Shown here piece by piece: positions 1 through 64,000 of a DNA stretch of 64,000 nt (the stretch's first letter is position 1; each line of letters begins with the position of its first letter). This DNA comes from Rheinheimera sp. MM224 (GTDB lineage: Bacteria > Pseudomonadota > Gammaproteobacteria > Enterobacterales > Alteromonadaceae). Both the position numbers and the translations under genes were made by a program. The stretch lies in the NCBI RefSeq assembly GCF_947090785.1, contig NZ_OX352320.1, positions 62,001-126,000 of the forward strand, written 5' to 3'. Under the pieces are notes generated by a model. It did not search any database. It saw only the letters and a list, made by a program, of their open reading frames with translations, and had not been told where the DNA came from.

Positions 1-630
1 ATCAGGATCTTTGCGTAATAAACACCAAGCTTTGTCGTTACTATCAAACAACAATGCGGCCTCATTGGCATAACCCTCATCATAGATACGAGGGGCCAGG
101 ACATCAAACTGGCCTTTAGCGTTTTGTTGGTATAAGCGAATATGTCGGTCGGCACCACATTTATAGGCGACAGCATAGGCCTGATCACGCAACCAGCTTA
201 AACGCCATAACCAATAATCCGCTTCACCAGCAGCTTGTGGTTCTGACCAGTTTTTGCCATCCGGCGAGTGCCATAAGTAAGATTGATAAGCCTGCTTTGC
301 CTTATCATGAAAAGCCGCTGCGGCCAGTAACTGCAGTTTGCCATCCGGAGTGACGTTGAGTTTACCGTCCCGTAAATCTGCCGCTGGGTTTCGCAGTACA
401 GCCACAGTGCGCCACTTTTTGCCTTGTACTGAACTCATAATTCGCAGCATGCCATCTTTAGAGTGGTGAGTGGACGCCTCGCGAAATACCAGATAATAAC
501 GCTGTCGGAAGTAACATAAGTCTGTAAAGGCATTATGTTTTCCGGCTTTCCATGCCCGCTGCACCCAAAGCAATTCAGCGATGGTTTTAGCGGCCGGCCC
601 GGTATTTTTTTTCGCATTCAGCCACACCAT
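1..630 (-). CDS. Sialidase/BNR-repeat-like protein, 3' end beyond window
   Basis: An open frame of 210 codons starts at the ATG 630-628 and runs off the left edge without a stop. In-frame TAA codons lie just upstream of the ATG, so the start cannot be extended far, yet there is no signal peptide and no clear ribosome binding site. Visible motifs are HNAFTDL (about residues 32-38), VFREA (48-52), SKDGMLRI (57-64) and an Asp-box-like SPDGKNWS (122-129). This pattern is typical of beta-propeller proteins annotated as exo-alpha-sialidase-like. The catalytic role is unproven: the arginine triad and nucleophile of true sialidases cannot be judged from this fragment. It is divergent from the exporter genes to its right. 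Confidence 0.7.
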   Translation of the reverse strand, partial: MVWLNAKKNTGPAAKTIAELLWVQRAWKAGKHNAFTDLCYFRQRYYLVFREASTHHSKDGMLRIMSSVQGKKWRTVAVLRNPAADLRDGKLNVTPDGKLQLLAAAAFHDKAKQAYQSYLWHSPDGKNWSEPQAAGEADYWLWRLSWLRDQAYAVAYKCGADRHIRLYQQNAKGQFDVLAPRIYDEGYANEAALLFDSNDKAWCLLRKDPD

Positions 631-786
631 TTTGTGTTTTTATTGTTAATTATTTGTTTGTTTTTGTGGTTCAGCTACACTTGGTTGCATTACCAGAGAT
701 AGTTTTCTCAACAGTGTCGGGTCTATGCCTGTCGGCACAAAGTGGAAAATCTTTTTGCAGTGTACAAAACTGCACGGAGTTTCACT

Positions 787-2046
787 ATGGCGACAGATCA
801 GGGTCTATTTCGAGCCAAAGCTTTGCAAGCACAACAGCAGCGTCTTGAAGGTCAGGTCAGTATTGTTCAGCCTGTCAGCAGCTCTATATTGTGCTTCTGT
901 TTAGTCTTGATTGTTTTCAGTTTACTACTGCTTTTACATCAGGCGAATTTTTCCCGTAAAGAGACGGTGCAAGGTTATCTGAAGCCTTCCGCTGGTGTTG
1001 TTCGTATCCAAAGTCAACGTTCAGCTGTGCTTAAACAGCTTTATGTTGAGGATGGTGCTACCGTTCAGGCAGGTCAGAAACTGGCCTTATTAAGTAGTGA
1101 TGAATATCTGGCTGCTGGGCATAGTTTGTCCGCTCATTTGCAAAGCAGTGTGGGCCTTCAGCTGGTATTGAATAAGCAAAAGCAGCATGAGCTTATCCAG
1201 AGTTTTGAGCAGCAAGGCCAGCAACTCAGGGCTCAAATTAATAACGTTAAACAGCAGCTTTCAGACAATCAACGTCAGCAACAATTACTTTCCGAGCGCA
1301 TAGAGTTGCAGGCTGAACGTTTGCTTTCCCAGCAGGAACTTGCGCTCAAAGGCCATTTACCCAGACAGCAACTGGAACAACAACAAGACCAGCATCTGAT
1401 GCTGCAGCAACAGCTGGCTGAGGTGCAAACTCTGGCTCAATCCATTCTTCAGCAACAAATTCAGTGGGAAAATCAGCTTCAGGCTTTGCCTCTTGATCAG
1501 CAGCGCCAGCTCCAACAATTGCAGGCTGAACGGTTGCAGTTTGAGCAGCAGAAAACCGAGTTGCTTGCTCGTGGTGAAGTACTGTTGACAGCTCCTGTTG
1601 CGGGCAGAGTGACTAATTTAGTGGTGAGCCAAGGCCAGCAGCTGCAAGGTACTCAGGTATTGATGCAGTTATTGCCTGAATCTGGTTTTTTGTATGCTCA
1701 ATTATTAGTACCAACAAGAGCTTTTGGCTTTATTCAACCGGGCCAAACCACCTGGCTTCGATTTGATGCCTTCCCCTATCAGCGTTTTGGCTTGTATCAG
1801 GGAGAAGTCAGTCAGCTTTCAAAAGCAGTATTGATGGCACAAGACCCTGATAGTCCGGTGCAAATCCGGGAGCCGGTTTATCAGGTGCAGGTGCGGCTGG
1901 ATCAGCAGTTTATTGAAGCTTATGGTGAACAGATGCCATTGCAGGCTGGCATGTTATTAAGCGCCGATATAGTGCTGGAACAACGTTCTGTTTTGAGTTG
2001 GGTACTGGAGCCATTGGTCAGTTTAAAAGGACGTTTTCAGATTTAA
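787..2046 (+). CDS. HlyD-family membrane fusion protein of a peptide exporter
   Basis: This 419-residue periplasmic adaptor probably couples the ABC transporter encoded at 2392 to an outer membrane channel. It has a short cytoplasmic N-terminus, one membrane segment at about residues 31-52, a lipoyl-like half motif (GATVQAGQKLALL), a long glutamine-rich coiled coil (about 110-260), the second lipoyl half (LLTAPVAGRVTNLVV) and a beta-barrel C-terminus. I chose the ATG at 787 because ACGGAG lies 7 bases upstream; an in-frame GTG at 742 would add 15 residues with no signal. It resembles CvaA/RaxA-type adaptors of colicin V-like exporters. Its gene is followed after 24 bases by a small membrane protein gene, and the three genes form one apparent operon. 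Confidence 0.85.
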   Translation: MATDQGLFRAKALQAQQQRLEGQVSIVQPVSSSILCFCLVLIVFSLLLLLHQANFSRKETVQGYLKPSAGVVRIQSQRSAVLKQLYVEDGATVQAGQKLALLSSDEYLAAGHSLSAHLQSSVGLQLVLNKQKQHELIQSFEQQGQQLRAQINNVKQQLSDNQRQQQLLSERIELQAERLLSQQELALKGHLPRQQLEQQQDQHLMLQQQLAEVQTLAQSILQQQIQWENQLQALPLDQQRQLQQLQAERLQFEQQKTELLARGEVLLTAPVAGRVTNLVVSQGQQLQGTQVLMQLLPESGFLYAQLLVPTRAFGFIQPGQTTWLRFDAFPYQRFGLYQGEVSQLSKAVLMAQDPDSPVQIREPVYQVQVRLDQQFIEAYGEQMPLQAGMLLSADIVLEQRSVLSWVLEPLVSLKGRFQI

Positions 2047-2070
2047 ATCAGAGGCGGTATGGAGGAGAAG

Positions 2071-2382
2071 ATGACTAATAGGCGCAGGAAAAATGAGTTT
2101 CTGCTGATGAGTCTGGCCTTAAATTGCGGTGCGCTTTTTTTATTTTTCTCAGCGCTAAAAGCTATGGAACAGGGGCATATCTGGGACTTTCTGCTGTGTA
2201 GTGGAAGTGGCTTAACCTTTCTGCTGGCTCCAAAAGATCATGAGTTTTTTAAAACGAAAATATCTGGCCTTAGTGACCTGACTAAACTCGGCTTTTATAC
2301 AGACCCTTTATCTGCAGCTTTTTTGACTATGGCAGAGTGCATGATAGTCGCAGGTATGTTGGGTTTGTTGTTTGGGCTATAG
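2071..2382 (+). CDS. Small membrane protein within the exporter operon
   Basis: I do not recognise this 103-residue protein. It has two hydrophobic segments near the N-terminus (about residues 11-28 and 37-52) and one at the C-terminus (about 83-103), so it is probably an inner membrane protein. The start at 2071 is preceded by GGAGG with 5 bases of spacing; an in-frame ATG at 2059, with GAGG 4 bases upstream, is also possible. It sits between the adaptor and ABC transporter genes and ends 9 bases before the latter. By position it could be an export accessory or an immunity protein. It has no double-glycine leader, so it is unlikely to be the cargo. Confidence 0.6.
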   Translation: MTNRRRKNEFLLMSLALNCGALFLFFSALKAMEQGHIWDFLLCSGSGLTFLLAPKDHEFFKTKISGLSDLTKLGFYTDPLSAAFLTMAECMIVAGMLGLLFGL

Positions 2383-2391
2383 GACATTCAG

Positions 2392-4506
2392 ATGCAAATT
2401 ATCTATCAATCTGAAGCGGCTGAATGTGGGCTGGCTTGTCTTGCTATGGTGGCCGGTGCTTACGGTTATAAAACCGATATGGCCAGTTTGCGCCAGCGTT
2501 ATCCACTATCACTTAAAGGTGCAACTTTGCAGCATCTGATGCAGTTGGCCGATCAGCTGGGTTTGGCTGGCCGGGCTTTACGGCTGGAACCTGATGAACT
2601 GTCCCAACTTAAGCTTCCTTGTATTTTGCATTGGCAGATGAGCCACTTTGTGGTCTTGGTGAAAGTCAAAGGCCAAAAAGTTCAAATACTGGATCCTGCT
2701 TTTGGCAGGCGGGATTTAAGTTCTGCAGATATCGATCAGTGTTTCACAGGTATTGCGCTTGAATTGAATCCAACCTCTGAGTTTAGAAAAGAAGATCAAC
2801 GCCAAAAGTTAAGTTTGTGGCAGTTTTGGTCCAGTGCTTCAGGTTTATGGCCTGCGTTGCTGCGGATCTTATTGATGTCGCTGGTGCTGCAATTTTTTCT
2901 GTTGGTTGCACCTTATTACATGCAGCTTGTTGTAGATGAAGTGCTGGTAAGCAGAGATCTGGATTTATTGCATGTTCTGGCAATGGGTTTTGGATTATTA
3001 CTGCTGTTGCAAATACTGACCAATGTGCTGCGCAGCTGGCTGGTGTTGCATTTAGGGTCGGTTCTGAACCTGCAATTGGCGACGAATCTGTTCCGGCATT
3101 TGTTACATTTGCCGCTGAGTTTTTTTGAAAAGCGTCATATGGGCGATATTGTGTCGCGTTTTAGCTCCTTACAACAGCTACGTGAATTACTGACCAATAG
3201 TTTGATAGAAGCTCTTATTGATGGGCTTATGGCTTGCACAGTGCTGGTGCTGCTTTTTATCTACCACCCTGTGCTAGCCTGCGTCGTACTGATTGCTGTG
3301 TTGCTTTATGCACTGGTGAGGTTTGTGTTTTACGCACAGCTAAAACAATGCACTGAACAAAGCATAGTGGCTCAGGCTAAAGAACAATCTGGTTTTATGG
3401 AGAGTGTCCGAGCCATTCAATGTTTGCAGTTGTTTTCAAAACAAAGCCAAAGGCTAAGTCTGTGGCAAAATCAATACTCAACCGCTGTAGACCAGCATTT
3501 CAGGTTAGGACGCTGGCAGTTATCGTTGCAGGCTGTGCATCAATTGCTGTTTGGTATCGAACATATAGTGGTGATTTATCTGGCCGCCTTGGCTGTGATC
3601 GACAATGCTTTTAGTGTGGGAATGTTATTTGCCTTTGCCAGTTATAAAGCTCAGTTCACGCAAAGAGCCGCGGCTTTTATTGACCACTGGGTTGAATTCC
3701 GGATGCTTGAATTGCACTTGCAACGTCTGGCAGACATAGCGCTCACGGAGACTGAAAAATCGGGGGAGAGTCAGCCCTATATGCAATTGCAGGGGCATAT
3801 TGAATTACGCGATCTGAACTTTCGTCAGGCCGAACAGGATCCATGGTTGTTCCATCAGCTGAATTTTCAACTGTCACCTGGCGAAAGTGTCGCTATCGTA
3901 GGGCCGTCTGGCATAGGTAAAACCAGTTTATTAAAAATCATTCTGGGATTGGCCCATGCACAGCAAGGTAAAGTATTGGTGGATGGTATGGAGCTAACCA
4001 GTTTTGGCTTGCAACATTACCGTAGTCAGGTCGCCGCAGTGATGCAGAATGATCAATTGTTGTCAGGTTCAGTACTGGACAACATCAGCTTCTTCAGCCC
4101 TAAACCTGACTTACAACATCTGATGCATTGTGCCGAACTGGCCGCTATACATCAGGATATAGTGGCTATGCCTATGGGCTACAATACGTTGATTGGCGAT
4201 ATGGGGTCTGCTTTGTCTGGCGGGCAAAAACAACGTCTATTGATAGCCAGGGCCCTGTACCACAAACCCAGAGTATTACTGCTGGATGAAGCCACCAGTC
4301 ATCTGGATCTGGTGCTGGAAGCCAGAGTCAATCAGGCAATCCGGCAATTGCAGGTGGCGCGTATTATTGTCGCACACAGGCCTGATACTATTTTAAGTGC
4401 TGACCGGATTTTATTATTGCAGCAAGGTCAACTGACTGATATCACAGGCGAGTTTCATCAATTGCATAGATCGTCCACATCACTACATCATGTCCAGACA
4501 CCTTAA
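2392..4506 (+). CDS. Peptidase C39-containing ABC transporter (bacteriocin/peptide exporter)
   Basis: This 704-residue protein joins an N-terminal C39 cysteine protease, a transmembrane domain and an ATPase. The protease motifs are intact: Cys12 in QSEAAECGLACLAM, His85 in MSHFVVL and Asp101 in LDPAFG. Such domains cleave double-glycine leaders as the substrate is exported. About six membrane helices span residues 150-440. The ATPase has Walker A GPSGIGKTS (about 504), signature LSGGQKQR (about 608) and Walker B VLLLDEATS (about 628). An AGGA lies upstream of the ATG. It ends convergently with the VOC gene, overlapping it by 4 bases. CvaB/RaxB/LagD-type transporters are the closest functional models. 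No gene for a double-glycine precursor is visible nearby. Confidence 0.92.
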   Translation: MQIIYQSEAAECGLACLAMVAGAYGYKTDMASLRQRYPLSLKGATLQHLMQLADQLGLAGRALRLEPDELSQLKLPCILHWQMSHFVVLVKVKGQKVQILDPAFGRRDLSSADIDQCFTGIALELNPTSEFRKEDQRQKLSLWQFWSSASGLWPALLRILLMSLVLQFFLLVAPYYMQLVVDEVLVSRDLDLLHVLAMGFGLLLLLQILTNVLRSWLVLHLGSVLNLQLATNLFRHLLHLPLSFFEKRHMGDIVSRFSSLQQLRELLTNSLIEALIDGLMACTVLVLLFIYHPVLACVVLIAVLLYALVRFVFYAQLKQCTEQSIVAQAKEQSGFMESVRAIQCLQLFSKQSQRLSLWQNQYSTAVDQHFRLGRWQLSLQAVHQLLFGIEHIVVIYLAALAVIDNAFSVGMLFAFASYKAQFTQRAAAFIDHWVEFRMLELHLQRLADIALTETEKSGESQPYMQLQGHIELRDLNFRQAEQDPWLFHQLNFQLSPGESVAIVGPSGIGKTSLLKIILGLAHAQQGKVLVDGMELTSFGLQHYRSQVAAVMQNDQLLSGSVLDNISFFSPKPDLQHLMHCAELAAIHQDIVAMPMGYNTLIGDMGSALSGGQKQRLLIARALYHKPRVLLLDEATSHLDLVLEARVNQAIRQLQVARIIVAHRPDTILSADRILLLQQGQLTDITGEFHQLHRSSTSLHHVQTP

Positions 4507-4868
4507 GCTTTGGGTTGCCAGAGCTCAAATCTGTTACCTTCAGGGTCCTTGGCCCAGCCAAATTTACCGTAGTCGCCATCTTCAACCTGATCATCGACCC
4601 AGACATTGGCTGCTTTCAGTTGCTTTAACATGGCATCTAAGTCTGTCACTCTGTAATTCACCATGTTTTGTTGGCTCTGAGTACCAAAATAAGTTGTGTC
4701 GGCGGCAAAAGTGGACCAGACAGTTTCATCCCCGGTTTTGGCTATAAAGCTGCCATAAGGCGCATCAGGCTCAAGTGGAATACCTAAATGCTGCTGATAC
4801 CACAATGCCAGAGCTTGAGGGTCTTTAGCACGAATAAAGACACCACCTATACCTGTTACTTTTTCCAT
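4503..4868 (-). CDS. VOC-superfamily (glyoxalase/bleomycin-resistance-like) protein
   Basis: This 121-residue single-module protein has the vicinal oxygen chelate fold pattern: an N-terminal strand GIGGVFIRAKDP, the ALALWYQQHLGIPL segment and a C-terminal GYGKFGW-like/DPEGNRFELWQP motif with the usual metal-ligand glutamate. It is probably a small dimeric enzyme or binding protein; the substrate cannot be read from the sequence. An AGGAG precedes the ATG at good spacing. It lies 12 bases downstream of the mtnK stop on the same strand, so the two are likely cotranscribed, but no functional link to methionine salvage is evident. Confidence 0.8.
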   Translation of the reverse strand: MEKVTGIGGVFIRAKDPQALALWYQQHLGIPLEPDAPYGSFIAKTGDETVWSTFAADTTYFGTQSQQNMVNYRVTDLDAMLKQLKAANVWVDDQVEDGDYGKFGWAKDPEGNRFELWQPKA

Positions 4869-4880
4869 AAAACGCTCCTG

Positions 4881-6053
4881 TTATTGTGCAAGTTTCGCCA
4901 ATAAGTGTGCAGGTGTTATCTGTTGACGTTGCATAATTAAATCTTGCCCCAACGTCAGTAAGTGGCTCTGGGCCTGAAGCTTAAAGCCTGCATCAGTCAG
5001 TTTTTGTAGCTCCTCTGCTGGTGCCCAACCAACAGTACGACGGATCAGCTCACAGCCGGCATAACCTAAAGTGTCCTGCCATAACTGTTGTAAAAACCTC
5101 TGCTGATAAAGCGAATTCTGAAAACTCTGATCTCTGGTTTCCTTTTGCATCAGGGTACTGAACAGAGTAGAAAACTCGCGCCAGAATAAGTCGATTTGGT
5201 TGGATAAATATGGGCGCACAGATGCATTTTTGGCCGGGTTCTGAGTCGTTAAGTTTAGAATAAGGCTGGCGATAAAAGTACCGGCATCAAAAGCTATAGG
5301 GCCATAACAGCCAAATTCAGCACCTATCACTTTATATTCTTCATGGCTTACTAAGATATTACCGCAGTGCAGATCACCATGCAGCAAAGCCTGAGGTTTC
5401 GCCAAAAAGTCCGCTTTCAGTTGAGCCACTTCAGCCTGAAGTTCTTCATTGAACCACAAATCCCGGACCTGTGGCTGCTGTGCAAAACTCAGGCTATTAC
5501 GTTCATGATTGCAGTAGGGGTCGGTAAAAACCAAATCCTCAGTCACAAGGCAAAGTTCAGGGTTGTTAAATTGCAGCTGCCTGGCTTTTTTAACCGGGCC
5601 AGTTAAGACAAAATCGCTACTGTAAAAGCTGGTTTTCGCCAGATAGCGGCCCAGATGAATGCCGATATTCTGTGGTTGTTGTCCAGCAGAAAATGCGTTT
5701 CTCAGCACAGAGCAATCAGATAAATCTTCGAGTAACAAAGCAGCGATTTCCTGGTCATAGAACAACACTTCCACCAGATACTCAGGGCAGATTTTTGCCT
5801 GATGTTTTAATACATCAGCTTCAATTTGTGCTCTGTGTAGACTAACAGGCCAGTACTGGGTCAAGCCAGAATGCTCAGGCAAAGCTTGTTTGACGATAAG
5901 GCTGGTGCCTCTGTTATTTTTTACTCTGAACACCTGATTCAGGCCATTGGTATCCAGTTGTTCGGCGCTTAACTGGCTATGGTCACCAAACAAATCGCTG
6001 TGCTTGTCGGCAAATAATGCGGCGTCTTTTGGGCTTAAGCGTTGGTAAGGCAT
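4881..6053 (-). CDS. mtnK: S-methyl-5-thioribose kinase
   Basis: This kinase phosphorylates methylthioribose from methylthioadenosine breakdown, feeding methionine salvage. The 390-residue product has the family's N-terminus (PYQRLSPKDAALFA), the nucleotide-binding GLNQVFRV and VKQALP elements, and the catalytic loop LLHGDLHCGN. The next motif, normally a DxE metal-binding motif in MTR kinases, reads VIGAEFG: the Asp is replaced by Gly (codon GGT, one base from GAT) while the Glu is kept. I placed the start at 6053 because it matches the family N-terminus. The longer frame back to 6110 would read through a terminator hairpin at 6068-6121. mtnA is not in the window; mtnB is 41 kb away. Confidence 0.85.
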   Translation of the reverse strand: MPYQRLSPKDAALFADKHSDLFGDHSQLSAEQLDTNGLNQVFRVKNNRGTSLIVKQALPEHSGLTQYWPVSLHRAQIEADVLKHQAKICPEYLVEVLFYDQEIAALLLEDLSDCSVLRNAFSAGQQPQNIGIHLGRYLAKTSFYSSDFVLTGPVKKARQLQFNNPELCLVTEDLVFTDPYCNHERNSLSFAQQPQVRDLWFNEELQAEVAQLKADFLAKPQALLHGDLHCGNILVSHEEYKVIGAEFGCYGPIAFDAGTFIASLILNLTTQNPAKNASVRPYLSNQIDLFWREFSTLFSTLMQKETRDQSFQNSLYQQRFLQQLWQDTLGYAGCELIRRTVGWAPAEELQKLTDAGFKLQAQSHLLTLGQDLIMQRQQITPAHLLAKLAQ

Positions 6054-6067
6054 CAGGTAGCAGGTCC

Positions 6068-6121
6068 ATAAAAAGAAAAGGCCATCATCGCAAACCGTTT
6101 TGGTCTGCACAATGGCCTTTT
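6068..6121 (-). terminator. Intrinsic terminator between META-domain gene and mtnK
   Basis: A long interrupted stem pairs AAAAGGCCAT (6076-6085) with ATGGCCTTTT (6112-6121), with an inner stem GCAAACC (6090-6096) with GGTCTGC (6102-6108, one G-T pair). On the minus strand it is followed by a T-rich run (6068-6079). It would end transcripts of the lipoprotein gene at 6154 and argues that mtnK starts downstream of it. Confidence 0.65.
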
Positions 6122-6153
6122 AACGCTGAGCAGTCAGTCTGCTCGTGCCGACA

Positions 6154-6969
6154 TTAAGGTTGTACTGCAGTAAAACGTAGCAAAGCGGCAGTACGGGCTT
6201 TATAAAAAGCCAAACCTGACTCATTCAGGCTGTAGTTGTCTATTCCCTGAATAGTAGCGATAAACTGATCTTCCACTGAACCATTCAAACAGGCTTTTTG
6301 TGTGGTGGCCATAGGTTTAAAGCTTAAGCGTAAACCTTCAGCCTCGTAAGCACCGGTAAACTGGTTACAGCCTGCAAAACCGCTGACTCTGCCGTCCTCG
6401 CCAAACTGAAGATAAGGTGTCATATCAGGCTCTGTGGCCGGAACAGCTTGCCCCATTAATTCAGTAAGCTTCCAGCGCACCCCCGTTAGTTTATGCTCTG
6501 CGACAGAGTCTTGTTTCTTCAGCTTGTAGTTTTCTGCCAGATCCCCGGTGATTAGCTGGCCTTCCATATCCAGTTGAATCAACTGATTCTCGACGACTTT
6601 GTACAATACTGGCCCGTCTTGCTGATCCAGTAAGCGAATCACTGAACCCTTTGCATCCCACTCGAAGCGACCTTGTTGCTTAAAAGGGGAGGCGTCTTTG
6701 CCCAGATAAGTGGTACTTAACTGATAGCTATTGTCCATATTCAGAGTTAACGAGGTTTCAATACCTTCGCAGTCGGCGCAAGGCACTACTCCTTTATACT
6801 CACCAGCCCAATCCAGAGAATTGGCGCTATTGTGACTGTTGGCAATAGCTTTCATTTCCGTTTCAGTTGGTGCAGCCGTCTTTATCGAAGCAGAAGGCTC
6901 TGTTGGCGCAGGTCCGCAGGCGGCTAATACCAGCCATGCTGTCAGGCTCAGGATCAGTGGTTTAGACAT
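6154..6969 (-). CDS. Lipoprotein with NlpE-like and META (HslJ-like) domains
   Basis: This is a predicted envelope lipoprotein of 271 residues. A signal peptide ends in the lipobox LVLAAC. The next part (about residues 35-135) resembles the NlpE N-terminal domain, with CADCEG (a CxxC pair) and a small lipocalin-like barrel. The C-terminal part (about 145-265) is a META/HslJ domain with WKLTELMGQ, GRVSGFAGCNQFTG and the late cysteine of TQKACL. The start at 6969 has GGAG 7 bases upstream; the ATG at 6993 does not. NlpE senses surface contact and copper stress and HslJ is heat-induced, so an envelope stress role is plausible but inferred. Confidence 0.82.
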   Translation of the reverse strand: MSKPLILSLTAWLVLAACGPAPTEPSASIKTAAPTETEMKAIANSHNSANSLDWAGEYKGVVPCADCEGIETSLTLNMDNSYQLSTTYLGKDASPFKQQGRFEWDAKGSVIRLLDQQDGPVLYKVVENQLIQLDMEGQLITGDLAENYKLKKQDSVAEHKLTGVRWKLTELMGQAVPATEPDMTPYLQFGEDGRVSGFAGCNQFTGAYEAEGLRLSFKPMATTQKACLNGSVEDQFIATIQGIDNYSLNESGLAFYKARTAALLRFTAVQP

Positions 6970-7178
6970 AAATAATCTCCATCTTTCGGTCATTCAGGGC
7001 ATTTTTACTTCGTTGCAGTGTAAAGACTGCGGGCTTTACCAAAACTGAATTGACAGGAAAAAACACCACACCAACCTGTATTCACAACCGCTGGTCACAG
7101 TGAACTGGAGCCTATGACAGGTACATTTACACTGCCATCTATCGGCTATCTTGTCCCAGAATAGAGTAGAACAGAGTG

Positions 7179-10100
7179 ATGAACTTAACCCGAAGCAGTA
7201 TAAAAAATCCGGCCGCTGTGGTGGTGGTCAGCCTGATTATGGTGTTATTTGGTCTGCTTGCTGTGGCTAAGTTGCCTGTTCAGCTTTTGCCTTCGATCGA
7301 ACAACCCCAAATTTTTATTCAGAATGGCTGGCGGGCCGCTGCGCCTGAAGAAATGGAATCAACCATTATTGAACCACAGGAAGCTGCGCTTCGCACTGTA
7401 CCTGGCGTGACAGAAAGCAGCAGCTTTATTGGCGCTGGTTTTGGTTTTATTACTCTGACTTTTGATGTGGGTCAGGATATGCAGCAAGCCATGCTGAACG
7501 TGATCAATGCGTTAAATCAGGCACCCCCTCGCCCTCGTGAAGCGGCTGAACCAGTGGTTTCACTGAACAGTGGGGGCGGTGCTGTCGCGAGTTTGTTAAT
7601 CCGTAAGCTGGACGAGAATGCTGACGCTGACTTTACCGCCCTGCAGCCTGTGATTGATGATGTGGTGTACCCCAGATTAAAAGCCATAGCAGGCGTGTCC
7701 CAGGTTGATTTAGCCAGCCGTCGTGCTAAAGAGCTGCATATAGTTTTTGACCCCTATCGTCTGGCCGCTCTGGGTTTGTCTGTTGATCAATTAAGCTCAC
7801 GTATTGGCAGGGCCAGCAATGTGTCTGGTGGCTTTGCCGAAGTTGGACGGCGGGAATACACAGTGCGTTTTGTTGGGCAGTACGACCCTGCACAATACGA
7901 GCAAATGGTAGTGGCTTATCAAAACGACAGGCCTGTGTATTTGCATGAAGTGGCAGAAGTAAAAATTGATTATGCTGAACAGGCCGGTTTTACCAAACGT
8001 AATGGCTATCCGGCGTTTTACATCTCATTGCAGCGTGCCGCTGGTTCGAACACTGTTGAAATTCTTGATGCTCTGAACAAAGAAATCGCCGATTTAAATC
8101 AAAACGAACTGCAAAATAAAGGCATTGAAATAGTGCTGAGTTTTGATGCTTCTGTGCATATTAAAAGAGCCATAGAGCTGGTGAATGGCAATCTGGTTTT
8201 GGGCATAGCTCTGGCGCTTGGCATTTTGTATCTGTTTTTACGCGGTTGGCAGGCCACTCTACTGATTGGTTTAACCATTCCGGTTTCGTTAATGATGTCC
8301 ATTATGGTACTGGACTTATTTGGCCGTTCACTGAATGTAGTGTCTTTGGCTGGCCTGGCTTTTGCGGTAGGTATGGTGTTGGACGCAGCCATTATAGTGC
8401 AGGAAAACATAGTGCGCTTATTGCAGCAGGGTTTAGCGCTGGAACAGGCCGTGAAAAAAGGCACTGCTCAGGTCAGCAGCGCGCTCTGGGCTTCTACAGC
8501 TACTACTGTGGCCATCTTTGTGCCAGTGTTATTTATGCAAGGGGTTGAAGGCCAGCTGTTTTATGATTTGGCGCTGACTTTAGCTGTGGCTGTGACCGCT
8601 TCTTTACTGGTGGCTTTAACTGTCTTACCCGTTGCTTCTTTGTATTGGTTAAAACCTCAAACCGGGAAAGAGTCAGTGTTGTTGTTCTGGCAAAAGCTGG
8701 CCAGTAACCTGAGCCGTTTCACCAGAAACCGCAAGCTGGCATGGGCATGGGTAGCTTTGTTTGTGCCTGGCTCTGCTTTCTTGATCGCTTTGTTATTACC
8801 CAAAGCTGATTTTTTGCCTCAGGCTTCTATTGATACGGTTTTTTCCGGTTTCTCTCTGCCGCCTGGATCCAATATGCAGGTGCTGGAGCAAGAGATAGGC
8901 GATCTGCTGGTGGCCCGGTTACGGCCTTATTATCAGGAGAAAAAATATCCTGCTATTAAGGGTTATAACCTGTCGGTTAACAGGGGCTTTAACGTGCTTT
9001 TTGTCTACGCCGAAGACCCGGACAGTATAGAGGATATGATTAAGTTACTGCGGGAAGAAATTCTGGTGGGATTGCCGGATACCAATGCCTTTAGCGTACA
9101 AGGCTCATTATTTAACTTTGGCTTTGGCAGTGGCCGCGAATTAAATTTAGATTTCCAGGGGCCTGACGTACCGCAGCTTATGCAGCAGGCGGCAGCTGCT
9201 ATGCCAAAAATCGAAAAATTATTACCCGGCGCTACAGTGCGGCCCGTGCCTGATCTGGCATTGGCTCAGCCTGAGCTGCGTTTAACGCCGGATGAAAACC
9301 GTATTGCACAAAGTGGAGTAGACCGTTTTACTGTCGCGAATATGGTGCGCGCTGTAACAGACGGTATTTATATTGGTGAATACTTTGATGGTAACGAGCG
9401 GATGGACATTATTCTCAAAGGCCAAGGCTGGCAAACTCCGGAGCAATTAACGGCCACCCCTTTGTATACACCAGGTTCTGGTGGTCAAACCCTGGGTCAA
9501 TTGAGTGAACTGAATTACACCACAGGCCCTACCTCCTTACAAAGGGTCAATGGTCTGCGAACCATTAGCCTGCAAGTCACACCTCCCGCCACCATGGCGC
9601 TGGATGAAGCCATGCAAATTTTGCAACGTGAGCTGATGACCCCTTTACGTGATGAAATGCCGGAGCAAATTTCAGTGCAGTTTCGTGGTAATGCGGACCG
9701 TTTGTCTCATGCCATGACAGAAATGGGGAAAAACTTTGCTGTAGCTGTGTTTATTCTGTTTCTGCTGATGGCCGCTTTATTTCGTTCCGCCAAAGATAGT
9801 TTGCTGGTCGTTCTGACCATGCCTATGGCCATTTTGGGTGGTGTGGTGGCACTGCGATTACTCAATCTGGTGACCTTTCAGTCACTGGATTTACTGACCA
9901 TGATAGGTTTTGTCATTTTGCTTGGGCTGGTGGTTAACAACGCCATTTTATTAGTGGATCAGTGTCGGCAAAGCCAACTTGAGGGCGAAACTCTGGATCA
10001 AGCTTTGTACCAGGCCATTCTGACTCGCTCCAGACCGATTTTTATGAGTACTTTAACCAGCATTTTTGGCATGTTGCCACTGGTGCTGATGCCTGGTGTC

Positions 10101-10265
10101 GGTTCCGAAATATACCGGGGTTTAGCTGCTGTGATTGTCGGCGGTATGACCTTTAGCATGCTGTTTAGTCTGGTGCTAATGCCAGCTTTATTGCGTTTGA
10201 CTTCTACAGCCCGCGAAAACGAACGGGCTACTCTTCCTTTGGAGATCTCTGATGCAACTTCATAA
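7179..10265 (+). CDS. RND-family efflux transporter inner membrane pump
   Basis: This 1028-residue protein has the standard RND layout: one N-terminal helix, a large periplasmic loop, six helices (about residues 335-500), a second periplasmic loop and five or six helices at the C-terminus. It belongs to the AcrB/MexB-like HAE1 group, which exports hydrophobic compounds by proton antiport. The helix-4 region has the paired acidic residue context GMVLDAAIIVQENI. The ATG at 7179 is preceded in frame by a GTG at 7176; the ribosome binding site is weak. Its gene overlaps the adaptor gene by 14 bases, pump first, which is the reverse of the usual order. No outer membrane factor is encoded nearby, so a TolC-like protein from elsewhere must serve. 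Confidence 0.9.
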   Translation: MNLTRSSIKNPAAVVVVSLIMVLFGLLAVAKLPVQLLPSIEQPQIFIQNGWRAAAPEEMESTIIEPQEAALRTVPGVTESSSFIGAGFGFITLTFDVGQDMQQAMLNVINALNQAPPRPREAAEPVVSLNSGGGAVASLLIRKLDENADADFTALQPVIDDVVYPRLKAIAGVSQVDLASRRAKELHIVFDPYRLAALGLSVDQLSSRIGRASNVSGGFAEVGRREYTVRFVGQYDPAQYEQMVVAYQNDRPVYLHEVAEVKIDYAEQAGFTKRNGYPAFYISLQRAAGSNTVEILDALNKEIADLNQNELQNKGIEIVLSFDASVHIKRAIELVNGNLVLGIALALGILYLFLRGWQATLLIGLTIPVSLMMSIMVLDLFGRSLNVVSLAGLAFAVGMVLDAAIIVQENIVRLLQQGLALEQAVKKGTAQVSSALWASTATTVAIFVPVLFMQGVEGQLFYDLALTLAVAVTASLLVALTVLPVASLYWLKPQTGKESVLLFWQKLASNLSRFTRNRKLAWAWVALFVPGSAFLIALLLPKADFLPQASIDTVFSGFSLPPGSNMQVLEQEIGDLLVARLRPYYQEKKYPAIKGYNLSVNRGFNVLFVYAEDPDSIEDMIKLLREEILVGLPDTNAFSVQGSLFNFGFGSGRELNLDFQGPDVPQLMQQAAAAMPKIEKLLPGATVRPVPDLALAQPELRLTPDENRIAQSGVDRFTVANMVRAVTDGIYIGEYFDGNERMDIILKGQGWQTPEQLTATPLYTPGSGGQTLGQLSELNYTTGPTSLQRVNGLRTISLQVTPPATMALDEAMQILQRELMTPLRDEMPEQISVQFRGNADRLSHAMTEMGKNFAVAVFILFLLMAALFRSAKDSLLVVLTMPMAILGGVVALRLLNLVTFQSLDLLTMIGFVILLGLVVNNAILLVDQCRQSQLEGETLDQALYQAILTRSRPIFMSTLTSIFGMLPLVLMPGVGSEIYRGLAAVIVGGMTFSMLFSLVLMPALLRLTSTARENERATLPLEISDATS

Positions 10266-11319
10266 ATGGGTTCTGACTACGGCTTTATTTTGTTCCCCTT
10301 ACCTGGTCGCGCAGACCCCTCCAGAAAAAGTGGTCAGTGTGGCACAGGTGCAACAGCAGGTGATGTTGCCTCATACCATGGTGACAGCTCAGGTACAAAG
10401 CCGGTATCAGGCTGATGTGACCGCTGGTGTAGAGGGGCGTTTATTGTGGCTGGCTGAACCCGGCACTCAAATTAAACAGGATGAAGTGATAGCGCGTTTG
10501 GACACCACACCTTTGCAGCTGCGCGTCGATGAAATGCATGCCCGTATCAGTAAAGCTGATATTCAGTGGCGACGTTTGCAAAAGGACACGGAGCGTTTGC
10601 TTGAATTGAGTAAAAATAACAGCGTTGCCTTAACTCAACTGGATCAAATCAGTGCTGATCGCGACGGAGCTGAAGCTGAACTTAAATTATTGCGCGCCCA
10701 GCTGGCGCAGTTGCAGGATCAAATTGATCGCAGCTCAGTCAAAGCCCCTTTTGCCGGCGTTGTGGCGCAGCGTTTCCATCAATATGGTGAAGACATCAGC
10801 AGAACGGACGCTTTAGTGCGGCTGGTGAATTTAAGTGATTTGGAAGTAGTGGTGTTTGCGCCGCTGAAATACGCCGCCTTTTTACAGCAAAACCAATTGT
10901 TGCAGGTGTTTCATAGTGGCGGCGAAAGTCAGTTGCCTGTACGCAATCTGATCCCAGTCTCTGATATGCGTTCACAAACCTTTGAAGCCCGCATCAAAGT
11001 ACCGGAGCAGTTACTGGCTAACTTCCAGGTCGGTCAGTTAGTCTCTGTCGCTGTGCCTACTGCGATAGCCCGTCAACAGCTGTTAGTGCCACGGGATGCA
11101 GTCGTAGTCAAAAGTGAAGGCCAGTTTGTGTTTGTGGTTGATAGCGAACAAAAAGCTCAGCAAAAGGCCGTGGTCTTAGGTCAGGGCATGGGGAAGTTGA
11201 TCGCTGTGGATGCGGAGTTGTCAGCGGGTGAACAAATCGTGATCCGTGGCGGCGACACCTTAACTCAAGGCGATAAAGTGAAGGTGCTGACCGACAAAGA
11301 GTTCCCTGTAAAAACTTAA
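10252..11319 (+). CDS. RND efflux periplasmic adaptor (membrane fusion protein)
   Basis: This 355-residue protein has a cleavable signal peptide ending near LVAQ, two lipoyl half motifs (GVEGRLLWLAEPGTQIKQDEV and the later SVKAPFAGVVAQR), an alpha-helical hairpin between them (about residues 95-155), and beta-barrel and membrane-proximal domains. It would connect the RND pump encoded immediately upstream to an outer membrane channel. The start lies inside the pump gene, indicating translational coupling. It ends convergently with the creA-like gene, overlapping it by 4 bases. Confidence 0.88.
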   Translation: MQLHKWVLTTALFCSPYLVAQTPPEKVVSVAQVQQQVMLPHTMVTAQVQSRYQADVTAGVEGRLLWLAEPGTQIKQDEVIARLDTTPLQLRVDEMHARISKADIQWRRLQKDTERLLELSKNNSVALTQLDQISADRDGAEAELKLLRAQLAQLQDQIDRSSVKAPFAGVVAQRFHQYGEDISRTDALVRLVNLSDLEVVVFAPLKYAAFLQQNQLLQVFHSGGESQLPVRNLIPVSDMRSQTFEARIKVPEQLLANFQVGQLVSVAVPTAIARQQLLVPRDAVVVKSEGQFVFVVDSEQKAQQKAVVLGQGMGKLIAVDAELSAGEQIVIRGGDTLTQGDKVKVLTDKEFPVKT

Positions 11320-11786
11320 GGCGTTTTGGCTGGCGCTTTATCTTGCCATGCCGCAGTGCCCCAGAGTGGCACGCTGGTCAGCGAATGTTTGTAGCTGCCG
11401 GTGCTTTCTTTGGTGGAGTAAGACAAATACAACAAGGTCTGGCTACTGTTGTCCAGAATGCGGCGAATTTTTAAGTGCTTAAATAAAATGCTTTTTGAGG
11501 TGCTGAAAATCACTTCGCCGTTTTTGGATTTATCAATGTCCTGCAGCATGCTTTGGGTGATTTCACCGGTCTGGCGGCAAGCGATCGACATATCCGATGG
11601 ATCAGCAAAATCCAGATTGGCTTCAACATGGCTGATATGACAAGTCACACCTGGAATTTTGGGGTCGTTAAAGGTCTGAATTTTAATGTCTTTGGTGGTG
11701 AATAAACCTAAGCTGACATCCGCTACTTCTTTTTCAGAACAAGCCGCAAGGCCAAGAGCGGTCAAAACCAAAAGCCATTTTTTCAT
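11316..11786 (-). CDS. creA: CreA-family lipoprotein
   Basis: This 156-residue protein matches the CreA family, of unknown biochemical function. It has a lipoprotein signal (lipobox LGLAAC) and the family motifs FTTKDIKIQTFNDPK, GVTCHISH and SIACRQTGEI, with the conserved cysteine pair. The family is periplasmic and widespread in proteobacteria. This copy differs from many by the lipobox, which suggests membrane anchoring. It is monocistronic, with a bidirectional terminator after slyD just upstream at 11840. Confidence 0.85.
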   Translation of the reverse strand: MKKWLLVLTALGLAACSEKEVADVSLGLFTTKDIKIQTFNDPKIPGVTCHISHVEANLDFADPSDMSIACRQTGEITQSMLQDIDKSKNGEVIFSTSKSILFKHLKIRRILDNSSQTLLYLSYSTKESTGSYKHSLTSVPLWGTAAWQDKAPAKTP

Positions 11787-11839
11787 TGTTCATCATCCTT
11801 TTAATTTATGAATACCCAAAGCTCACATAGATCCACAAG

Positions 11840-11871
11840 AAAAAACGGAGTCTTGCGACTCCGTTTTTTTG
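11840..11871. terminator. Intrinsic terminator of slyD
   Basis: A perfect hairpin, ACGGAGTC - TTGC - GACTCCGT, is flanked by A-rich and T-rich runs, so it could work in both directions. It sits directly after the slyD stop on the minus strand, upstream of the creA-like gene. Confidence 0.85.
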
Positions 11872-11872
11872 T

Positions 11873-12358
11873 TTAGTGTCCGGCGTGGCCGTCTAAACCA
11901 TGCACATGGCCATGGGCCAATTCTTCATCTGTTGCATCGCGGACTAAAATCACTTCCACATTAAAGGTCAGGTCAATGCCTGACAGTGGGTGATTACCGT
12001 CTACGACCACTTCGTCTTCTGTCACGTCTAACACAATTACAGATTGCTCACGGCCGTCCGGGCCTGCAGCGCGGAAACGCATGCCAACCTGTACATCCAT
12101 GCCTTCGAATAAATTACGTGGTACCGCCTGAGTTAATTCATCATGACGATCACCATAGGCTTCTGCCGCTGGTACTTCTGCTGTGAACTTGTCGCCCACA
12201 GTTTTACCTAATAAAGCCTGCTCTAAACCGTGAATCAAGGCGCCTGTACCAAAAATAAACACCAGCGGTTCTCCGCCAGCTGAACTATCTAATTCGTTGC
12301 CTGCTTTATCTGCCACAGTGTAATGAATGGCGACTACTTTTTCTGCTTGTATGCTCAT
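11873..12358 (-). CDS. slyD: FKBP-type peptidyl-prolyl isomerase SlyD
   Basis: This 161-residue cytoplasmic chaperone and proline isomerase has the FKBP core (VAIHYTVADKAGNELDSS, GLEQALLGKTVGDK), the IF insertion domain with YGDRHDE, and a short histidine-rich metal-binding tail (HGHVHGLDGHAGH). SlyD supplies nickel for hydrogenase maturation and folds proteins; this tail is much shorter and poorer in cysteine than that of E. coli, so its metal role may be reduced. The gene is followed by a strong terminator and preceded by ygfZ on the same strand, 11 bases away. Confidence 0.93.
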   Translation of the reverse strand: MSIQAEKVVAIHYTVADKAGNELDSSAGGEPLVFIFGTGALIHGLEQALLGKTVGDKFTAEVPAAEAYGDRHDELTQAVPRNLFEGMDVQVGMRFRAAGPDGREQSVIVLDVTEDEVVVDGNHPLSGIDLTFNVEVILVRDATDEELAHGHVHGLDGHAGH

Positions 12359-12369
12359 GCAAACCTCAG

Positions 12370-13344
12370 TTACGCGAGTGAATAGGGCAAAGGTGATATA
12401 ACTACAACCGATGCATCCGGAGTTGCTAATCGCAGTGGATCAGCTGGGTTAATATCGTTCGGTAACACCGCCAACACCCAAAGTTGCCCCTGAATATTCA
12501 CCGCATTAATGACCTGGCCAACCCGACGCCAGTTTTCCGACCATTGTACTTCAATATCTGTGCCGCTGGCCGGAGTTTCCTCAGTTTGACTTTTGAGGAT
12601 ATAAGCAGCTCTTTTATTTTTACCCAGATATTTCATTCGGGCCACAGTTTCCTGGCCTATATAACAACCTTTGGTAAAACTAATGGCGTCGATACTTTGC
12701 AAATTCAGCATCTGTGGCACGTATTCGCCAATCACAGCCTGCTCTAAATAGGAAAAACCTTGCTGAATATGCTGTGCTAACCACAAAGTTGGAGCTGCAA
12801 GACTGCTGGATTGTTCCGCTAATAATTGCCTTGCATGGGCAAAATCCAACACTAACAAATAATGATCGTCAGCTAAACGCAGCAATTTACCGCCAGCTAC
12901 AGAGCTTAACTGGCCGGCAGCGACAGGCTGGGTGTAACCCAATTTCTCCAGTAAAGCCGCTGTGCCAGTACCACTGATACCTAAAATAGCCAGGCTGTCA
13001 TGGCCAGCTTCAAAGCTGACTTTAGAAAACACACCAAACTTTTTCAGTTGAGTGGCTGAGGCCTGCAGTTCGTCACGAAAGCCTATGTACCACAAGGCTT
13101 CGCCATCGGCACATAGATGAAACTGGGCCCACATTTTGCCTTTGGCATCACAATGAGCGCCACGCAGGAAGTTTTCGGCTGTCAAAGTGTTTAAATCCGC
13201 AGTGACCTGACCCTGCAGGTATTTACGGTTATCCGGCCCTGCAATAATCAGGCTTTCAAAGCCCGGCAGCGGACTGATAAAGGCGCCTTGCACTGAAGTC
13301 GATAAAGAAGCGAGTTGATCTGCACTGATCCAGGATGCTTGCAT
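12370..13344 (-). CDS. ygfZ: tRNA-modifying/Fe-S repair protein YgfZ
   Basis: This 324-residue folate-binding protein of the GcvT-like superfamily has the diagnostic motif KGCYIGQE (Cys essential in the family) followed by TVARMKYLGKNKR. YgfZ helps maintain iron-sulfur enzymes such as MiaB and affects tRNA modification. It is divergent from sdhE (13459), the arrangement also found in E. coli, with a shared 114-base promoter region. slyD follows it closely on the same strand. Confidence 0.93.
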   Translation of the reverse strand: MQASWISADQLASLSTSVQGAFISPLPGFESLIIAGPDNRKYLQGQVTADLNTLTAENFLRGAHCDAKGKMWAQFHLCADGEALWYIGFRDELQASATQLKKFGVFSKVSFEAGHDSLAILGISGTGTAALLEKLGYTQPVAAGQLSSVAGGKLLRLADDHYLLVLDFAHARQLLAEQSSSLAAPTLWLAQHIQQGFSYLEQAVIGEYVPQMLNLQSIDAISFTKGCYIGQETVARMKYLGKNKRAAYILKSQTEETPASGTDIEVQWSENWRRVGQVINAVNIQGQLWVLAVLPNDINPADPLRLATPDASVVVISPLPYSLA

Positions 13345-13458
13345 AAGGGTAAGTCTCTTAGAATACTAAGTCGATCATTGGGGGATTTAGCCAAAAGCTC
13401 AACCCCTGTATGGTTTTTTTGTTAGAATCCGGCTATTACCAACAAAAGGAAAGCTGTA

Positions 13459-13710
13459 ATGAAAGAATTAATGGGTAAACCCCGCCTGCGTTGGGCTTGT
13501 CGTCGTGGCATGTTGGAACTGGACGTTTTGCTAGCCCCTTTTGTTGAAGAAGGCTACGACGCTTTAACAGATACACAAAAATACACTTTTGAAGCCTTGT
13601 TAGCTTGTGATGACCCGGATTTATTCGCCTGGTTTATGGGACATGGCAAATCCACAGATCCAGAGCTGCAGGCTATGGTGAATATCATTGTTAACAGAGT
13701 ACGGGTATAA
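13459..13710 (+). CDS. sdhE: Succinate dehydrogenase flavinylation factor SdhE
   Basis: This 83-residue protein contains the SdhE hallmark RGMLELD followed by a five-helix bundle and the FAWFMGHG segment. It promotes covalent attachment of FAD to SdhA and FrdA. AAAGGAAAG precedes the ATG. The likely promoter includes TAGAAT at about 13423-13428 in the region shared with ygfZ. The ygfX-like frame overlaps its 3' end. Confidence 0.93.
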   Translation: MKELMGKPRLRWACRRGMLELDVLLAPFVEEGYDALTDTQKYTFEALLACDDPDLFAWFMGHGKSTDPELQAMVNIIVNRVRV

Positions 13711-14134
13711 CCTTAGTTTTGTGCCATCCCGCATGCGCCGGATTGTGTATCTGGCGCAAAGCTTATTCATTCTGCTTATTTTTCTGCTGCAACCTTTTTA
13801 TGCCCTATGGTGGCTGGTGCTTTGGCCCTGGTTGTTTTTCTGTTTTTATCAACTGTTACGGCAATGGCAAGAACCCGTCAAAGCGCGACTGCTGTTTTTA
13901 AGTGAAAAGGGCGAGCTGAAATGGTGGCAGGACGAACTGCCAGCAGGGCAGTTATCGGCAGAGTCTTTAGTATCTCAGTTCGGGATTTGGTTACGCTGGC
14001 AGGACACTGAACAGCGGCCACAGCAATTATGGCTGTACAGAGATAACTTATCGGAAGAAAATTTTCGCAGTCTGGCACGGGTATGCCAGAGCGTAAAATG
14101 GCAACAACAAGCCGGCTCAGCGAACCGGCGTTAA
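13688..14134 (+). CDS. ygfX: YgfX-family membrane protein
   Basis: This frame of up to 148 residues has two adjacent hydrophobic helices (about residues 20-57), a charged linker and a small soluble C-terminus, the layout of YgfX/CptA, which is encoded after sdhE in many gammaproteobacteria. In E. coli the family was first described as a toxin acting on cell division proteins; that activity is disputed. The start is uncertain: a TTG at 13688 inside sdhE, a GTG at 13721 or an ATG at 13733. It overlaps the 3' end of nadB by 18 bases, tail to tail. Confidence 0.72.
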
Positions 14135-15721
14135 AATGGTAGGTGTTGGTTCTGCTAACTGATCCGGATAATCCAGATTGTAATGCAGGCCACGACTTTC
14201 TTTACGTGCCATAGCACTACGGATAATCAGCTCAGCCACCATAGTTAAATTACGCAACTCCAACAGGTTATTACTGACGCGGAAATTACGGTAATAATCC
14301 TGAATTTCGCGCTGCAACAGCTCTACTCGGTGTAACGCCCGCTCTAAACGTTTTTCAGTGCGGACTATGCCGACATAATCCCACATAAAAAGTCGTAATT
14401 CGTGCCAGTTGTGAGTAATCACTACCTCTTCATCAGAGTCAATGACGCGGCTTTCGTCCCAGCAAGGCAGTTCAGTCACTAAGCGGGTGGATTCCAGTTG
14501 CTGTTTAATATGCCGGGCTGCCGCCTGGGCAAATACCACACATTCGAGTAAGGAATTACTGGCCATGCGGTTAGCGCCATGCAAGCCCGTATAGGCCACT
14601 TCACCTACAGCATACAGATTATCAATATCGGTCTGGCCATTGAGGTTCGTCATGACGCCACCACAAGTGTAATGCGCAGCCGGAACCACAGGGATAGGTT
14701 GTTTGGTAATGTCGATACCGACGCTTAAACACTTGGCGTAAATAGTCGGGAAATGCTCAATGATAAAGTCTTTTGGCTTGTGGCTGATATCCAGATACAC
14801 ACAATGTGCGCCCAACTTTTTCATTTCATAGTCGATAGCCCTGGCGACTATGTCGCGTGGTGCTAATTCGGCTCTTTCATCAAAATCCGGCATAAAACGA
14901 CTACCATCCGGCCGTTTTAAGTAGGCACCTTCACCACGCATAGCTTCAGTGATCAAGTAATTTTGTGCTTCAGGGTGATACAAACTGGTGGGGTGGAACT
15001 GATTAAATTCCATATTGGCTACGCTGCAACCGGCACGCCAGGCCATAGCTATACCATCACCGCTGGCTACATCAGGATTGCTGGTGTACAGATACACTTT
15101 ACTGGCGCCGCCTGTTGCCAGCGCAATACATTTAGCGCCTATCACTTCTACATGTTCTTCGTCACGGTTCCAGACATAAGCGCCGTGGCACTTTTGCTCA
15201 GCTAAACCTAATTTGCTGGAGGTGATTAAATCTATAGCGTTGTAATTTTCCAGCAACTGAATATTCGGATGGCCTTTGACTTGCTCAACCAGTGTGATTT
15301 GCACAGCGCGACCTGTGGCATCTGCTGCGTGCAAAATACGTCTGTGGCTGTGGCCGCCTTCGCGGGTCAGGTGGTATTTCAGTACGCCATCTTCGTCTTT
15401 GTACTGATCAAAAGGCACGCCCTGGGCTATTAACCATTCCATCGCATCTTTGGCGTGTTCAGCAGTAAATTGCACTGCGGCTTCTTCACACAAACCAGCG
15501 CCAGCTATTAAGGTGTCGTCCACATGAGAGGCAATACTGTCGTTTTCATCAAAAACAGCAGCTATGCCACCCTGAGCATATAAGGTAGAGCCTTCACGTA
15601 AAGGGCCCTTACTCAGCACTATCACTTTAGCGTTGTCGGCCAGATGCAAAGCCAGCGATAAACCTGCAGCGCCGCTGCCGATAATTAATACGTCACAAAG
15701 ATGTTTTTTTTGTTGTTGCAT
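14117..15721 (-). CDS. nadB: L-aspartate oxidase
   Basis: This flavoenzyme oxidises aspartate to iminoaspartate, the first step of de novo NAD synthesis. The product of about 534 residues has the FAD-binding [14 protein letters not shown], the [12 protein letters not shown] loop, [13 protein letters not shown], the catalytic-domain AAHYTCGGV and [10 protein letters not shown], and the C-terminal helical domain. I chose the ATG at 15721; a GTG at 15730 in frame would add three residues. It is divergent from rpoE, an arrangement shared with E. coli and many relatives. Confidence 0.94.
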
Positions 15722-15840
15722 GGGATACACTTATTCAGTCAAAAACACATAAATGTCTGTAATTTGGGTCTTTATACGCTACTTTTCGGCAACTGGCCGT
15801 ATCAGAAACGGCAAATTGTAACTTTTTTTACTTATTCCAA

Positions 15841-15867
15841 GAACTATTCATATAGCTTCCAGTCATA
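15841..15867 (+). promoter_or_regulatory. Possible sigma-E-type promoter of rpoE
   Basis: GAACT (15841-15845) and AGTCATAA (around 15861-15868) resemble the sigma-E consensus elements GGAACTT and TCTRA, with a spacer of about 17. Autoregulation of rpoE is usual in this group. The -35 match is incomplete and no start site is known. Confidence 0.35.
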
Positions 15868-15933
15868 AGGGTACGCTTGACGAGCGCCAGTTGCAAAAAG
15901 AAAGTAGTATTTAGCATTAGGGGAAAGGCTCGG

Positions 15934-16509
15934 ATGAGCGAGCAAGAATTGGATTGGCAGATTGTCCAGCGGGTACAACAAGGGGATAAAGCAGCCTTTA
16001 ATGTGTTGGTAAAAAAATACCAGCATCGGATTGCGAACTTAATCTCACGTTATGTCTCTAACCATGGCGATGTGGCGGATGTAGCTCAGGAAGCCTTTAT
16101 TAAAGCTTACCGTGCTATTCCCGGTTTTCGTGGCGAGAGTGCATTTTACACCTGGTTGTACCGTATAGCTGTGAACAGCGCTAAAAATTACCTGGTAGCG
16201 ACAGGACGCAAACCACCATCTACTGACGTAGATGCGGACGATGCCGAGTTTTATGACGGCAGCGATGCGTTAAAAGAGCAGGACTCTCCGGAAAAACTAT
16301 TGTTATCCGAAGAAATCCGGCACGTAGTGTTCGATACCATTGAAAAGTTGCCAGACGAATTACGTACAGCTATAACTTTGCGTGAATTGGATGGTTTGAG
16401 TTACGAAGAGATTGCGGAAGTGATGGGTTGTCCTATAGGGACAGTCAGAAGCAGGATTTTCCGTGCACGTGAAGCTATTGATGCGCAGTTGAAACCGCTC
16501 ATTAGTTGA
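15934..16509 (+). CDS. rpoE: RNA polymerase sigma-E factor
   Basis: This 191-residue ECF sigma factor directs the envelope stress response to misfolded outer membrane proteins. It shows region 2 (LISRYVSNHGDVADVAQEAF, GESAFYTWLYRIA) and region 4 (LRELDGLSYEEIAEVMGCP, GTVRSRIFRARE). The start MSEQELDW matches the family and has an AAAGG upstream; the frame extends back to 15877 without supporting signals. rseA, rseB and rseC follow, so the anti-sigma control system is complete. Confidence 0.97.
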   Translation: MSEQELDWQIVQRVQQGDKAAFNVLVKKYQHRIANLISRYVSNHGDVADVAQEAFIKAYRAIPGFRGESAFYTWLYRIAVNSAKNYLVATGRKPPSTDVDADDAEFYDGSDALKEQDSPEKLLLSEEIRHVVFDTIEKLPDELRTAITLRELDGLSYEEIAEVMGCPIGTVRSRIFRAREAIDAQLKPLIS

Positions 16510-16532
16510 ACCTCTACTAAACAGGAATCGGT

Positions 16533-17171
16533 ATGTTGTCAGAAAAATCAGATTGGCTCTCGGCTGCTAGTGATAACCAAGCAATTAGCCCTGAACAATT
16601 AGACAGTTTACTGCAGGACGCTGAATTACAGCAGAGCTTCGCGCGTTATCATTTGATTGGCGCTGCCATTCGTAATGAATTGCCGGCTCAGCTGGATATG
16701 CAGTTTGCAGATAACTTTGCCAGCCTGTTAGATCAGGAACCTGCTTATCAGTTAGAAAGCAACCCACTAGTTCACAGACAAGATACGCCAGTGTCGTTCT
16801 GGAAAAAACTGGGTGAAGCTGCCAATACCGGTTGGTTTAAAACTGGCTTTCAGGGCACTGTAGCCGCCAGCGTGGCATTAATTGCTGTGTTAGGTGTTCA
16901 GCAGTTCCAGGGCGCTGGTCAGGATGCAGACCTGAACTCACCTTTACCTGTGTTACAAACTCAGCCAGTGGCTGGTTTTGCTACGCCAGTTAGCTTGAGC
17001 CAAACCTCAGTGGATTCCCGTTTTGAACAGGAACAACGTCAGGCTATGCTGGAACAACAAAAACGTTTGCAGCAATTGTTGCAGGCACATCGTCAGCAAA
17101 TCAGAGTCATGGATACTGCGCAGCAGAACATTCCGGAAACTCCAGCTGAGAAACCAAGACAAGAGCAATAA
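16533..17171 (+). CDS. rseA: Anti-sigma-E factor RseA
   Basis: This 212-residue single-pass membrane protein would bind RpoE with its cytoplasmic N-terminus (EKSDWLSAASDNQAISPEQL, FARYHLIGAAIRNELP). A membrane helix follows at about residues 106-126, then a periplasmic glutamine-rich tail with a coiled-coil-like QEQRQAMLEQQKRLQQLL segment. In the family it is cut by DegS and RseP to release sigma-E. It lies 23 bases after rpoE and 2 bases before rseB. Confidence 0.94.
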   Translation: MLSEKSDWLSAASDNQAISPEQLDSLLQDAELQQSFARYHLIGAAIRNELPAQLDMQFADNFASLLDQEPAYQLESNPLVHRQDTPVSFWKKLGEAANTGWFKTGFQGTVAASVALIAVLGVQQFQGAGQDADLNSPLPVLQTQPVAGFATPVSLSQTSVDSRFEQEQRQAMLEQQKRLQQLLQAHRQQIRVMDTAQQNIPETPAEKPRQEQ

Positions 17172-17173
17172 AT

Positions 17174-18097
17174 ATGGGTTGGAAAGGCTTAAGTAGTGCC
17201 TTGATCATCTTGTTTTACTCCAACCTGAGCTTCGCTGAAGTCTCGGGTTGGGAGTGGTTTGAGCGTAGTCAAAGCTCAGTTCGTCAATTCAATTTCGAAG
17301 CCTCCTTTGTTGTCATCAAACCTAATCAGGTAGACAGTTACCGTTGGGTGCACGGTGTACAAAATGATACCGAGATAGAACAGCTGATGCCGCTGGAACA
17401 AAGTGGTGTTGAAATTCTGCGTCGTGATCATATGGTGTATTACATCGCACCTGAGAAAACACCGCTGGCGACCAATAGCAGTACTATCAAAGAATTGCCT
17501 GCCTTGTTGTATCGCGATATCGAGTCTATCAAAGCGCTGTATGACGCAGTGCCTGGTGGTGCAACACAATTATCTGGCCGTTCCGCCCAATTATTGCGGT
17601 TAACACCGCTACAAAATGGCAGACCAGGTTATTGGTTATGGTTAGACAGCCAAACTGGTTTTCCGCTCAAAATAGATACTTTAACGGTGCAAAACGAGGT
17701 GTTAGAACGTTGGGTTGTTACTCATATTCTGCCGCATTCTGCATTACCTGAAACTTTGAATGTGGCGGCTAATGCCGAATTACCTGCTGTTGCTGAGTCA
17801 ATGCCAACCACAGCTTTGCCCGAAAGTCCGCTGGAATTGTCCTGGTTACCTGAAGGTTATCAGCAAGTTGCGGTGACCGCTGCTATGGTTCCTCAACAGG
17901 TACTGGAACAATGGTTGTTGTCCGATGGCTTGCATCAGGTATCTGTGTTTGTGCAACCTAGCGCAAGTCTGCCTGCTCAGGCTTTCCGGGATGGCGCGAC
18001 GACTATTTTCGTGATGCCAAAAAACCAGTTTGATGTGACAGTAATTGGCCCTGTGTCTATTGAAAATGCCAGGCAAATTGCCGAGTCGGTGCGTTAA
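17174..18097 (+). CDS. rseB: Sigma-E regulator RseB
   Basis: This 307-residue periplasmic protein has a signal peptide (cleavage near SFA-EVSG) followed by the MucB/RseB two-domain fold. The N-terminal lipid-sensing domain includes NFEASFVVIKPNQVDSYRW and the DSQTGFPLKIDTL strand; a smaller C-terminal domain begins near LSWLPEGYQQV. RseB binds RseA and protects it from DegS until lipopolysaccharide or misfolded porins displace it. The gene abuts rseC with no gap. Confidence 0.94.
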   Translation: MGWKGLSSALIILFYSNLSFAEVSGWEWFERSQSSVRQFNFEASFVVIKPNQVDSYRWVHGVQNDTEIEQLMPLEQSGVEILRRDHMVYYIAPEKTPLATNSSTIKELPALLYRDIESIKALYDAVPGGATQLSGRSAQLLRLTPLQNGRPGYWLWLDSQTGFPLKIDTLTVQNEVLERWVVTHILPHSALPETLNVAANAELPAVAESMPTTALPESPLELSWLPEGYQQVAVTAAMVPQQVLEQWLLSDGLHQVSVFVQPSASLPAQAFRDGATTIFVMPKNQFDVTVIGPVSIENARQIAESVR

Positions 18098-18556
18098 ATG
18101 ATCGAAGAAATTGCCACTGTGATGAAAAGCCAGACCGACGGTGTCTGGCTAAAAACTCAAAGTGTCAGCAGCTGTAATGCCTGTCAGGCCAATAACGACT
18201 GTGGCACTGGTGTAGTGGCTAAAGCTTTAACTCCGCGTGAAAACCTGTTTTTTGTCAAAAGTCCATTGCAGTTATTGGAAGGACAAAAAGTGAAAATAGC
18301 CGTGAGCGAACAACATCTGTTGTCTGCTGCGGCTTTATTGTACTTACTGCCGTTGTTTTGCCTTATTGCTGTGGCTGCTTTGCTTAGCCGATTACAACTG
18401 GCGGAAAGTGCCATAGTGCTTGGGTCTTTAACTGCTTTGCTAGCTGGTTTTGGTGTCGCCCGATTTTTCAGTGGCCCGGCGGCTCAACAAGAACAAATAG
18501 AAATCCTCGCTGTATTACCAGAACTGGCCGTGCAACATATCCGTATTACAGATTAA
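18098..18556 (+). CDS. rseC: SoxR-reducing/sigma-E operon protein RseC
   Basis: This 152-residue inner membrane protein has the RseC cysteine cluster SCNACQANNDCGTG near residue 28 and two adjacent membrane helices (about 75-115). The family takes part in SoxR reduction and modulates sigma-E. It directly follows rseB and is the last gene of the rse set. A 160-base gap separates it from lepA; TACAAT at about 18614-18619 may be the -10 element of a lepA promoter. Confidence 0.92.
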   Translation: MIEEIATVMKSQTDGVWLKTQSVSSCNACQANNDCGTGVVAKALTPRENLFFVKSPLQLLEGQKVKIAVSEQHLLSAAALLYLLPLFCLIAVAALLSRLQLAESAIVLGSLTALLAGFGVARFFSGPAAQQEQIEILAVLPELAVQHIRITD

Positions 18557-18716
18557 TACTCCGCTGAAATCCGCCGTAACATCTGAACACATAGCAACCA
18601 ATGCAGAGATCGAGTACAATTCGCGGCAAATTTATCTGAATCAACTTTGGTGTTCGCCCGGTTTGTGACCATAAGGGTCAGAGTGGGGCCACCTGATAGC
18701 AGCTTTAGCGGAAAAA

Positions 18717-20516
18717 ATGCCAAAAATTACTCATATTCGTAACTTTTCAGTCATAGCCCACATCGACCACGGCAAATCTACGCTGTCTGATCGTCTGATC
18801 CAATTTTGTGGTGGCCTAACCGATCGTGAAATGCAGGCGCAGGTTTTAGATTCAATGGATCTGGAACGTGAGCGTGGCATCACCATTAAAGCCCAAAGCG
18901 TTACCTTGCATTACAAAGCCAAAGATGGCGAAACTTACCAGCTTAACTTTATCGATACGCCAGGCCACGTTGACTTTACCTATGAAGTCAGCCGTTCTTT
19001 GGCCGCCTGTGAAGGTGCTTTATTAGTGGTTGATGCCGGTCAGGGTGTAGAAGCTCAGACCGTAGCCAACTGCTACACAGCGCTGGAAATGAACCTCGAA
19101 GTTTTGCCAATTCTGAACAAAATCGACTTACCACAAGCTGACCCGGACCGCGTTGCCGAAGAAATTGAAGACATTATCGGTATCGAAGCCATAGGTGCTG
19201 TGCAGTGTTCTGCCAAAACCGGTTTAGGTATTGAAGATGTACTGGAGACTATAGTCGCCAATATTCCTTGCCCTGAAGGTGATGTGGATGGTCCTACTCA
19301 GGCCTTAATCATCGATTCCTGGTTTGACCCGTATCAGGGCGTAGTGTCACTGGTTCGTGTGAAACACGGCAAAATCCAGTTAAAAGACAAAATCAAAGTG
19401 ATGTCGACCGGTATGGTGTACGAAGTCGATAAAGTCGGTGTCTTTACCCCTAAAGCCAACAACACAGGTATTTTAAGTACAGGTGAAGTAGGTTTTGTGA
19501 TCTGCGGCATTAAGGAAATTAAAGGCGCGCCGGTGGGCGATACTTTAACTTTATCTAAAAACTCAGCCACTGAGCCATTACCAGGCTTTAAGCGTATTAA
19601 ACCTCAGGTGTATGCCGGTGTATTCCCAGTATCTTCAGACGATTACGAAGATTTCCGTGATGCGTTGGAAAAACTCAGCTTAAACGACTCTTCACTGTTT
19701 TATGAACCAGAGAGCTCAGGCGCTTTAGGTTTTGGTTTCCGTATTGGTTTCCTTGGTATGTTACATATGGAAATCATTCAGGAACGTTTAGAGCGTGAAT
19801 ACGATCTGGATTTAATCACCACAGCTCCTACCGTAGTGTACGAAGTCATCACCAAAAATGGTGAGACAGTGATGGTGGATAACCCAAGTGCATTACCGCC
19901 AGTGGGCAATATTGATGAAATTCGTGAGCCAATAGTTGAAGCTCATATTCTGGTACCACAGGAATACTTAGGTAACGTGATTAACCTTTGTATTGAGAAA
20001 CGTGGTGTACAGATGAACATGACCTACCACGGCCGTCAGGTTGCGGTGGTGTATGAACTGCCAATGGCAGAAGTAGTGATGGATTTCTTCGACCGCTTAA
20101 AGTCTACCAGCCGCGGTTATGCGTCGCTGGATTATGCTTTTAAACGTTTCCAGACTTCTGAAATGTCACGGGTTGATATTCTGATCAACGGTGAGCGGGT
20201 AGACGCTTTAGCAATTATCAGCCACAAAGACTTTGCACAAGGCCGTGGCCGTGAGTTGGCTGAGAAACTGAAAGAGCTGATCCCTCGTCAGATGTTTGAT
20301 ATTGCCATTCAGGCTGCTATTGGCGCACACGTGATTGCCCGAACTACGGTCAAGCAATTACGTAAAAACGTATTAGCCAAATGTTATGGCGGCGACATCA
20401 GCCGGAAGAAAAAGCTGTTGCAGAAGCAGAAAGACGGTAAAAAACGTATGAAGCAGGTAGGTAATGTGGAAGTTCCACAGGAAGCCTTCCTTGCCATTCT
20501 TAAAGTCGGTAAATAA
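18717..20516 (+). CDS. lepA: Elongation factor 4 (LepA)
   Basis: This 599-residue translational GTPase has G1 AHIDHGKST, switch [10 protein letters not shown]3 DTPGHVDF, G4 NKIDLP, and the characteristic C-terminal domain with [17 protein letters not shown] sequence (here [14 protein letters not shown]). LepA acts on ribosomes during initiation and under ionic stress. Length and motifs are complete. It is followed after 14 bases by lepB, the conserved pairing. Confidence 0.97.
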
Positions 20517-20530
20517 CAACAAGGGTAGTT

Positions 20531-21454
20531 ATGGCAGGTTATTTTGCAATTTTCCTCGTAGTATTGACCTTAGCCAGTGGTTTAATCTGGTTGATCGACA
20601 TACTGGTTTTTGCACCAAAACGTAAAGTTAAAGTTGCGACTGCTCAGGCTGCCGCAGCCGGTGGCCTGCCGTTACATGCTATTGAGCAACTGGAAAAACC
20701 CTCTTATCTGGCAGAAACGGCCAAAGAGATTTTCCCGTTGATTCTGGCTATCACCATTATCCGTTCGTTTTTATACGAGCCGTTCCAGATCCCATCAGGG
20801 TCGATGATGCCAACTTTATTGGTTGGTGATTTTATTCTGGTGGAGAAGTTTTCGTACGATGTGAAAGATCCGGTATGGCGTAAGCCGCTGATCACCACAG
20901 GTCGTCCAGAACGCGGCGACGTGATCGTATTTAAATATCCGGAGCAGCCAACGATCGACTTTATCAAGCGTACCGTGGGTTTGCCTGGTGACCGTATTGT
21001 TTACAAAAACAAGCAGCTGTTTATTCAGCCTGCTTGTACTGCCGCAGATAAAAGCACTTGTCCTGGTCTAAAGGCCGTACCTTTGACATTGCAGGCGGAA
21101 GGCGAGTTTATGGATGGCGAATTGCCCACCAAACGTTATTCAGAGCAATTTGGCGAGCATAAACACGACATACTGCAGCATCCATTTAAGTCAGAACAAC
21201 TGATGAACTACTACAAGCAGCCAGGTACCGCTATTGAAGAGTTTATCGTACCTGAAGGCCACTATTTTGCTTTAGGTGATAACCGTGACAATAGCCGTGA
21301 TAGCCGTTTCTGGGGTTTTGTACCTGAAGAAAATCTGGTCGGTAAAGCGGTATTTATCTGGATGAGTTTTGAATTTAGTGACGACCCGGACAACTGGTTG
21401 CCTGCATGGGTGCCGGTCGGAGTTCGTTTTGAACGTTTAGGCAAAATTAATTAA
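20531..21454 (+). CDS. lepB: Signal peptidase I
   Basis: This 307-residue inner membrane protease removes signal peptides from exported proteins. Two N-terminal membrane segments (about residues 3-23 and 72-88) precede the catalytic domain. The nucleophilic serine is in PSGSMMPTL and the general-base lysine in [12 protein letters not shown]; box E is [16 protein letters not shown]. The stop codon overlaps the rnc start by one base. Confidence 0.97.
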
Positions 21455-22128
21455 TGCAAAAACCTGTCAGCGGCCTGATGAAAAAGCTGGGTTACCAGTT
21501 TCAGCAGGTCGCGCTACTCGAACAAGCCCTGACTCACCGCAGTTGCAAAGGTGAACATAATGAGCGGCTGGAATTTTTAGGCGATGCCCTGCTCAGCATG
21601 GTGATTGCTGAAGCTCTGTATCTGCATTTTCCTAAAGCCCGCGAAGGCGATTTAACCCGCATGCGTTCTTCTTTGGTGAAGGGCGTGACTTTGGCTGAAA
21701 TAGCCAAAGAACTGGAACTGGCTGAATTTTTACGGCTTGGCCCTGGTGAAATGAAAAGCGGTGGCTTACGCCGTGAATCTATTCAGGCCGACGCTGTTGA
21801 AGCCATTTTAGGTGCTATCTTCTTAGATGCTGGTATTGAAGCCTGTAAAGAGCGGATTCTAAGCTGGTACGGCAGCCGTCTAACCGGCATCCAGCCTGGT
21901 GTACAAAAAGACAGTAAAACCCAGCTGCAGGAATACCTGCAGGGCCGTCGTTTACCTTTGCCTTTGTATGAAGTGATCGATACTCAAGGCGACGACCACG
22001 ATCAGGTGTTTACTGTGCGTTGTACTGTGCAGGGCAGAGCGCCTGTTATCGCGTCTGGTAATTCCAGACGTAAAGCTGAACAGGATTCAGCACGGATTTT
22101 GTTGGAACAAGTTAAAAATGACCTCTGA
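21454..22128 (+). CDS. rnc: Ribonuclease III
   Basis: This 224-residue double-stranded RNA endonuclease has the signature [20 protein letters not shown], the second acidic site near [17 protein letters not shown], and a C-terminal dsRNA-binding domain ([16 protein letters not shown]...[13 protein letters not shown]). It processes rRNA precursors and structured mRNAs. It overlaps lepB by one base and era by 11 bases. Confidence 0.97.
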
Positions 22129-23014
22129 AACTTTTGCCGGACTGGTTGCTATAGTTGGCCGTCCGAACGTGGGTAAATCCACTTTATTAAACCAGCTGGT
22201 GGGTCAGAAGGTCAGTATTACTTCGCGTAAACCCCAGACCACCCGTCACCGTATTGTCGGCATAGACACGCAGGATAATTACCAGACTGTGTATGTGGAT
22301 ACACCAGGTTTGCATATCGAAGAAAAGCGTGCCATTAACCGCCTGATGAACAAAGCTGCAGCCAGTACGATACTGGATGTAGAGCTGATTATTTTTGTGG
22401 TTGAAGGTACCCGCTGGACGGACGACGATCAAATGGTGTTAAACCGTCTGATCGCGGCAAAAAAGCCGGTGCTGTTAGTGGTGAATAAAGTCGACTTATA
22501 CAAAGACAAAGAAGATTTACTGCCGCATTTACAGTGGCTTGGTAGTCAACTTGAGTTTCAGCAAATCATCCCTTTGTCTGCTGAAAAAGGTACTAATGTG
22601 CAGACGTTGCGTGAGTTGGTACAAAAACAATTACCTCCTTGTGAATTCTTCTTCCCGGAAGAATATGTCACTGACCGCAGCAGCCGTTTTATGGCGTCTG
22701 AAATAGTCCGGGAAAAGCTGATGCGTTTCCTTGGTGACGAATTGCCTTATGCAGTCACGGTTGAAATTGAACGCTTTAAATGGGAAGAAAAACACTACCA
22801 TATCGCTGCTTTAGTTTTAGTTGAACGCGACACACAAAAGCAGATGGTGATAGGTAAAAAAGGCGAACGTATTAAAACCATCGCCACTGAAGCCCGTAAA
22901 GATATGGAAACCTTGTTTGAACAACCGGTATTTTTACAAGTCTGGGTCAAAGTGAAATCAGGTTGGGCCGATGACGAGCGTGCTTTGCGCAGCTTAGGTT
23001 ACGGCGAAGACTAA
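22118..23014 (+). CDS. era: GTPase Era
   Basis: This 298-residue essential GTPase helps 30S ribosome maturation by binding the 3' end of 16S rRNA. G1 is [13 protein letters not shown]3 is DTPG, G4 is NKVD, and the C-terminal KH domain has [13 protein letters not shown]. The start is inside the end of rnc, the usual overlap. Confidence 0.97.
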
Positions 23015-23015
23015 A

Positions 23016-23696
23016 ATGGACAATCGCAGCTGGCCAGCTTTTATTCTGCACAGCCGCGCTTTTAAGGAACAGCAGTTGTTATTGCAGCTGCTGGTGCCTG
23101 AACTGGGTCGGGTCAGTGCTGTGATCCGTAAATCCAGCAGTAAAAAACAACAACGATTGTCATTGCAACCTTTCCAGTTATTGCAGCTGGAACTGTTGGG
23201 CCGTTCTGAATTAAAAACTGTCAGTAAAGCTGAAGAAGCAGGCCCCGCCTTTTTGTTGCAAGGTGAAAAGCTGTTTGGCGCCATGTATTTAAACGAGCTG
23301 ATTTGTCGTTTATGGCCGGAAAACGTTGGCTCGGATGCGTTATTTGAGTTGTATCAGCGAAGTTTACAGCAACTGCTCACTGAAGATCTTGAGCCTTGTT
23401 TACGGCAATTTGAATTTTCCCTGCTTACTGAATTAGGCCAGCCGGTGGACTGGGACTACGATTCAGAAGGTGAGGCTATGCAGGATGGCGCCTTATATCA
23501 GTGGTGGCCGGAGCAAGGCTGGCAAATCGCAGGCAAAGGCTGGAAAGGCGAAATTCTTAAAGCCATAGGCCAGCAGCAATGGCAGCAGGATGATGTATTA
23601 AGAGCCGCCAAGCAATTAAGCCGTTTATTATTAGCCCCTTTGCTTGGCAGCAAACCTTTAACCAGCAGAGCATTATTTCAACCGATCAGGAACTAG
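23016..23696 (+). CDS. recO: DNA repair protein RecO
   Basis: This 226-residue RecO has the N-terminal OB fold ([26 protein letters not shown]) and a helical C-terminus. With RecR it loads RecA onto SSB-coated DNA at gaps. The zinc-finger cysteines of some RecO families are absent, as usual in gammaproteobacteria. The gene starts one base after the era stop. Confidence 0.93.
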
Positions 23697-23698
23697 CT

Positions 23699-24430
23699 AT
23701 GAGCGCCATTTATTTAGGTATCAATATCGATCACGTCGCCACTTTACGTCAGGCCCGTGGCACTTATTACCCTGAACCTGTGCATGCTGCATTATTGGCT
23801 GAGCAATTTGGCGCTGATGGCATTACTGTGCATTTACGAGAAGACCGCCGTCATATTCAGGACCGTGATTTATTTGTATTGCGTCAAACCATAGCCACCC
23901 GTTTAAATTTCGAAATGGCTGTGACTGAAGAAATGTTAGGTATTGCCGCTCAGCTTAAACCTGAATTCTGTTGTTTAGTGCCGGAAAAACGTCAGGAACT
24001 GACCACAGAAGGTGGTTTGGAAGTGGCAGGCCAGTTCGATAAAATTCAGGATGCTGTAGTACGTTTGCAGCAAGACAATATTTTAGTGTCCTTGTTTATC
24101 GACGCCGATGAAAAACAAATAGCAGCGGCAGCCAAAGCTGGTGCGCCTTTTATTGAAATTCACACCGGCCAGTATGCGGAAGCGACCGATCCGAAAAAGC
24201 AAAAGGCAGAGCTTGAGCGTATCACTGAAGCTGCTGCTTATGCGGCTTCATTGGGCTTAACCGTCAATGCCGGTCATGGCCTGCATTACCATAACGTGCA
24301 GCCTATAGCCGCTATTTCTCAGATGTACGAGCTGAATATTGGTCATGCTATTGTGGCCCGCGCCATTTTCTCGGGTTTAGGCCCTGCAGTAGCTGAAATG
24401 AAACGCCTGATGGTCGAGGCGCGCCGTTAA
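23699..24430 (+). CDS. pdxJ: Pyridoxine 5'-phosphate synthase
   Basis: This 243-residue TIM-barrel enzyme condenses 1-deoxyxylulose 5-phosphate with 3-amino-2-oxopropyl phosphate to make pyridoxine phosphate. Typical segments are [40 protein letters not shown] and [11 protein letters not shown]. Its last base overlaps the acpS start. Confidence 0.97.
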
Positions 24431-24807
24431 TGGCCATTGTTGGTTTAGGCACCGACATTATTGAAATAGCGCGTATAGAGCAAAGCCTGACGCGCTCACC
24501 CCGTTTAGTACAACGGGTACTGACTGAATCTGAGCAGCAAATTTTAGCTGCTCATGGTCAGCCAGCCCGATATTTTGCCAAACGTTTTGCCGCTAAAGAA
24601 GCTGCAGCTAAAGCCCTTGGCACAGGCATAGGCCGTGGTATTTCGTTTCAACATTTTATTGTCAGCAACGACCCTTCAGGTCGCCCTCAACTTGAGCTCA
24701 CAGGTCCGGCTAAAGCATTAGCTGATTCAATGCAAGTGCGTTCAGTCTGGCTCTCCATCAGCGACGAGCAGGCGTATGCCTGTGCCACAGTCATTCTCGA
24801 ATCCTAA
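24430..24807 (+). CDS. acpS: Holo-acyl-carrier-protein synthase
   Basis: This 125-residue phosphopantetheinyl transferase activates acyl carrier protein. It has GLGTDIIEIARIE and FAKRFAAKEAAAKALGTG, including the magnesium-binding Asp and Glu. It is the last gene of the rpoE-to-acpS run. A short dispersed repeat follows within 6 bases of its stop codon. Confidence 0.96.
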   Translation: MAIVGLGTDIIEIARIEQSLTRSPRLVQRVLTESEQQILAAHGQPARYFAKRFAAKEAAAKALGTGIGRGISFQHFIVSNDPSGRPQLELTGPAKALADSMQVRSVWLSISDEQAYACATVILES

Positions 24808-24812
24808 CCTTT

Positions 24813-24839
24813 GCGGGCGGGGTAAACCCGCGCCCCTAC
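24813..24839 (-). repeat. Dispersed GTAGGGGCG...CCCCGCCCG repeat, copy 1
   Basis: On the minus strand this 27-base stretch begins GTAGGGGCGCGGGT and ends ACCCCGCCCGC, near-palindromic at its ends. Two further copies lie at 44361-44388 and 44431-44459. It occupies the gap after acpS and could act as a terminator-like hairpin. Confidence 0.7.
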
Positions 24840-24895
24840 CCATGACACATCCTATTAGGGTATAAATACTTCAACTCCAGCTGTAGGTGAAGTAA

Positions 24896-25684
24896 ATGCA
24901 AAAAGGTAGTTTGGTTTGTGTCGGCACTGGTATGACTTTAGGTTCTCATATCAGTCCTTTATCCCGCAGTTATATAGAACAAGCCGATGTGGTTTTTGTA
25001 TTAGTGGCTGATGGTACTACTGAGCTGTGGATCCAGGGAATGAATGCCGATGTGCGTAGTCTGCAGCCTTATTATTCTGAAGGCCAGTCCCGGATGATCA
25101 CCTATAAACAAATGGTGGCGGCACTGCTTGCCGAAGTGCGCTTGGGTAAAAAAGTCTGTGGTGCTTTTTATGGCCATCCCGGTGTGTTTGCCTGGGTACC
25201 ACATCAGGCTATTAAAGAAGCTATATCTGAAGGTTATCAGGCTCATATGGAGCCAGGCATTTCCGCCGAAGACTGTTTATATGCCGATTTAGGCTTAGAC
25301 CCCGGCACTTATGGTTGCCAGCATTATGAAGCCAGTGCTTTGATGTTTTACCAACGCACTATAGATACTGCGGCTTACTTAATTTTATGGCAACCAGGGG
25401 TCGCTGGCGATAAGTCGCTGGCGAAATTCAGCACAGGCAGTGCGTATCGTGAAGTTCTAGTCGAACTGTTAAGTCAATGGTACCCGCTGGATCATCAGGT
25501 CATTTTATACGAAGCCGTGACTTTACCTATCCAGCAACCTCGTATTGAACGCATTGCTTTGTCTGATTTACCTAAAGCGCAGATGGATTTAAAAACCACT
25601 TTAGTTATACCTCCAGCCACTGTCGCTAAAGCCAATCAGCTGATTTTAGATAAGTTAAAGGCTCTGGTGACTCAGGAAGATTAA
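24896..25684 (+). CDS. SonM-type peptide alpha-N-methyltransferase (split borosin pathway)
   Basis: This 262-residue tetrapyrrole-methylase-fold SAM enzyme probably methylates backbone amides of a peptide substrate. It begins GSLVCVGTGMTLGSHISPLSRSYIEQAD and has FYGHPGVF (91-98), MEPGISAEDCLYADLGLDPG (118-137) and the HYEASALMFY segment. Tyr60, Arg66, Tyr70 and Tyr92 have exactly the spacing of Tyr66, Arg72, Tyr76 and Tyr98, the catalytic set of the fungal borosin enzyme OphMA. It lacks a fused C-terminal substrate, as in the Shewanella SonM enzyme. A candidate precursor is encoded at 26351. Plain porphyrin methylases differ in these motifs. The GNAT gene starts one base after its stop. Substrate identity is inferred. 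Confidence 0.88.
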   Translation: MQKGSLVCVGTGMTLGSHISPLSRSYIEQADVVFVLVADGTTELWIQGMNADVRSLQPYYSEGQSRMITYKQMVAALLAEVRLGKKVCGAFYGHPGVFAWVPHQAIKEAISEGYQAHMEPGISAEDCLYADLGLDPGTYGCQHYEASALMFYQRTIDTAAYLILWQPGVAGDKSLAKFSTGSAYREVLVELLSQWYPLDHQVILYEAVTLPIQQPRIERIALSDLPKAQMDLKTTLVIPPATVAKANQLILDKLKALVTQED

Positions 25685-25685
25685 A

Positions 25686-26222
25686 ATGAATACGGATTGG
25701 CAACTTGCAGCAAAAGCCGAAAATTTTGTGATCACCACATCACGTTTGTTGATCCGGCCTTTAACACAACAGGACCTGCAGCTGTATTTGGATTTATATA
25801 CCAATACTGAGACTATGGTGTTTGTTGGAGAAACTCTGCAAGCAGAAAAGGCTAAAAACAGCTTTCAGATCGCTTTACGACTTAATGCAAAAACACCCTT
25901 TAAACGGTTATTTCTGACCATTGTTGAGCAAGGCCGGTGTGCAGGCTTGTGCGCTATCAATCAATGGAACAGTGAAACAGCACAGGTTGAGGTCGGTATT
26001 ATGTTATTGCGGCCCTGGCACGGCCAGGGTTATGCAGCGGAAGCCTTGGCAGCATTAATTCAGCGGGTGCAACAACAGTTTTACACTGCAGTGATCAAAG
26101 GTGATTTAGACCCCGAAAATAAAGCTGCAGTGCAGTTGGTAGTAAAAACTGGTTTTCAACCTGATTTAAACTGCAGCAGAACCTATTGGGTGAAACATAA
26201 TGATGCATTAGTGCCATTCTGA
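25686..26222 (+). CDS. GNAT-family N-acetyltransferase (RimJ/RimL-like)
   Basis: This 178-residue acetyltransferase has the RimJ/RimL start pattern ITTSRLLIRPLTQQDLQLYL, the acetyl-CoA loop RPWHGQGYAAEAL and the late segment DPENKAAVQLVVKTGFQ. It begins one base after the methyltransferase stop, so the two are very probably cotranscribed and translationally coupled. It could acetylate the modified peptide, confer self-protection, or be unrelated; the sequence does not decide. A 128-base gap separates it from the precursor gene. Confidence 0.85.
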   Translation: MNTDWQLAAKAENFVITTSRLLIRPLTQQDLQLYLDLYTNTETMVFVGETLQAEKAKNSFQIALRLNAKTPFKRLFLTIVEQGRCAGLCAINQWNSETAQVEVGIMLLRPWHGQGYAAEALAALIQRVQQQFYTAVIKGDLDPENKAAVQLVVKTGFQPDLNCSRTYWVKHNDALVPF

Positions 26223-26350
26223 TAAAAACTTAAATACAGAACTTATTATGTACGCTTGTGCTTTTAATTTTATCGTTTTAAAGTGGATTTGCGTGGGTAG
26301 TTCTGGCATCAGGCTTTAAGCGGTGCTTTGTTTGCAGTATTGGAGTCGTT

Positions 26351-26626
26351 ATGTCAAAAATTATCAGTCTGTTAGAAAAAATGGGCCAAAATGCTGAGTT
26401 TCGTTATGCCAACGCTGAGCAATTAGCATGTTTAATGGCGAACACTGACCCTGCGTTAATTGATGCGGTGATTGCAGGAGACCAAGCCGGGCTAGAACAA
26501 TTATTGGGAGCAAGAACTAATGTTGTTTGTGGTATTCATCCAGCAGACCAACCAGATGAAGAACCGCAGGATGAACCTGGAGATCAGCCTGAAAAAGAGG
26601 CTGGCTCAGTCTTGAAGGTCGGTTAG
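26351..26626 (+). CDS. Candidate split-borosin precursor peptide
   Basis: This 91-residue protein fits the layout of SonA-like borosin precursors. Residues 1-54 form a helical leader (ISLLEKMGQNAEFRYANAEQ, then LIDAVIAGDQAGLEQLLG) resembling the borosin-binding domain. A short core-like stretch follows, TNVVCGIHPA (56-65), then an acidic proline-rich tail (66-84; repeated DEPQDEPGDQP-type sequence) and a small end GSVLKVG. GGAG lies 5 bases before the ATG. The gene lies downstream of the methyltransferase and GNAT genes, with its own 128-base upstream region. Which residues are methylated, and where the peptide is cut, cannot be read from the sequence; VVCGI is my best guess. Confidence 0.8.
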   Translation: MSKIISLLEKMGQNAEFRYANAEQLACLMANTDPALIDAVIAGDQAGLEQLLGARTNVVCGIHPADQPDEEPQDEPGDQPEKEAGSVLKVG

Positions 26627-26628
26627 TT

Positions 26629-28377
26629 TTGCTATCAATTTTTGGATATAAATTACGATACAGGCGGCAGGTATTTTGGCTGCCTATATTTCTATGTACT
26701 TTAATCTTTCCTGTTTATCTTCAGGCATCAGTAGAGCAGTTAACTTACCTTGATAAGATTAAAAGCTCCAAATTTGATGAGTTCAGCAAAGGGGTTGATG
26801 TTTTAGCAAACACCAATACGAAATTATCACCCTTTGAAACTGATTACCTTCAACTGCTAAAGGCATATAAGTTAAGTTATCTTGGCGATATTGATAAGGC
26901 CCTATTGATATTACAGCCATTAACTTCTAACCCGGATATGGCAATCTCTTTTCGTGCGAAAGCCTTGTCAATCAATAGTCTTATCATTGTCAGACGGTAT
27001 CTGGACGCATTCTTATATTTTGAGACGCTAATCAATCAACTGCCCCAGGTTAACCAGCCTATAGCCAGAGAGCAAGGTTTAAGAGTTATAGCGATGATGT
27101 ATACCATGATCGAGCGTTATGACTTATCTGTTTCCTATCTGGACCAACTGATAGCGGAAAACCCAAGTGAAAATTCTGTCTGTGCGGCCTATCAGTTGCG
27201 CCTTGAAGCTTGGTTTTCGAGTAATCAGATAGAGTTGTTTAAGCGTGATGTTGACTCTGGTGTTCAATACTGTGAAGAACATAATGAGCCGCTTTGGAGA
27301 CAACTTATTATAGTTACTAAGGCGAAATTATTATTTGAAGAAGGGTTTTACGAGCAAAGTAAGCTTCTTTTACTAAAAGAATATACTAGGGCTGCAGATA
27401 CTAAATATTTGCGCTTAATAACAGAATTCAATTATGTGCTAGCTGAAAACCTTTTAATGTTGGGTGATTTAGATGAGGCGAAACGATATGCAAATATGGT
27501 TGTCGCTGAGGCAGAGTCTTTTAAAAACTACTTTCCAATAGTTCACTCCTTTAAGGTTTTGTATCGCGCCGCCAAACAAGAAAAAAACTACCAGCAAGCG
27601 CTGGATTATCACGAACAATACATGGCAGCTTTTACCGCTTATATGGATGATAAGTCGGCGCAGCAGATGGCGTACCATACAGCACATTCGGAAATTCTGG
27701 CACAAAACCAAAAAATTGCCTTGCTGGATAAAGACAATCAGTTACTGCAGTACGAGCAGACTTCACTTAAACATCAGGCTGCTTTTAACAAGCTGTTGAT
27801 TATTGCTTTGGCTGTGTTGGTATTCGGTCTTGCAGTGATGGCCTATCGCAGTTTTGTCGCCCGTCAGCGTTTTAAAGCTTTGGCTGAATATGATGATTTA
27901 ACCGCCATCAGCAACAGGTATCACTTTTCGACCTCAGCCAAAGGAGCTTTGGCTTTATGTGAAAAAGGTCAATTACCTGCCGCCCTTATCGTGTTTGATC
28001 TGGACCATTTTAAACAAATTAATGATCAGTATGGCCATGCGGCAGGCGACTGGGCTTTACGCCAAACTGTGGATACCTGTCGTAACTTTATGCGTAATAA
28101 CGATGTGTTTGGCCGTATTGGTGGTGAAGAGTTTGCGATCTTATTGCCGGGCTGCCAGAGTGACAAGGCGCATTTACTGGCGGACATTTGCCGGGATGCC
28201 ATCAGCAATATTGATACTGCAGCTTCGGGTTACGAATTTAAATTAAGTGCCAGTTTTGGTGTCACTTCAGCAGAAATTTCCGGTTACCATTTAACTAAAC
28301 TAATTGAAGATGCAGATACAGCCATGTACCAGGCCAAACAACTAGGGCGGAACAAAGTACACTTCTTTCAAGGCTAA
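26629..28377 (+). CDS. Membrane-anchored diguanylate cyclase with TPR-like sensor
   Basis: This 582-residue protein has an N-terminal hydrophobic segment (about residues 15-33), a periplasmic helical-repeat region (about 35-340), a membrane helix at about 387-411 and a C-terminal GGDEF domain. The active site is GGEEF (498-502), the substrate segment FDLDHFKQINDQYGH is intact, and RNND (489-492) is a correctly placed product-inhibition site. It should make cyclic di-GMP. The only plausible start is a TTG at 26629, 2 bases after the precursor stop, suggesting coupled translation. A strong hairpin follows its stop. What it senses is unknown; its link to the peptide locus is positional only. Confidence 0.87.
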   Translation: MLSIFGYKLRYRRQVFWLPIFLCTLIFPVYLQASVEQLTYLDKIKSSKFDEFSKGVDVLANTNTKLSPFETDYLQLLKAYKLSYLGDIDKALLILQPLTSNPDMAISFRAKALSINSLIIVRRYLDAFLYFETLINQLPQVNQPIAREQGLRVIAMMYTMIERYDLSVSYLDQLIAENPSENSVCAAYQLRLEAWFSSNQIELFKRDVDSGVQYCEEHNEPLWRQLIIVTKAKLLFEEGFYEQSKLLLLKEYTRAADTKYLRLITEFNYVLAENLLMLGDLDEAKRYANMVVAEAESFKNYFPIVHSFKVLYRAAKQEKNYQQALDYHEQYMAAFTAYMDDKSAQQMAYHTAHSEILAQNQKIALLDKDNQLLQYEQTSLKHQAAFNKLLIIALAVLVFGLAVMAYRSFVARQRFKALAEYDDLTAISNRYHFSTSAKGALALCEKGQLPAALIVFDLDHFKQINDQYGHAAGDWALRQTVDTCRNFMRNNDVFGRIGGEEFAILLPGCQSDKAHLLADICRDAISNIDTAASGYEFKLSASFGVTSAEISGYHLTKLIEDADTAMYQAKQLGRNKVHFFQG

Positions 28378-28408
28378 TCTGAGTTTGCACTATTGAATTT
28401 TTGAGTTA

Positions 28409-28446
28409 CTCCGATGTCAGAAACGGCAGTCTGACATCGGAGTTTT
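28409..28446 (+). terminator. Intrinsic terminator after the diguanylate cyclase gene
   Basis: A 13-base perfect stem, CTCCGATGTCAGA (28409-28421) with TCTGACATCGGAG (28430-28442), has an 8-base loop and is followed by TTTT. It would end the peptide-locus transcript. Its right arm also supplies GGAG in front of the next candidate start at 28450. Confidence 0.8.
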
Positions 28447-28449
28447 GCT

Positions 28450-29121
28450 TTGAAGATATGGATATTTTCTGTTGTAGTTCATCTGTTATTGCTGTGGGCT
28501 CTGTCTTTGATCATTATTCCTCCGGCGGAGAAACCCTCAGCATCAGCTGTGATTCAAAGTTATAGTTACACGCCAATCCGTGTGAAGTCAGTGCCTGCTG
28601 TTATTGCTAAGCCGCAGCCAGTCACTGCAAGCAAACCGCCTGAGTCTAAACTTCCAGCTAAAAAACGACCCTCTAAAAAAGCCAGAGCTTCTGAAGCTAC
28701 TGCTGCTGTTAGTAGCGCTGCCGGAACAACCTCAGAGGCGAAGATCAATTCAGCGGTTGGGATGGTTGAAACAAAACCATCCAGGGCTTCGGGTTCTCTA
28801 TCCCTGGCGCAACGTGCACTAGCTGCAGCGTCTGCTGTAGCCTCTGAACCTATAGCGGATCGGCAGCGACAACGTGAAGTCGTCTTGAGGTCAGGCACGC
28901 CAGCAGATAGTGAGCTTGCTCCTGCAATGCTTAAACAAGTAAAAACTTATGCAGATGGCTCTGAACTGGTCAAAGGTGTTCATGGCTGCTGGAAGGTTCC
29001 GCCAACAGAATCACGCAAGGGCGCTACCTGGCTGATGACCAGCACACCCTGTGAAACCGATAGCACAGTAGAACAAATCAACGCTATTTTGCAGAAGCGT
29101 CGTACCTATGGCAGTGATTAA
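28450..29121 (+). CDS. TonB/TolA-like N-terminal anchor protein of unknown function
   Basis: I do not recognise the family of this 223-residue protein. A hydrophobic N-terminal helix (about residues 4-24) holds a Ser-x3-His pair (SVVVH), the motif by which TonB and TolA contact their proton-channel partners. A long Ala/Lys/Pro/Ser-rich linker (25-150) follows, then a small C-terminal part with two cysteines (HGCWKVPP and STPCETD). It is probably periplasmic with an inner membrane anchor. The start appears to be TTG at 28450, 9 bases after GGAG. It overlaps the barA 3' end by 4 bases, tail to tail. Confidence 0.6.
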   Translation: MKIWIFSVVVHLLLLWALSLIIIPPAEKPSASAVIQSYSYTPIRVKSVPAVIAKPQPVTASKPPESKLPAKKRPSKKARASEATAAVSSAAGTTSEAKINSAVGMVETKPSRASGSLSLAQRALAAASAVASEPIADRQRQREVVLRSGTPADSELAPAMLKQVKTYADGSELVKGVHGCWKVPPTESRKGATWLMTSTPCETDSTVEQINAILQKRRTYGSD

Positions 29122-31892
29122 CCTGAAACTTTAGTTGGTGCGGGCTCTGTAACCAGCGGTGGCCAGTTTTTGGCATCCTGTAATAAGGATTGGATCCTGT
29201 CCTGCAGTTCAAATAATTCAGGCTCCAGTTGTTCGGTTTGTTTACCTTTTTTCAGCTCAGTTTCAATCAACTCTGTCAGTTGTTTTAATACTGGCAGACC
29301 TGTATAGCAGCTGGCGCCGTGCAATTTATGGATATGCTGTAGCAGTTGTTCAGCATCCTGTTGTTGCATCGCCTGCTGAATAAGCATCAAGCTATCAGGC
29401 AATGACTGTACCAGCATCCATAACATTTCTTTGGCTAAATCCAGTTTACCGCCGGCTCTTTGCAATGCCAGAGTCCAGTCCAGCTGTTTGCTTTGCGGCA
29501 ATTGGTTTTCGCTGGTTGAGGCCGCTAATGCTTGTTGAAAATCCGGGCAACATTCCCGCAAGGTGTAGTGCAGCAGTTTTTCATCCAGAGGTTTAGTTAA
29601 AAACTCACAAAAGCCTAAAGCTAACAGCCTGTCCCTTTCACCATCCAATGCGTGAGCTGTCACCGCAATAATGGGAGTCGCTTCGTTTAGCGAACTTTGC
29701 TGAATACGCTGGCAAGCCTGAATACCGTCCATCACCGGCATATTAATATCCATAAAAATCAGATCGTAATGCTGTTGGTTGGCTTTTTGCCATGCTTCGG
29801 CGCCATTACGGGCTGAATCGACCTGTTCCACCATTTCAGACAGCAGGGTATTAATCAGTTTTAAATTCGCTTCGTTATCATCCACCGACAACACCCGCAA
29901 GCGGGCTTTAGGTTTATCCTGCAGCGGATTTTGCTCAGGGAAATCTAAATAAGGCTGTGCCAGAGTCATTGCCAGTTTGCGGTAATGTGCTGGTTTAGAT
30001 AACACAGCTTTGGCACCTGAGGCCTGCAGCACTTCACGTAAATTCGGTGACAGGGTGTTGACCAGTAAATACAACTGCTCGCTGTGCAGTTGCAACTGCT
30101 GCAGTAATTCAATCACCTGATTGACCTGATTCAGTGAAATAGAGCGGCCAATTAACGCCATATCAATTTGTGGCTGCAACGCCAGAGTTTGGCTCAGCTG
30201 GCTCATATTGCTGCAACTGATGATATTCAGTCCCCACTGGTCCAACTGGGCTAGCATGGCTTCGCGGGAATACTGCTGAGGTTCAAAATACAAAATAGTT
30301 TTTTGCTTCAGCTCCGCCAGCGGCAAAGGTTCAGCTATGGATAAATGGTGGCGTTTGCACATCAGCGTAAACCAGAAGGTTGAGCCTTCACCTGCTTTAC
30401 TATCAAAGCCAATTTTGCCACCCATAGCAGTGACCAGACGCTGTGAAATGACTAAACCTAAACCTGTGCCGCCATAACGCCGGCCAATGCTGTTGTCGGC
30501 CTGGGCAAAACCACCAAACAAGCTTTTTTGCTGATCTTCTGTAATACCAATACCTGTATCTTGCACTGAAAAACGCAGTTGCCATTGCTCGTCCGGCATA
30601 GGGCGGCAACTAACACGTATCACTACACTGCCTTGTTCGGTGAATTTAATCGCATTACCGGCAATGTTGGTCAGAATTTGATTAATCCGCATTGGGTCTG
30701 CTATTAAATCGTCAGGACAGCTATTCTCAACCAGTAACACCAATTCCAGCTGTTTATCAAAGGCATTAGAGGCTAATAGCTCCACCGAATCATTGAGCAA
30801 GTCGCGTAATGAAAAAGGCTCGGGGTTAATCGGCATCCGGCCTTCTTCCAGTTTGGCGTAATCCAACACGTCGTTGACCAGGCTTAATAAGCTATTCGCT
30901 GATTTCTGAATAGTAGCTAAATAATCCTGCTGGTTATGGGTCAGGTTGGTTTTCAGTAATTGCCGGGCAAAACCAATAACGGCGTTGAGCGGTGTGCGTA
31001 ATTCATGACTCATTTTGGCAAGGAAGTCAGATTTACTGCGGTTATCTTCCATCGCCTTTTTACGGGACAGGTCCAGCTCAATATTTTGCATTTCCAGCTG
31101 TTCCATACTTTGTTGTAAGTCGCTGGTCGCCTGTTCAATGCTTTGCTGCATTTCTTCGTCATGGGTTTTTAGTGCTGTTGCCAGCGCATTAATACCAGTG
31201 CGTAGCTGTTCCAGTTCACCGAGAAAAGGTTGTTGCAATTGACTTTGATACTGGCCTTCACGTAGCTGTCCAATCACATCTCCCATTTGCTGCAAAGGAC
31301 TGCTGACCTTCTTAATCAGGCGCAAACTGAAATACACACAGGCGGCAAGCCCCAATAGAATAATCATCAGGCTGCTGAGCAACGAGGTTTGCTGTGCCAG
31401 CATCACTTTATCTTTGGCCACTTGTACTGAGATATAACCCAAAGGCTGATCGGCCGGGTCTGTGCTGAAATCGGCTTGTTCCGGTAAAATAGGGGTGCGG
31501 ATCACAAGCCAGTTGCCAAGGTCTGTGATGGTACTTTGCTGTGGAATAGCGCTGTCGGGCGCGTACTTCAGCATGGCAAAGTCTTTGTGATAGTTGGTGG
31601 TCACAAAGAGCTCGTGATCGGCATTAAAAATAGCGATACTTTTGACCAAAGCTGAATTTTTTCTGTGACTGACATCCAGCAAACGTTTGACGTCTTGCCG
31701 GCTGTTATGTAATAACGCATGTTCGCTGGCTATAGCTAAAGGGACGGCAATGTTTTCGGCCTGTTCTTCCAGATACTGGGCCAAATCATGATAGCGGGCA
31801 TAGCTAAAATAACCCCCAAGGCATAAACTGACCAACAAGGTCGGCACCAGGGTGGTCAATAAGACCCAATCTCTTAAACCAATTTTCGTCAT
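29118..31892 (-). CDS. barA: BarA-type hybrid sensor histidine kinase
   Basis: This 924-residue inner membrane kinase probably controls the UvrY/GacA response regulator and, through it, CsrA-binding small RNAs. Domains in order: membrane helix (about 10-28), periplasmic sensor, second helix (about 172-192), HAMP, a coiled-coil linker, HisKA with MSHELRTPLNAVIGF (His near 295), HATPase with NAIKFT and GTGLGLVIS, a degenerate receiver-like region, a receiver with DINMPVMDG (near 715) and an Hpt domain with HIHKLHGASC (near 855). It is divergent from rlmD, the E. coli arrangement, which supports the assignment over other hybrid kinases. Confidence 0.9.
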   Translation of the reverse strand: MTKIGLRDWVLLTTLVPTLLVSLCLGGYFSYARYHDLAQYLEEQAENIAVPLAIASEHALLHNSRQDVKRLLDVSHRKNSALVKSIAIFNADHELFVTTNYHKDFAMLKYAPDSAIPQQSTITDLGNWLVIRTPILPEQADFSTDPADQPLGYISVQVAKDKVMLAQQTSLLSSLMIILLGLAACVYFSLRLIKKVSSPLQQMGDVIGQLREGQYQSQLQQPFLGELEQLRTGINALATALKTHDEEMQQSIEQATSDLQQSMEQLEMQNIELDLSRKKAMEDNRSKSDFLAKMSHELRTPLNAVIGFARQLLKTNLTHNQQDYLATIQKSANSLLSLVNDVLDYAKLEEGRMPINPEPFSLRDLLNDSVELLASNAFDKQLELVLLVENSCPDDLIADPMRINQILTNIAGNAIKFTEQGSVVIRVSCRPMPDEQWQLRFSVQDTGIGITEDQQKSLFGGFAQADNSIGRRYGGTGLGLVISQRLVTAMGGKIGFDSKAGEGSTFWFTLMCKRHHLSIAEPLPLAELKQKTILYFEPQQYSREAMLAQLDQWGLNIISCSNMSQLSQTLALQPQIDMALIGRSISLNQVNQVIELLQQLQLHSEQLYLLVNTLSPNLREVLQASGAKAVLSKPAHYRKLAMTLAQPYLDFPEQNPLQDKPKARLRVLSVDDNEANLKLINTLLSEMVEQVDSARNGAEAWQKANQQHYDLIFMDINMPVMDGIQACQRIQQSSLNEATPIIAVTAHALDGERDRLLALGFCEFLTKPLDEKLLHYTLRECCPDFQQALAASTSENQLPQSKQLDWTLALQRAGGKLDLAKEMLWMLVQSLPDSLMLIQQAMQQQDAEQLLQHIHKLHGASCYTGLPVLKQLTELIETELKKGKQTEQLEPELFELQDRIQSLLQDAKNWPPLVTEPAPTKVSG

Positions 31893-31978
31893 CTGTAGCG
31901 CTGCTTGATAGAATAGTCCGGAGCGAATTTATAATGACACAAGGCTTACTAAAAGCCCACCACAGGTACTAAGTCCAG

Positions 31979-33319
31979 ATGGTCAAAATTTATCAGGCTG
32001 CCAAAGGCGCCAGAGATAAACCTCAACAGTTAAAGCAAATCGAAGTACAGATTGAACGTCTGGATCACGAAGCTCAGGGCATAGGCTTTGAGCAAAAGCG
32101 TATTGTATTCGTCAGTGGTGCTTTGCCCGGTGAGCGGGTGAAAGTGCAATTGACCGAACAAAAAGATAAATCGGCCAAAGGCAAAGTGGTGAAAGTGCTG
32201 CAAGCCTCGCCGTTGCGTCAGGCTCCGCTCTGTAAGCATTTTGGCGATTGCGGCGGTTGTCAGCTGCAGTATCTGTCAGCAGAACACCAGTTGGAGCTCA
32301 AGCAGCAAGGCGTGGATCAACTAATCCGCCATCAAACCGGCTTAACCAGCTTACCCTGGCAGACACCGCTGAAAAGCGAAGGCCAGGGTTATAGACGTAA
32401 AGCCCGTATTGGCGTTTGGTTTGATAAAAAAACGCAGCAATTTACAGTGGGTTTTCGCAAAGCCAACGACAAAGTCATTACCTCCATTGAACACTGTATG
32501 GTGCTTAGTCCGGCTTTAAGTTCAGTATTCAGTGTATTGCAACAACAACTGCCAAAACTGCAACAAGGCTCTGCTATTACTCATGTTGAAGCGTTGGATG
32601 CTGACGGTCAGGTGTATTTAATAGTGCGGCATATCCGCCCTTTGCCGGACTCTGATCAACAAGCTTTGATCCAGGCTTGGCCAGAAGCCATATGGATAGG
32701 CGAAGCAGAGCCTGAACTTTATCAGCATTGGCAAGTCGGAACAGCAGAACCTTGTTACCAGTTACCTGCTTTGGGTTTAAAACTGAAGTTTTCTGCTGCT
32801 GATTTTATTCAGGTAAATCAGGGTATTAATCAGCAAATGGTGCAGCAGGCACTGGATTGGCTCAGTCTGCAACCAGGCGATCAGGTGTTAGAACTCTATT
32901 CTGGTATAGGTAACTTCAGTCTGGCTTTAGCGCAACGCGTCAAATGGGTGCATGGCCTGGAAGGTGTCACCACTATGGTGCAACGTGCAGAAGCCAATGC
33001 AGAGCTGAATGGCCTGACGAACCTGAGTTTTAGTCAGGCTGACTTGCATCTGCCATGGCCAAAAGCCGACTGGAATAAGCCGAAGTACCAAAAAGTACTG
33101 CTCGATCCAGCCCGTGCTGGTGCAGTTGGAGCTGTAGAGCAAATAGCGCGGTTAAGTCCGGCACAGATATTGTACGTGTCCTGTAATCCGCTCACTTTTG
33201 CCCGGGATGCGAAAGTTTTACTGGATTGTGGTTATCAGCTGGATAAAATCAGTGTGATGGACATGTTTCCACAAACCAGCCATCTGGAGTTGATGGCTTT
33301 GTTTCACAGGAGAAAGTAA
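31979..33319 (+). CDS. rlmD: 23S rRNA (uracil-1939-C5)-methyltransferase RlmD
   Basis: This 446-residue RNA methyltransferase has an N-terminal TRAM domain (IEVQIERLDHEAQGIGF), the four-cysteine iron-sulfur motif CKHFGDCGGCQLQ plus the later HCMVL cysteine, the SAM site LELYSGIGNFSLALA and the catalytic SCNPLTFARD. It is followed 3 bases later by relA, as in E. coli. Confidence 0.95.
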   Translation: MVKIYQAAKGARDKPQQLKQIEVQIERLDHEAQGIGFEQKRIVFVSGALPGERVKVQLTEQKDKSAKGKVVKVLQASPLRQAPLCKHFGDCGGCQLQYLSAEHQLELKQQGVDQLIRHQTGLTSLPWQTPLKSEGQGYRRKARIGVWFDKKTQQFTVGFRKANDKVITSIEHCMVLSPALSSVFSVLQQQLPKLQQGSAITHVEALDADGQVYLIVRHIRPLPDSDQQALIQAWPEAIWIGEAEPELYQHWQVGTAEPCYQLPALGLKLKFSAADFIQVNQGINQQMVQQALDWLSLQPGDQVLELYSGIGNFSLALAQRVKWVHGLEGVTTMVQRAEANAELNGLTNLSFSQADLHLPWPKADWNKPKYQKVLLDPARAGAVGAVEQIARLSPAQILYVSCNPLTFARDAKVLLDCGYQLDKISVMDMFPQTSHLELMALFHRRK

Positions 33320-33322
33320 CGA

Positions 33323-35515
33323 ATGGTGACGGTAAGGCAATCACATAGCGCCGAATACCACCCAGGCGGCACTCAGAGCTGGTTAAGTGCCTTAGGTTTA
33401 CCTGAAGCAAAAATCCATGCGCTGTTGGATGCTGAGCTCTGGTTACATCAACAGAATTTGACCGATCAGGAACCCGAAGTACAAACGGGCTGGGAAATGG
33501 TCGAAATTCTGGCTGATTTGCGTATGGACAAAGATGCCTTAACTGCTGCGTTGTTGTTTCCGTTAGTTGAAGCAAAGTTGCTGGACCTGGAACAGGTGGA
33601 AACACAGTTTTGTTCTGCTGTGCTGACCATGTTAAATGCCGTACGCCAGATGGAAGCTATTCGTTCTATTCCGGTTGGGCCAAACCAAAGCAGTAACCCA
33701 CAACAAGCCGACAACCTGCGCCGTATGTTATTGGCTATGGTGGAAGATGTGCGCGCTGTGGTGTTAAAACTGGCCGCACAAATTTGTTACCTGCGCTCAG
33801 TTAAAAACGCCGATGAAGAAACCCGCGTACTAGCGGCCAAAGAAACCAATGCAATTTTTGGCCCGCTGGCCAATCGCTTAGGAATAGGTCAAATCAAATG
33901 GGAGCTGGAAGACTTAGCGTTCCGTTACCTGCACCCTCAAACCTACAAACAAATTGCCAGTTTGCTGGAAGAAAAACGCTTAGACCGCGAACAATATATG
34001 CAGGATTTTGTCGCCTCAGTGCGGCAGAAAATGCAGGACGCCACTATTTCGGTTGAAGTGTACGGCAGGCCTAAACATATTTTCAGTATCTGGAAAAAGA
34101 TGCAGAAAAAGCAGCTGGCTTTTGATCAGCTGTACGACATTCGTGCCGTGCGTATTGTCACCACCAAGGTACAGGATTGCTACGCCGCTTTGGGTATAGT
34201 GCATACCTCCTGGCGTCATTTGCCGAAAGAATTCGACGACTACATAGCCACGCCAAAACAAAATGGCTATCAGTCTATTCATACAGTGGTGCTTGGCCCT
34301 GCGGGTCGCCCTGTCGAAATTCAAATTCGTACTCATCAGATGCATGACGATGCCGAACTAGGTGTTGCTGCGCACTGGCGTTATAAAGAAGGTGCAGGCC
34401 ATGCCGCTCGCGAAGGCCAATTGGATGAGAAAATCAGCTGGTTACGTAAACTGCTGGCATGGCAGGAAGAGCTGGTCGATGGCTCAGATTTAGCCGAAGA
34501 GTTAAAAAATCAGGTCACCGAAGACAGGGTTTATGTCTTTACGCCTAAAGGCGATATCGTCGATTTACCTGTTGGCTCCACACCGCTGGATTTTGCTTAT
34601 TATGTGCACTCCAATGTGGGTCACCGCTGCATAGGCGCCAAGATTTCTGGCCGTATCGTGCCTTTTACCTATCAGCTGAAAACTGGCGATCAAATTGAAA
34701 TTTTAACAGGCCGCGAGCCAAACCCGAGCCGCGACTGGTTAAACCCCAACTCAGGTTATTTAAAATCCAGCCGTGCCCGCTCCAAAGTGCAGTACTGGTT
34801 CCGCCTGCAGGACAGAGATAAAAACATAGCGGCAGGTAAAGAGCTGCTGGATACCGAATTAAGCCGCTTGAACCTGACTATCGACAGTGTGCCAAAAGTG
34901 CTGGCGCGTTTTAACGTGAACAGTATGGAAGAGATACTGGCCGGTATTGGCGGTGGCGAAATTAAAGTCACCCAAGTGGTGCATTACATACAAAGTCAGT
35001 CGGGCAAAATTCAGCAGCCTGAAATTGACCCGCGCCTGATCAGCAAACCTATGTCGGCCCAGCCGAAAAGCCATGTGGTGGTGCAGGGCGTAGGTAACTT
35101 GTTGACTCATATGGCCGGTTGCTGTCAGCCGCTGCCAGGTGATGCGATAGTAGGTTATATCACTCAGGGCCGCGGTATAGCTGTGCACCGTGACGACTGC
35201 GATCAGTTTAAAACCTTGCAGGAAGCACATCGTGAACGGGTAGTGGAGGCAACATGGGGCGATAAATATGCTTCAGGTTATGAAGTCACTATTCGTATTG
35301 TGGCGCACGACCGTAATGGCTTATTACGGGATATCACCAGCATTCTGGCCAATGAAAAAGCCAACGTGCTGCGGATGAGCAGTAACTCGGATATCTCGCA
35401 GCAAACCGCTACCATTATTATGACGATGGAGCTGTATAACCTGGATTCACTGAACAAACTGCTGACCAAAGTCAGCCAGATTGACGATGTAATCGAAGCG
35501 AAACGTTTTCACTGA
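33323..35515 (+). CDS. relA: GTP pyrophosphokinase RelA
   Basis: This 730-residue ribosome-dependent alarmone synthetase makes (p)ppGpp during amino acid starvation. The N-terminal hydrolase-like domain is degenerate, lacking the HD motif, as expected for RelA and not SpoT. The synthetase domain has GRPKHIFSIWKKM, YDIRAVRI, and FDDYIATPKQNGYQSIHTVVL (with the RelA-type acidic EFDD), followed by EIQIRTHQMH. TGS (DRVYVFTPKGDIVDLP), zinc-finger and ACT domains follow. Start and length fit the family. Confidence 0.96.
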   Translation: MVTVRQSHSAEYHPGGTQSWLSALGLPEAKIHALLDAELWLHQQNLTDQEPEVQTGWEMVEILADLRMDKDALTAALLFPLVEAKLLDLEQVETQFCSAVLTMLNAVRQMEAIRSIPVGPNQSSNPQQADNLRRMLLAMVEDVRAVVLKLAAQICYLRSVKNADEETRVLAAKETNAIFGPLANRLGIGQIKWELEDLAFRYLHPQTYKQIASLLEEKRLDREQYMQDFVASVRQKMQDATISVEVYGRPKHIFSIWKKMQKKQLAFDQLYDIRAVRIVTTKVQDCYAALGIVHTSWRHLPKEFDDYIATPKQNGYQSIHTVVLGPAGRPVEIQIRTHQMHDDAELGVAAHWRYKEGAGHAAREGQLDEKISWLRKLLAWQEELVDGSDLAEELKNQVTEDRVYVFTPKGDIVDLPVGSTPLDFAYYVHSNVGHRCIGAKISGRIVPFTYQLKTGDQIEILTGREPNPSRDWLNPNSGYLKSSRARSKVQYWFRLQDRDKNIAAGKELLDTELSRLNLTIDSVPKVLARFNVNSMEEILAGIGGGEIKVTQVVHYIQSQSGKIQQPEIDPRLISKPMSAQPKSHVVVQGVGNLLTHMAGCCQPLPGDAIVGYITQGRGIAVHRDDCDQFKTLQEAHRERVVEATWGDKYASGYEVTIRIVAHDRNGLLRDITSILANEKANVLRMSSNSDISQQTATIIMTMELYNLDSLNKLLTKVSQIDDVIEAKRFH

Positions 35516-35542
35516 TTTGCGAACTTAACAACTTATAGCGCT

Positions 35543-35562
35543 GGAGCCCATGCTCCGGTTGC
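35543..35562 (+). terminator. Weak hairpin between relA and mazG
   Basis: GGAGC and GCTCC pair around CCAT, extended by two weaker pairs, followed by a pyrimidine-rich but not continuous T run. It may attenuate rather than end transcription. Confidence 0.3.
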
Positions 35563-35581
35563 TTCTTCTGCAGGATCTATT

Positions 35582-36370
35582 GTGTCACAACCACTTCAGC
35601 AACTATTGGCCATTATGGCCAGACTTCGGGACCCACAAAACGGCTGCCCTTGGGATAAAGAACAAACCTACCAGACCATAGTGCCTTATACGCTGGAAGA
35701 AGCTTATGAAGTGGCGGATGCGATAGCCCGCGAAGACTATGCCGAGCTAAAAGACGAGCTGGGCGACTTGTTATTTCAGGTGGTGTTTTACGCTCAGATT
35801 GCCAAAGAAGAAGGCCGTTTTGAATTTGACGATTGCGCTGCCGCCATTAACGACAAGCTCATTCGCCGCCACCCTCATGTGTTTGCTGATATGAATTTAG
35901 ATAGCAGCAAAGCCGTACTGCAAAACTGGGAAGCGATAAAAACCACAGAACGCACAGCTTCTGGCAAAACCTCTGTGCTGGATAATATCCCGCTGGCGAT
36001 GCCGGCATTAAGCCGTGCCTACAAACTGCAAAAACGTTGTGCGCAGGTAGGCTTCGACTGGCCTGATGTAGAAGGTGCCTGGGATAAAGTGCAGGAAGAA
36101 ATTCAGGAAGTGGCAGAATTACCAACAGGTGCGGCTGAACTGGAAGAAGAGTTAGGCGATTTAATGTTTGCGCTGGTCAATGTAGTGCGTAAACAAGGTT
36201 TTGATCCGGAAAAAGTCATGCGCCAGGCCAATCAAAAGTTTGAGCGACGTTTTCGGCAAGTAGAGCAGGCGCTGGTCGAGCAAGGCTCTAGCCCGGCACA
36301 GAGTCATTTGGATGAAATGGAACTGTTGTGGTTAGAGGTAAAAAGAATGGAAAAACAAGGCAAAAGCTAA
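35582..36370 (+). CDS. mazG: Nucleoside triphosphate pyrophosphohydrolase MazG
   Basis: This 262-residue tandem-MazG enzyme hydrolyses NTPs to NMPs and pyrophosphate. It begins MARLRDPQNGCPWDKEQTY-like and has two EExxE/D metal motifs (EEAYEVADAIA with ELKDELGDLLFQVVF, and ELEEELGDLMFALVN). The start is a GTG with AGGA 8 bases upstream. It follows relA by 66 bases, as in E. coli apart from the absent mazEF. Confidence 0.95.
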   Translation: MSQPLQQLLAIMARLRDPQNGCPWDKEQTYQTIVPYTLEEAYEVADAIAREDYAELKDELGDLLFQVVFYAQIAKEEGRFEFDDCAAAINDKLIRRHPHVFADMNLDSSKAVLQNWEAIKTTERTASGKTSVLDNIPLAMPALSRAYKLQKRCAQVGFDWPDVEGAWDKVQEEIQEVAELPTGAAELEEELGDLMFALVNVVRKQGFDPEKVMRQANQKFERRFRQVEQALVEQGSSPAQSHLDEMELLWLEVKRMEKQGKS

Positions 36371-36398
36371 AAATTCACCGTGAAAAAACGATCAATAC

Positions 36399-36428
36399 TT
36401 GACTGCTTTTTAATTTGTCTAATACTCT
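36399..36428 (+). promoter_or_regulatory. Possible sigma-70 promoter for the lipoprotein pair
   Basis: TTGACT at 36399-36404 is followed by TAATAC (15-base spacer) or TACTCT (18-base spacer) in an AT-rich stretch just upstream of the gene at 36463. Confidence 0.35.
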
Positions 36429-36462
36429 GGTCTGGAATAATTAAAATACTAAAGCCAGATCA

Positions 36463-36795
36463 ATGACTAAGATATATCCCATTTTTTTCTCCGGTCTCTG
36501 CCTGTTTTTTTTAAACGCCTGCGCGGAGACTTATAGCCCAGCTATTAAAGCCCCCGAACTGACAGTGGTCAATTCCACTGGCGAAACCATAGACCGTATT
36601 GTCGAACGTTCCTGTGACGCCAATGACGACAGCAACGACAGAGTGCTGGCGCGTGAGCTGAAAACAGGTCGCAGTCTGGTGATCCCGCTGGCCGTAACCT
36701 GCAGTAATCTGGAAGCCTTTAATAAAGAGGGTAGAGTTGTTGGCCGTCAGGTTGAAGTCTCTACGCCACCGGATCTGTACTGGCAAATTTACTGA
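36463..36795 (+). CDS. Small lipoprotein of unknown function
   Basis: I do not recognise this 110-residue protein. It has a lipoprotein signal with lipobox FLNAC, then a compact domain starting ELTVVNSTGETIDRIVERSC with two further cysteines (about residues 49 and 85). The final part (STPPDLYWQIY) looks like an edge strand. It is probably an outer membrane lipoprotein. The next lipoprotein gene starts 52 bases later on the same strand, so they may form a pair. Confidence 0.65.
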   Translation: MTKIYPIFFSGLCLFFLNACAETYSPAIKAPELTVVNSTGETIDRIVERSCDANDDSNDRVLARELKTGRSLVIPLAVTCSNLEAFNKEGRVVGRQVEVSTPPDLYWQIY

Positions 36796-36847
36796 TGCTC
36801 TATACGCACTGATCTTCCACGCAAAAAAAAGAAAAAGGAATAGAAGT

Positions 36848-37753
36848 ATGAATAATCTGTTGAAACTTATCTGCCTTGCAGGCCTGGCAGTATTGATGAC
36901 CGGTTGTAGCTCTTATGACTATTATCAGGTGGAGTCGAACTTTAAAATGAGTGCGGCGAACGATAGGATACCGGCCACTATTACTAAGGGGCAGGGTTTT
37001 GAGGCTAACTTCCCACGTCTTGCCACTATCGCTGTTAAGGCTCCGGATTTTTGCGTCAGCGAATCACAGTCGCAGCGCACTGGTACAGCCCGCGCTGAAA
37101 CCAATGTGATGCAAACCACTTGTGGTGTCGAAATGGCGCAAATTGAAAGCTCGTTAGCCAAAGCAGGTTTTGGTGTGATCAGTTGGAAAGTACTGCAAAA
37201 CGAAATGACAGTATCGACTTCTCATCTGGATGCAGCAAAAAAACTCAAAGCCGACGCCATGTTTCAGATTAACTCGCTAGAACGTGGTGTCACTCAGGCT
37301 GGCCAGGACGCGCGCTGGGACAGACGTTTTTACATCACAAATAGTGGCAGCAAAGTTCCAACAGCGGTCGACAGTTATATGGCCAATTTACTTGATACGT
37401 ACGCCAAACAAAACGAACAAGCCATGATCGCCGGCATTGAAGTATTAAGTGCCAGCATTAATGCCAGTGTAACTTTGGTCGAAAACGGCCGTGCCATCTG
37501 GTTTTACGAGTGGAACAATGTGCAATCGCAGGAAGATGCCGATCAAATAGTTGCCAATACTTATGTGTATTGTATCGACGGCTATTGCCAGCCTTATGTG
37601 CCGCAAGACTATGCCGCGTACAACGACCAATTGGTACAAGGCACCAGTGATGCGGTGTCTATAGGTGCCAAAGCAGCAGACCGCCGCCGTTCTGTGCACG
37701 ATAAGCTGATGAAGCAAGTAGTGGAAGATATGGTGGGACGTTTTACTTTGTAA
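36848..37753 (+). CDS. Lipoprotein of unknown function (second of pair)
   Basis: This 301-residue lipoprotein has the lipobox LMTGC and a soluble domain I cannot assign to a family. Notable segments are ARWDRRFYITNSGSKVP, an alpha/beta middle part (MIAGIEVLSASINASVTLV) and the tyrosine/cysteine-rich VYCIDGYCQPYVPQDYA. I set the start at 36848 because it opens the signal peptide and is preceded by AAAAAGGAAT; the frame extends back into the previous gene without support. A terminator follows. Confidence 0.65.
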   Translation: MNNLLKLICLAGLAVLMTGCSSYDYYQVESNFKMSAANDRIPATITKGQGFEANFPRLATIAVKAPDFCVSESQSQRTGTARAETNVMQTTCGVEMAQIESSLAKAGFGVISWKVLQNEMTVSTSHLDAAKKLKADAMFQINSLERGVTQAGQDARWDRRFYITNSGSKVPTAVDSYMANLLDTYAKQNEQAMIAGIEVLSASINASVTLVENGRAIWFYEWNNVQSQEDADQIVANTYVYCIDGYCQPYVPQDYAAYNDQLVQGTSDAVSIGAKAADRRRSVHDKLMKQVVEDMVGRFTL

Positions 37754-37781
37754 TTCAGGTGCATCGCTAAGTGATTTGGAC

Positions 37782-37812
37782 AAGGCCGCTTTTTTTAGCG
37801 GCTTTGTTTTTG
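37782..37812 (+). terminator. Intrinsic terminator after the lipoprotein pair
   Basis: AAGGCCGCT (37782-37790) pairs with AGCGGCTTT (37797-37805) around a T6 loop and is followed by GTTTTTGG. Confidence 0.75.
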
Positions 37813-37855
37813 GTTGGGTTCGGTTAGGTTAAAAGCTTTCGCCGCTGGCGAGATA

Positions 37856-37984
37856 CTTTCTTTTGCTTCGCCAAAAGAAAGCTATCCAAAGTTAGAAAGT
37901 GCAGGAAGCACTTTCTAACAGCCGAAGGCTGGCCCGCAGGGTGAATTGCAGGGATGCAATTCATAAAAGGCGACCCCAGGTCGC
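37856..37984. repeat. Array of four tandem hairpins
   Basis: Four inverted repeats follow each other: CTTTCTTTTG/CAAAAGAAAG (37856-37865 and 37872-37881), GTTAGAAAGTGC/GCACTTTCTAAC (37891-37902 and 37908-37919), GAATTGCA/TGCAATTC (37943-37950 and 37955-37962) and GCGACC/GGTCGC (37970-37975 and 37979-37984). Loops are 3-6 bases and all stems are perfect. Confidence 0.75.
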
Positions 37985-38199
37985 AGCGAAAGACCGGCCC
38001 AAAATCGTGCGTCCAAGGCGGCTGGGTAACTCGCTCGTCGCTACCGCTCCTCACTCAGACACTCCCAGCCTTAAAACCTTGGCCACCCAATTTTGTCCGG
38101 CTCGCGCCCCAATGGGGAATTGGTGCCAGTAGTTAGAAATGCCTATTTTCTGGAGGGCCGCAAAGAGCGAAAAGCGGAAATAACGCTTCGTTAAGAAGC

Positions 38200-38252
38200 A
38201 AAAAACTGTTGGCTAAAATTAGCGACGAAGGAGCAAAAGCCGACTGTTTTTT
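38200..38252 (-). terminator. Terminator of the RelA/SpoT-domain gene
   Basis: AAAAAACTGTTGGCT (38200-38214) pairs with AGCCGACTGTTTTTT (38238-38252) with one mismatch and one G-T pair. On the minus strand it gives a stem ending in a T6 run, 33 bases after the stop codon. Confidence 0.55.
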
Positions 38253-38284
38253 CCTTTTGAACGACTTTTTATTTTTTAATTACT

Positions 38285-39400
38285 CTAATCTATGTGCTTT
38301 TTTATGAAATTTCTAAAGTCCATAGTATCACCAAAATAATTTGGATAAGCTTTTTTTAAGCTCCTAGCATCAGATGTAGCCAGAAGAACTGATAGTACAA
38401 TTGATGGGTCCTTTTCACTATCATTCAAAGCCGCAAGTGCAAGTTTAGAGTCCGTTGTTTTAAACTGCTGAGCTTGTACTTTTATTTGCATTTTGTCCCC
38501 ATTATAAACAATTGGGTTATCCAAGTCTTTTCTCGTTAGAGTAACCAAGCACATGCCTATCGTTTTACTTGACGAAAAGTTTACAGCTGAAGCAGTTGCT
38601 GCTTTTATTCCAAATGTAAACCGAGTTAATTTGTTCATGACACCTAATTCATCTACTAATATTTTGAGCTCTTTTTCTAAATTATTTAATTCACTTTCTT
38701 CAACTGTTGCGGCACGTTCATCATGAGCTACTAATATTCCTGCAACTCTAAAAAATCGCCTCCACTTGTCATGTCCAGTAAGACTAGTTTTTAATTCAAT
38801 TTTTTCCAATGTATCAATAATTTCAAGAGTAGTCGCCCAAGCATGCTGTAGTTTAGTTCTAAGTTGAACTTCAATTTTTGTCTTTTTCCAATTATTTCCA
38901 GTTTCATCCTCATCAAAACAACTATAAATAAGATGGACACCGCCATAACCACTATCTTTAGGTATTAAGTAGTTGGATTTATTGATTATTTTATGTACAG
39001 ACTTACTTTTCTCTAACTTGTCTTGTAGAGACTGTAATTCTTCTAAATTCCTTACAATTGCTCTGCAACCACCTATATCCTGCATTCGTGTAAGCTTTAT
39101 TGCATTACTTTGATTACCATCAAGGGTTGGTCGCTCTAACTTGTTAATAATCGTAGGCAATCGTTTTAATCTACGAGCGATAACGGTACTTCTGTTTATT
39201 TTTTTTGCTGTTCTCGCTAGGTGATTTTTGATTAGCATTAAAGGGTACAAATGTACTTCACGAAAATTCTGTATTATATCAATAGCTTCCTCACGCTCGG
39301 TGTTTTCGCAACCGTGTCGAATACTTCTAGCAGCTTTATCTATCGATTTTTTTGAGTACCTCAATAAAACCTTTTGGTTTTCATATACTTGATTTGCCAA
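38285..39400 (-). CDS. RelA/SpoT synthetase-domain protein, probably horizontally acquired
   Basis: This 371-residue protein holds a stand-alone alarmone-synthetase-fold domain. Motifs of an active enzyme are present: ARRLKRLPTIINKL (75-88; Arg/Lys as in RxKxxxSI), DIGGCRAIV with Asp108, KDSGYGGVHLIY with Tyr152 and His156, and IEVQLRTKLQHAW with Glu177. There is no HD hydrolase, TGS or ACT domain. An unassigned C-terminal domain of about 170 residues follows. The start is a TTG with GAAGGA upstream. The coding sequence is clearly more AT-rich than its neighbours and the gene sits alone between core genes, suggesting transfer. Single-domain members include housekeeping synthetases and toxic or phage-sensing ones. 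Confidence 0.85.
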   Translation of the reverse strand: MANQVYENQKVLLRYSKKSIDKAARSIRHGCENTEREEAIDIIQNFREVHLYPLMLIKNHLARTAKKINRSTVIARRLKRLPTIINKLERPTLDGNQSNAIKLTRMQDIGGCRAIVRNLEELQSLQDKLEKSKSVHKIINKSNYLIPKDSGYGGVHLIYSCFDEDETGNNWKKTKIEVQLRTKLQHAWATTLEIIDTLEKIELKTSLTGHDKWRRFFRVAGILVAHDERAATVEESELNNLEKELKILVDELGVMNKLTRFTFGIKAATASAVNFSSSKTIGMCLVTLTRKDLDNPIVYNGDKMQIKVQAQQFKTTDSKLALAALNDSEKDPSIVLSVLLATSDARSLKKAYPNYFGDTMDFRNFIKKHID

Positions 39401-39953
39401 GATTCATCCTTCAAAACATAAACTTTAATAGAAGGGGTTTCTGCCCGCAAATCGGACATTTTTACGCCTTCTCTCCTGAATTTAACTGATACCAAACTAA
39501 TCCTGATGTACCTCTATTTCAACAGTTTTTTCCGAAACAAGTAAATTTGACGCGGGCAAATTTATGTAGGCTGTACGCTAGTTGTTCTTGAATTGACACA
39601 AGCTGGGCACTTGGGAATTTATCCAGTAGTTCGCGATTATAAAAGAAGTGATGATCAGACTTTTACAACAACGCAATTGTCCGCTTTTGGCACATAGTGA
39701 CGATACAGATGATCTCACAAAACGGCCGGGCAACAGCGTTAGCAGACCCTGTCCAGCTACATGGATGTATTCACGGCGTGTCTGCGTTGCTGTTGGCCGC
39801 GTCTTTTGAGTCGAAGCTCAGTGGGTCAATTCTTTTCAGGCTATTACCGCAATCGCACATCAGCCCGCTTTAACAACCTATTCACCAAACTAAACCAATT
39901 CTCTGTGGTCTGCGTATAACATGGACTATTGATAACAAGCGGCGAGAGCTTTT
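39401..39953. other. Intergenic region upstream of folE, no gene recognised
   Basis: These 553 bases carry no convincing coding frame. The left part, next to the RelA/SpoT-domain gene, is AT-rich; the right part returns to the local composition. I found no tRNA end, integrase remnant or clear direct repeat marking the border of the acquired gene. Confidence 0.5.
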
Positions 39954-40598
39954 ATGTTAACTGAATCTGCTTTAGTGGTACGCAGCGCTCTTGAGGCTGC
40001 TGGGTTGGAAACTCCTATGTTGGACAATGGCTTGTCCAATGATCAGAAAAAACAGCGTTTAACTGAATTAATGACGCAAGTGGTGCAAACCCTTGGGTTG
40101 GATTTAACAGACGATAGTCTGGCGGAAACTCCCACCCGTATTGCCAAAATGTATGTGGATGAAGTGTTTTCTGGTTTGGATTACAGCACTTTTCCAAAGA
40201 TTTCGATGATTGACAATAAAATGCGTGCTGAAGAAATGGTCAAGGTGCAAAACATTAGTTTTACCAGCACTTGCGAGCATCATTTTGTCACTATAGATGG
40301 CACTGCTACTGTGGCTTATATACCAGGCAAAAAGATTATTGGTTTGTCGAAACTGAACCGGATTGTGAAGTTTTTTGCGCAGCGCCCACAGGTGCAGGAG
40401 CGTTTAACTCAACAAATTCAGGTTTCATTGCAGGCATTGTTGGGTGTAAAAGACGTGGCTGTCAGCATTAATGCTGTGCATTATTGTGTGAAGTCGCGTG
40501 GTGTGATGGATACCAGTTCCAGCACTAAGACCATGGCGCTGGGCGGTGCTTTTAAAACTGATGCTGCCACACGCTCTGAGTTTTTATCGAATTTTTAA
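39954..40598 (+). CDS. folE: GTP cyclohydrolase I
   Basis: This 214-residue enzyme makes dihydroneopterin triphosphate from GTP, the first step of folate synthesis. It has the zinc and active-site motif [41 protein letters not shown] and the second zinc-ligand region [11 protein letters not shown]. The zinc residues Cys, His and Cys are all present. It is monocistronic here. Confidence 0.96.
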
Positions 40599-40692
40599 AC
40601 CATTCATCCCTGAATTACCTGGGGGATAAACTGGCTGATTTTAGCTGCAACTGGCACACTAGGCGTATTAATAGTTGCCAAGGGTTGTTGCT

Positions 40693-41097
40693 ATGTTAGC
40701 CGGTATTCACCATGTGGCGCTGATTTGCAGTGATTATCAGCGCTCAAAACATTTCTATACTGAAATTCTGGGCTTAAAAGTTCTGGCTGAACATTACAGA
40801 GCTGAGCGTTTGTCTTACAAACTGGACCTGCAGTTGCCTGATGGTAGTCAACTGGAGTTGTTTTCTTTTCCAAATCCACCGCCTCGGCCAAGTACACCTG
40901 AAGCTCAGGGCTTACGCCATCTGGCTTTTCAGGTGCTGGATGTAGCACAAGTGGTTGCACATTTGGAAGCCAATGGTATTGCAGTGGAGCCGGTGCGGAT
41001 CGACCCTTACACAGAACGGGCTTACACCTTTTTTAAAGACCCTGATGATCTGCCACTGGAACTTTACGAGATACTGCCAGCTGAGCTGAGGCGTTAA
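40693..41097 (+). CDS. VOC-family protein (YaeR-like)
   Basis: This 134-residue glyoxalase-fold protein matches the YaeR-like group: LAGIHHVALICSDYQRSKHFYTEILGL, LPDGSQLELFSFP, GLRHLAFQV and FFKDPDDLPLELYE. Two His and two Glu at the usual positions could bind a metal; the substrate is unknown. I chose the ATG at 40693; a TTG at 40675 would add six residues. Its 3' end overlaps the convergent phosphatase gene by 65 bases. Confidence 0.82.
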   Translation: MLAGIHHVALICSDYQRSKHFYTEILGLKVLAEHYRAERLSYKLDLQLPDGSQLELFSFPNPPPRPSTPEAQGLRHLAFQVLDVAQVVAHLEANGIAVEPVRIDPYTERAYTFFKDPDDLPLELYEILPAELRR

Positions 41098-42172
41098 AAT
41101 CAAAAGCTGGTGCGGCTTTGAGTTGTACCGCCTGATAATCAAAACCCAGAGCTGCAGCTAATGTTGCGGCCATCTGGCCTTGTTGCCAGCTTCCATTGGT
41201 GCGAATTAAACCTGCCGCCGGAATCTCTGGCCCCATAGCCGCCAACCAGATTTGTTCTGAGCCGGCAATTTGTGGTACCGGTCCTTTATAACCAGGCACA
41301 GCTGCACTTTTACCATGAGAGCGCCATTGTGCCGCTTCGCCGCGGCCATGGTCAGTGCTGATCAGTAAAGTGGTTTGGTCACGGTAATAAGGGTCGTTTT
41401 GTAATTCCTGCCATAAGTCAGCAATAAACTGATCACTGCGATGAATAGCCGCCAGATACTGGTCATATTGGCCTAAGTGAGCAAAATCGTCGGCTTCACC
41501 CAGGGCTATATACAGCAATTTAGGTTTATGCAGGCGCATATGCTCCAGCGCAAACTCCTGAGTAAACACATCCAGTCGTACTGACGCAAAAGGGCTGGGT
41601 GTTTTGGTCTGCAACTGGTTCAAATACTTTTGTTTTTCGCTCAGTTTTCCTTGTTCCTGCATAAAACCGGCATTGACCGTCAGGCCTGAACGCTTGGTAT
41701 TTAAGATATATGGAAACAAATCCCAGGAGCCAAAAGCTGCCACTTTATGCTGCATCCGGGGCTGTTGGTTTAACCATTCCAGCACTGTGACATTAGGATT
41801 GGCGACTTTGTTATTGCTGCGAATTGACGGGTCGGAAAAGCCGGCCAGTAATTCCTGATAACCTGGGTATGAAATCTGATAAGGGTTGCTGACATTAATA
41901 GCTGAACCCTGGCTACGGTCGCCGACCGTAATGCCTTGCTGCTTTACTGTTTTATGCAAAAAGGGCATTAAAAGCTCTGGCTGGCCTGGTTTAAAGGCCC
42001 GGATCAGTTCCGGTGTTTTCACCCACTGTGATTGCTGATAAAGGGTTGGATCTGCTCCGGCAAAAACTTCCTGCCAACGTACTCCGTCTATGCTGACCAA
42101 TACAACTTTAGGTTCAGCCTTCAGGCTCAGTGGTAATAGCAATACAAGCAACACAAGCCAGTTTAACTTCAT
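41033..42172 (-). CDS. Secreted alkaline-phosphatase-superfamily hydrolase
   Basis: This 379-residue protein has a signal peptide (ending near LKA-EP) and the alkaline phosphatase/type I phosphodiesterase fold: metal site VVLVSIDGVRWQEVF, a likely nucleophile in QISYPGYQELLAGF, GEADDFAH and STDHGRGEAAQWRSHGKS. It would hydrolyse phosphate esters or diesters in the periplasm. The last 20 or so residues are encoded inside the convergent VOC gene and may be an extension caused by a lost stop. It stands apart from the symporter gene upstream. Confidence 0.82.
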   Translation of the reverse strand: MKLNWLVLLVLLLPLSLKAEPKVVLVSIDGVRWQEVFAGADPTLYQQSQWVKTPELIRAFKPGQPELLMPFLHKTVKQQGITVGDRSQGSAINVSNPYQISYPGYQELLAGFSDPSIRSNNKVANPNVTVLEWLNQQPRMQHKVAAFGSWDLFPYILNTKRSGLTVNAGFMQEQGKLSEKQKYLNQLQTKTPSPFASVRLDVFTQEFALEHMRLHKPKLLYIALGEADDFAHLGQYDQYLAAIHRSDQFIADLWQELQNDPYYRDQTTLLISTDHGRGEAAQWRSHGKSAAVPGYKGPVPQIAGSEQIWLAAMGPEIPAAGLIRTNGSWQQGQMAATLAAALGFDYQAVQLKAAPAFDFNASAQLAVSRKVPVADHQGL

Positions 42173-42384
42173 CGTTTTACCCCAACAGCAGTGGATTGGG
42201 GCAGATCCTGCCAGTTGAAGATGACAACAAAGCTTAAAACTGATGGCAATTCGGTGACATCAATAGTATTCAGGCTAAAAAAGCTTGCGTTGCTCCTGTT
42301 CTGCGCTGAAGATAGCTATTACTAAAAATAGCCGTCTGGATGTATATCAGGCGGTAATAAATCCAGATCCCAAGGTGCGCGTGT

Positions 42385-43776
42385 ATGTCCGATTTTAGTT
42401 TTCAGCAGGCCTTTGAGTGGCTAAGTTCCGCCATTGCCTCTGTAGTGTTTTATGCCATTCCGATTAACGGCGCTGCTTTGCCTGTCACAGTGCTGTGGCT
42501 GGTGCTGGGTGCCGTTGTCTTTACCTGTTATCTGGGTTTTATCAATATCCGTGGTTTTCGCCATGCGATACGAGTGGTGCGTGGAGATTACGCCGATAAA
42601 ACAGATAAAGGTGACATCACTCAGTTTCAGGCTTTGTCGGCGGCTTTATCTGGCACTGTAGGCACAGGCAATATTGCCGGTGTGGCTGTAGCCATTGCTT
42701 TGGGTGGGCCAGGTGCGACCTTCTGGATGATAGTGGCAGGCTTTTTGGGCATGACCACCAAGTTTGTTGAGTGTACGCTGGCGGTGAAATACCGGGTGTA
42801 TAACGCCGATGGCACAACTTCGGGTGGCCCAATGTATTACATCAAAGCCGCTTTAGATAAATATGGTTTGCCACGACTGGGTAGTTTTTTAGCGGCCTTT
42901 TTTGCTATTGCCTGTGTGTTTGGCTCTGCTGGTTTTGTCCATGTAAATCAGGGGTTTTCGCAAGTAAAGCTGGTGACAGGTTTTGATAATGCCTGGGTTT
43001 TTGGTCTGGTGTATTCGTTTTTAGTGGGTCTGGTGATAGTAGGTGGTATTCAAAGCATAGCCCGTGTCACCAGTAAATTAGTGCCTTTAATGTGTGCTAT
43101 TTATTTGTCGGCTGCTTTTGTATTTCTGGGTATGAATTTAGAGGCTATTCCTGATGCGGTTTGGACCATATTGCGCAGCGCTTTTGCGCCTGAAGCTGCT
43201 TATGGTGGTGTGATAGGTGTGATTATTCAGGGCTTCCGCCGTGCAGCCTATTCTAACGAGGCCGGTATAGGCTCATCGCCTATAGCGCATTCGGCGGCCC
43301 GCACTAAAGATCCTGTGTCTGAAGGTTTTGTTGGTTTGCTGGAGCCTTTTATCGACACTGTCGTCATTTGTACGATTTCTGCTTTAGTGATAGTGGTGAG
43401 CGGTGTATATCTGCAGCCTGGTTTAGATGGTGTACAAATGACTTCAGCGGCTTTTGGTTCCGTCTTTGATTGGTTCCCGCTGGTGCTGATGGTGGCGTTA
43501 TTGCTGTTTGGCTATTCCACTGTCGTGAGCTGGTCTTTTTATGGCTTAAAGTCCTGGACTTACTTGTTCGGCCACAGCAATTTTACCCAACGTAGTTTTA
43601 AAGTGTTGTTTTGTTCGGTCGTCGCTATAGGGGCCGTGCCTAATATGCTGGCGGTATTTGATTTTATCGACTCAATGATCTTTTTAATGGCAGTGCCAAA
43701 TATTCTGGCTTTGTATTTGTTATTGCCTGAAGTGAAGCAGGATTTAAAAGCCTACCTTTTAAAGCATAAGGGCTAA
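42385..43776 (+). CDS. Sodium:alanine symporter (AGCS family)
   Basis: This 463-residue carrier has about 10-11 membrane helices and the AGCS signatures ALSGTVGTGNIAGVAVAI, GPGATFWMIVAGFLGM and FRRAAYSNEAGIGSSPIAHSA. Family members import alanine or glycine with sodium ions. The gene is alone on its strand and followed by a strong terminator. Confidence 0.93.
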   Translation: MSDFSFQQAFEWLSSAIASVVFYAIPINGAALPVTVLWLVLGAVVFTCYLGFINIRGFRHAIRVVRGDYADKTDKGDITQFQALSAALSGTVGTGNIAGVAVAIALGGPGATFWMIVAGFLGMTTKFVECTLAVKYRVYNADGTTSGGPMYYIKAALDKYGLPRLGSFLAAFFAIACVFGSAGFVHVNQGFSQVKLVTGFDNAWVFGLVYSFLVGLVIVGGIQSIARVTSKLVPLMCAIYLSAAFVFLGMNLEAIPDAVWTILRSAFAPEAAYGGVIGVIIQGFRRAAYSNEAGIGSSPIAHSAARTKDPVSEGFVGLLEPFIDTVVICTISALVIVVSGVYLQPGLDGVQMTSAAFGSVFDWFPLVLMVALLLFGYSTVVSWSFYGLKSWTYLFGHSNFTQRSFKVLFCSVVAIGAVPNMLAVFDFIDSMIFLMAVPNILALYLLLPEVKQDLKAYLLKHKG

Positions 43777-43784
43777 ACAACAAA

Positions 43785-43810
43785 AAAGGCAGCAAGAAAT
43801 TGCTGCCTTT
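43785..43810. terminator. Bidirectional intrinsic terminator
   Basis: AAAGGCAGCAA (43785-43795) pairs perfectly with TTGCTGCCTTT (43800-43810) around GAAA, flanked by A and T runs. It serves the symporter gene and, on the other strand, the DUF3010 gene. Confidence 0.85.
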
Positions 43811-43828
43811 GTCCTTTCAAACCGGGTA

Positions 43829-44251
43829 TTACTTAGCCAAGTATGCATAAGCCGTAATAAAAGCAGTTTCCTGAAAACCTTTTAAGCCTGTTTCTTTAAA
43901 TACGATAGGCACAGGGTGACGCGCCAGCTGCTCTTTAATAAAAGAGCTGGTCAGAATTTCGGTTTTGACATCAGGTAATAACTGCAAAGCAGCTTCCATT
44001 TTAAAACCAACAGCACCACCGGCAAACTTGCCTTTTTGTGGGCGTTCACGGATCACAAAAGTGTCTATTTTGTAATCTTCTGCCAGCTTGGCAAAAACAA
44101 ACTGAAATTTCTTCATCTGCTCGCTGTCCTGATCTTTCAGTAACGGCAAGCGGACAGTGCGGCAATCCGGAATATCAAACAGGCCGCTATCTATAGCCAA
44201 TAAACATAAAATGGCTTCACTGCCTTTCATTTCAACACCACAAACGCGCAT
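43829..44251 (-). CDS. DUF3010 family protein
   Basis: This 140-residue protein matches the DUF3010 family of unknown function. It starts MRVCGVEMKGSEAILCLLAI and has FVIRERPQKGKFAGGAVGFK and the late ETAFITAYAYL. The alternating strand pattern with early acidic residues recalls an RNase H-like fold, an inference only. It is monocistronic, ending at the shared terminator. Confidence 0.8.
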   Translation of the reverse strand: MRVCGVEMKGSEAILCLLAIDSGLFDIPDCRTVRLPLLKDQDSEQMKKFQFVFAKLAEDYKIDTFVIRERPQKGKFAGGAVGFKMEAALQLLPDVKTEILTSSFIKEQLARHPVPIVFKETGLKGFQETAFITAYAYLAK

Positions 44252-44360
44252 AAGGATTTCTCTGACTAACTCAAGTTGGGGATATTATGACAGCTTAACA
44301 AGGAAAAACTATAGCCAACCTGATTGATGTTTATTCTGGGGGAGAACACATGCATCCAAA

Positions 44361-44388
44361 TGTAGGGGCGTGGGCTTGCCCCGCCCGT
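44361..44388 (+). repeat. Dispersed GTAGGGGCG...CCCCGCCCG repeat, copy 2
   Basis: TGTAGGGGCGTGGGCTTG followed by CCCCGCCCGT; the same unit recurs 70 bases on at 44431 and, inverted, at 24813. Confidence 0.7.
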
Positions 44389-44430
44389 CTAGCGTTCACA
44401 TTGGTGTTTGGGCGAAAGCACGCAGTCAAC

Positions 44431-44459
44431 TGTAGGGGCGTTGGTTTATCCCCGCCCGT
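44431..44459 (+). repeat. Dispersed GTAGGGGCG...CCCCGCCCG repeat, copy 3
   Basis: TGTAGGGGCGTTGGTTTAT followed by CCCCGCCCGT. It differs from copy 2 mainly in the central bases. Confidence 0.7.
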
Positions 44460-44495
44460 GTGGCTGCAAGTTCGGACATAGAGCCCCTAAGTAAT

Positions 44496-44610
44496 TGCTG
44501 TTGCAGCTAGGCGACAAGGGCGTGAGACCCCAGGAGCATAGTTGTCCTATGTGACAGGGGCGAAGGCACGCAGGCAACAACGCTGCGGCTGCAAGTACGA
44601 CGGGGAAAAA
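44496..44610 (+). repeat. Structured intergenic repeat element
   Basis: A central palindrome pairs ACCCCAGGAGCATAG with CTATGTGACAGGGG (about 44527-44560), and TTGCAGC (44511-44517) recurs inverted as GCTGCAA (44588-44594). The segment resembles an element I recall as frequent between genes in Vibrio, Shewanella and Alteromonas genomes (GCGTGAG...CCCCAGGAGCATAG type). The function is unknown. Confidence 0.5.
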
Positions 44611-44613
44611 GGG

Positions 44614-44662
44614 GAAAAGAAAAAAGCAGACAAACCTGACAGGGGGGAGGTGGCTTGTCTGC
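44614..44662 (-). terminator. Terminator of the 43-codon small gene
   Basis: GCAGACAA (44626-44633) pairs with TTGTCTGC (44655-44662); on the minus strand the stem is followed by a long T-rich run (44614-44625). Confidence 0.7.
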
Positions 44663-44732
44663 TCACAGTGAGGTCAGATCTTAGTTGCATGCTTTGGCCG
44701 GGGAAGCCAGGCATCACTACAACAAGATCTTA

Positions 44733-44864
44733 TTACTGCTGAAAATCTTCGTCATCAATATCCCACTGGCTTACCGAAATCTGCCGGTAAAAAGACCAGT
44801 GTTGTAACAACCAGTTCAACCAATGATGGTGCAGGTCGTGATCTTGCGGTATATGGAATGACAT
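44733..44864 (-). CDS. Small protein of 43 residues, unknown function
   Basis: This ORF is too short for usual gene finding but has strong signals. A near-consensus TAGGAGGA lies 8 bases before the ATG at 44864, and a terminator hairpin with a T run follows at 44614-44662. The product begins MSFHIPQDHDLHHHWL, is rich in His and Trp in its first half (LHHHWLNWLLQHW) and ends acidic (DIDDEDFQQ). There is no membrane segment. It is 75 bases downstream of the TPR-like gene on the same strand, separated by a GGGCGCC/GGCGCCC hairpin without a T run, so it may be cotranscribed. Confidence 0.6.
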   Translation of the reverse strand: MSFHIPQDHDLHHHWLNWLLQHWSFYRQISVSQWDIDDEDFQQ

Positions 44865-44884
44865 ATCTGTATCCTCCTAAATCC

Positions 44885-44909
44885 GGGCGCCAACGCTAGT
44901 AAGGCGCCC
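44885..44909 (-). other. Intercistronic hairpin
   Basis: GGGCGCC (44885-44891) pairs with GGCGCCC (44903-44909) around an 11-base loop. On the minus strand it lies between the TPR-like gene and the small gene and lacks a T run, which fits an RNA-stabilising or processing element better than a terminator. Confidence 0.45.
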
Positions 44910-44939
44910 AGTCTAGTTCCTTTAGATGACAGTACTTAT

Positions 44940-45470
44940 TTAATCTGCCACGTTTAAGGTTGATGCTGTGTACACAGGGCTGACAGCTTTCATTTTTTCA
45001 TTTAAAAGCGCCAGGTTGTGCTGGTTAATTTCACTTTGCTCCAGCGTAGTGGCCTGTTGAAAATCAGCTAAAGCTGCAACAGGATCTTGCCCCATCAAAC
45101 GGGCTACACCACGGTTAGTGTGAGCAAAAGAACGCATTTCGCGTTTGTAGCTTGTATCTGAACCTTCGGCGCGACGGGCGGCATAAATGGCTGAACTGCA
45201 TGCTTGTTCTGCCTGTTTAAACTGCGCCATGTGAGTGTATGCCACGCATAAACTCATGTGTTTACTGAAGGCGTCTGCGTGCTTGTCTGTTGCTGCTGTT
45301 GCTTCTGCAACACCATCCTGATACAGACCTGCTTTAATTTTGCTCACGCCAGGGGTGTCTTCGATTAATACCATCTTGAAACCGCTGGTGGCTGCGCTGG
45401 CGACAAAAGAACTTGAGGCCAACAGCATCACTGCTACTTTTTTGCCAAAGCTAAGGGATGTCGCTTTCAT
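44940..45470 (-). CDS. Exported TPR-like protein
   Basis: This 176-residue protein has a signal peptide (cleavage near VASA-AT) and helical repeats resembling tetratricopeptide units: HMSLCVAYTHMAQFKQAEQA, then AHTNRGVARLMGQDPVAALA, with the typical Ala/Gly/Tyr spacing. It is probably a periplasmic protein-binding module. GGAGAG precedes the ATG. I cannot name a partner; the nearest same-strand gene is the 43-codon ORF downstream. Confidence 0.75.
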   Translation of the reverse strand: MKATSLSFGKKVAVMLLASSSFVASAATSGFKMVLIEDTPGVSKIKAGLYQDGVAEATAATDKHADAFSKHMSLCVAYTHMAQFKQAEQACSSAIYAARRAEGSDTSYKREMRSFAHTNRGVARLMGQDPVAALADFQQATTLEQSEINQHNLALLNEKMKAVSPVYTASTLNVAD

Positions 45471-45749
45471 AATTTACTCTCCAGTACTCAATTCAGTAAT
45501 TTCATTTCAAAGTGCAGGTTAGTCACTGCACTGTGCTTACTTTAGAAAGTTCCTGAAGAACTGACAAAGGATATAAATCCACCTGATAGTTGAGGAAAAT
45601 TCATCTATGGTGCGCTAGAAAATGTCACTTTGAATTGATAAGTGGTATGAGTGCAGCGGAGATGTTCAGTCTGAAGTTCGCTTTTACCTACATCCCTGTA
45701 GGTAACAACGGCTATAAAAAAACAAGGCAGGGCTTAAAGAAACAGGCCG

Positions 45750-46634
45750 TTAAAATGCGCGCTGAAAGCTTTGTAATATCCAATTCACCAGCAGTTGGAT
45801 TTGCGGTTTATTTGGGTCCGTCTCGTGTTGCACCAGATAATATTTATCGCGGCTTTCCAGTTCTTCACTGAACAGGCGTTTTAAGCTGCCGCTGGCAAAC
45901 CAGGAATGGCTGATAGGCCAAGGCACCAGTGCTATGCCTAAACCTTGTTGAGCTGCGCGGGCGACGCTGAACATGCTGTCGAGCTGGATCACTTGTTTCG
46001 GCGTAAAGACTTCCAGTTCAAGTTGCTCCGCCCATTGATGCCAGGACCAGGGTCTGGCCTGATGCACCAGACAAGGTACTTTGGTTAGCGCTTCAAAACC
46101 TAACCCATCCAATTGCTGATACAAAGCCGGGTTGCAGGCTGGCACGTAGCTAATAGGAAACAACTCATGAGCTATTTTGTCTGTAGGTTTGGCGCTGGCT
46201 AATAAAATCTGCAGATCGGTGTGTTTCGCCGGATCCTGCCTCGATTTAATGGTTTCAACTTTCAGATTGATATCAGGATGTTGTTCTGACCAGCCAACCA
46301 GTTTCGGCACAAATAACTCACTGGCAAAAAACTCCGGCATCGAGATACTGATTTCGGTCGGGTTTTTCTGCAGGCTAAAGGTACGTAAGGTTTGTTCCAG
46401 TTCACGCATCAGCGGCAACAAAGCCTGATAAAAGGCTTTGCCTTGCGCTGTCAGTTCTACAGATCGGGTTTGACGCAAAAACAGGTCCAGTCCAAGCTCT
46501 GATTCCAGCTGTTTAATTTGGTGACTGACAGCCGAAGGGGTCAGATACAACTGACGAGCGGTTTCTTTAAAACTTAAACAGTCGGCGGCGACACAAAAAC
46601 AGCGTAGGCCGCGCATCGAGCTATGTATGGCCAT
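45750..46634 (-). CDS. LysR-family transcriptional regulator
   Basis: This 294-residue regulator has the N-terminal winged helix (RGLRCFCVAADCLSFKETAR, LTPSAVSHQIKQLESELG) and a substrate-binding effector domain of the GcvA-like subgroup. Effector and targets are not evident. It is not divergent from an obvious metabolic gene: mtnB lies upstream on the same strand, 189 bases away. A perfect TGCCCCA/TGGGGCA hairpin (46761-46777) lies in that gap, after mtnB. Confidence 0.9.
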   Translation of the reverse strand: MAIHSSMRGLRCFCVAADCLSFKETARQLYLTPSAVSHQIKQLESELGLDLFLRQTRSVELTAQGKAFYQALLPLMRELEQTLRTFSLQKNPTEISISMPEFFASELFVPKLVGWSEQHPDINLKVETIKSRQDPAKHTDLQILLASAKPTDKIAHELFPISYVPACNPALYQQLDGLGFEALTKVPCLVHQARPWSWHQWAEQLELEVFTPKQVIQLDSMFSVARAAQQGLGIALVPWPISHSWFASGSLKRLFSEELESRDKYYLVQHETDPNKPQIQLLVNWILQSFQRAF

Positions 46635-46822
46635 AATAATTCACAATTGTTACCAAAGACCCATAACTTAAGCAAAAATAGAACCATGTGTTCACGGCTT
46701 TGATTCTAAAGGTTTTTTTTATTGTCTACCAGGCGCATTGAACCGAGTACGGTCAGTGCTGCCCCACTATGGGGCAATGACGCCAACTTAAAGCAAGCGG
46801 ACTGAGTATAACGCCTAAATTG

Positions 46823-47443
46823 TTAATTAAAATGACAACTTGCTTTAATGCGTTCCAGCTCACAGGCAATTAAAAAATGCCAGGTATCCAGATGCCGTTT
46901 TGCACTGTCGATACTGTCGCCCCAGACGTATAAACCATGGCCCCGTATTAAAAATGCATGGGGTAAAGTTTCACGAGCAAAGCGTTGGTGTAATTCCTGC
47001 AAAGTAAGCTCTGTGTTTTGTGGATCCAAAATCGCCAAGGGGCAACAACTGCGTTGCTCTGCAGAGGCCGCAACCAGATTTTGTAATTCATAACCAACAA
47101 AGAGGTGTTGGTCTGCTTTGATTAAACAAGAGAAAACAGTAGCTTGCAGACCATGTGTTTGCAGTATCACTTTATGCTGCTGGCTCTGCTGATACAAAAA
47201 CTGATGGATAGCTGTGGCTGTATCTGGCTGATTTTGGCTGGTCCAGTGGTACGAAATCAAATCCGCAGGACTTAACTCGTTTTTATCTTTATCTGCCGCT
47301 GTAAAAAGCGCGCTATGCTCAGAAGTGCGTATTGAGAACAGTCCGCTGCTAAAAGGCAACCATTGGCGCTGAGCTGCCCAACGACTTAAAGTACAAAGCT
47401 GGATTGCATAAGGATTTAGATTGGTTTGGATAGATTGATTCAT
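46823..47443 (-). CDS. mtnB: Methylthioribulose-1-phosphate dehydratase
   Basis: This 206-residue class II aldolase-fold enzyme acts in methionine salvage. It has the family segments LPFSSGLFSIR, the zinc-ligand region LQTHGLQATVFS and LIRGHGLYVWGDSIDSAKRHLDTWHFL with the His-x-His pair. The C-terminus and length fit MtnB. I chose the ATG at 47443; an upstream ATG at 47467 would lie within the probable MetJ operator. It is divergent from the aminotransferase gene at 47550, and both probably respond to MetJ. Confidence 0.87.
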   Translation of the reverse strand: MNQSIQTNLNPYAIQLCTLSRWAAQRQWLPFSSGLFSIRTSEHSALFTAADKDKNELSPADLISYHWTSQNQPDTATAIHQFLYQQSQQHKVILQTHGLQATVFSCLIKADQHLFVGYELQNLVAASAEQRSCCPLAILDPQNTELTLQELHQRFARETLPHAFLIRGHGLYVWGDSIDSAKRHLDTWHFLIACELERIKASCHFN

Positions 47444-47445
47444 CT

Positions 47446-47477
47446 TGATGTTTAGACGTCTACACATGAAACTGTCT
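47446..47477. promoter_or_regulatory. Probable MetJ operator (tandem met boxes)
   Basis: A perfect met box AGACGTCT lies at 47454-47461. Read on the minus strand in strict 8-base register, the flanking boxes AGACAGTT, TCATGTGT and AAACATCA match the consensus at 5, 4 and 5 of 8 positions. Tandem 8-base boxes are how MetJ binds. The array abuts the mtnB start and lies between mtnB and the aminotransferase gene, both of methionine salvage. Confidence 0.7.
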
Positions 47478-47549
47478 GGATGATAGCATCCGTTCTATTG
47501 TCAGGCCAGCCAGTTTTCTACTGTTTTTGTGCTGTTGTGAGATCAGATT

Positions 47550-48707
47550 ATGAAGTTACAAAGTAAGTTACCTGCCTTAGGCACCACTATTTTCAGCCAA
47601 ATGTCGCAGTTAGCGGCAGAACATCAGGCTATTAATTTATCTCAGGGTTTTCCTGATTTCCCGTCCAATCCACGTTTGATTGAATTATTGGCCGAATCAG
47701 CCCGCGAGGGATTAAATCAGTATGCGCCCATGCCAGGTGTGCTGTTGCTGCGGCAACAAATTTCAGCTTTGGTCAAAAGCTGTTACCAAAGAGAAGTTTG
47801 TCCGGAGCAGCAAATCACAGTCACCAGTGGTGCCACCGAAGCTTTGTTTGTCGCTATTCAGGCCTTGGTGCGCCCTGGTGATGAAGTTATAGTCTTTGAC
47901 CCTGCGTACGACAGTTATCAGCCTGCAGTCGAGTTGGCGGGCGGTTTTACCGTGCATGTACCCTTGTTGCCACCTTTGTATCAGGTGGATTGGACTCAGT
48001 TGGAAAAACAAATCAGCAAAAAAACACGGCTGATTATTGTCAACAGTCCGCATAATCCAACAGGAGCTGTATTCAGCCACCAGGACTGGTTGTCGCTGCA
48101 GGCGTTGGTGTTAAAGCACCGTTTGTATTGCATCAGCGATGAAGTGTATGAGCATTTAGTTTTTGATGGCACACCGCAATTAAGTGCCAATCAATACCCT
48201 GAATTGGCTGATCGCACAGTGGTGGTATCGTCCTTTGGTAAAACTTTTCATGTCACAGGCTGGAAGTTGGGTTATGCAGTTGCTCCTGTTGAACTCACCA
48301 CAGAATTTCGCAAGATCCATCAATACGTTACCTTCTCCAGTTTTACTCCGGCTCAGCATGCTATTGCTCAGTTACTGCTTGAACAGCCAGGTGAAGTGAG
48401 TGGGCTGGCGGCTTTTTATCAGCAAAAACGTGACCAATTCAGGCATAGCTTAGCTGATTCGGCCTGGTCTTTATTACCTTGTCGGGGCAGCTATTTTCAA
48501 CTGGCCGACTACAGTGCATTCAGTGATCTGGATGATGTGGCGTTTTGTCAGTGGCTGACCCGCGAACATAAAGTGGCAGCTATTCCGTTGTCGGTGTTTT
48601 ACCGTCAGCCGCCCAGTCAGCGTATAATTCGCTTTTGTTTTGCCAAAGAGCCTCAGACTTTAGCTTTGGCGACGGAGATTTTATGTCAGTTATCCATGTT
48701 GCGTTAA
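47550..48707 (+). CDS. PLP-dependent methionine aminotransferase (YbdL-like)
   Basis: This 385-residue fold-type I aminotransferase closely follows the YbdL pattern: KLPALGTTIFSQMSQLAAEH, INLSQGFPDFP, YAPMPGVLLLRQQI, NSPHNPTGAVF, and the PLP lysine in SSFGKTFHVTGWKLGY. YbdL prefers methionine and can convert 2-oxo-4-methylthiobutyrate to methionine, the last step of the salvage pathway. Its operon partner is an omega-amidase gene overlapping its end by 25 bases, the standard pairing for removing the ketoglutaramate formed by glutamine-dependent transamination. Confidence 0.9.
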   Translation: MKLQSKLPALGTTIFSQMSQLAAEHQAINLSQGFPDFPSNPRLIELLAESAREGLNQYAPMPGVLLLRQQISALVKSCYQREVCPEQQITVTSGATEALFVAIQALVRPGDEVIVFDPAYDSYQPAVELAGGFTVHVPLLPPLYQVDWTQLEKQISKKTRLIIVNSPHNPTGAVFSHQDWLSLQALVLKHRLYCISDEVYEHLVFDGTPQLSANQYPELADRTVVVSSFGKTFHVTGWKLGYAVAPVELTTEFRKIHQYVTFSSFTPAQHAIAQLLLEQPGEVSGLAAFYQQKRDQFRHSLADSAWSLLPCRGSYFQLADYSAFSDLDDVAFCQWLTREHKVAAIPLSVFYRQPPSQRIIRFCFAKEPQTLALATEILCQLSMLR

Positions 48708-49465
48708 TTCAGTCCGAATTGGTCTGGCAGGACAGTACTGCCAATCGTCAGAATTTAGAACAGCAAATCCAACAGCACAAAGGCGCACAACTTTTTGTGT
48801 TGCCAGAGATGTTTAATACGGGTTTTAGCATGGATTCAACGACTATTGCTGAAACTATGGAAGGGCTTACAGTACAATGGATGCAGCAGCAGGCTAAGCT
48901 CGCAGATGCTGCACTTTGTGGTTCAGTGGCTATTTCTGCCGAAGGTCAGATTTTTAACAGATTATTGTTTGTGACACCGGACGGTTTGGTGCGGTTTTAC
49001 GATAAACGTCACCTGTTTCGGATGGGGGGCGAACAGCAGCATTATCAGGCAGGATCTGAGCGGGTGATTGTCTCTTATCTCGGGTTCCGATTTTGTTTGC
49101 AGGTCTGCTATGACTTACGTTTTCCGGTTTTTGCCCGCAATCAGCAGGATTACGATGTGCTGATTTATGTCGCGAACTGGCCTGAGCCAAGGCGTCAGGT
49201 CTGGCGCACTTTATTGCAGGCCCGGGCTATTGAAAACCAGGCTTATGTGCTGGGTTGTAACCGTATTGGTTCGGATGGTAACAGCCTGAACTACAGCGGT
49301 GACAGTATGGTGGTGAATTATTTAGGCCAAATCCAGGCTGAACTGTCCGTTTCGCAGGCTGGTGTGGTATCGACAGAGCTGAACCTGAGTGCTTTACAAC
49401 AATTTAAACAGAAGTTTCCGGCTTATCTGGATGCGGATCCTTTTGTGTTAACGCCTTCATTTTAA
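48683..49465 (+). CDS. Nitrilase-superfamily omega-amidase (YafV-like)
   Basis: This 260-residue amidase has the nitrilase catalytic triad: Glu in LPEMFNTGF, Lys in RFYDKRHLF and Cys in LQVCYDLRFP. Family members hydrolyse 2-oxoglutaramate, the product of glutamine transamination, driving the aminotransferase forward. The start at 48683 has GGAG 5-6 bases upstream and gives the family N-terminus MSVIHVALIQ; the frame extends earlier without support. It overlaps the aminotransferase gene by 25 bases. Confidence 0.9.
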   Translation: MSVIHVALIQSELVWQDSTANRQNLEQQIQQHKGAQLFVLPEMFNTGFSMDSTTIAETMEGLTVQWMQQQAKLADAALCGSVAISAEGQIFNRLLFVTPDGLVRFYDKRHLFRMGGEQQHYQAGSERVIVSYLGFRFCLQVCYDLRFPVFARNQQDYDVLIYVANWPEPRRQVWRTLLQARAIENQAYVLGCNRIGSDGNSLNYSGDSMVVNYLGQIQAELSVSQAGVVSTELNLSALQQFKQKFPAYLDADPFVLTPSF

Positions 49466-49474
49466 GGAGAACCC

Positions 49475-50656
49475 ATGTATCAGCGGCAAGTGACGGTACT
49501 GGTGTATTTAAGTTTTATGTTATTGGGTTTGCTCAGTATTTTGTGGGGCATTTTGCTGCCTGACATTATGGTGCAGTTGCAGATGTCACCTGCCGCTAGC
49601 GGCTTGTTTTTTGCCTGTTTGTCTATGGGTTCCATTACCGGCGCGTTTTTAGGCGGCAAGTATGTGCAGAAGTTTGAATTTGTGCCCTTATTTGCAGTGT
49701 TATTACTGACTTTAGTGGTGCTGATTATTGGTGCTTCCTTTGTGCAGTATTGGCCCTTGTTGTTGTTTTTTGTCTTTGCTCTGGGTTTAACCTGTTCAGG
49801 TTTATTCACCATAGGCCACACGCTCATTGCCCGGCTTTATGTGGAAAAACGTGCCCGCATGATGGGGTTTATGGACTTTATGTTTAGCTTAGGCACCTTA
49901 GCTGCACCTTTGTATGTAGTAGTACTGTATTGGGGTATCGAAGACTGGCGTTGGCCATTACGCATTTTGGCGGTGTTTTTAGCCGGAACAGCGCTATTCG
50001 CCTGGTATTTAGGTCGTACTCATCAAAGTCCTGCTCATATGGCACATGCCAAAGGTAGTTTGTCTTATCGCCAGGTGATGAAAAAACCAGTGTTTTTTGC
50101 TTTGGCCTTAATGATGTTTGGTTATGGTGCTGTAGAGTGGGGGCATGGTAACTGGTTTGTCACTTATGCCAGTCAGGGCTTAGCTTTAAGTACAGAACAG
50201 TCCCGCTTAATTTTTGCCTTTTTTACCGGTGGTATGGTGCTGAGCAGGTTAAGTTTTTCATTGTTTTTACGTTGGTTTACCAGTGCTCAGTTATTGATGA
50301 TCCTGGTGCTCTGTGCCTTTTGTGGCGCTGTATTAGTGAAAATCACTGCGGTGCCGGCGTTATTGCAACTGGGTAACTTTGCTTTGGGTTTAGGCTTAGG
50401 CGCTATATTCCCGCTGATGTTAACGGCAGCTATGGATCTGGACAGTGATAATGGTCCGGTGTTGTCGGGTCTTGCCAATATTGGTGGCTCTATAGGCTAT
50501 CAGGCTGCAGCTTTGGGCACTGGTCTAGCGGCACAACAAGTGGGTATTGCGACCGCCTACTGGCTGATCCCTATACTGGCGGTCTGGCTCTTAGGTACTG
50601 TCAGTTATTTCAGTTATTTGTTGCATAAAAAACATACGCAAGCAGTACAAGTTTAA
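49475..50656 (+). CDS. Major facilitator superfamily transporter
   Basis: This 393-residue protein has 12 predicted helices and MFS features such as FFACLSMGSITGAFLGGKY in the helix 2-3 region and the later GLANIGGSIGYQAAALGTGL. AAGGAG precedes the ATG. It lies 9 bases after the omega-amidase gene, probably in the same operon, so it might export or import a salvage-related compound. The substrate is not readable. Confidence 0.87.
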   Translation: MYQRQVTVLVYLSFMLLGLLSILWGILLPDIMVQLQMSPAASGLFFACLSMGSITGAFLGGKYVQKFEFVPLFAVLLLTLVVLIIGASFVQYWPLLLFFVFALGLTCSGLFTIGHTLIARLYVEKRARMMGFMDFMFSLGTLAAPLYVVVLYWGIEDWRWPLRILAVFLAGTALFAWYLGRTHQSPAHMAHAKGSLSYRQVMKKPVFFALALMMFGYGAVEWGHGNWFVTYASQGLALSTEQSRLIFAFFTGGMVLSRLSFSLFLRWFTSAQLLMILVLCAFCGAVLVKITAVPALLQLGNFALGLGLGAIFPLMLTAAMDLDSDNGPVLSGLANIGGSIGYQAAALGTGLAAQQVGIATAYWLIPILAVWLLGTVSYFSYLLHKKHTQAVQV

Positions 50657-50757
50657 CTTTTTTGCTGCATTTGTTGGTTTTATAACCAGCTTACTCTTGA
50701 TTCTGAACGGCTTTAGGCGCATAACCTAAGGCCGTATGACCTGCAAGAAATCAGAGT

Positions 50758-51180
50758 ATGACAACAAGTATCCAATGGGCAGAATTAGCCCGCGCTGCGA
50801 AGGCAGCATCCGAACAGGCTTATGCGCCTTACAGTAAATTCCCGGTAGGTGTCGCGGTTCAGGCCAAAAGTGGCAAAATCTATTCCGGCTGTAACGTTGA
50901 AAACGCTTCTTATGGCGGCACTATTTGCGCTGAACGTAATGCGATAGCTGCTGCTGTTGTCGCTGGCGAACGTCAGTTTGTTGGTTTGATGGTGTACACC
51001 CCGCAAGAACAACTCACCCCACCATGTGGTATCTGTCGTCAGGTGATTGCTGAGTTTTTTACACCAGACAGCCCGGTGCGCAGCTGTAATCATTTGGAGC
51101 AACAACAGGAATGGACGCTGGAGCAATTATTACCCAGCGCCTTCACCCCGTTGTTTCTGGCTAATAGCAAAAAATTCTGA
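50758..51180 (+). CDS. cdd: Cytidine deaminase
   Basis: This 140-residue enzyme is of the small homotetrameric class. The zinc site is complete: CNVENASYGGTICAERNAI with Cys and the catalytic Glu, and PPCGICRQ with two more cysteines. It converts cytidine or deoxycytidine to uridine or deoxyuridine. It is 11 bases upstream of deoA, making a pyrimidine nucleoside salvage pair. Confidence 0.95.
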   Translation: MTTSIQWAELARAAKAASEQAYAPYSKFPVGVAVQAKSGKIYSGCNVENASYGGTICAERNAIAAAVVAGERQFVGLMVYTPQEQLTPPCGICRQVIAEFFTPDSPVRSCNHLEQQQEWTLEQLLPSAFTPLFLANSKKF

Positions 51181-51191
51181 GTCTGGAGTAC

Positions 51192-52511
51192 ATGATGTTA
51201 TTACCTCAGGAAATTATTAAACAAAAACGTAATGGCGGCGCGTTGACTGAAGCTGCTATCGCACAATTTGTCCGTGGTTTAACGGATCAAAGTTTCAGCG
51301 AAGGCCAAACGGCAGCGCTGGCTATGGCCATTTATCTGAATGGCATGAGCACAGCAGAAACTGTGGCTTTAACCAGGGCTATGCAGCATTCAGGCGCTGT
51401 AATGAATTGGAATGACATGCTCGATGGCCCTGTGGTAGATAAACACAGCACAGGTGGAGTAGGGGATAAAGTCAGTTTAATGCTGGCCCCTATGATTGCC
51501 GCTTGTGGTGCTTATGTACCGATGATCGCTGGCCGTGGTTTAGGCCATACAGGTGGCACTATCGACAAGCTGGAAGCTATTCCTGGTTATCAGTGTCAGC
51601 AGCCTTTAGATAAAATTCAGCAACTGGTGAAACAACAAGGTTGTGTCATTGTGTCGCAAAGTGGCGAATTAGCTCCTGCCGACCGCCGTTTGTATTTAAT
51701 CCGTGATGTCACAGCGACAGTCGAATCTATTCCGCTTATTACTGCCTCTATTTTGTCGAAAAAGCTGGCCGCTGGGCTGCAGGCTTTGACGATGGACGTG
51801 AAGATCGGCTCTGGCGCCATTATGAAAAATGTCGCAGATGCTTCAGCTTTAGCCAAAAGTATTGTCAATACGGCCAAGGGCGCTGGTGTACCTACTCAGG
51901 CTTTATTAACAGATATGAACCAGACTTTGGGTGCAACAGCAGGTAACGCACTGGAAATACTGGAAACGCTGGACTATTTGACTGGTAAATACCGTGAATC
52001 ACGTTTGCATCAGGTCACTTTAGAACTAGGTGCCAGCATGTTGCAGTTAGGTGGTTTGTTTAACGATAAAGCCAGCGCTATAGCGGCATTGGAGCAGAGT
52101 TTAACCAGCGGTAAAGCGGCGGAGATTTTCAGTAAAATGGTGGCGGCTCAAGGTGGTCCAGCCGACTTCCTGGAAAAACCTGAACTCTATCTGGCCAAAG
52201 CCAAAGTGGTGCTGGATATCAAAGCTCCTATTGCTGGTTATCTGAATAAAGCTGACACCACTGCTATTGGTATGGCTGTAGTGCGTTTAGGCGGTGGCCG
52301 TGCTCACCCGGATCAGGTGATCAATATGGCTGTGGGCTTCAGTGATGTGAAAGCTTTAGGGGCAAAAGTGGCTGCTGGTGATTTGTTAGCCCGGGTGCAT
52401 GCCGATACAGTTGAAGCTGCAGAACACGCCAAAACTGAATATCTGGCGGCTTTGAGTATTGAGCCTGTCGCTGCAACTATTGATCCCATCATTCACTTAG
52501 TGATTGATTAG
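51192..52511 (+). CDS. deoA: Thymidine phosphorylase
   Basis: This 439-residue enzyme splits thymidine to thymine and deoxyribose 1-phosphate. It has DKHSTGGVGDKVSL, MIAGRGLGHTGGTIDKLE and DVKIGSGAIMKN. It is cotranscribed with cdd. The start has two adjacent ATG codons; the first is used here with GGAG upstream. A stem-loop follows. Confidence 0.96.
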   Translation: MMLLPQEIIKQKRNGGALTEAAIAQFVRGLTDQSFSEGQTAALAMAIYLNGMSTAETVALTRAMQHSGAVMNWNDMLDGPVVDKHSTGGVGDKVSLMLAPMIAACGAYVPMIAGRGLGHTGGTIDKLEAIPGYQCQQPLDKIQQLVKQQGCVIVSQSGELAPADRRLYLIRDVTATVESIPLITASILSKKLAAGLQALTMDVKIGSGAIMKNVADASALAKSIVNTAKGAGVPTQALLTDMNQTLGATAGNALEILETLDYLTGKYRESRLHQVTLELGASMLQLGGLFNDKASAIAALEQSLTSGKAAEIFSKMVAAQGGPADFLEKPELYLAKAKVVLDIKAPIAGYLNKADTTAIGMAVVRLGGGRAHPDQVINMAVGFSDVKALGAKVAAGDLLARVHADTVEAAEHAKTEYLAALSIEPVAATIDPIIHLVID

Positions 52512-52522
52512 GCATTTAAAAA

Positions 52523-52562
52523 GTCGCAAGCAAAGGTTTGACAATCGGCTTTTGCTTGCGAC
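52523..52562. terminator. Hairpin after deoA
   Basis: GTCGCAAGCAAA (52523-52534) pairs perfectly with TTTGCTTGCGAC (52551-52562). There is no T run after it, so it may be a transcript-end or factor-dependent element. Confidence 0.45.
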
Positions 52563-52624
52563 GAACGATCTTGTTGCTGATTAAGGCATTTGCTACTGTA
52601 CTAGCCTCTTTGCAAGGAGGCAGG

Positions 52625-53506
52625 ATGAAGAAGTTAAGTAGTTGTATCGTTTTGATCTTATGGGCCTTTACTGCGTCAGCCCAACCTGTGATGCAGTGGT
52701 ATACCAGCCATTGGCCCCCTTATCGTATCAGTGAAGGACCTTATGCCGGACAAGGCTCTTTTGACTTGTTGTTGGCGCAATTGATCGAAGCTTTACCCCA
52801 GTATCAGCATCAAATTCATCAAATCCATTTGGCTCGTATCGTTAAAGTATCAGCCACCACCAACGAAAACCACTGTACTTTCGGTTTACGTTATACGCCT
52901 GACCGTGACAAACGCAGCTATTTTTCTCAGCCTGCTGGCTTATTACCTAATCTTGCCGTCAATAGCCTGCAGCAGCACGATAAACTTAAAACACTGGATC
53001 CTCAGCAAGCTGTGCAGATGAAGACGTTGGTGAAGAACCCTGATTTGTTGGGGCTGATTGAAAATGACCGGGCTTATCCTGCAGTGATTGCTGCGCAAAT
53101 TAATAAAGCTGGCAGTAATCTGGGCGGCAGCTCAATGACCACTATGAATCCGGCACAGTTACTGGCGGCAAAACGGGTCGATTACGTTATAGATTACCCG
53201 AATCGTTTACGTTACTTCAGCGTAGAAGCAGGGCAAGATGCCAAGCTAGAGTTCAGACCTATAGCAGAAATCCCCGGCTTTTCTTATACCTATGTTAGTT
53301 GTTCTAAAACGGAAGCTGGTAAGCGTTGGATTGCGGATATTGATGTGGCACTGAATGCATTAAAGCAAAAGCCGGAGTACAAGAGCGCAATGTATCGCTG
53401 GTTTTCAGAGCAGGAACAGCAACTGCTGGAGCCACACTATAGCGGATTTCAGCAAACCCGGCTTTTTGTACCAGAGCAGGCTGAAACCCGTTTTAGTGAG
53501 CTGTAG
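52625..53506 (+). CDS. Periplasmic solute-binding-like protein
   Basis: This 293-residue protein has a signal peptide (cleavage near ASA-QPV) and the two-lobed fold of extracellular solute-binding family 3-like proteins: WYTSHWPPYRISEGPYAGQG, CTFGLRYTPDRDKRSYF and YVIDYPNRLRY. It resembles the conserved hypothetical group in which no transporter is encoded nearby. The ATG at 52625 has AAGGAGG upstream; the frame extends to 52538 without support. The ligand is unknown. Confidence 0.8.
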   Translation: MKKLSSCIVLILWAFTASAQPVMQWYTSHWPPYRISEGPYAGQGSFDLLLAQLIEALPQYQHQIHQIHLARIVKVSATTNENHCTFGLRYTPDRDKRSYFSQPAGLLPNLAVNSLQQHDKLKTLDPQQAVQMKTLVKNPDLLGLIENDRAYPAVIAAQINKAGSNLGGSSMTTMNPAQLLAAKRVDYVIDYPNRLRYFSVEAGQDAKLEFRPIAEIPGFSYTYVSCSKTEAGKRWIADIDVALNALKQKPEYKSAMYRWFSEQEQQLLEPHYSGFQQTRLFVPEQAETRFSEL

Positions 53507-53512
53507 TGCGGT

Positions 53513-53537
53513 TGCACTGCTGTTTTAGTGCAGTTTT
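53513..53537 (+). terminator. Possible terminator after the binding protein gene
   Basis: TGCACT (53513-53518) pairs with AGTGCA (53527-53532) and GTTTT follows. It overlaps the 3' end of the convergent ndh gene. Confidence 0.4.
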
Positions 53538-54820
53538 AACCGTGGTCTGATGATTTTGTTGATTTTACCTATCACTGAAATCACTACAGTGCGGAACCAA
53601 CCATGTAACGCCACCTGGTGCATGCGATACAGCGATATATAAGCCAGGCGTGCGATACGGCCTTCAATCATCATAGCGCCACCGACCAGATTGCCCATCA
53701 GATTGCCTACAGTGCCAAAACGGCTCAACGAAATCAGCGAACCGTGATCTTTGTACTTGTAAGGCACCTGAGCTTTACCTGACAAAGCAGCAGTCAGGTT
53801 TTTTGCAACATGGCTGGCCATCTGATGGGCTGATTGAGCCCGTGGTGGCACCCATTTATTGTCAGGCAGCGGACAACCTGCACAATCACCTATCACATAG
53901 ATCTGACTGTCTACACTGCTTTGCAAAGTGGGTAATACCATCAACTGGTTAATACGGTTGGTTTCTAAACCATCTAAGTCTTTTAAGAAATCCGGAGCTT
54001 TAATACCAGCAGCCCAGACCATCAATTCTGCCTGTAAATGTTCGTCACCCAGCTGCAGGCCATGTTCATCCGCTGCTGTGACTTTGGTACTGACCCGAAC
54101 ATCTACACCCAGTTTAAGCAATTCCTTGTGCGCTGCTGCGGCAATACGTTCCGGCAGGGCTGGCAGAATACGGGGGCCGGCTTCAATCACAGAGATTTTT
54201 AAGCGGTCACGTTTCATATCGTTAAAACCGTACAAATTCAGCTCTGCTGCTGCATGGTGCAGTTCTGCTGCCAGTTCAACACCAGTTGCTCCAGCTCCTA
54301 CTATGGCGATATTCAGGTTTTCTTTCGGATGCAAAGGTGAGTTCAGCTTTAAATAAGCTTCAAGTAAACGGCGATGAAAGCGGTTGGCCTGTGAAGGGCT
54401 GTCGAGGAAAATACAGTGTTCCTGCACACCCGGCGTATTAAAGTGATTTGACACACTGCCAATGGCAAGCACCAGATAATCGTAGTGAATACGACGCTCT
54501 TCCAGCACCACTTCACCACTTTCATCCAGTACAGCAGCCAAGGTTACCTGACGTTCTGCTCTGTTCAGGCCGGTAAAGGTACCGAGTTGAAAGTCAAAGC
54601 CGTGAGCTCTGGCATGAGCACGATAGGTGACCTGATCAATATCCACATCCAGCGTGCCTGTTGCTACCTCATGCAGCAAAGGTTTCCAGATATGAGTGGA
54701 GTTTCTGTCTATCAGGGTAATAGCCGCTTTGCCCTTACGGCCAAATTTATTACCAAGGCTGGTTGCCAGTTCCAGTCCACCGGCACCACCACCAATGACT
54801 ACGATCTGCGGGGTTGTCAT
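53525..54820 (-). CDS. ndh: Type II NADH dehydrogenase
   Basis: This 431-residue FAD-linked oxidoreductase has the FAD motif [17 protein letters not shown] and the NADH motif [19 protein letters not shown], followed by the [10 protein letters not shown] and [10 protein letters not shown] segments. It passes electrons from NADH to quinone without proton pumping and attaches to the membrane by its C-terminus ([17 protein letters not shown]). It lies downstream of rho on the same strand, beyond a terminator. Confidence 0.93.
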
Positions 54821-54834
54821 CTGCTTTTTCTCAC

Positions 54835-54863
54835 ATAAAAAAAACCGGCAACAAGGCCGGTTT
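54835..54863 (-). terminator. Intrinsic terminator of rho
   Basis: AAACCGGC (54842-54849) pairs with GCCGGTTT (54856-54863) around AACAAG; a T run follows on the minus strand (54835-54841). Confidence 0.85.
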
Positions 54864-54868
54864 GAGGG

Positions 54869-56137
54869 TTAACTATTTTTTTGCCGTTTCATCGACTCAA
54901 AAAACTCGTCGTTGGTTTTAGTCATCGACAGTTTATCGATCAGGAATTCCATGCAGTCTGTTTCATCCATTGGGTGCAGAATTTTGCGCAGGATCCACAT
55001 TTTTTGCAGCTCTTCCGGCGATGCCAGCAGCTCTTCGCGGCGGGTACCAGAGCGATTAAATTCAATAGCAGGGAAAATACGACGTTCAGCAATTTTACGA
55101 GACAGGTGTAATTCCATATTACCTGTACCTTTAAATTCTTCGTAAATTACTTCGTCCATTTTCGAGCCGGTATCGACCAAAGCTGTAGCAATAATGGTTA
55201 AGCTACCGCCTTCTTCCACGTTACGGGCTGCACCAAAAAAGCGTTTTGGTTTGTGTAAAGCGTTGGCGTCCACACCACCTGTTAATACCTTGCCTGAGCT
55301 TGGGATCACAGTGTTGTAAGCACGTGCTAAACGGGTGATAGAGTCGAGTAAAATGATCACGTCTTTTTTGTGTTCAACTAAACGCTTGGCCTTTTCGATC
55401 ACCATTTCAGCAACCTGAACGTGACGGCTGGCAGGTTCGTCGAAGGTAGAAGCTACTACTTCGCCTTTAACCAGACGTTGCATCTCGGTCACTTCTTCCG
55501 GACGTTCGTCAATCAGCAATACCATCAACACACATTCAGGGTGGTTAGCCGCAATAGACTGGGCAATGTTTTGCAGCAGTATAGTTTTACCGGCTTTTGG
55601 CGGTGCAACAATCAAACCACGCTGACCACGACCAATAGGAGAGGCCAAATCCAATACACGGGCTGTGATGTCTTCTTTACTGCCGTTACCACGTTCCATC
55701 CGTAAACGGGAGTTAGCGTGCAGCGGCGTTAAGTTTTCAAACAGAATTTTGTTACGTGCTTGCTCAGGACGACCGAAGTTGACTTCGTTCACTTTCAGCA
55801 ATGCAAAATAACGTTCGCCTTCTTTTGGCGGGCGAATTAAGCCAGAAATGGTGTCACCAGTACGCAGGTTAAAGCGTCTGATTTGGCTTGGTGAGACGTA
55901 GATGTCGTCCGGGCCAGCCAAATAGGAGCTGTCAGAAGAACGTAGGAAACCGAAGCCATCGGTTAGGATTTCAACAACGCCGTCACCAAAAATCTCTTCG
56001 CCGTTTTTGGCGTGGGATTTTAAGATAGCGAAAATAATGTCTTGCTTACGTAAGCGGGCCATGTTTTCCAGGCCCATAGACTCGGCTAAATCAACCAGCT
56101 CGTTAATCGGCTTCAGTTTTAGTTCGGTTAAATGCAT
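54869..56137 (-). CDS. rho: Transcription termination factor Rho
   Basis: This 422-residue RNA-dependent ATPase and helicase has the N-terminal RNA-binding domain ([40 protein letters not shown]), Walker [13 protein letters not shown], Walker [16 protein letters not shown] and the Q/R-loop region. Length is typical. It is upstream of ndh and downstream of trxA with a terminator between, the usual trxA-rho order. Confidence 0.98.
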
Positions 56138-56289
56138 ATGATGGGTTCTTGTTGGTCAAACAGAATTAAATTGCTTGCCGCTGATTAAAAGGAAGTAGGC
56201 TTAGGTTTAGTCAACGGAAAAGCGTGGTTACAGGGATTTGTTGCTGCGTTACACATTAGCAGGATAATTTTCAGTCGTCCAGCCGTAAA

Positions 56290-56316
56290 AAACAAAAAGG
56301 CGTATAAAAATACGCC
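56290..56316 (-). terminator. Intrinsic terminator of trxA
   Basis: GGCGTAT (56299-56305) pairs with ATACGCC (56310-56316) around AAAA; a T-rich run follows on the minus strand (56290-56298). Confidence 0.82.
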
Positions 56317-56330
56317 TATTTGTGATTGAC

Positions 56331-56657
56331 TTAGATGTTGCTGTCTAAAAACTCTTTTAACTGAGTTTTAGATAAAGCGCCAACTTTCGTCGCTGCAACC
56401 TGACCGTTTTTGAATAACAGTAAAGTTGGGATACCACGAATACCAAATTTTGGTGGTGTGCCAGGGTTGTGGTCAATGTTGACCTTAGCCACTGTTACTT
56501 TACCTGCGTATTCTTGCGCGACTTCGTTGAGGATAGGTGCAATCATTTTGCATGGACCACACCACTCAGCCCAAAAATCGACCAGGACAGGGGCAGCAGC
56601 TTTTAACACGTCGGCTTCGAAGCTGTCATCTGACACCTGCAGAATATGTTCACTCAT
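56331..56657 (-). CDS. trxA: Thioredoxin 1
   Basis: This 108-residue thioredoxin has the redox site [13 protein letters not shown] and the cis-proline region [10 protein letters not shown]. The ATG at 56657 is preceded by GGAGAATG and gives the family N-terminus [10 protein letters not shown]; a TTG at 56669 would add four residues. It is divergent from rhlB. Confidence 0.96.
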
Positions 56658-56755
56658 TTCATTCTCCAATTGCTTTGGGCATAACTATAAAAAAGTATTG
56701 TCAATTTTATCCGGACTGTTTCTTATTGCAAGCGTAACGGTTATGCTTAGCGCGT

Positions 56756-58027
56756 ATGAATAAAACACACTTAACTCAGCATAAATTTGCCGATTTCGCA
56801 TTGGCTCCACAGGTTCTTGCCGCTTTGGCCGCGCAAGGTTATGACCATTGTACTCCAATCCAGGCTCAATGTTTGCCTCTTGCGTTAGCTGGCAAAGACA
56901 TTGCGGGCCAGGCACAAACAGGTACTGGTAAAACTCTCGCCTTTCTGACGGCAACTTTCCATCATTTGTTAACCCATGAGCCAAAGGCTAAAGGGCAACC
57001 TCGTGCCATCATTATGGCTCCTACGCGTGAGCTGGCTGTTCAGATCCATCATGACGCTCAAGCCTTAGCTAAAACTTCAGGTTTAAAGCTTGCTTTGATT
57101 TATGGGGGCGAGGGTTACGATTCTCAACGCCAATTGTTGGAACAAGGCGCAGATATTTTAATTGGCACCACAGGTCGTTTAATTGATTACCTGAAACAAG
57201 GCCTGTACGACCTGTCACAAATTCAGGTGGTGGTACTGGATGAAGCCGATCGCATGTTCGATTTAGGCTTTATTAAAGATATCCGTTTTATGTTCCGTCG
57301 TATGCCGCCAGTGACTGAACGTTTGAGCTTATTGTTCTCTGCTACTTTGTCTTACAAGGTGCAGGAACTGGCGTTTGAGCAGATGAACCAGCCCGTGCAT
57401 ATTCATGTGGCGCCTGAACAAATGACCGGCTCACGTATTTCTGAAGAATTATTTTATCCGTCAGACGAACACAAAATGAAATTGTTGCTGACGCTGATGG
57501 AAGAAGAGTGGCCGGATAAAGCCATTGTTTTTGCTAATACCAAACACAGCTGTGAAGACATTCACGCCTGGCTCGAAGCCGATGGTCATCGTGTTGGTTT
57601 ACTGACAGGTGATGTGATCCAGAAAAAACGTTTACGTATTCTGGAGGATTTCACCAGCGGTAAACTGGATATTCTGGTCGCGACAGACGTTGCCGCCCGC
57701 GGTTTGCATATTCCTATGGTTAGTCATGTATTTAACTACGACTTGCCAGACGATTGTGAAGACTATGTACACCGTATTGGCCGTACTGGCCGTGCCGGTG
57801 AAAGTGGCAAAGCCATCAGTTTTGCCTGTGAGCGTTATGCACTGAACCTGACGGCTATTGAAGACTATATTCGTCATGCTGTTCCAGTCACTCAATACGA
57901 TACTTCTGCGTTGCTGGAAGATTTGACCGTGCCAAAACCACGGGTCAGACGTCGTCCGGGTCAAGCTCGCAGTGGTGGACGACCTAATCAGAATGGGCCA
58001 AGAAACCCACGTAGCCGCCCGCGCTAA
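56756..58027 (+). CDS. rhlB: ATP-dependent RNA helicase RhlB
   Basis: This 423-residue DEAD-box helicase has all core motifs: [23 protein letters not shown] in [13 protein letters not shown] in FSATLS and [10 protein letters not shown]. The C-terminus is basic and Arg/Pro-rich ([16 protein letters not shown]), which fits RNA or RNase E binding. RhlB is part of the RNA degradosome. It is divergent from trxA and followed by gppA, as in E. coli. Confidence 0.95.
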
Positions 58028-58031
58028 GTCT

Positions 58032-59537
58032 ATGGACGGCGCAGGAAAGCCGACACAGCATAATGATATTTATGCTGTGATCGATCTCGGCTCCAATAGC
58101 TTTCATATGTTGATGGTGAAAGTGGTTGGCGGTAGCGTCCAGGTGATAGGCCGGGTCAAACGTAAAGTGCGTTTGGCCGCAGGTTTAAACGACAGTTTAG
58201 TCTTAAGCAAACAAGCCATGACCCGGGGTTGGGAATGCCTGGCTTTGTTTGCTGAACGTCTGCAAGATATACCTTCTGCAAATATCCGTATTGTTGGTAC
58301 AGCCACACTTCGATTAGCCCGTAACGTCAAAACCTTTCTGGTTGAAGCTGAAGCTATTTTAGGCCAGCCTATTCAGGTGATTTCCGGCGAAGAAGAGGCC
58401 CGTATTATTTATCTGGGGGTAGCTCATACCTCCAATTGTGATTCGAACCGTCTGGTGATCGACATAGGCGGCGCTTCAACTGAAATAGTGGTAGGTCAGG
58501 GCTTTCAGCCTATTTTATTGTCCAGTCTGAATATGGGCTGTGTCACTTTTCTTGAGCGTTATTTTGAAAATAACGAATTAAGTGAAGCCAACTTTAATGC
58601 TGCTATTGCCGCTGCAGAGCGGGAAATTCGCACTATCAGTGCTCAGTACCTGCAGCAGGGCTGGCAAAATGCTGTAGGCGCTTCAGGCACTGTGCAGGCG
58701 ATGCAGGAAATCTTAGTAGGTCAGGGCAAAGATGAAGTCATCACCTTGCCACGACTGGAGGCCATTATGCAGCAAGCTTTGGCTTGTGGTCATATGGACC
58801 AGTTGAATTTACCCGGCTTAGCTCAGGAACGTAAACAGGTATTCCCTTCTGGTTTAGCTATTTTAATAGCTCTGTTTCGGGTGCTGAATATCAGTGGCAT
58901 GACCTTATCCGGCGGTGCTTTACGCGAGGGCGTGTTGTACAGCATGTTACCGCAGTTGCAGCATCAGGATGTTCGTGCCCGCACTATGCAAAGCATGATG
59001 GTGCGTTATTACATTGACCAGCAACATGCAGAGCGTGTGGCTGATATGGCCGCTACTTTGGCCGACCAACTGCATCAGCAATGGAATCTAGCCAGTTTCG
59101 AAGGTTTAGCTATGTTGCGCTCAGGTGCTTTATTGCATGAGCTGGGCCTGTTGATTGAATACAAAAACCATCACCACCATGGCGCTTACATTATTAGCCA
59201 TGCCGAACTGCCAGGTTTCACCCGAGCTCAGCAGCAGTTGCTGATGGCTTTGGTGTACAACCACAGAGCCGATATTCATAAAGAAATTCTGTCGAAACAA
59301 ACCATGACCTCAGTGTTGCTCGCTGTGCGGTTAACCCGTTTATTGCGGCTGTCGGTGATTTTATCGATGCGTCGTCGTCACGAAGTCTTGCCTGAAGTGC
59401 AAATCACAGCACAAGCTGAAGCTTTGACTTTAACTTTGCCTGCAGGCTGGTTGGATCATCATCCACTGATGCGTGCCGAGCTGGAACAGGAAATGCTGTA
59501 TCAGCAACAGGCAGGCTGGCAGTTGGCTATAGAATAA
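58032..59537 (+). CDS. gppA: Guanosine-5'-triphosphate,3'-diphosphate pyrophosphatase / Ppx-GppA phosphatase
   Basis: This 501-residue enzyme of the Ppx/GppA family converts pppGpp to ppGpp or degrades polyphosphate. It has YAVIDLGSNSFHMLMV, the EEARIIYLGV segment, VIDIGGASTEIVVG and SGGALREGVLYSM, plus the C-terminal HD-like helical domain. The start at 58032 gives the family N-terminus; the frame runs back into rhlB (GTG at 57972). Placement after rhlB favours GppA over Ppx. Confidence 0.9.
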   Translation: MDGAGKPTQHNDIYAVIDLGSNSFHMLMVKVVGGSVQVIGRVKRKVRLAAGLNDSLVLSKQAMTRGWECLALFAERLQDIPSANIRIVGTATLRLARNVKTFLVEAEAILGQPIQVISGEEEARIIYLGVAHTSNCDSNRLVIDIGGASTEIVVGQGFQPILLSSLNMGCVTFLERYFENNELSEANFNAAIAAAEREIRTISAQYLQQGWQNAVGASGTVQAMQEILVGQGKDEVITLPRLEAIMQQALACGHMDQLNLPGLAQERKQVFPSGLAILIALFRVLNISGMTLSGGALREGVLYSMLPQLQHQDVRARTMQSMMVRYYIDQQHAERVADMAATLADQLHQQWNLASFEGLAMLRSGALLHELGLLIEYKNHHHHGAYIISHAELPGFTRAQQQLLMALVYNHRADIHKEILSKQTMTSVLLAVRLTRLLRLSVILSMRRRHEVLPEVQITAQAEALTLTLPAGWLDHHPLMRAELEQEMLYQQQAGWQLAIE

Positions 59538-59564
59538 AAAAGGCCAGAGTTTTAGCTCTGGCCT
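59536..59564 (-). terminator. Intrinsic terminator of the subtilase gene
   Basis: AGGCCAGAG (59541-59549) pairs with CTCTGGCCT (59556-59564); on the minus strand a T run follows. It overlaps the gppA stop codon. Confidence 0.75.
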
Positions 59565-59583
59565 CTGAATCACTAAACTTAGT

Positions 59584-62500
59584 TTAACGTTTTAATCTTC
59601 TGCTTACCGGCACTAACAACAGCATCAGACTGAACCAGCCTAAACTACCACTGCTTTTCTTTTGTGGTGCTTTCAGCGCTATGTTGACGGTTGCTGTGGC
59701 TGTGCTTTCATCTTCTGCACTGATGGCTTTTAATTGCAGAACTACAGTGCTGTCTTGTTGCACTTCTGGCGCCTTCAGACTCACAGTGCCTGTTTTATCT
59801 CCGCTCAAGGTGACTGTTGGGCCTGAAGTTTGAGTCCACTGGTAGCTAACCGCTTCAGTTCTGCTGCTAACTGCTGCAACAGTGACTGTATCACCGGCTT
59901 TTGCAGTCAGACTGGCATTGCTCTGACCGTTAATGCTGAGCTTCAGTTCAGCCAATACCTTCACTGTAGGTGCTTGGATAACAGCTGACATATCGTTTTG
60001 CTGATACTGCAGCGACCAGCTAATGTCGCCCAGTCGTGTTGCATTGTCAGGGGTTAAGGTCAGATCAATAGTCTGAGCTGCGGCACCTGCGGCTTGCGTC
60101 AGTTCGATGCTGTTGTCATTCACTGTTGCGCCTGACAAGGTCCAGCCTGCTGGCAATTGAGCCTCTAACTGCAGCGTCCTGGCCTGTCCTGAGCTATTGG
60201 CCGCAATCTGCAATTGATAGCTTAACGCTTTGCCCGCCAGTTCAGTGGTTTTGCTGCCGCTCAGTTTTACTAAGCTCTGTTGTTGTTGCAGGTTGATTTG
60301 CAATACAGAGGCCAAGTCACCTTGCGGATTGGTCAGTACTGTATCCGCTATCCACAATTCATCTGTGTCACTTTCCGGTAACTGCCAGTCCAGCTTAACG
60401 CTGTATTCAGTAGCAGAAGACGCCACAACAGTAGCTTGCAGATTGTCAGGCTGTTCTGCACTGTCGGATTGCGCAACACTGATTTCTATCTGGTCAGTGG
60501 CGCCCGGCGCACTACCCTGGAAGTTATGTATAGCAAGCCAGTAGCTGCCTGGTTCAGGTAAGGTCAGATTACAAAGTTCATTGTTATCTGGTTCTGCACT
60601 GGTACAAATCAGTCCATAGAATTCTTCGGCGTCAGGGCGACCATTCAGATTTAAATCCCGGCCTATATAAAAATCCAGATCCTGAGTGGTGGTTTTACGT
60701 ACAGCCACATGCAGCCTTTGTGTATCTGACGTCACTTGCAACGGAATTGCATGGGTGAAATCAGGGATTCTGGCCCAGTCATTGCCCGTTGGTTCCGTCA
60801 TTGGAGCTTTCAGTTCAAAGCTGTATTTTTGCGCTTTGACCAAGCCAATATTTTGCACTTGCAGTTCTGCAGGTGACGTAGCTGAGACAAAACCTGACAC
60901 CAGGGCGGAGCCAGAGCCCTGTTGTGCTGTCAGTATGCTTTGCTCCGGGCCTACACCCGCTTTAAATTTAACAGACACAGGCATTTTCAGCTTCTGCTGG
61001 CCTTCAGTCAGTACCAATGAAGCAAATTGCCAGCCGGTTTTACTTTGAGCATTAAAACTTGCCGTAATCACCAGTTGCTGTGATTCACCTGCAGCTAAGC
61101 TGAAGCTTGCCGGGCTGACACTGATATCCATAGCGCCCTGAATCATTTCCGCACTGCTCTGCCAGCTACCTAATTTGGTGGCTGTGACTGTACGGGTCCA
61201 ACTGCAACTTAATAAACAGTCTGCTTGCACTAAGCTTGGAATGTTTAATTGAGTTGGATCGCCACCCAGCTTTGGATCTTCAGCCAGATACTCATCTTTG
61301 CTGACATCTAACAACAAGCCTGCTTTAGCGGCTTCATGCACCTGCACCATGCCAGCACCCATTTCAAAAGGCGTGGCTTGTTCTGTGGTGCCATCCAGAT
61401 TATCGTCCTGACGTACAGCAGTATTGGCGGTCAACATTAAAGCGGATTGGGCCTGAGCTGGGGTCCAGTCCGGATGCAGGGCTTTTAATAAAGCCAAAGC
61501 ACCGGCCACATGAGGGCTGGCCATAGAAGTACCATCCAGCATGCCGTAGTCGGCTTCGGCTTTGGTATTGTTAAAAGGCTGGTATCTGGCGAAGGCGGCA
61601 TAAATACCCACACCTGGTGCTGATAAAGCTGGTGTCAGGTAGCTGTCATAAGGCAATGCCGGACCACGTGAAGAAAAACCACCTAAAATGCTGCCTTTGC
61701 TGGCATCCTGGGTCATTTCAGATGCGCCTATATTGACCTGAATACCTGCTGTCGTAAGTTCGGCTAACAGCACCGCACCATCAGCTATGCTCAAGTGAAT
61801 GGCAGGTAGGGAATGCAGGTCGGCATCTACTGTATTTGCACCGCCTTCAACGTTAATCAGCACCATACCCAAAGCACCACCTGCTTTGACATTACGGCCT
61901 TTTTCGACCCGTGCTATTTCGCCACGGCGACAGACTACAATTTTGCCGTCAAAGGTGCCTGCAGCAAAAGGCTGCATACAATTACCATCACCAGCTGTAC
62001 TGGCATCCACTAACAAACCGCTGACAGCGGAAGTGGCACCTTTGCCTGTCAGAGTGGCTCCACTGGGTAGGCTGATAGTCTTATCGGTAAAAGCACGATC
62101 ATGAGTGGCAGCAGCCACAGAGGTCAACCAAGGTGCGTTGCCTGGGCTGCGCACAGTGCTGGCGTCCGGGCCTGAGTTACCTGCCGATGTTGCTACATGC
62201 AAACCAAAAGCTCTGGCATTTAAAAAAGCCAAAGCTTGAGTTGAGTTCCATGGATCTTCTACAGGTCCACCGACCGAGTAGTTGATCACTTGTACGCCAT
62301 TCATAATGGCATGTTCAAGTGCCTGAATAGCCAAGTCTGGAAAACAGCCGACTAACCCATCGTCGGCCTGACCTGGGAAACAAACCTGGTAGGAAACGAT
62401 ATTGGCATGAGGAGCAACACCGCTGACCATAGGGAAGCGGAACTCCGCCTCATCTCCGACTGGGTTAATAGCTGGCACCTGACGCAACTCATTACCTGCC

Positions 62501-63306
62501 ACAGTAGAGGCAACATGGCTGCCGTGACCGTTAAAGTCATAACCTATCTGAGTACGCTCAGCCAGGTCAGCGTATTTAGGGTCCAACAAAACAGGGTACT
62601 GATTAATAATGGCCGGGAAACTAACCACCCCAATCAATTTATCATTGCAGTATTGGGCATACAGCTGGCAGTCGCCCAGATAGTTACCTTCACCTAACGG
62701 GTTTTGGTGGTCGTATCCATCAGCGCCAATATCGGCAAAACTCGGGTGATCGGTGTTAATACCAGTATCCAGAATACCCACTATAACGTTTTCACCCTTA
62801 GTGGCGGTAACTCCTTGCTCACCTGCCCATACTTTGGCGGCACCAATGTAGTTGGGGCCAGAGTCTGTCATCAGATAATGCATTTGGCGTTTTTCTACTC
62901 CAGCTATGCCTGGTTGCTTAGCGAGTAGTTTTGCGGTGTCTGCATCCATCTTCACCACTGCAGCGTTGACGCTGTACTGGTAAGTGGTCACTGTCTGCAG
63001 TGGACGTTTTAGCGCTTTGCTGGCCTGCTGCAACTGAGAGTGTTGTTGACGCTTTAATTGTTGCACATAATTTTTGCTGCCGGCGGATTTGGCGTTGAGC
63101 GTACCTTGAGTGGCTAAGGCTGAATTGGCCAGAGCCGGCGCAGTAAAACGGACAAAATAGACATCATCGGATGCAGCAGACAAGGCTTTCTCTGTCGCTG
63201 CTGTCACTTTGTTAAGTTTATTGGGCAGCGCATCATCACTGACGGTCTGCGCTGCTAATAACGGGCTTATGGCCGCTATTGCTAAATAAAAACTTTTGTA
63301 TTTCAT
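59584..63306 (-). CDS. Secreted subtilisin-like serine protease with GlyGly-CTERM-type tail
   Basis: This 1240-residue exported S8 protease has a signal peptide (to about residue 20), an I9 prodomain (about 45-145) and a catalytic domain with Asp180 (GILDTGINTDHPS), His261 (FNGHGSHVA) and the Ser of GTSMASPHVAGA near 590. A PA domain is inserted near 430-530 (GKIVVCRRGEIARVEKGRN). After the catalytic domain come fibronectin III-like and PPC-like (FYIGRDLNLNGRPDAEEFYG) beta domains and a PKD-like domain (AKAGDTVTVAAVSSRTEAVSY). The end is SSGSLGW, a hydrophobic stretch and RRLKR, the pattern of rhombosortase/type II secretion substrates. It probably degrades extracellular protein. Confidence 0.92.
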   Translation of the reverse strand: MKYKSFYLAIAAISPLLAAQTVSDDALPNKLNKVTAATEKALSAASDDVYFVRFTAPALANSALATQGTLNAKSAGSKNYVQQLKRQQHSQLQQASKALKRPLQTVTTYQYSVNAAVVKMDADTAKLLAKQPGIAGVEKRQMHYLMTDSGPNYIGAAKVWAGEQGVTATKGENVIVGILDTGINTDHPSFADIGADGYDHQNPLGEGNYLGDCQLYAQYCNDKLIGVVSFPAIINQYPVLLDPKYADLAERTQIGYDFNGHGSHVASTVAGNELRQVPAINPVGDEAEFRFPMVSGVAPHANIVSYQVCFPGQADDGLVGCFPDLAIQALEHAIMNGVQVINYSVGGPVEDPWNSTQALAFLNARAFGLHVATSAGNSGPDASTVRSPGNAPWLTSVAAATHDRAFTDKTISLPSGATLTGKGATSAVSGLLVDASTAGDGNCMQPFAAGTFDGKIVVCRRGEIARVEKGRNVKAGGALGMVLINVEGGANTVDADLHSLPAIHLSIADGAVLLAELTTAGIQVNIGASEMTQDASKGSILGGFSSRGPALPYDSYLTPALSAPGVGIYAAFARYQPFNNTKAEADYGMLDGTSMASPHVAGALALLKALHPDWTPAQAQSALMLTANTAVRQDDNLDGTTEQATPFEMGAGMVQVHEAAKAGLLLDVSKDEYLAEDPKLGGDPTQLNIPSLVQADCLLSCSWTRTVTATKLGSWQSSAEMIQGAMDISVSPASFSLAAGESQQLVITASFNAQSKTGWQFASLVLTEGQQKLKMPVSVKFKAGVGPEQSILTAQQGSGSALVSGFVSATSPAELQVQNIGLVKAQKYSFELKAPMTEPTGNDWARIPDFTHAIPLQVTSDTQRLHVAVRKTTTQDLDFYIGRDLNLNGRPDAEEFYGLICTSAEPDNNELCNLTLPEPGSYWLAIHNFQGSAPGATDQIEISVAQSDSAEQPDNLQATVVASSATEYSVKLDWQLPESDTDELWIADTVLTNPQGDLASVLQINLQQQQSLVKLSGSKTTELAGKALSYQLQIAANSSGQARTLQLEAQLPAGWTLSGATVNDNSIELTQAAGAAAQTIDLTLTPDNATRLGDISWSLQYQQNDMSAVIQAPTVKVLAELKLSINGQSNASLTAKAGDTVTVAAVSSRTEAVSYQWTQTSGPTVTLSGDKTGTVSLKAPEVQQDSTVVLQLKAISAEDESTATATVNIALKAPQKKSSGSLGWFSLMLLLVPVSRRLKR

Positions 63307-63358
63307 AAACTAACCTTTGTTGTTTGTGGCTCCCACTGGGAGCCTTTGTCGGATTCAG

Positions 63359-64000
63359 TTAAGCGGATCGGCGTTGACCTAAGCGCATAGCACCAGCTAT
63401 TGCCATCAGTACTAACCACAAATAATTGATACTGCCGCCAGAGCTTTTCGCCGGAGCTTCAGGTACTGTCAGTTTCAGTTCGGCCGTGGTTTTATGGTCG
63501 CCATCTGCAGCTGTGATAGTAATAGTGCTGCTTTGTGAGACTGTGCCATGTAATAACTTTTGTTCTGCGTTGTACTTTAAGCCTGCGGGTAAAGCGCTCA
63601 GGCTCAACGTCACACTGTCGTTATCTGCATCACTGAACCAGTTTTGCAAAGATACAGACAGCTCCTGATCGGCCGTGAACTGGTAGCTGGTTTGCGCTGT
63701 GCTGGATAACTGCGGGGCGTTGTCGTTGAGGTTTTGTAATTTGATGGTCACTGGTACTGCAGATGAGTTGATATCATCCCCCAAACGAGCCTGTACTTTA
63801 AAGGTCAACTCAGATTGAGTTTCAAAGTCCAAAGTGTCGGCATTGGCCACCAACAATTCGCCTTCAGGAGTTAGTCTGATTGGACTGCCTGGTAACACAT
63901 CCACCATCGCCAGCAAGTGCTTACGATCAGATGCCAGCTCTCCACCCTGAGCAAAATAGCCAAAGCTATCCAACTGAATAAAACCCAGACTGGTGCCTGT
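63359..64000 (-). CDS. Surface protein with Ig/cadherin-like repeats and GlyGly-CTERM tail, 5' end beyond window
   Basis: The frame enters from the right edge and ends at 63359, giving the last 213 residues. It has cadherin-like (LTFKVQARLGDDINSSAVPV, NLNDNAPQ) and putative Ig-like (DADNDSVTLSLSALPAGLKY) beta-sandwich segments, and ends with PAKSSGGSINYLWLVLMAIAG followed by RLGQRRSA, a GlyGly-CTERM signal. The start at 63973 suggested by a TTG is not real, as the frame is open to the window edge. It lies 52 bases upstream of the subtilase gene and may be a protease too; the catalytic part would be outside the window. Confidence 0.8.
   Translation of the reverse strand, partial: TGTSLGFIQLDSFGYFAQGGELASDRKHLLAMVDVLPGSPIRLTPEGELLVANADTLDFETQSELTFKVQARLGDDINSSAVPVTIKLQNLNDNAPQLSSTAQTSYQFTADQELSVSLQNWFSDADNDSVTLSLSALPAGLKYNAEQKLLHGTVSQSSTITITAADGDHKTTAELKLTVPEAPAKSSGGSINYLWLVLMAIAGAMRLGQRRSA

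Follow-up and report, generated by a model that had tools for sequence, protein, structure and literature searches.

A split borosin locus of Rheinheimera sp. MM224 and a possible route from its peptide to cyclic-di-GMP

The window analysed here, a stretch of 64,000 nucleotides from Rheinheimera sp. MM224 (contig NZ_OX352320.1, positions 62,001 to 126,000), contains with high confidence a split borosin locus, in which a stand-alone methyltransferase resembling SonM is encoded together with a separate SonA-like precursor and just ahead of a membrane diguanylate cyclase. The most likely function of these genes, held at about evenly balanced confidence, is that of a module leading from a peptide to cyclic-di-GMP signalling, and the combined reading of a type IV split borosin expressed from one probable operon, whose peptide or precursor acts on the sensor of the downstream cyclase, is moderately favoured.

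The methyltransferase and its precursor

The methyltransferase gene (24896..25684, + strand) encodes a protein of 262 aa, assigned to the SonM type of borosin peptide alpha-N-methyltransferases by its ORF, Pfam, a PDB search and alignment, and the precursor gene (26351..26626, + strand) encodes 91 aa, recognized by its ORF, a profile, a fold model and its pairing with the enzyme gene. A previous sequence-only reading had proposed both ORFs as a split borosin pair; their coordinates were borne out and the motifs that it quoted were found in both proteins. Recounting on the translation also gave the catalytic residues Tyr60 (25073-25075), Arg66 (25091-25093), Tyr70 (25103-25105) and Tyr92 (25169-25171) with the spacings of 6, 4 and 22 that it had described. 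These columns are Y/R/Y/Y in all 71 aligned sequences, window included, which represent the enzyme genes clustered out of 81 loci (80 related loci plus the window). In the alignment from the PDB search, residues Y58, Y71, Y93 and R67 of SonM, named in the text of PMC8429565, correspond to Y60, Y70, Y92 and R66 of the window enzyme.

The best PDB match of the enzyme was SonM (E 1.4e-83), with dbOphMA (1.4e-50), OphMA (1.7e-47) and MroMA (1e-44) behind it, and all 25 PDB sequences at E <= 0.01 belonged to these four proteins; some of the SonM chains carry the deposited name 'TP-methylase family protein'. Similarity of this degree goes far beyond chance. A porphyrin methylase as top match, which the sequence-only reading had named as evidence against itself, did not appear, as no solved porphyrin methylase was matched at E 0.01. 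Pfam returned the superfamily model PF00590 (TP_methylase) only, and the NCBIfam matches were far under cut-off. The genome, a single contig of 4.64 Mb, encodes one methyltransferase of this type, and its closest named relatives are from Rheinheimera, with 92-96% identity over the enzyme.

As a single query, the precursor stayed below threshold in Pfam, NCBIfam and the PDB. A profile built from 45 precursors matched SonA with E values of 3e-5 to 1e-4, the best stretch being positions 1-57. Residues 1-53 (26351..26509, + strand) constitute the leader, predicted by profile and fold model to be a five-helix borosin binding domain, with helices at residues 3-13, 15-19, 22-28, 34-42 and 45-52. The agreement of the SonA match with the predicted fold upholds the proposal of a helical leader of the borosin type. 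The leader is followed by a putative core at residues 57-66 (26519..26548, + strand), placed by alignment and containing Cys60, and by an acidic tail rich in Pro, Asp and Glu at residues 67-91 (26549..26623, + strand), also defined by alignment. The combination of a Cys-containing core with an acidic tail had been regarded as uncommon, which proved wrong: both features are conserved, and a Cys in the core columns is present in 93 of 104 aligned precursors, so that it is the norm of the family. A homologue of the precursor is present at 78 of the 80 related loci.

Some variation was detected among the precursors. Four close Rheinheimera relatives (L003, L007, L008 and L009) carry an extra precursor of 78 aa between acpS and the methyltransferase gene, an interval that in the window measures no more than about 90 bp. 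Two loci (L048 and L057) encode 143-aa precursors in which the usual acidic tail is replaced by a very long one rich in Lys, and a further precursor (L157:4479-4910) contains the Cys-containing core motif about four times over; its genome (G552) encodes the enzyme and gave no sensor-domain match at E 1e-20.

The pair resembles SonM and SonA of Shewanella oneidensis, described in PMC8429565: the alpha-N-methyltransferase stands alone, measures 262-263 aa and has identical catalytic residues, and the precursor is a separate protein with a five-helix leader, predicted in our case. It differs from them in the Cys core and long acidic tail of the precursor (91 aa against 71), in a leader-core spacing that is off by a few residues, and in the presence of a GNAT gene between enzyme and precursor. 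The fused fungal borosins OphMA and dbOphMA share the methyltransferase family (E 1e-47 to 1e-50), but there the enzyme and the core are parts of one protein, whereas in the window they are separate. Among the borosin types summarized in PMC11285071 and PMC11395268, the locus corresponds to type IV, with separate ORFs for enzyme and precursor, homology to SonM and OphMA that includes the catalytic Tyr and Arg residues, and a predicted SonA-like helical leader. Sequence, profile, fold model and gene pairing thus all support the split borosin reading.

The cassette and its diguanylate cyclase

The order of genes in the window is methyltransferase, GNAT-family N-acetyltransferase (25686..26222, + strand, 178 aa, from Pfam and neighbourhood clustering), precursor and membrane diguanylate cyclase. 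The range of 24896..26626 given by the sequence-only reading therefore enclosed the right pair, but left the GNAT gene unmentioned and stopped just short of the sensor gene, the start codon of which lies 2 nt past the precursor stop. When the 80 loci and the window were clustered, the enzyme, the precursor and the cyclase, and mostly the GNAT protein too, stayed together even though the flanking genes differed. The GNAT gene, a member of this conserved cassette, was found within 2.5 kb of 71 of the 104 methyltransferase genes linked to GGDEF proteins, compared to none of the 21 linked to histidine kinases.

The cyclase gene (26629..28377, + strand) encodes 582 aa from a TTG start that was a mechanical choice, and was identified by Pfam, hydropathy and fold model. 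Pfam detected the GGDEF domain (PF00990, E 1.1e-41) and weak TPR matches. A simple hydropathy scan and the fold model gave a layout of an N-terminal hydrophobic segment, a predicted periplasmic TPR superhelix, a transmembrane segment at about residues 382-412 and the GGDEF domain. As expected of a diguanylate cyclase, the protein has a GG(D/E)EF active site, in the form GGEEF (28120..28134, + strand, by motif scan), and the RxxD motif of product inhibition; in its cluster, 77 of 80 members have GGEEF and 71 of 80 have RxxD, and most members show the N-terminal hydrophobic segment, about 350 TPR residues and a transmembrane segment at about 380-410. The TPR sensor domain covers residues about 29-320 (26713..27588, + strand, from alignment and fold model), and within its own genome the sensor profile found this one protein only, among 14 candidates scored.

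Two cysteines of the TPR domain, Cys185 (27181-27183) and Cys215 (27271-27273), are invariant in 32 aligned sequences. A thiol link between this pair and the core Cys of the precursor was considered and set aside: the sensors of L079, whose precursor lacks the core Cys, and of L060, where one of two precursors lacks it, keep both cysteines, and for this reason a structural disulfide is the likelier role of the pair. Coevolution of core and sensor as the main signal also found no support; covariation with the sensor domain lies in the leader rather than in the core of the precursor.

Directly after the cyclase gene there is a terminator-like hairpin of 14 bp (28408..28443, + strand, a consensus match only), which is the probable end of the transcription unit. 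Three terminator-like sites were found against a shuffle mean of 4.3, the other two having stems with 5 pairs, and since neither promoter-like nor terminator-like counts were above those of shuffled sequences, only this strong hairpin is mentioned here. Rfam at gathering scores gave no match in 24000-29500. Past the hairpin, at 28450-29121, a Pro/Ala-rich protein of 223 aa is encoded, with no significant Pfam or NCBIfam match and with a cluster that has members in 11 loci, those of the closest Rheinheimera.

A gene with the Pfam domain Asp (eukaryotic-type aspartyl protease) adjoins 19 of the 81 cassettes, 15 of them from Shewanella, and lies 5' of the genes for the GNAT protein and the methyltransferase, as at L077:3566-5296 and in the 18 others. 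The encoded proteases are of the pepsin-like kind and may be related to Shewasin D, a bacterial pepsin homologue treated in PMC4814920, and one could speculate that they trim the precursors as candidate leader proteases. In contrast, no such protease was found in the window cassette or its genome, where a Shewanella aspartyl protease used as query gave no match in a search that had no positive control and shows little.

Comparison of the predicted TPR domain with known folds pointed in more than one direction: one method (VIA) put Rap and NprR at the top, tied with other TPR proteins, with 9-13% sequence identity in those rows, and Foldseek put LGN first. Rap and NprR are peptide-pheromone receptors of the RRNPP class, cytoplasmic proteins of Gram-positive bacteria or their phages that respond to unmodified peptides. 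The TPR domain of the window, in contrast, is predicted to be periplasmic and is fused to GGDEF. The protein was consequently not assigned to the RRNPP class, as the simple hydropathy scan places the domain between the N-terminal hydrophobic segment and the transmembrane segment at 382-412 that precedes GGDEF, which predicts a periplasmic and not a cytoplasmic location.

Linkage of enzyme and sensor across genomes

A protein with the sensor domain is encoded downstream, on the same strand and within 6 kb, of 129 out of 131 methyltransferase genes, a set of related loci with some hand-picked regions (L002-L142 minus L100 and L101, plus the window) that is not an independent sample. These neighbours comprise 104 proteins with GGDEF, 21 with histidine kinase and 4 partial ones; the two genes without a sensor are those of L037, at a contig end, and L118. 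The automatic gene calls had missed the cyclase in nine loci, in seven of which it was recovered downstream by tblastn, L063 being partial and L037 the one at the contig end.

When one genome per genus of the class was searched, the enzyme was detected in 4 of 274 (E 1e-20); the sensor domain is rare, with a single match among the 274 at E 1e-30. In three closer samples, within which genomes are not independent and the p-values are consequently indicative, the two occurred together: 62 of 196 genomes of the same family had both, 16 the enzyme only and 6 the sensor only (Fisher p 1e-28); the counts were 51, 1 and 0 among 60 Shewanella genomes (p 3.5e-9), the exception (G527) having a sensor truncated by the end of a contig (L130); and 47, 2 and 0 among 119 genomes of the family to which that of L041 belongs (p 3e-31). 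In the family of the window, the sensor was strongly matched no more than 8 kb away from 72 of 96 enzyme matches (by identity, 41/41 at >=60%, 25/26 at 52-60%, 6/11 at 47-52% and 0/18 below 47%). The other 24 comprised 21 with TPR-kinase proteins, 2 (L099) with weaker TPR-GGDEF matches and 1 (L118) with none.

The linkage is not a universal rule: L118, L157, L158 and the three enzymes at the greatest distance depart from it, as do sensor loci that lack a precursor. Sensor-domain genes without a recognisable precursor, some of them in tandem, were seen in L082, L084 and L087-L095. More than one precursor-sensor pair surrounds a single enzyme gene in L011-L013, L026, L036, L039, L040, L096 and L098, and sets of GNAT, precursor and sensor genes with no enzyme nearby were found in L083, L085 and L086.

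The association extends to the closest relatives of the SonM system. In L133, the enzyme is about 99% identical to SonM, the precursor is closely similar to SonA, and the gene right after it encodes a 594-aa protein with a sensor match (TPR-GGDEF) and GGEEF. A sensor match beside the enzyme was obtained in 20 of 20 Shewanella loci of lower identity, among which the sensor of L130 is cut at a contig end, that of L135 is in two frames and that of L140 has no GG(D/E)EF pattern. The term GGDEF has no occurrence in the main text of PMC8429565. It is named, however, among the borosin architectures in the legend to Figure 1 of PMC11395268, which probably refers to fusions like those described below (L144-L154), whereas the window cyclase is a separate protein; the presence of GGDEF in borosins is consequently not claimed as new.

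At the loci with distant enzymes, the position of the cyclase is occupied by a protein of 929-1258 aa with a TPR region recognized by the sensor profile (19 proteins, E 1e-11 to 5e-30), and all six of these that were scanned with Pfam were TPR hybrid histidine kinases. A receiver-GGDEF protein was detected by Pfam scan 3' of one such kinase. When a tree of 129 enzymes was rooted at its midpoint, those linked to kinases, 21 in number, grouped in a clade with support 0.925, and the remaining 108 in a second one with support 0.982. In the family of the L041 genome, 11 loci (L144-L154) encode single ORFs of 833-980 aa in which TPR sensor, transmembrane segment, GGDEF and methyltransferase are joined, each with a separate precursor gene alongside (its overlap in L154 being due to the automatic start). 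GG(D/E)EF is intact in 11 of 11, RxxD being absent at the position tested, and a twelfth fusion of sensor, cyclase and methyltransferase (L156) is cut by the contig start.

Mechanism and rival explanations

By analogy with SonM and SonA, the enzyme would bind the helical leader of the precursor and would methylate, in the cytoplasm, backbone amides of the hydrophobic core around Cys60. The peptide processed by cleavage and exported, or the precursor itself, would then serve the sensor encoded just downstream as its ligand or partner, and its binding at the periplasmic TPR domain would change the synthesis of cyclic-di-GMP by the cytoplasmic GGDEF domain. More tentatively, gammaproteobacterial split borosins in general may be backbone-N-methylated peptide (or precursor) signals, with a periplasmic TPR receptor and interchangeable cyclic-di-GMP or histidine kinase outputs.

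The strongest rival is a cyclase that regulates the pathway instead of reading its product: it would respond to some unrelated cue in the periplasm, and peptide production would be under the control of cyclic-di-GMP or of a physical coupling to the enzyme. We consider this reversed direction rather unlikely, but it draws on the position of the methyltransferase at the output end of the cyclase in the fusions, where it could couple to the state of GGDEF, on the distant clade with a histidine kinase output, as would be expected of a regulator, and on the covariation with the sensor domain in the leader. Against this, enzyme and cyclase are separate proteins in the window, and the occurrence of several precursor-sensor pairs per enzyme resembles paired peptides and sensors more than it does the regulation of one product.

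That the peptide is secreted as a metabolite of the ordinary kind, bioactive or else metal- or redox-active through its conserved Cys, with the cyclase as a co-expressed neighbour in a separate role, appears improbable. The conservation of the core Cys together with the acidic tail would suit such a product, as would the multi-core precursor of L157, which is reminiscent of other peptide natural products; yet a linkage of 129/131, repeated in three co-occurrence tables, is too strict for an incidental neighbour, and sensor, cyclase and methyltransferase are also found fused. Far less probable still is another enzyme of the tetrapyrrole-methylase fold for which the 91-aa protein is not the substrate: the broad Pfam assignment and the low NCBIfam scores would allow for it, but the solved matches are all borosin enzymes, no variation is seen at the catalytic residues, and the precursor is both linked and SonA-like.

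According to the Discussion of PMC8429565 (2021), no type IV pathway had yet been tied to a final natural product, and the literature that we searched, which did not include the main classification papers, holds no statement of a signalling role for borosins. The present analysis adds a dedicated sensor, which has swapped outputs and can be fused to the enzyme. That almost all such precursors examined have a sensor of this kind next to them suggests a concrete and testable role, with cyclic-di-GMP as readout. If the reading of a peptide or precursor acting on the downstream sensor is true, this would, as far as the literature searched shows, be the first proposal of a biological role for borosins of bacteria, and it would give Gram-negative bacteria a new class of signals made of modified peptides, a counterpart there of the Rap/NprR pheromone systems. 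It would also provide a receptor-based assay for finding mature borosin products, and the module is present as well in bacteria closely related to Shewanella oneidensis, which is readily handled in the laboratory.
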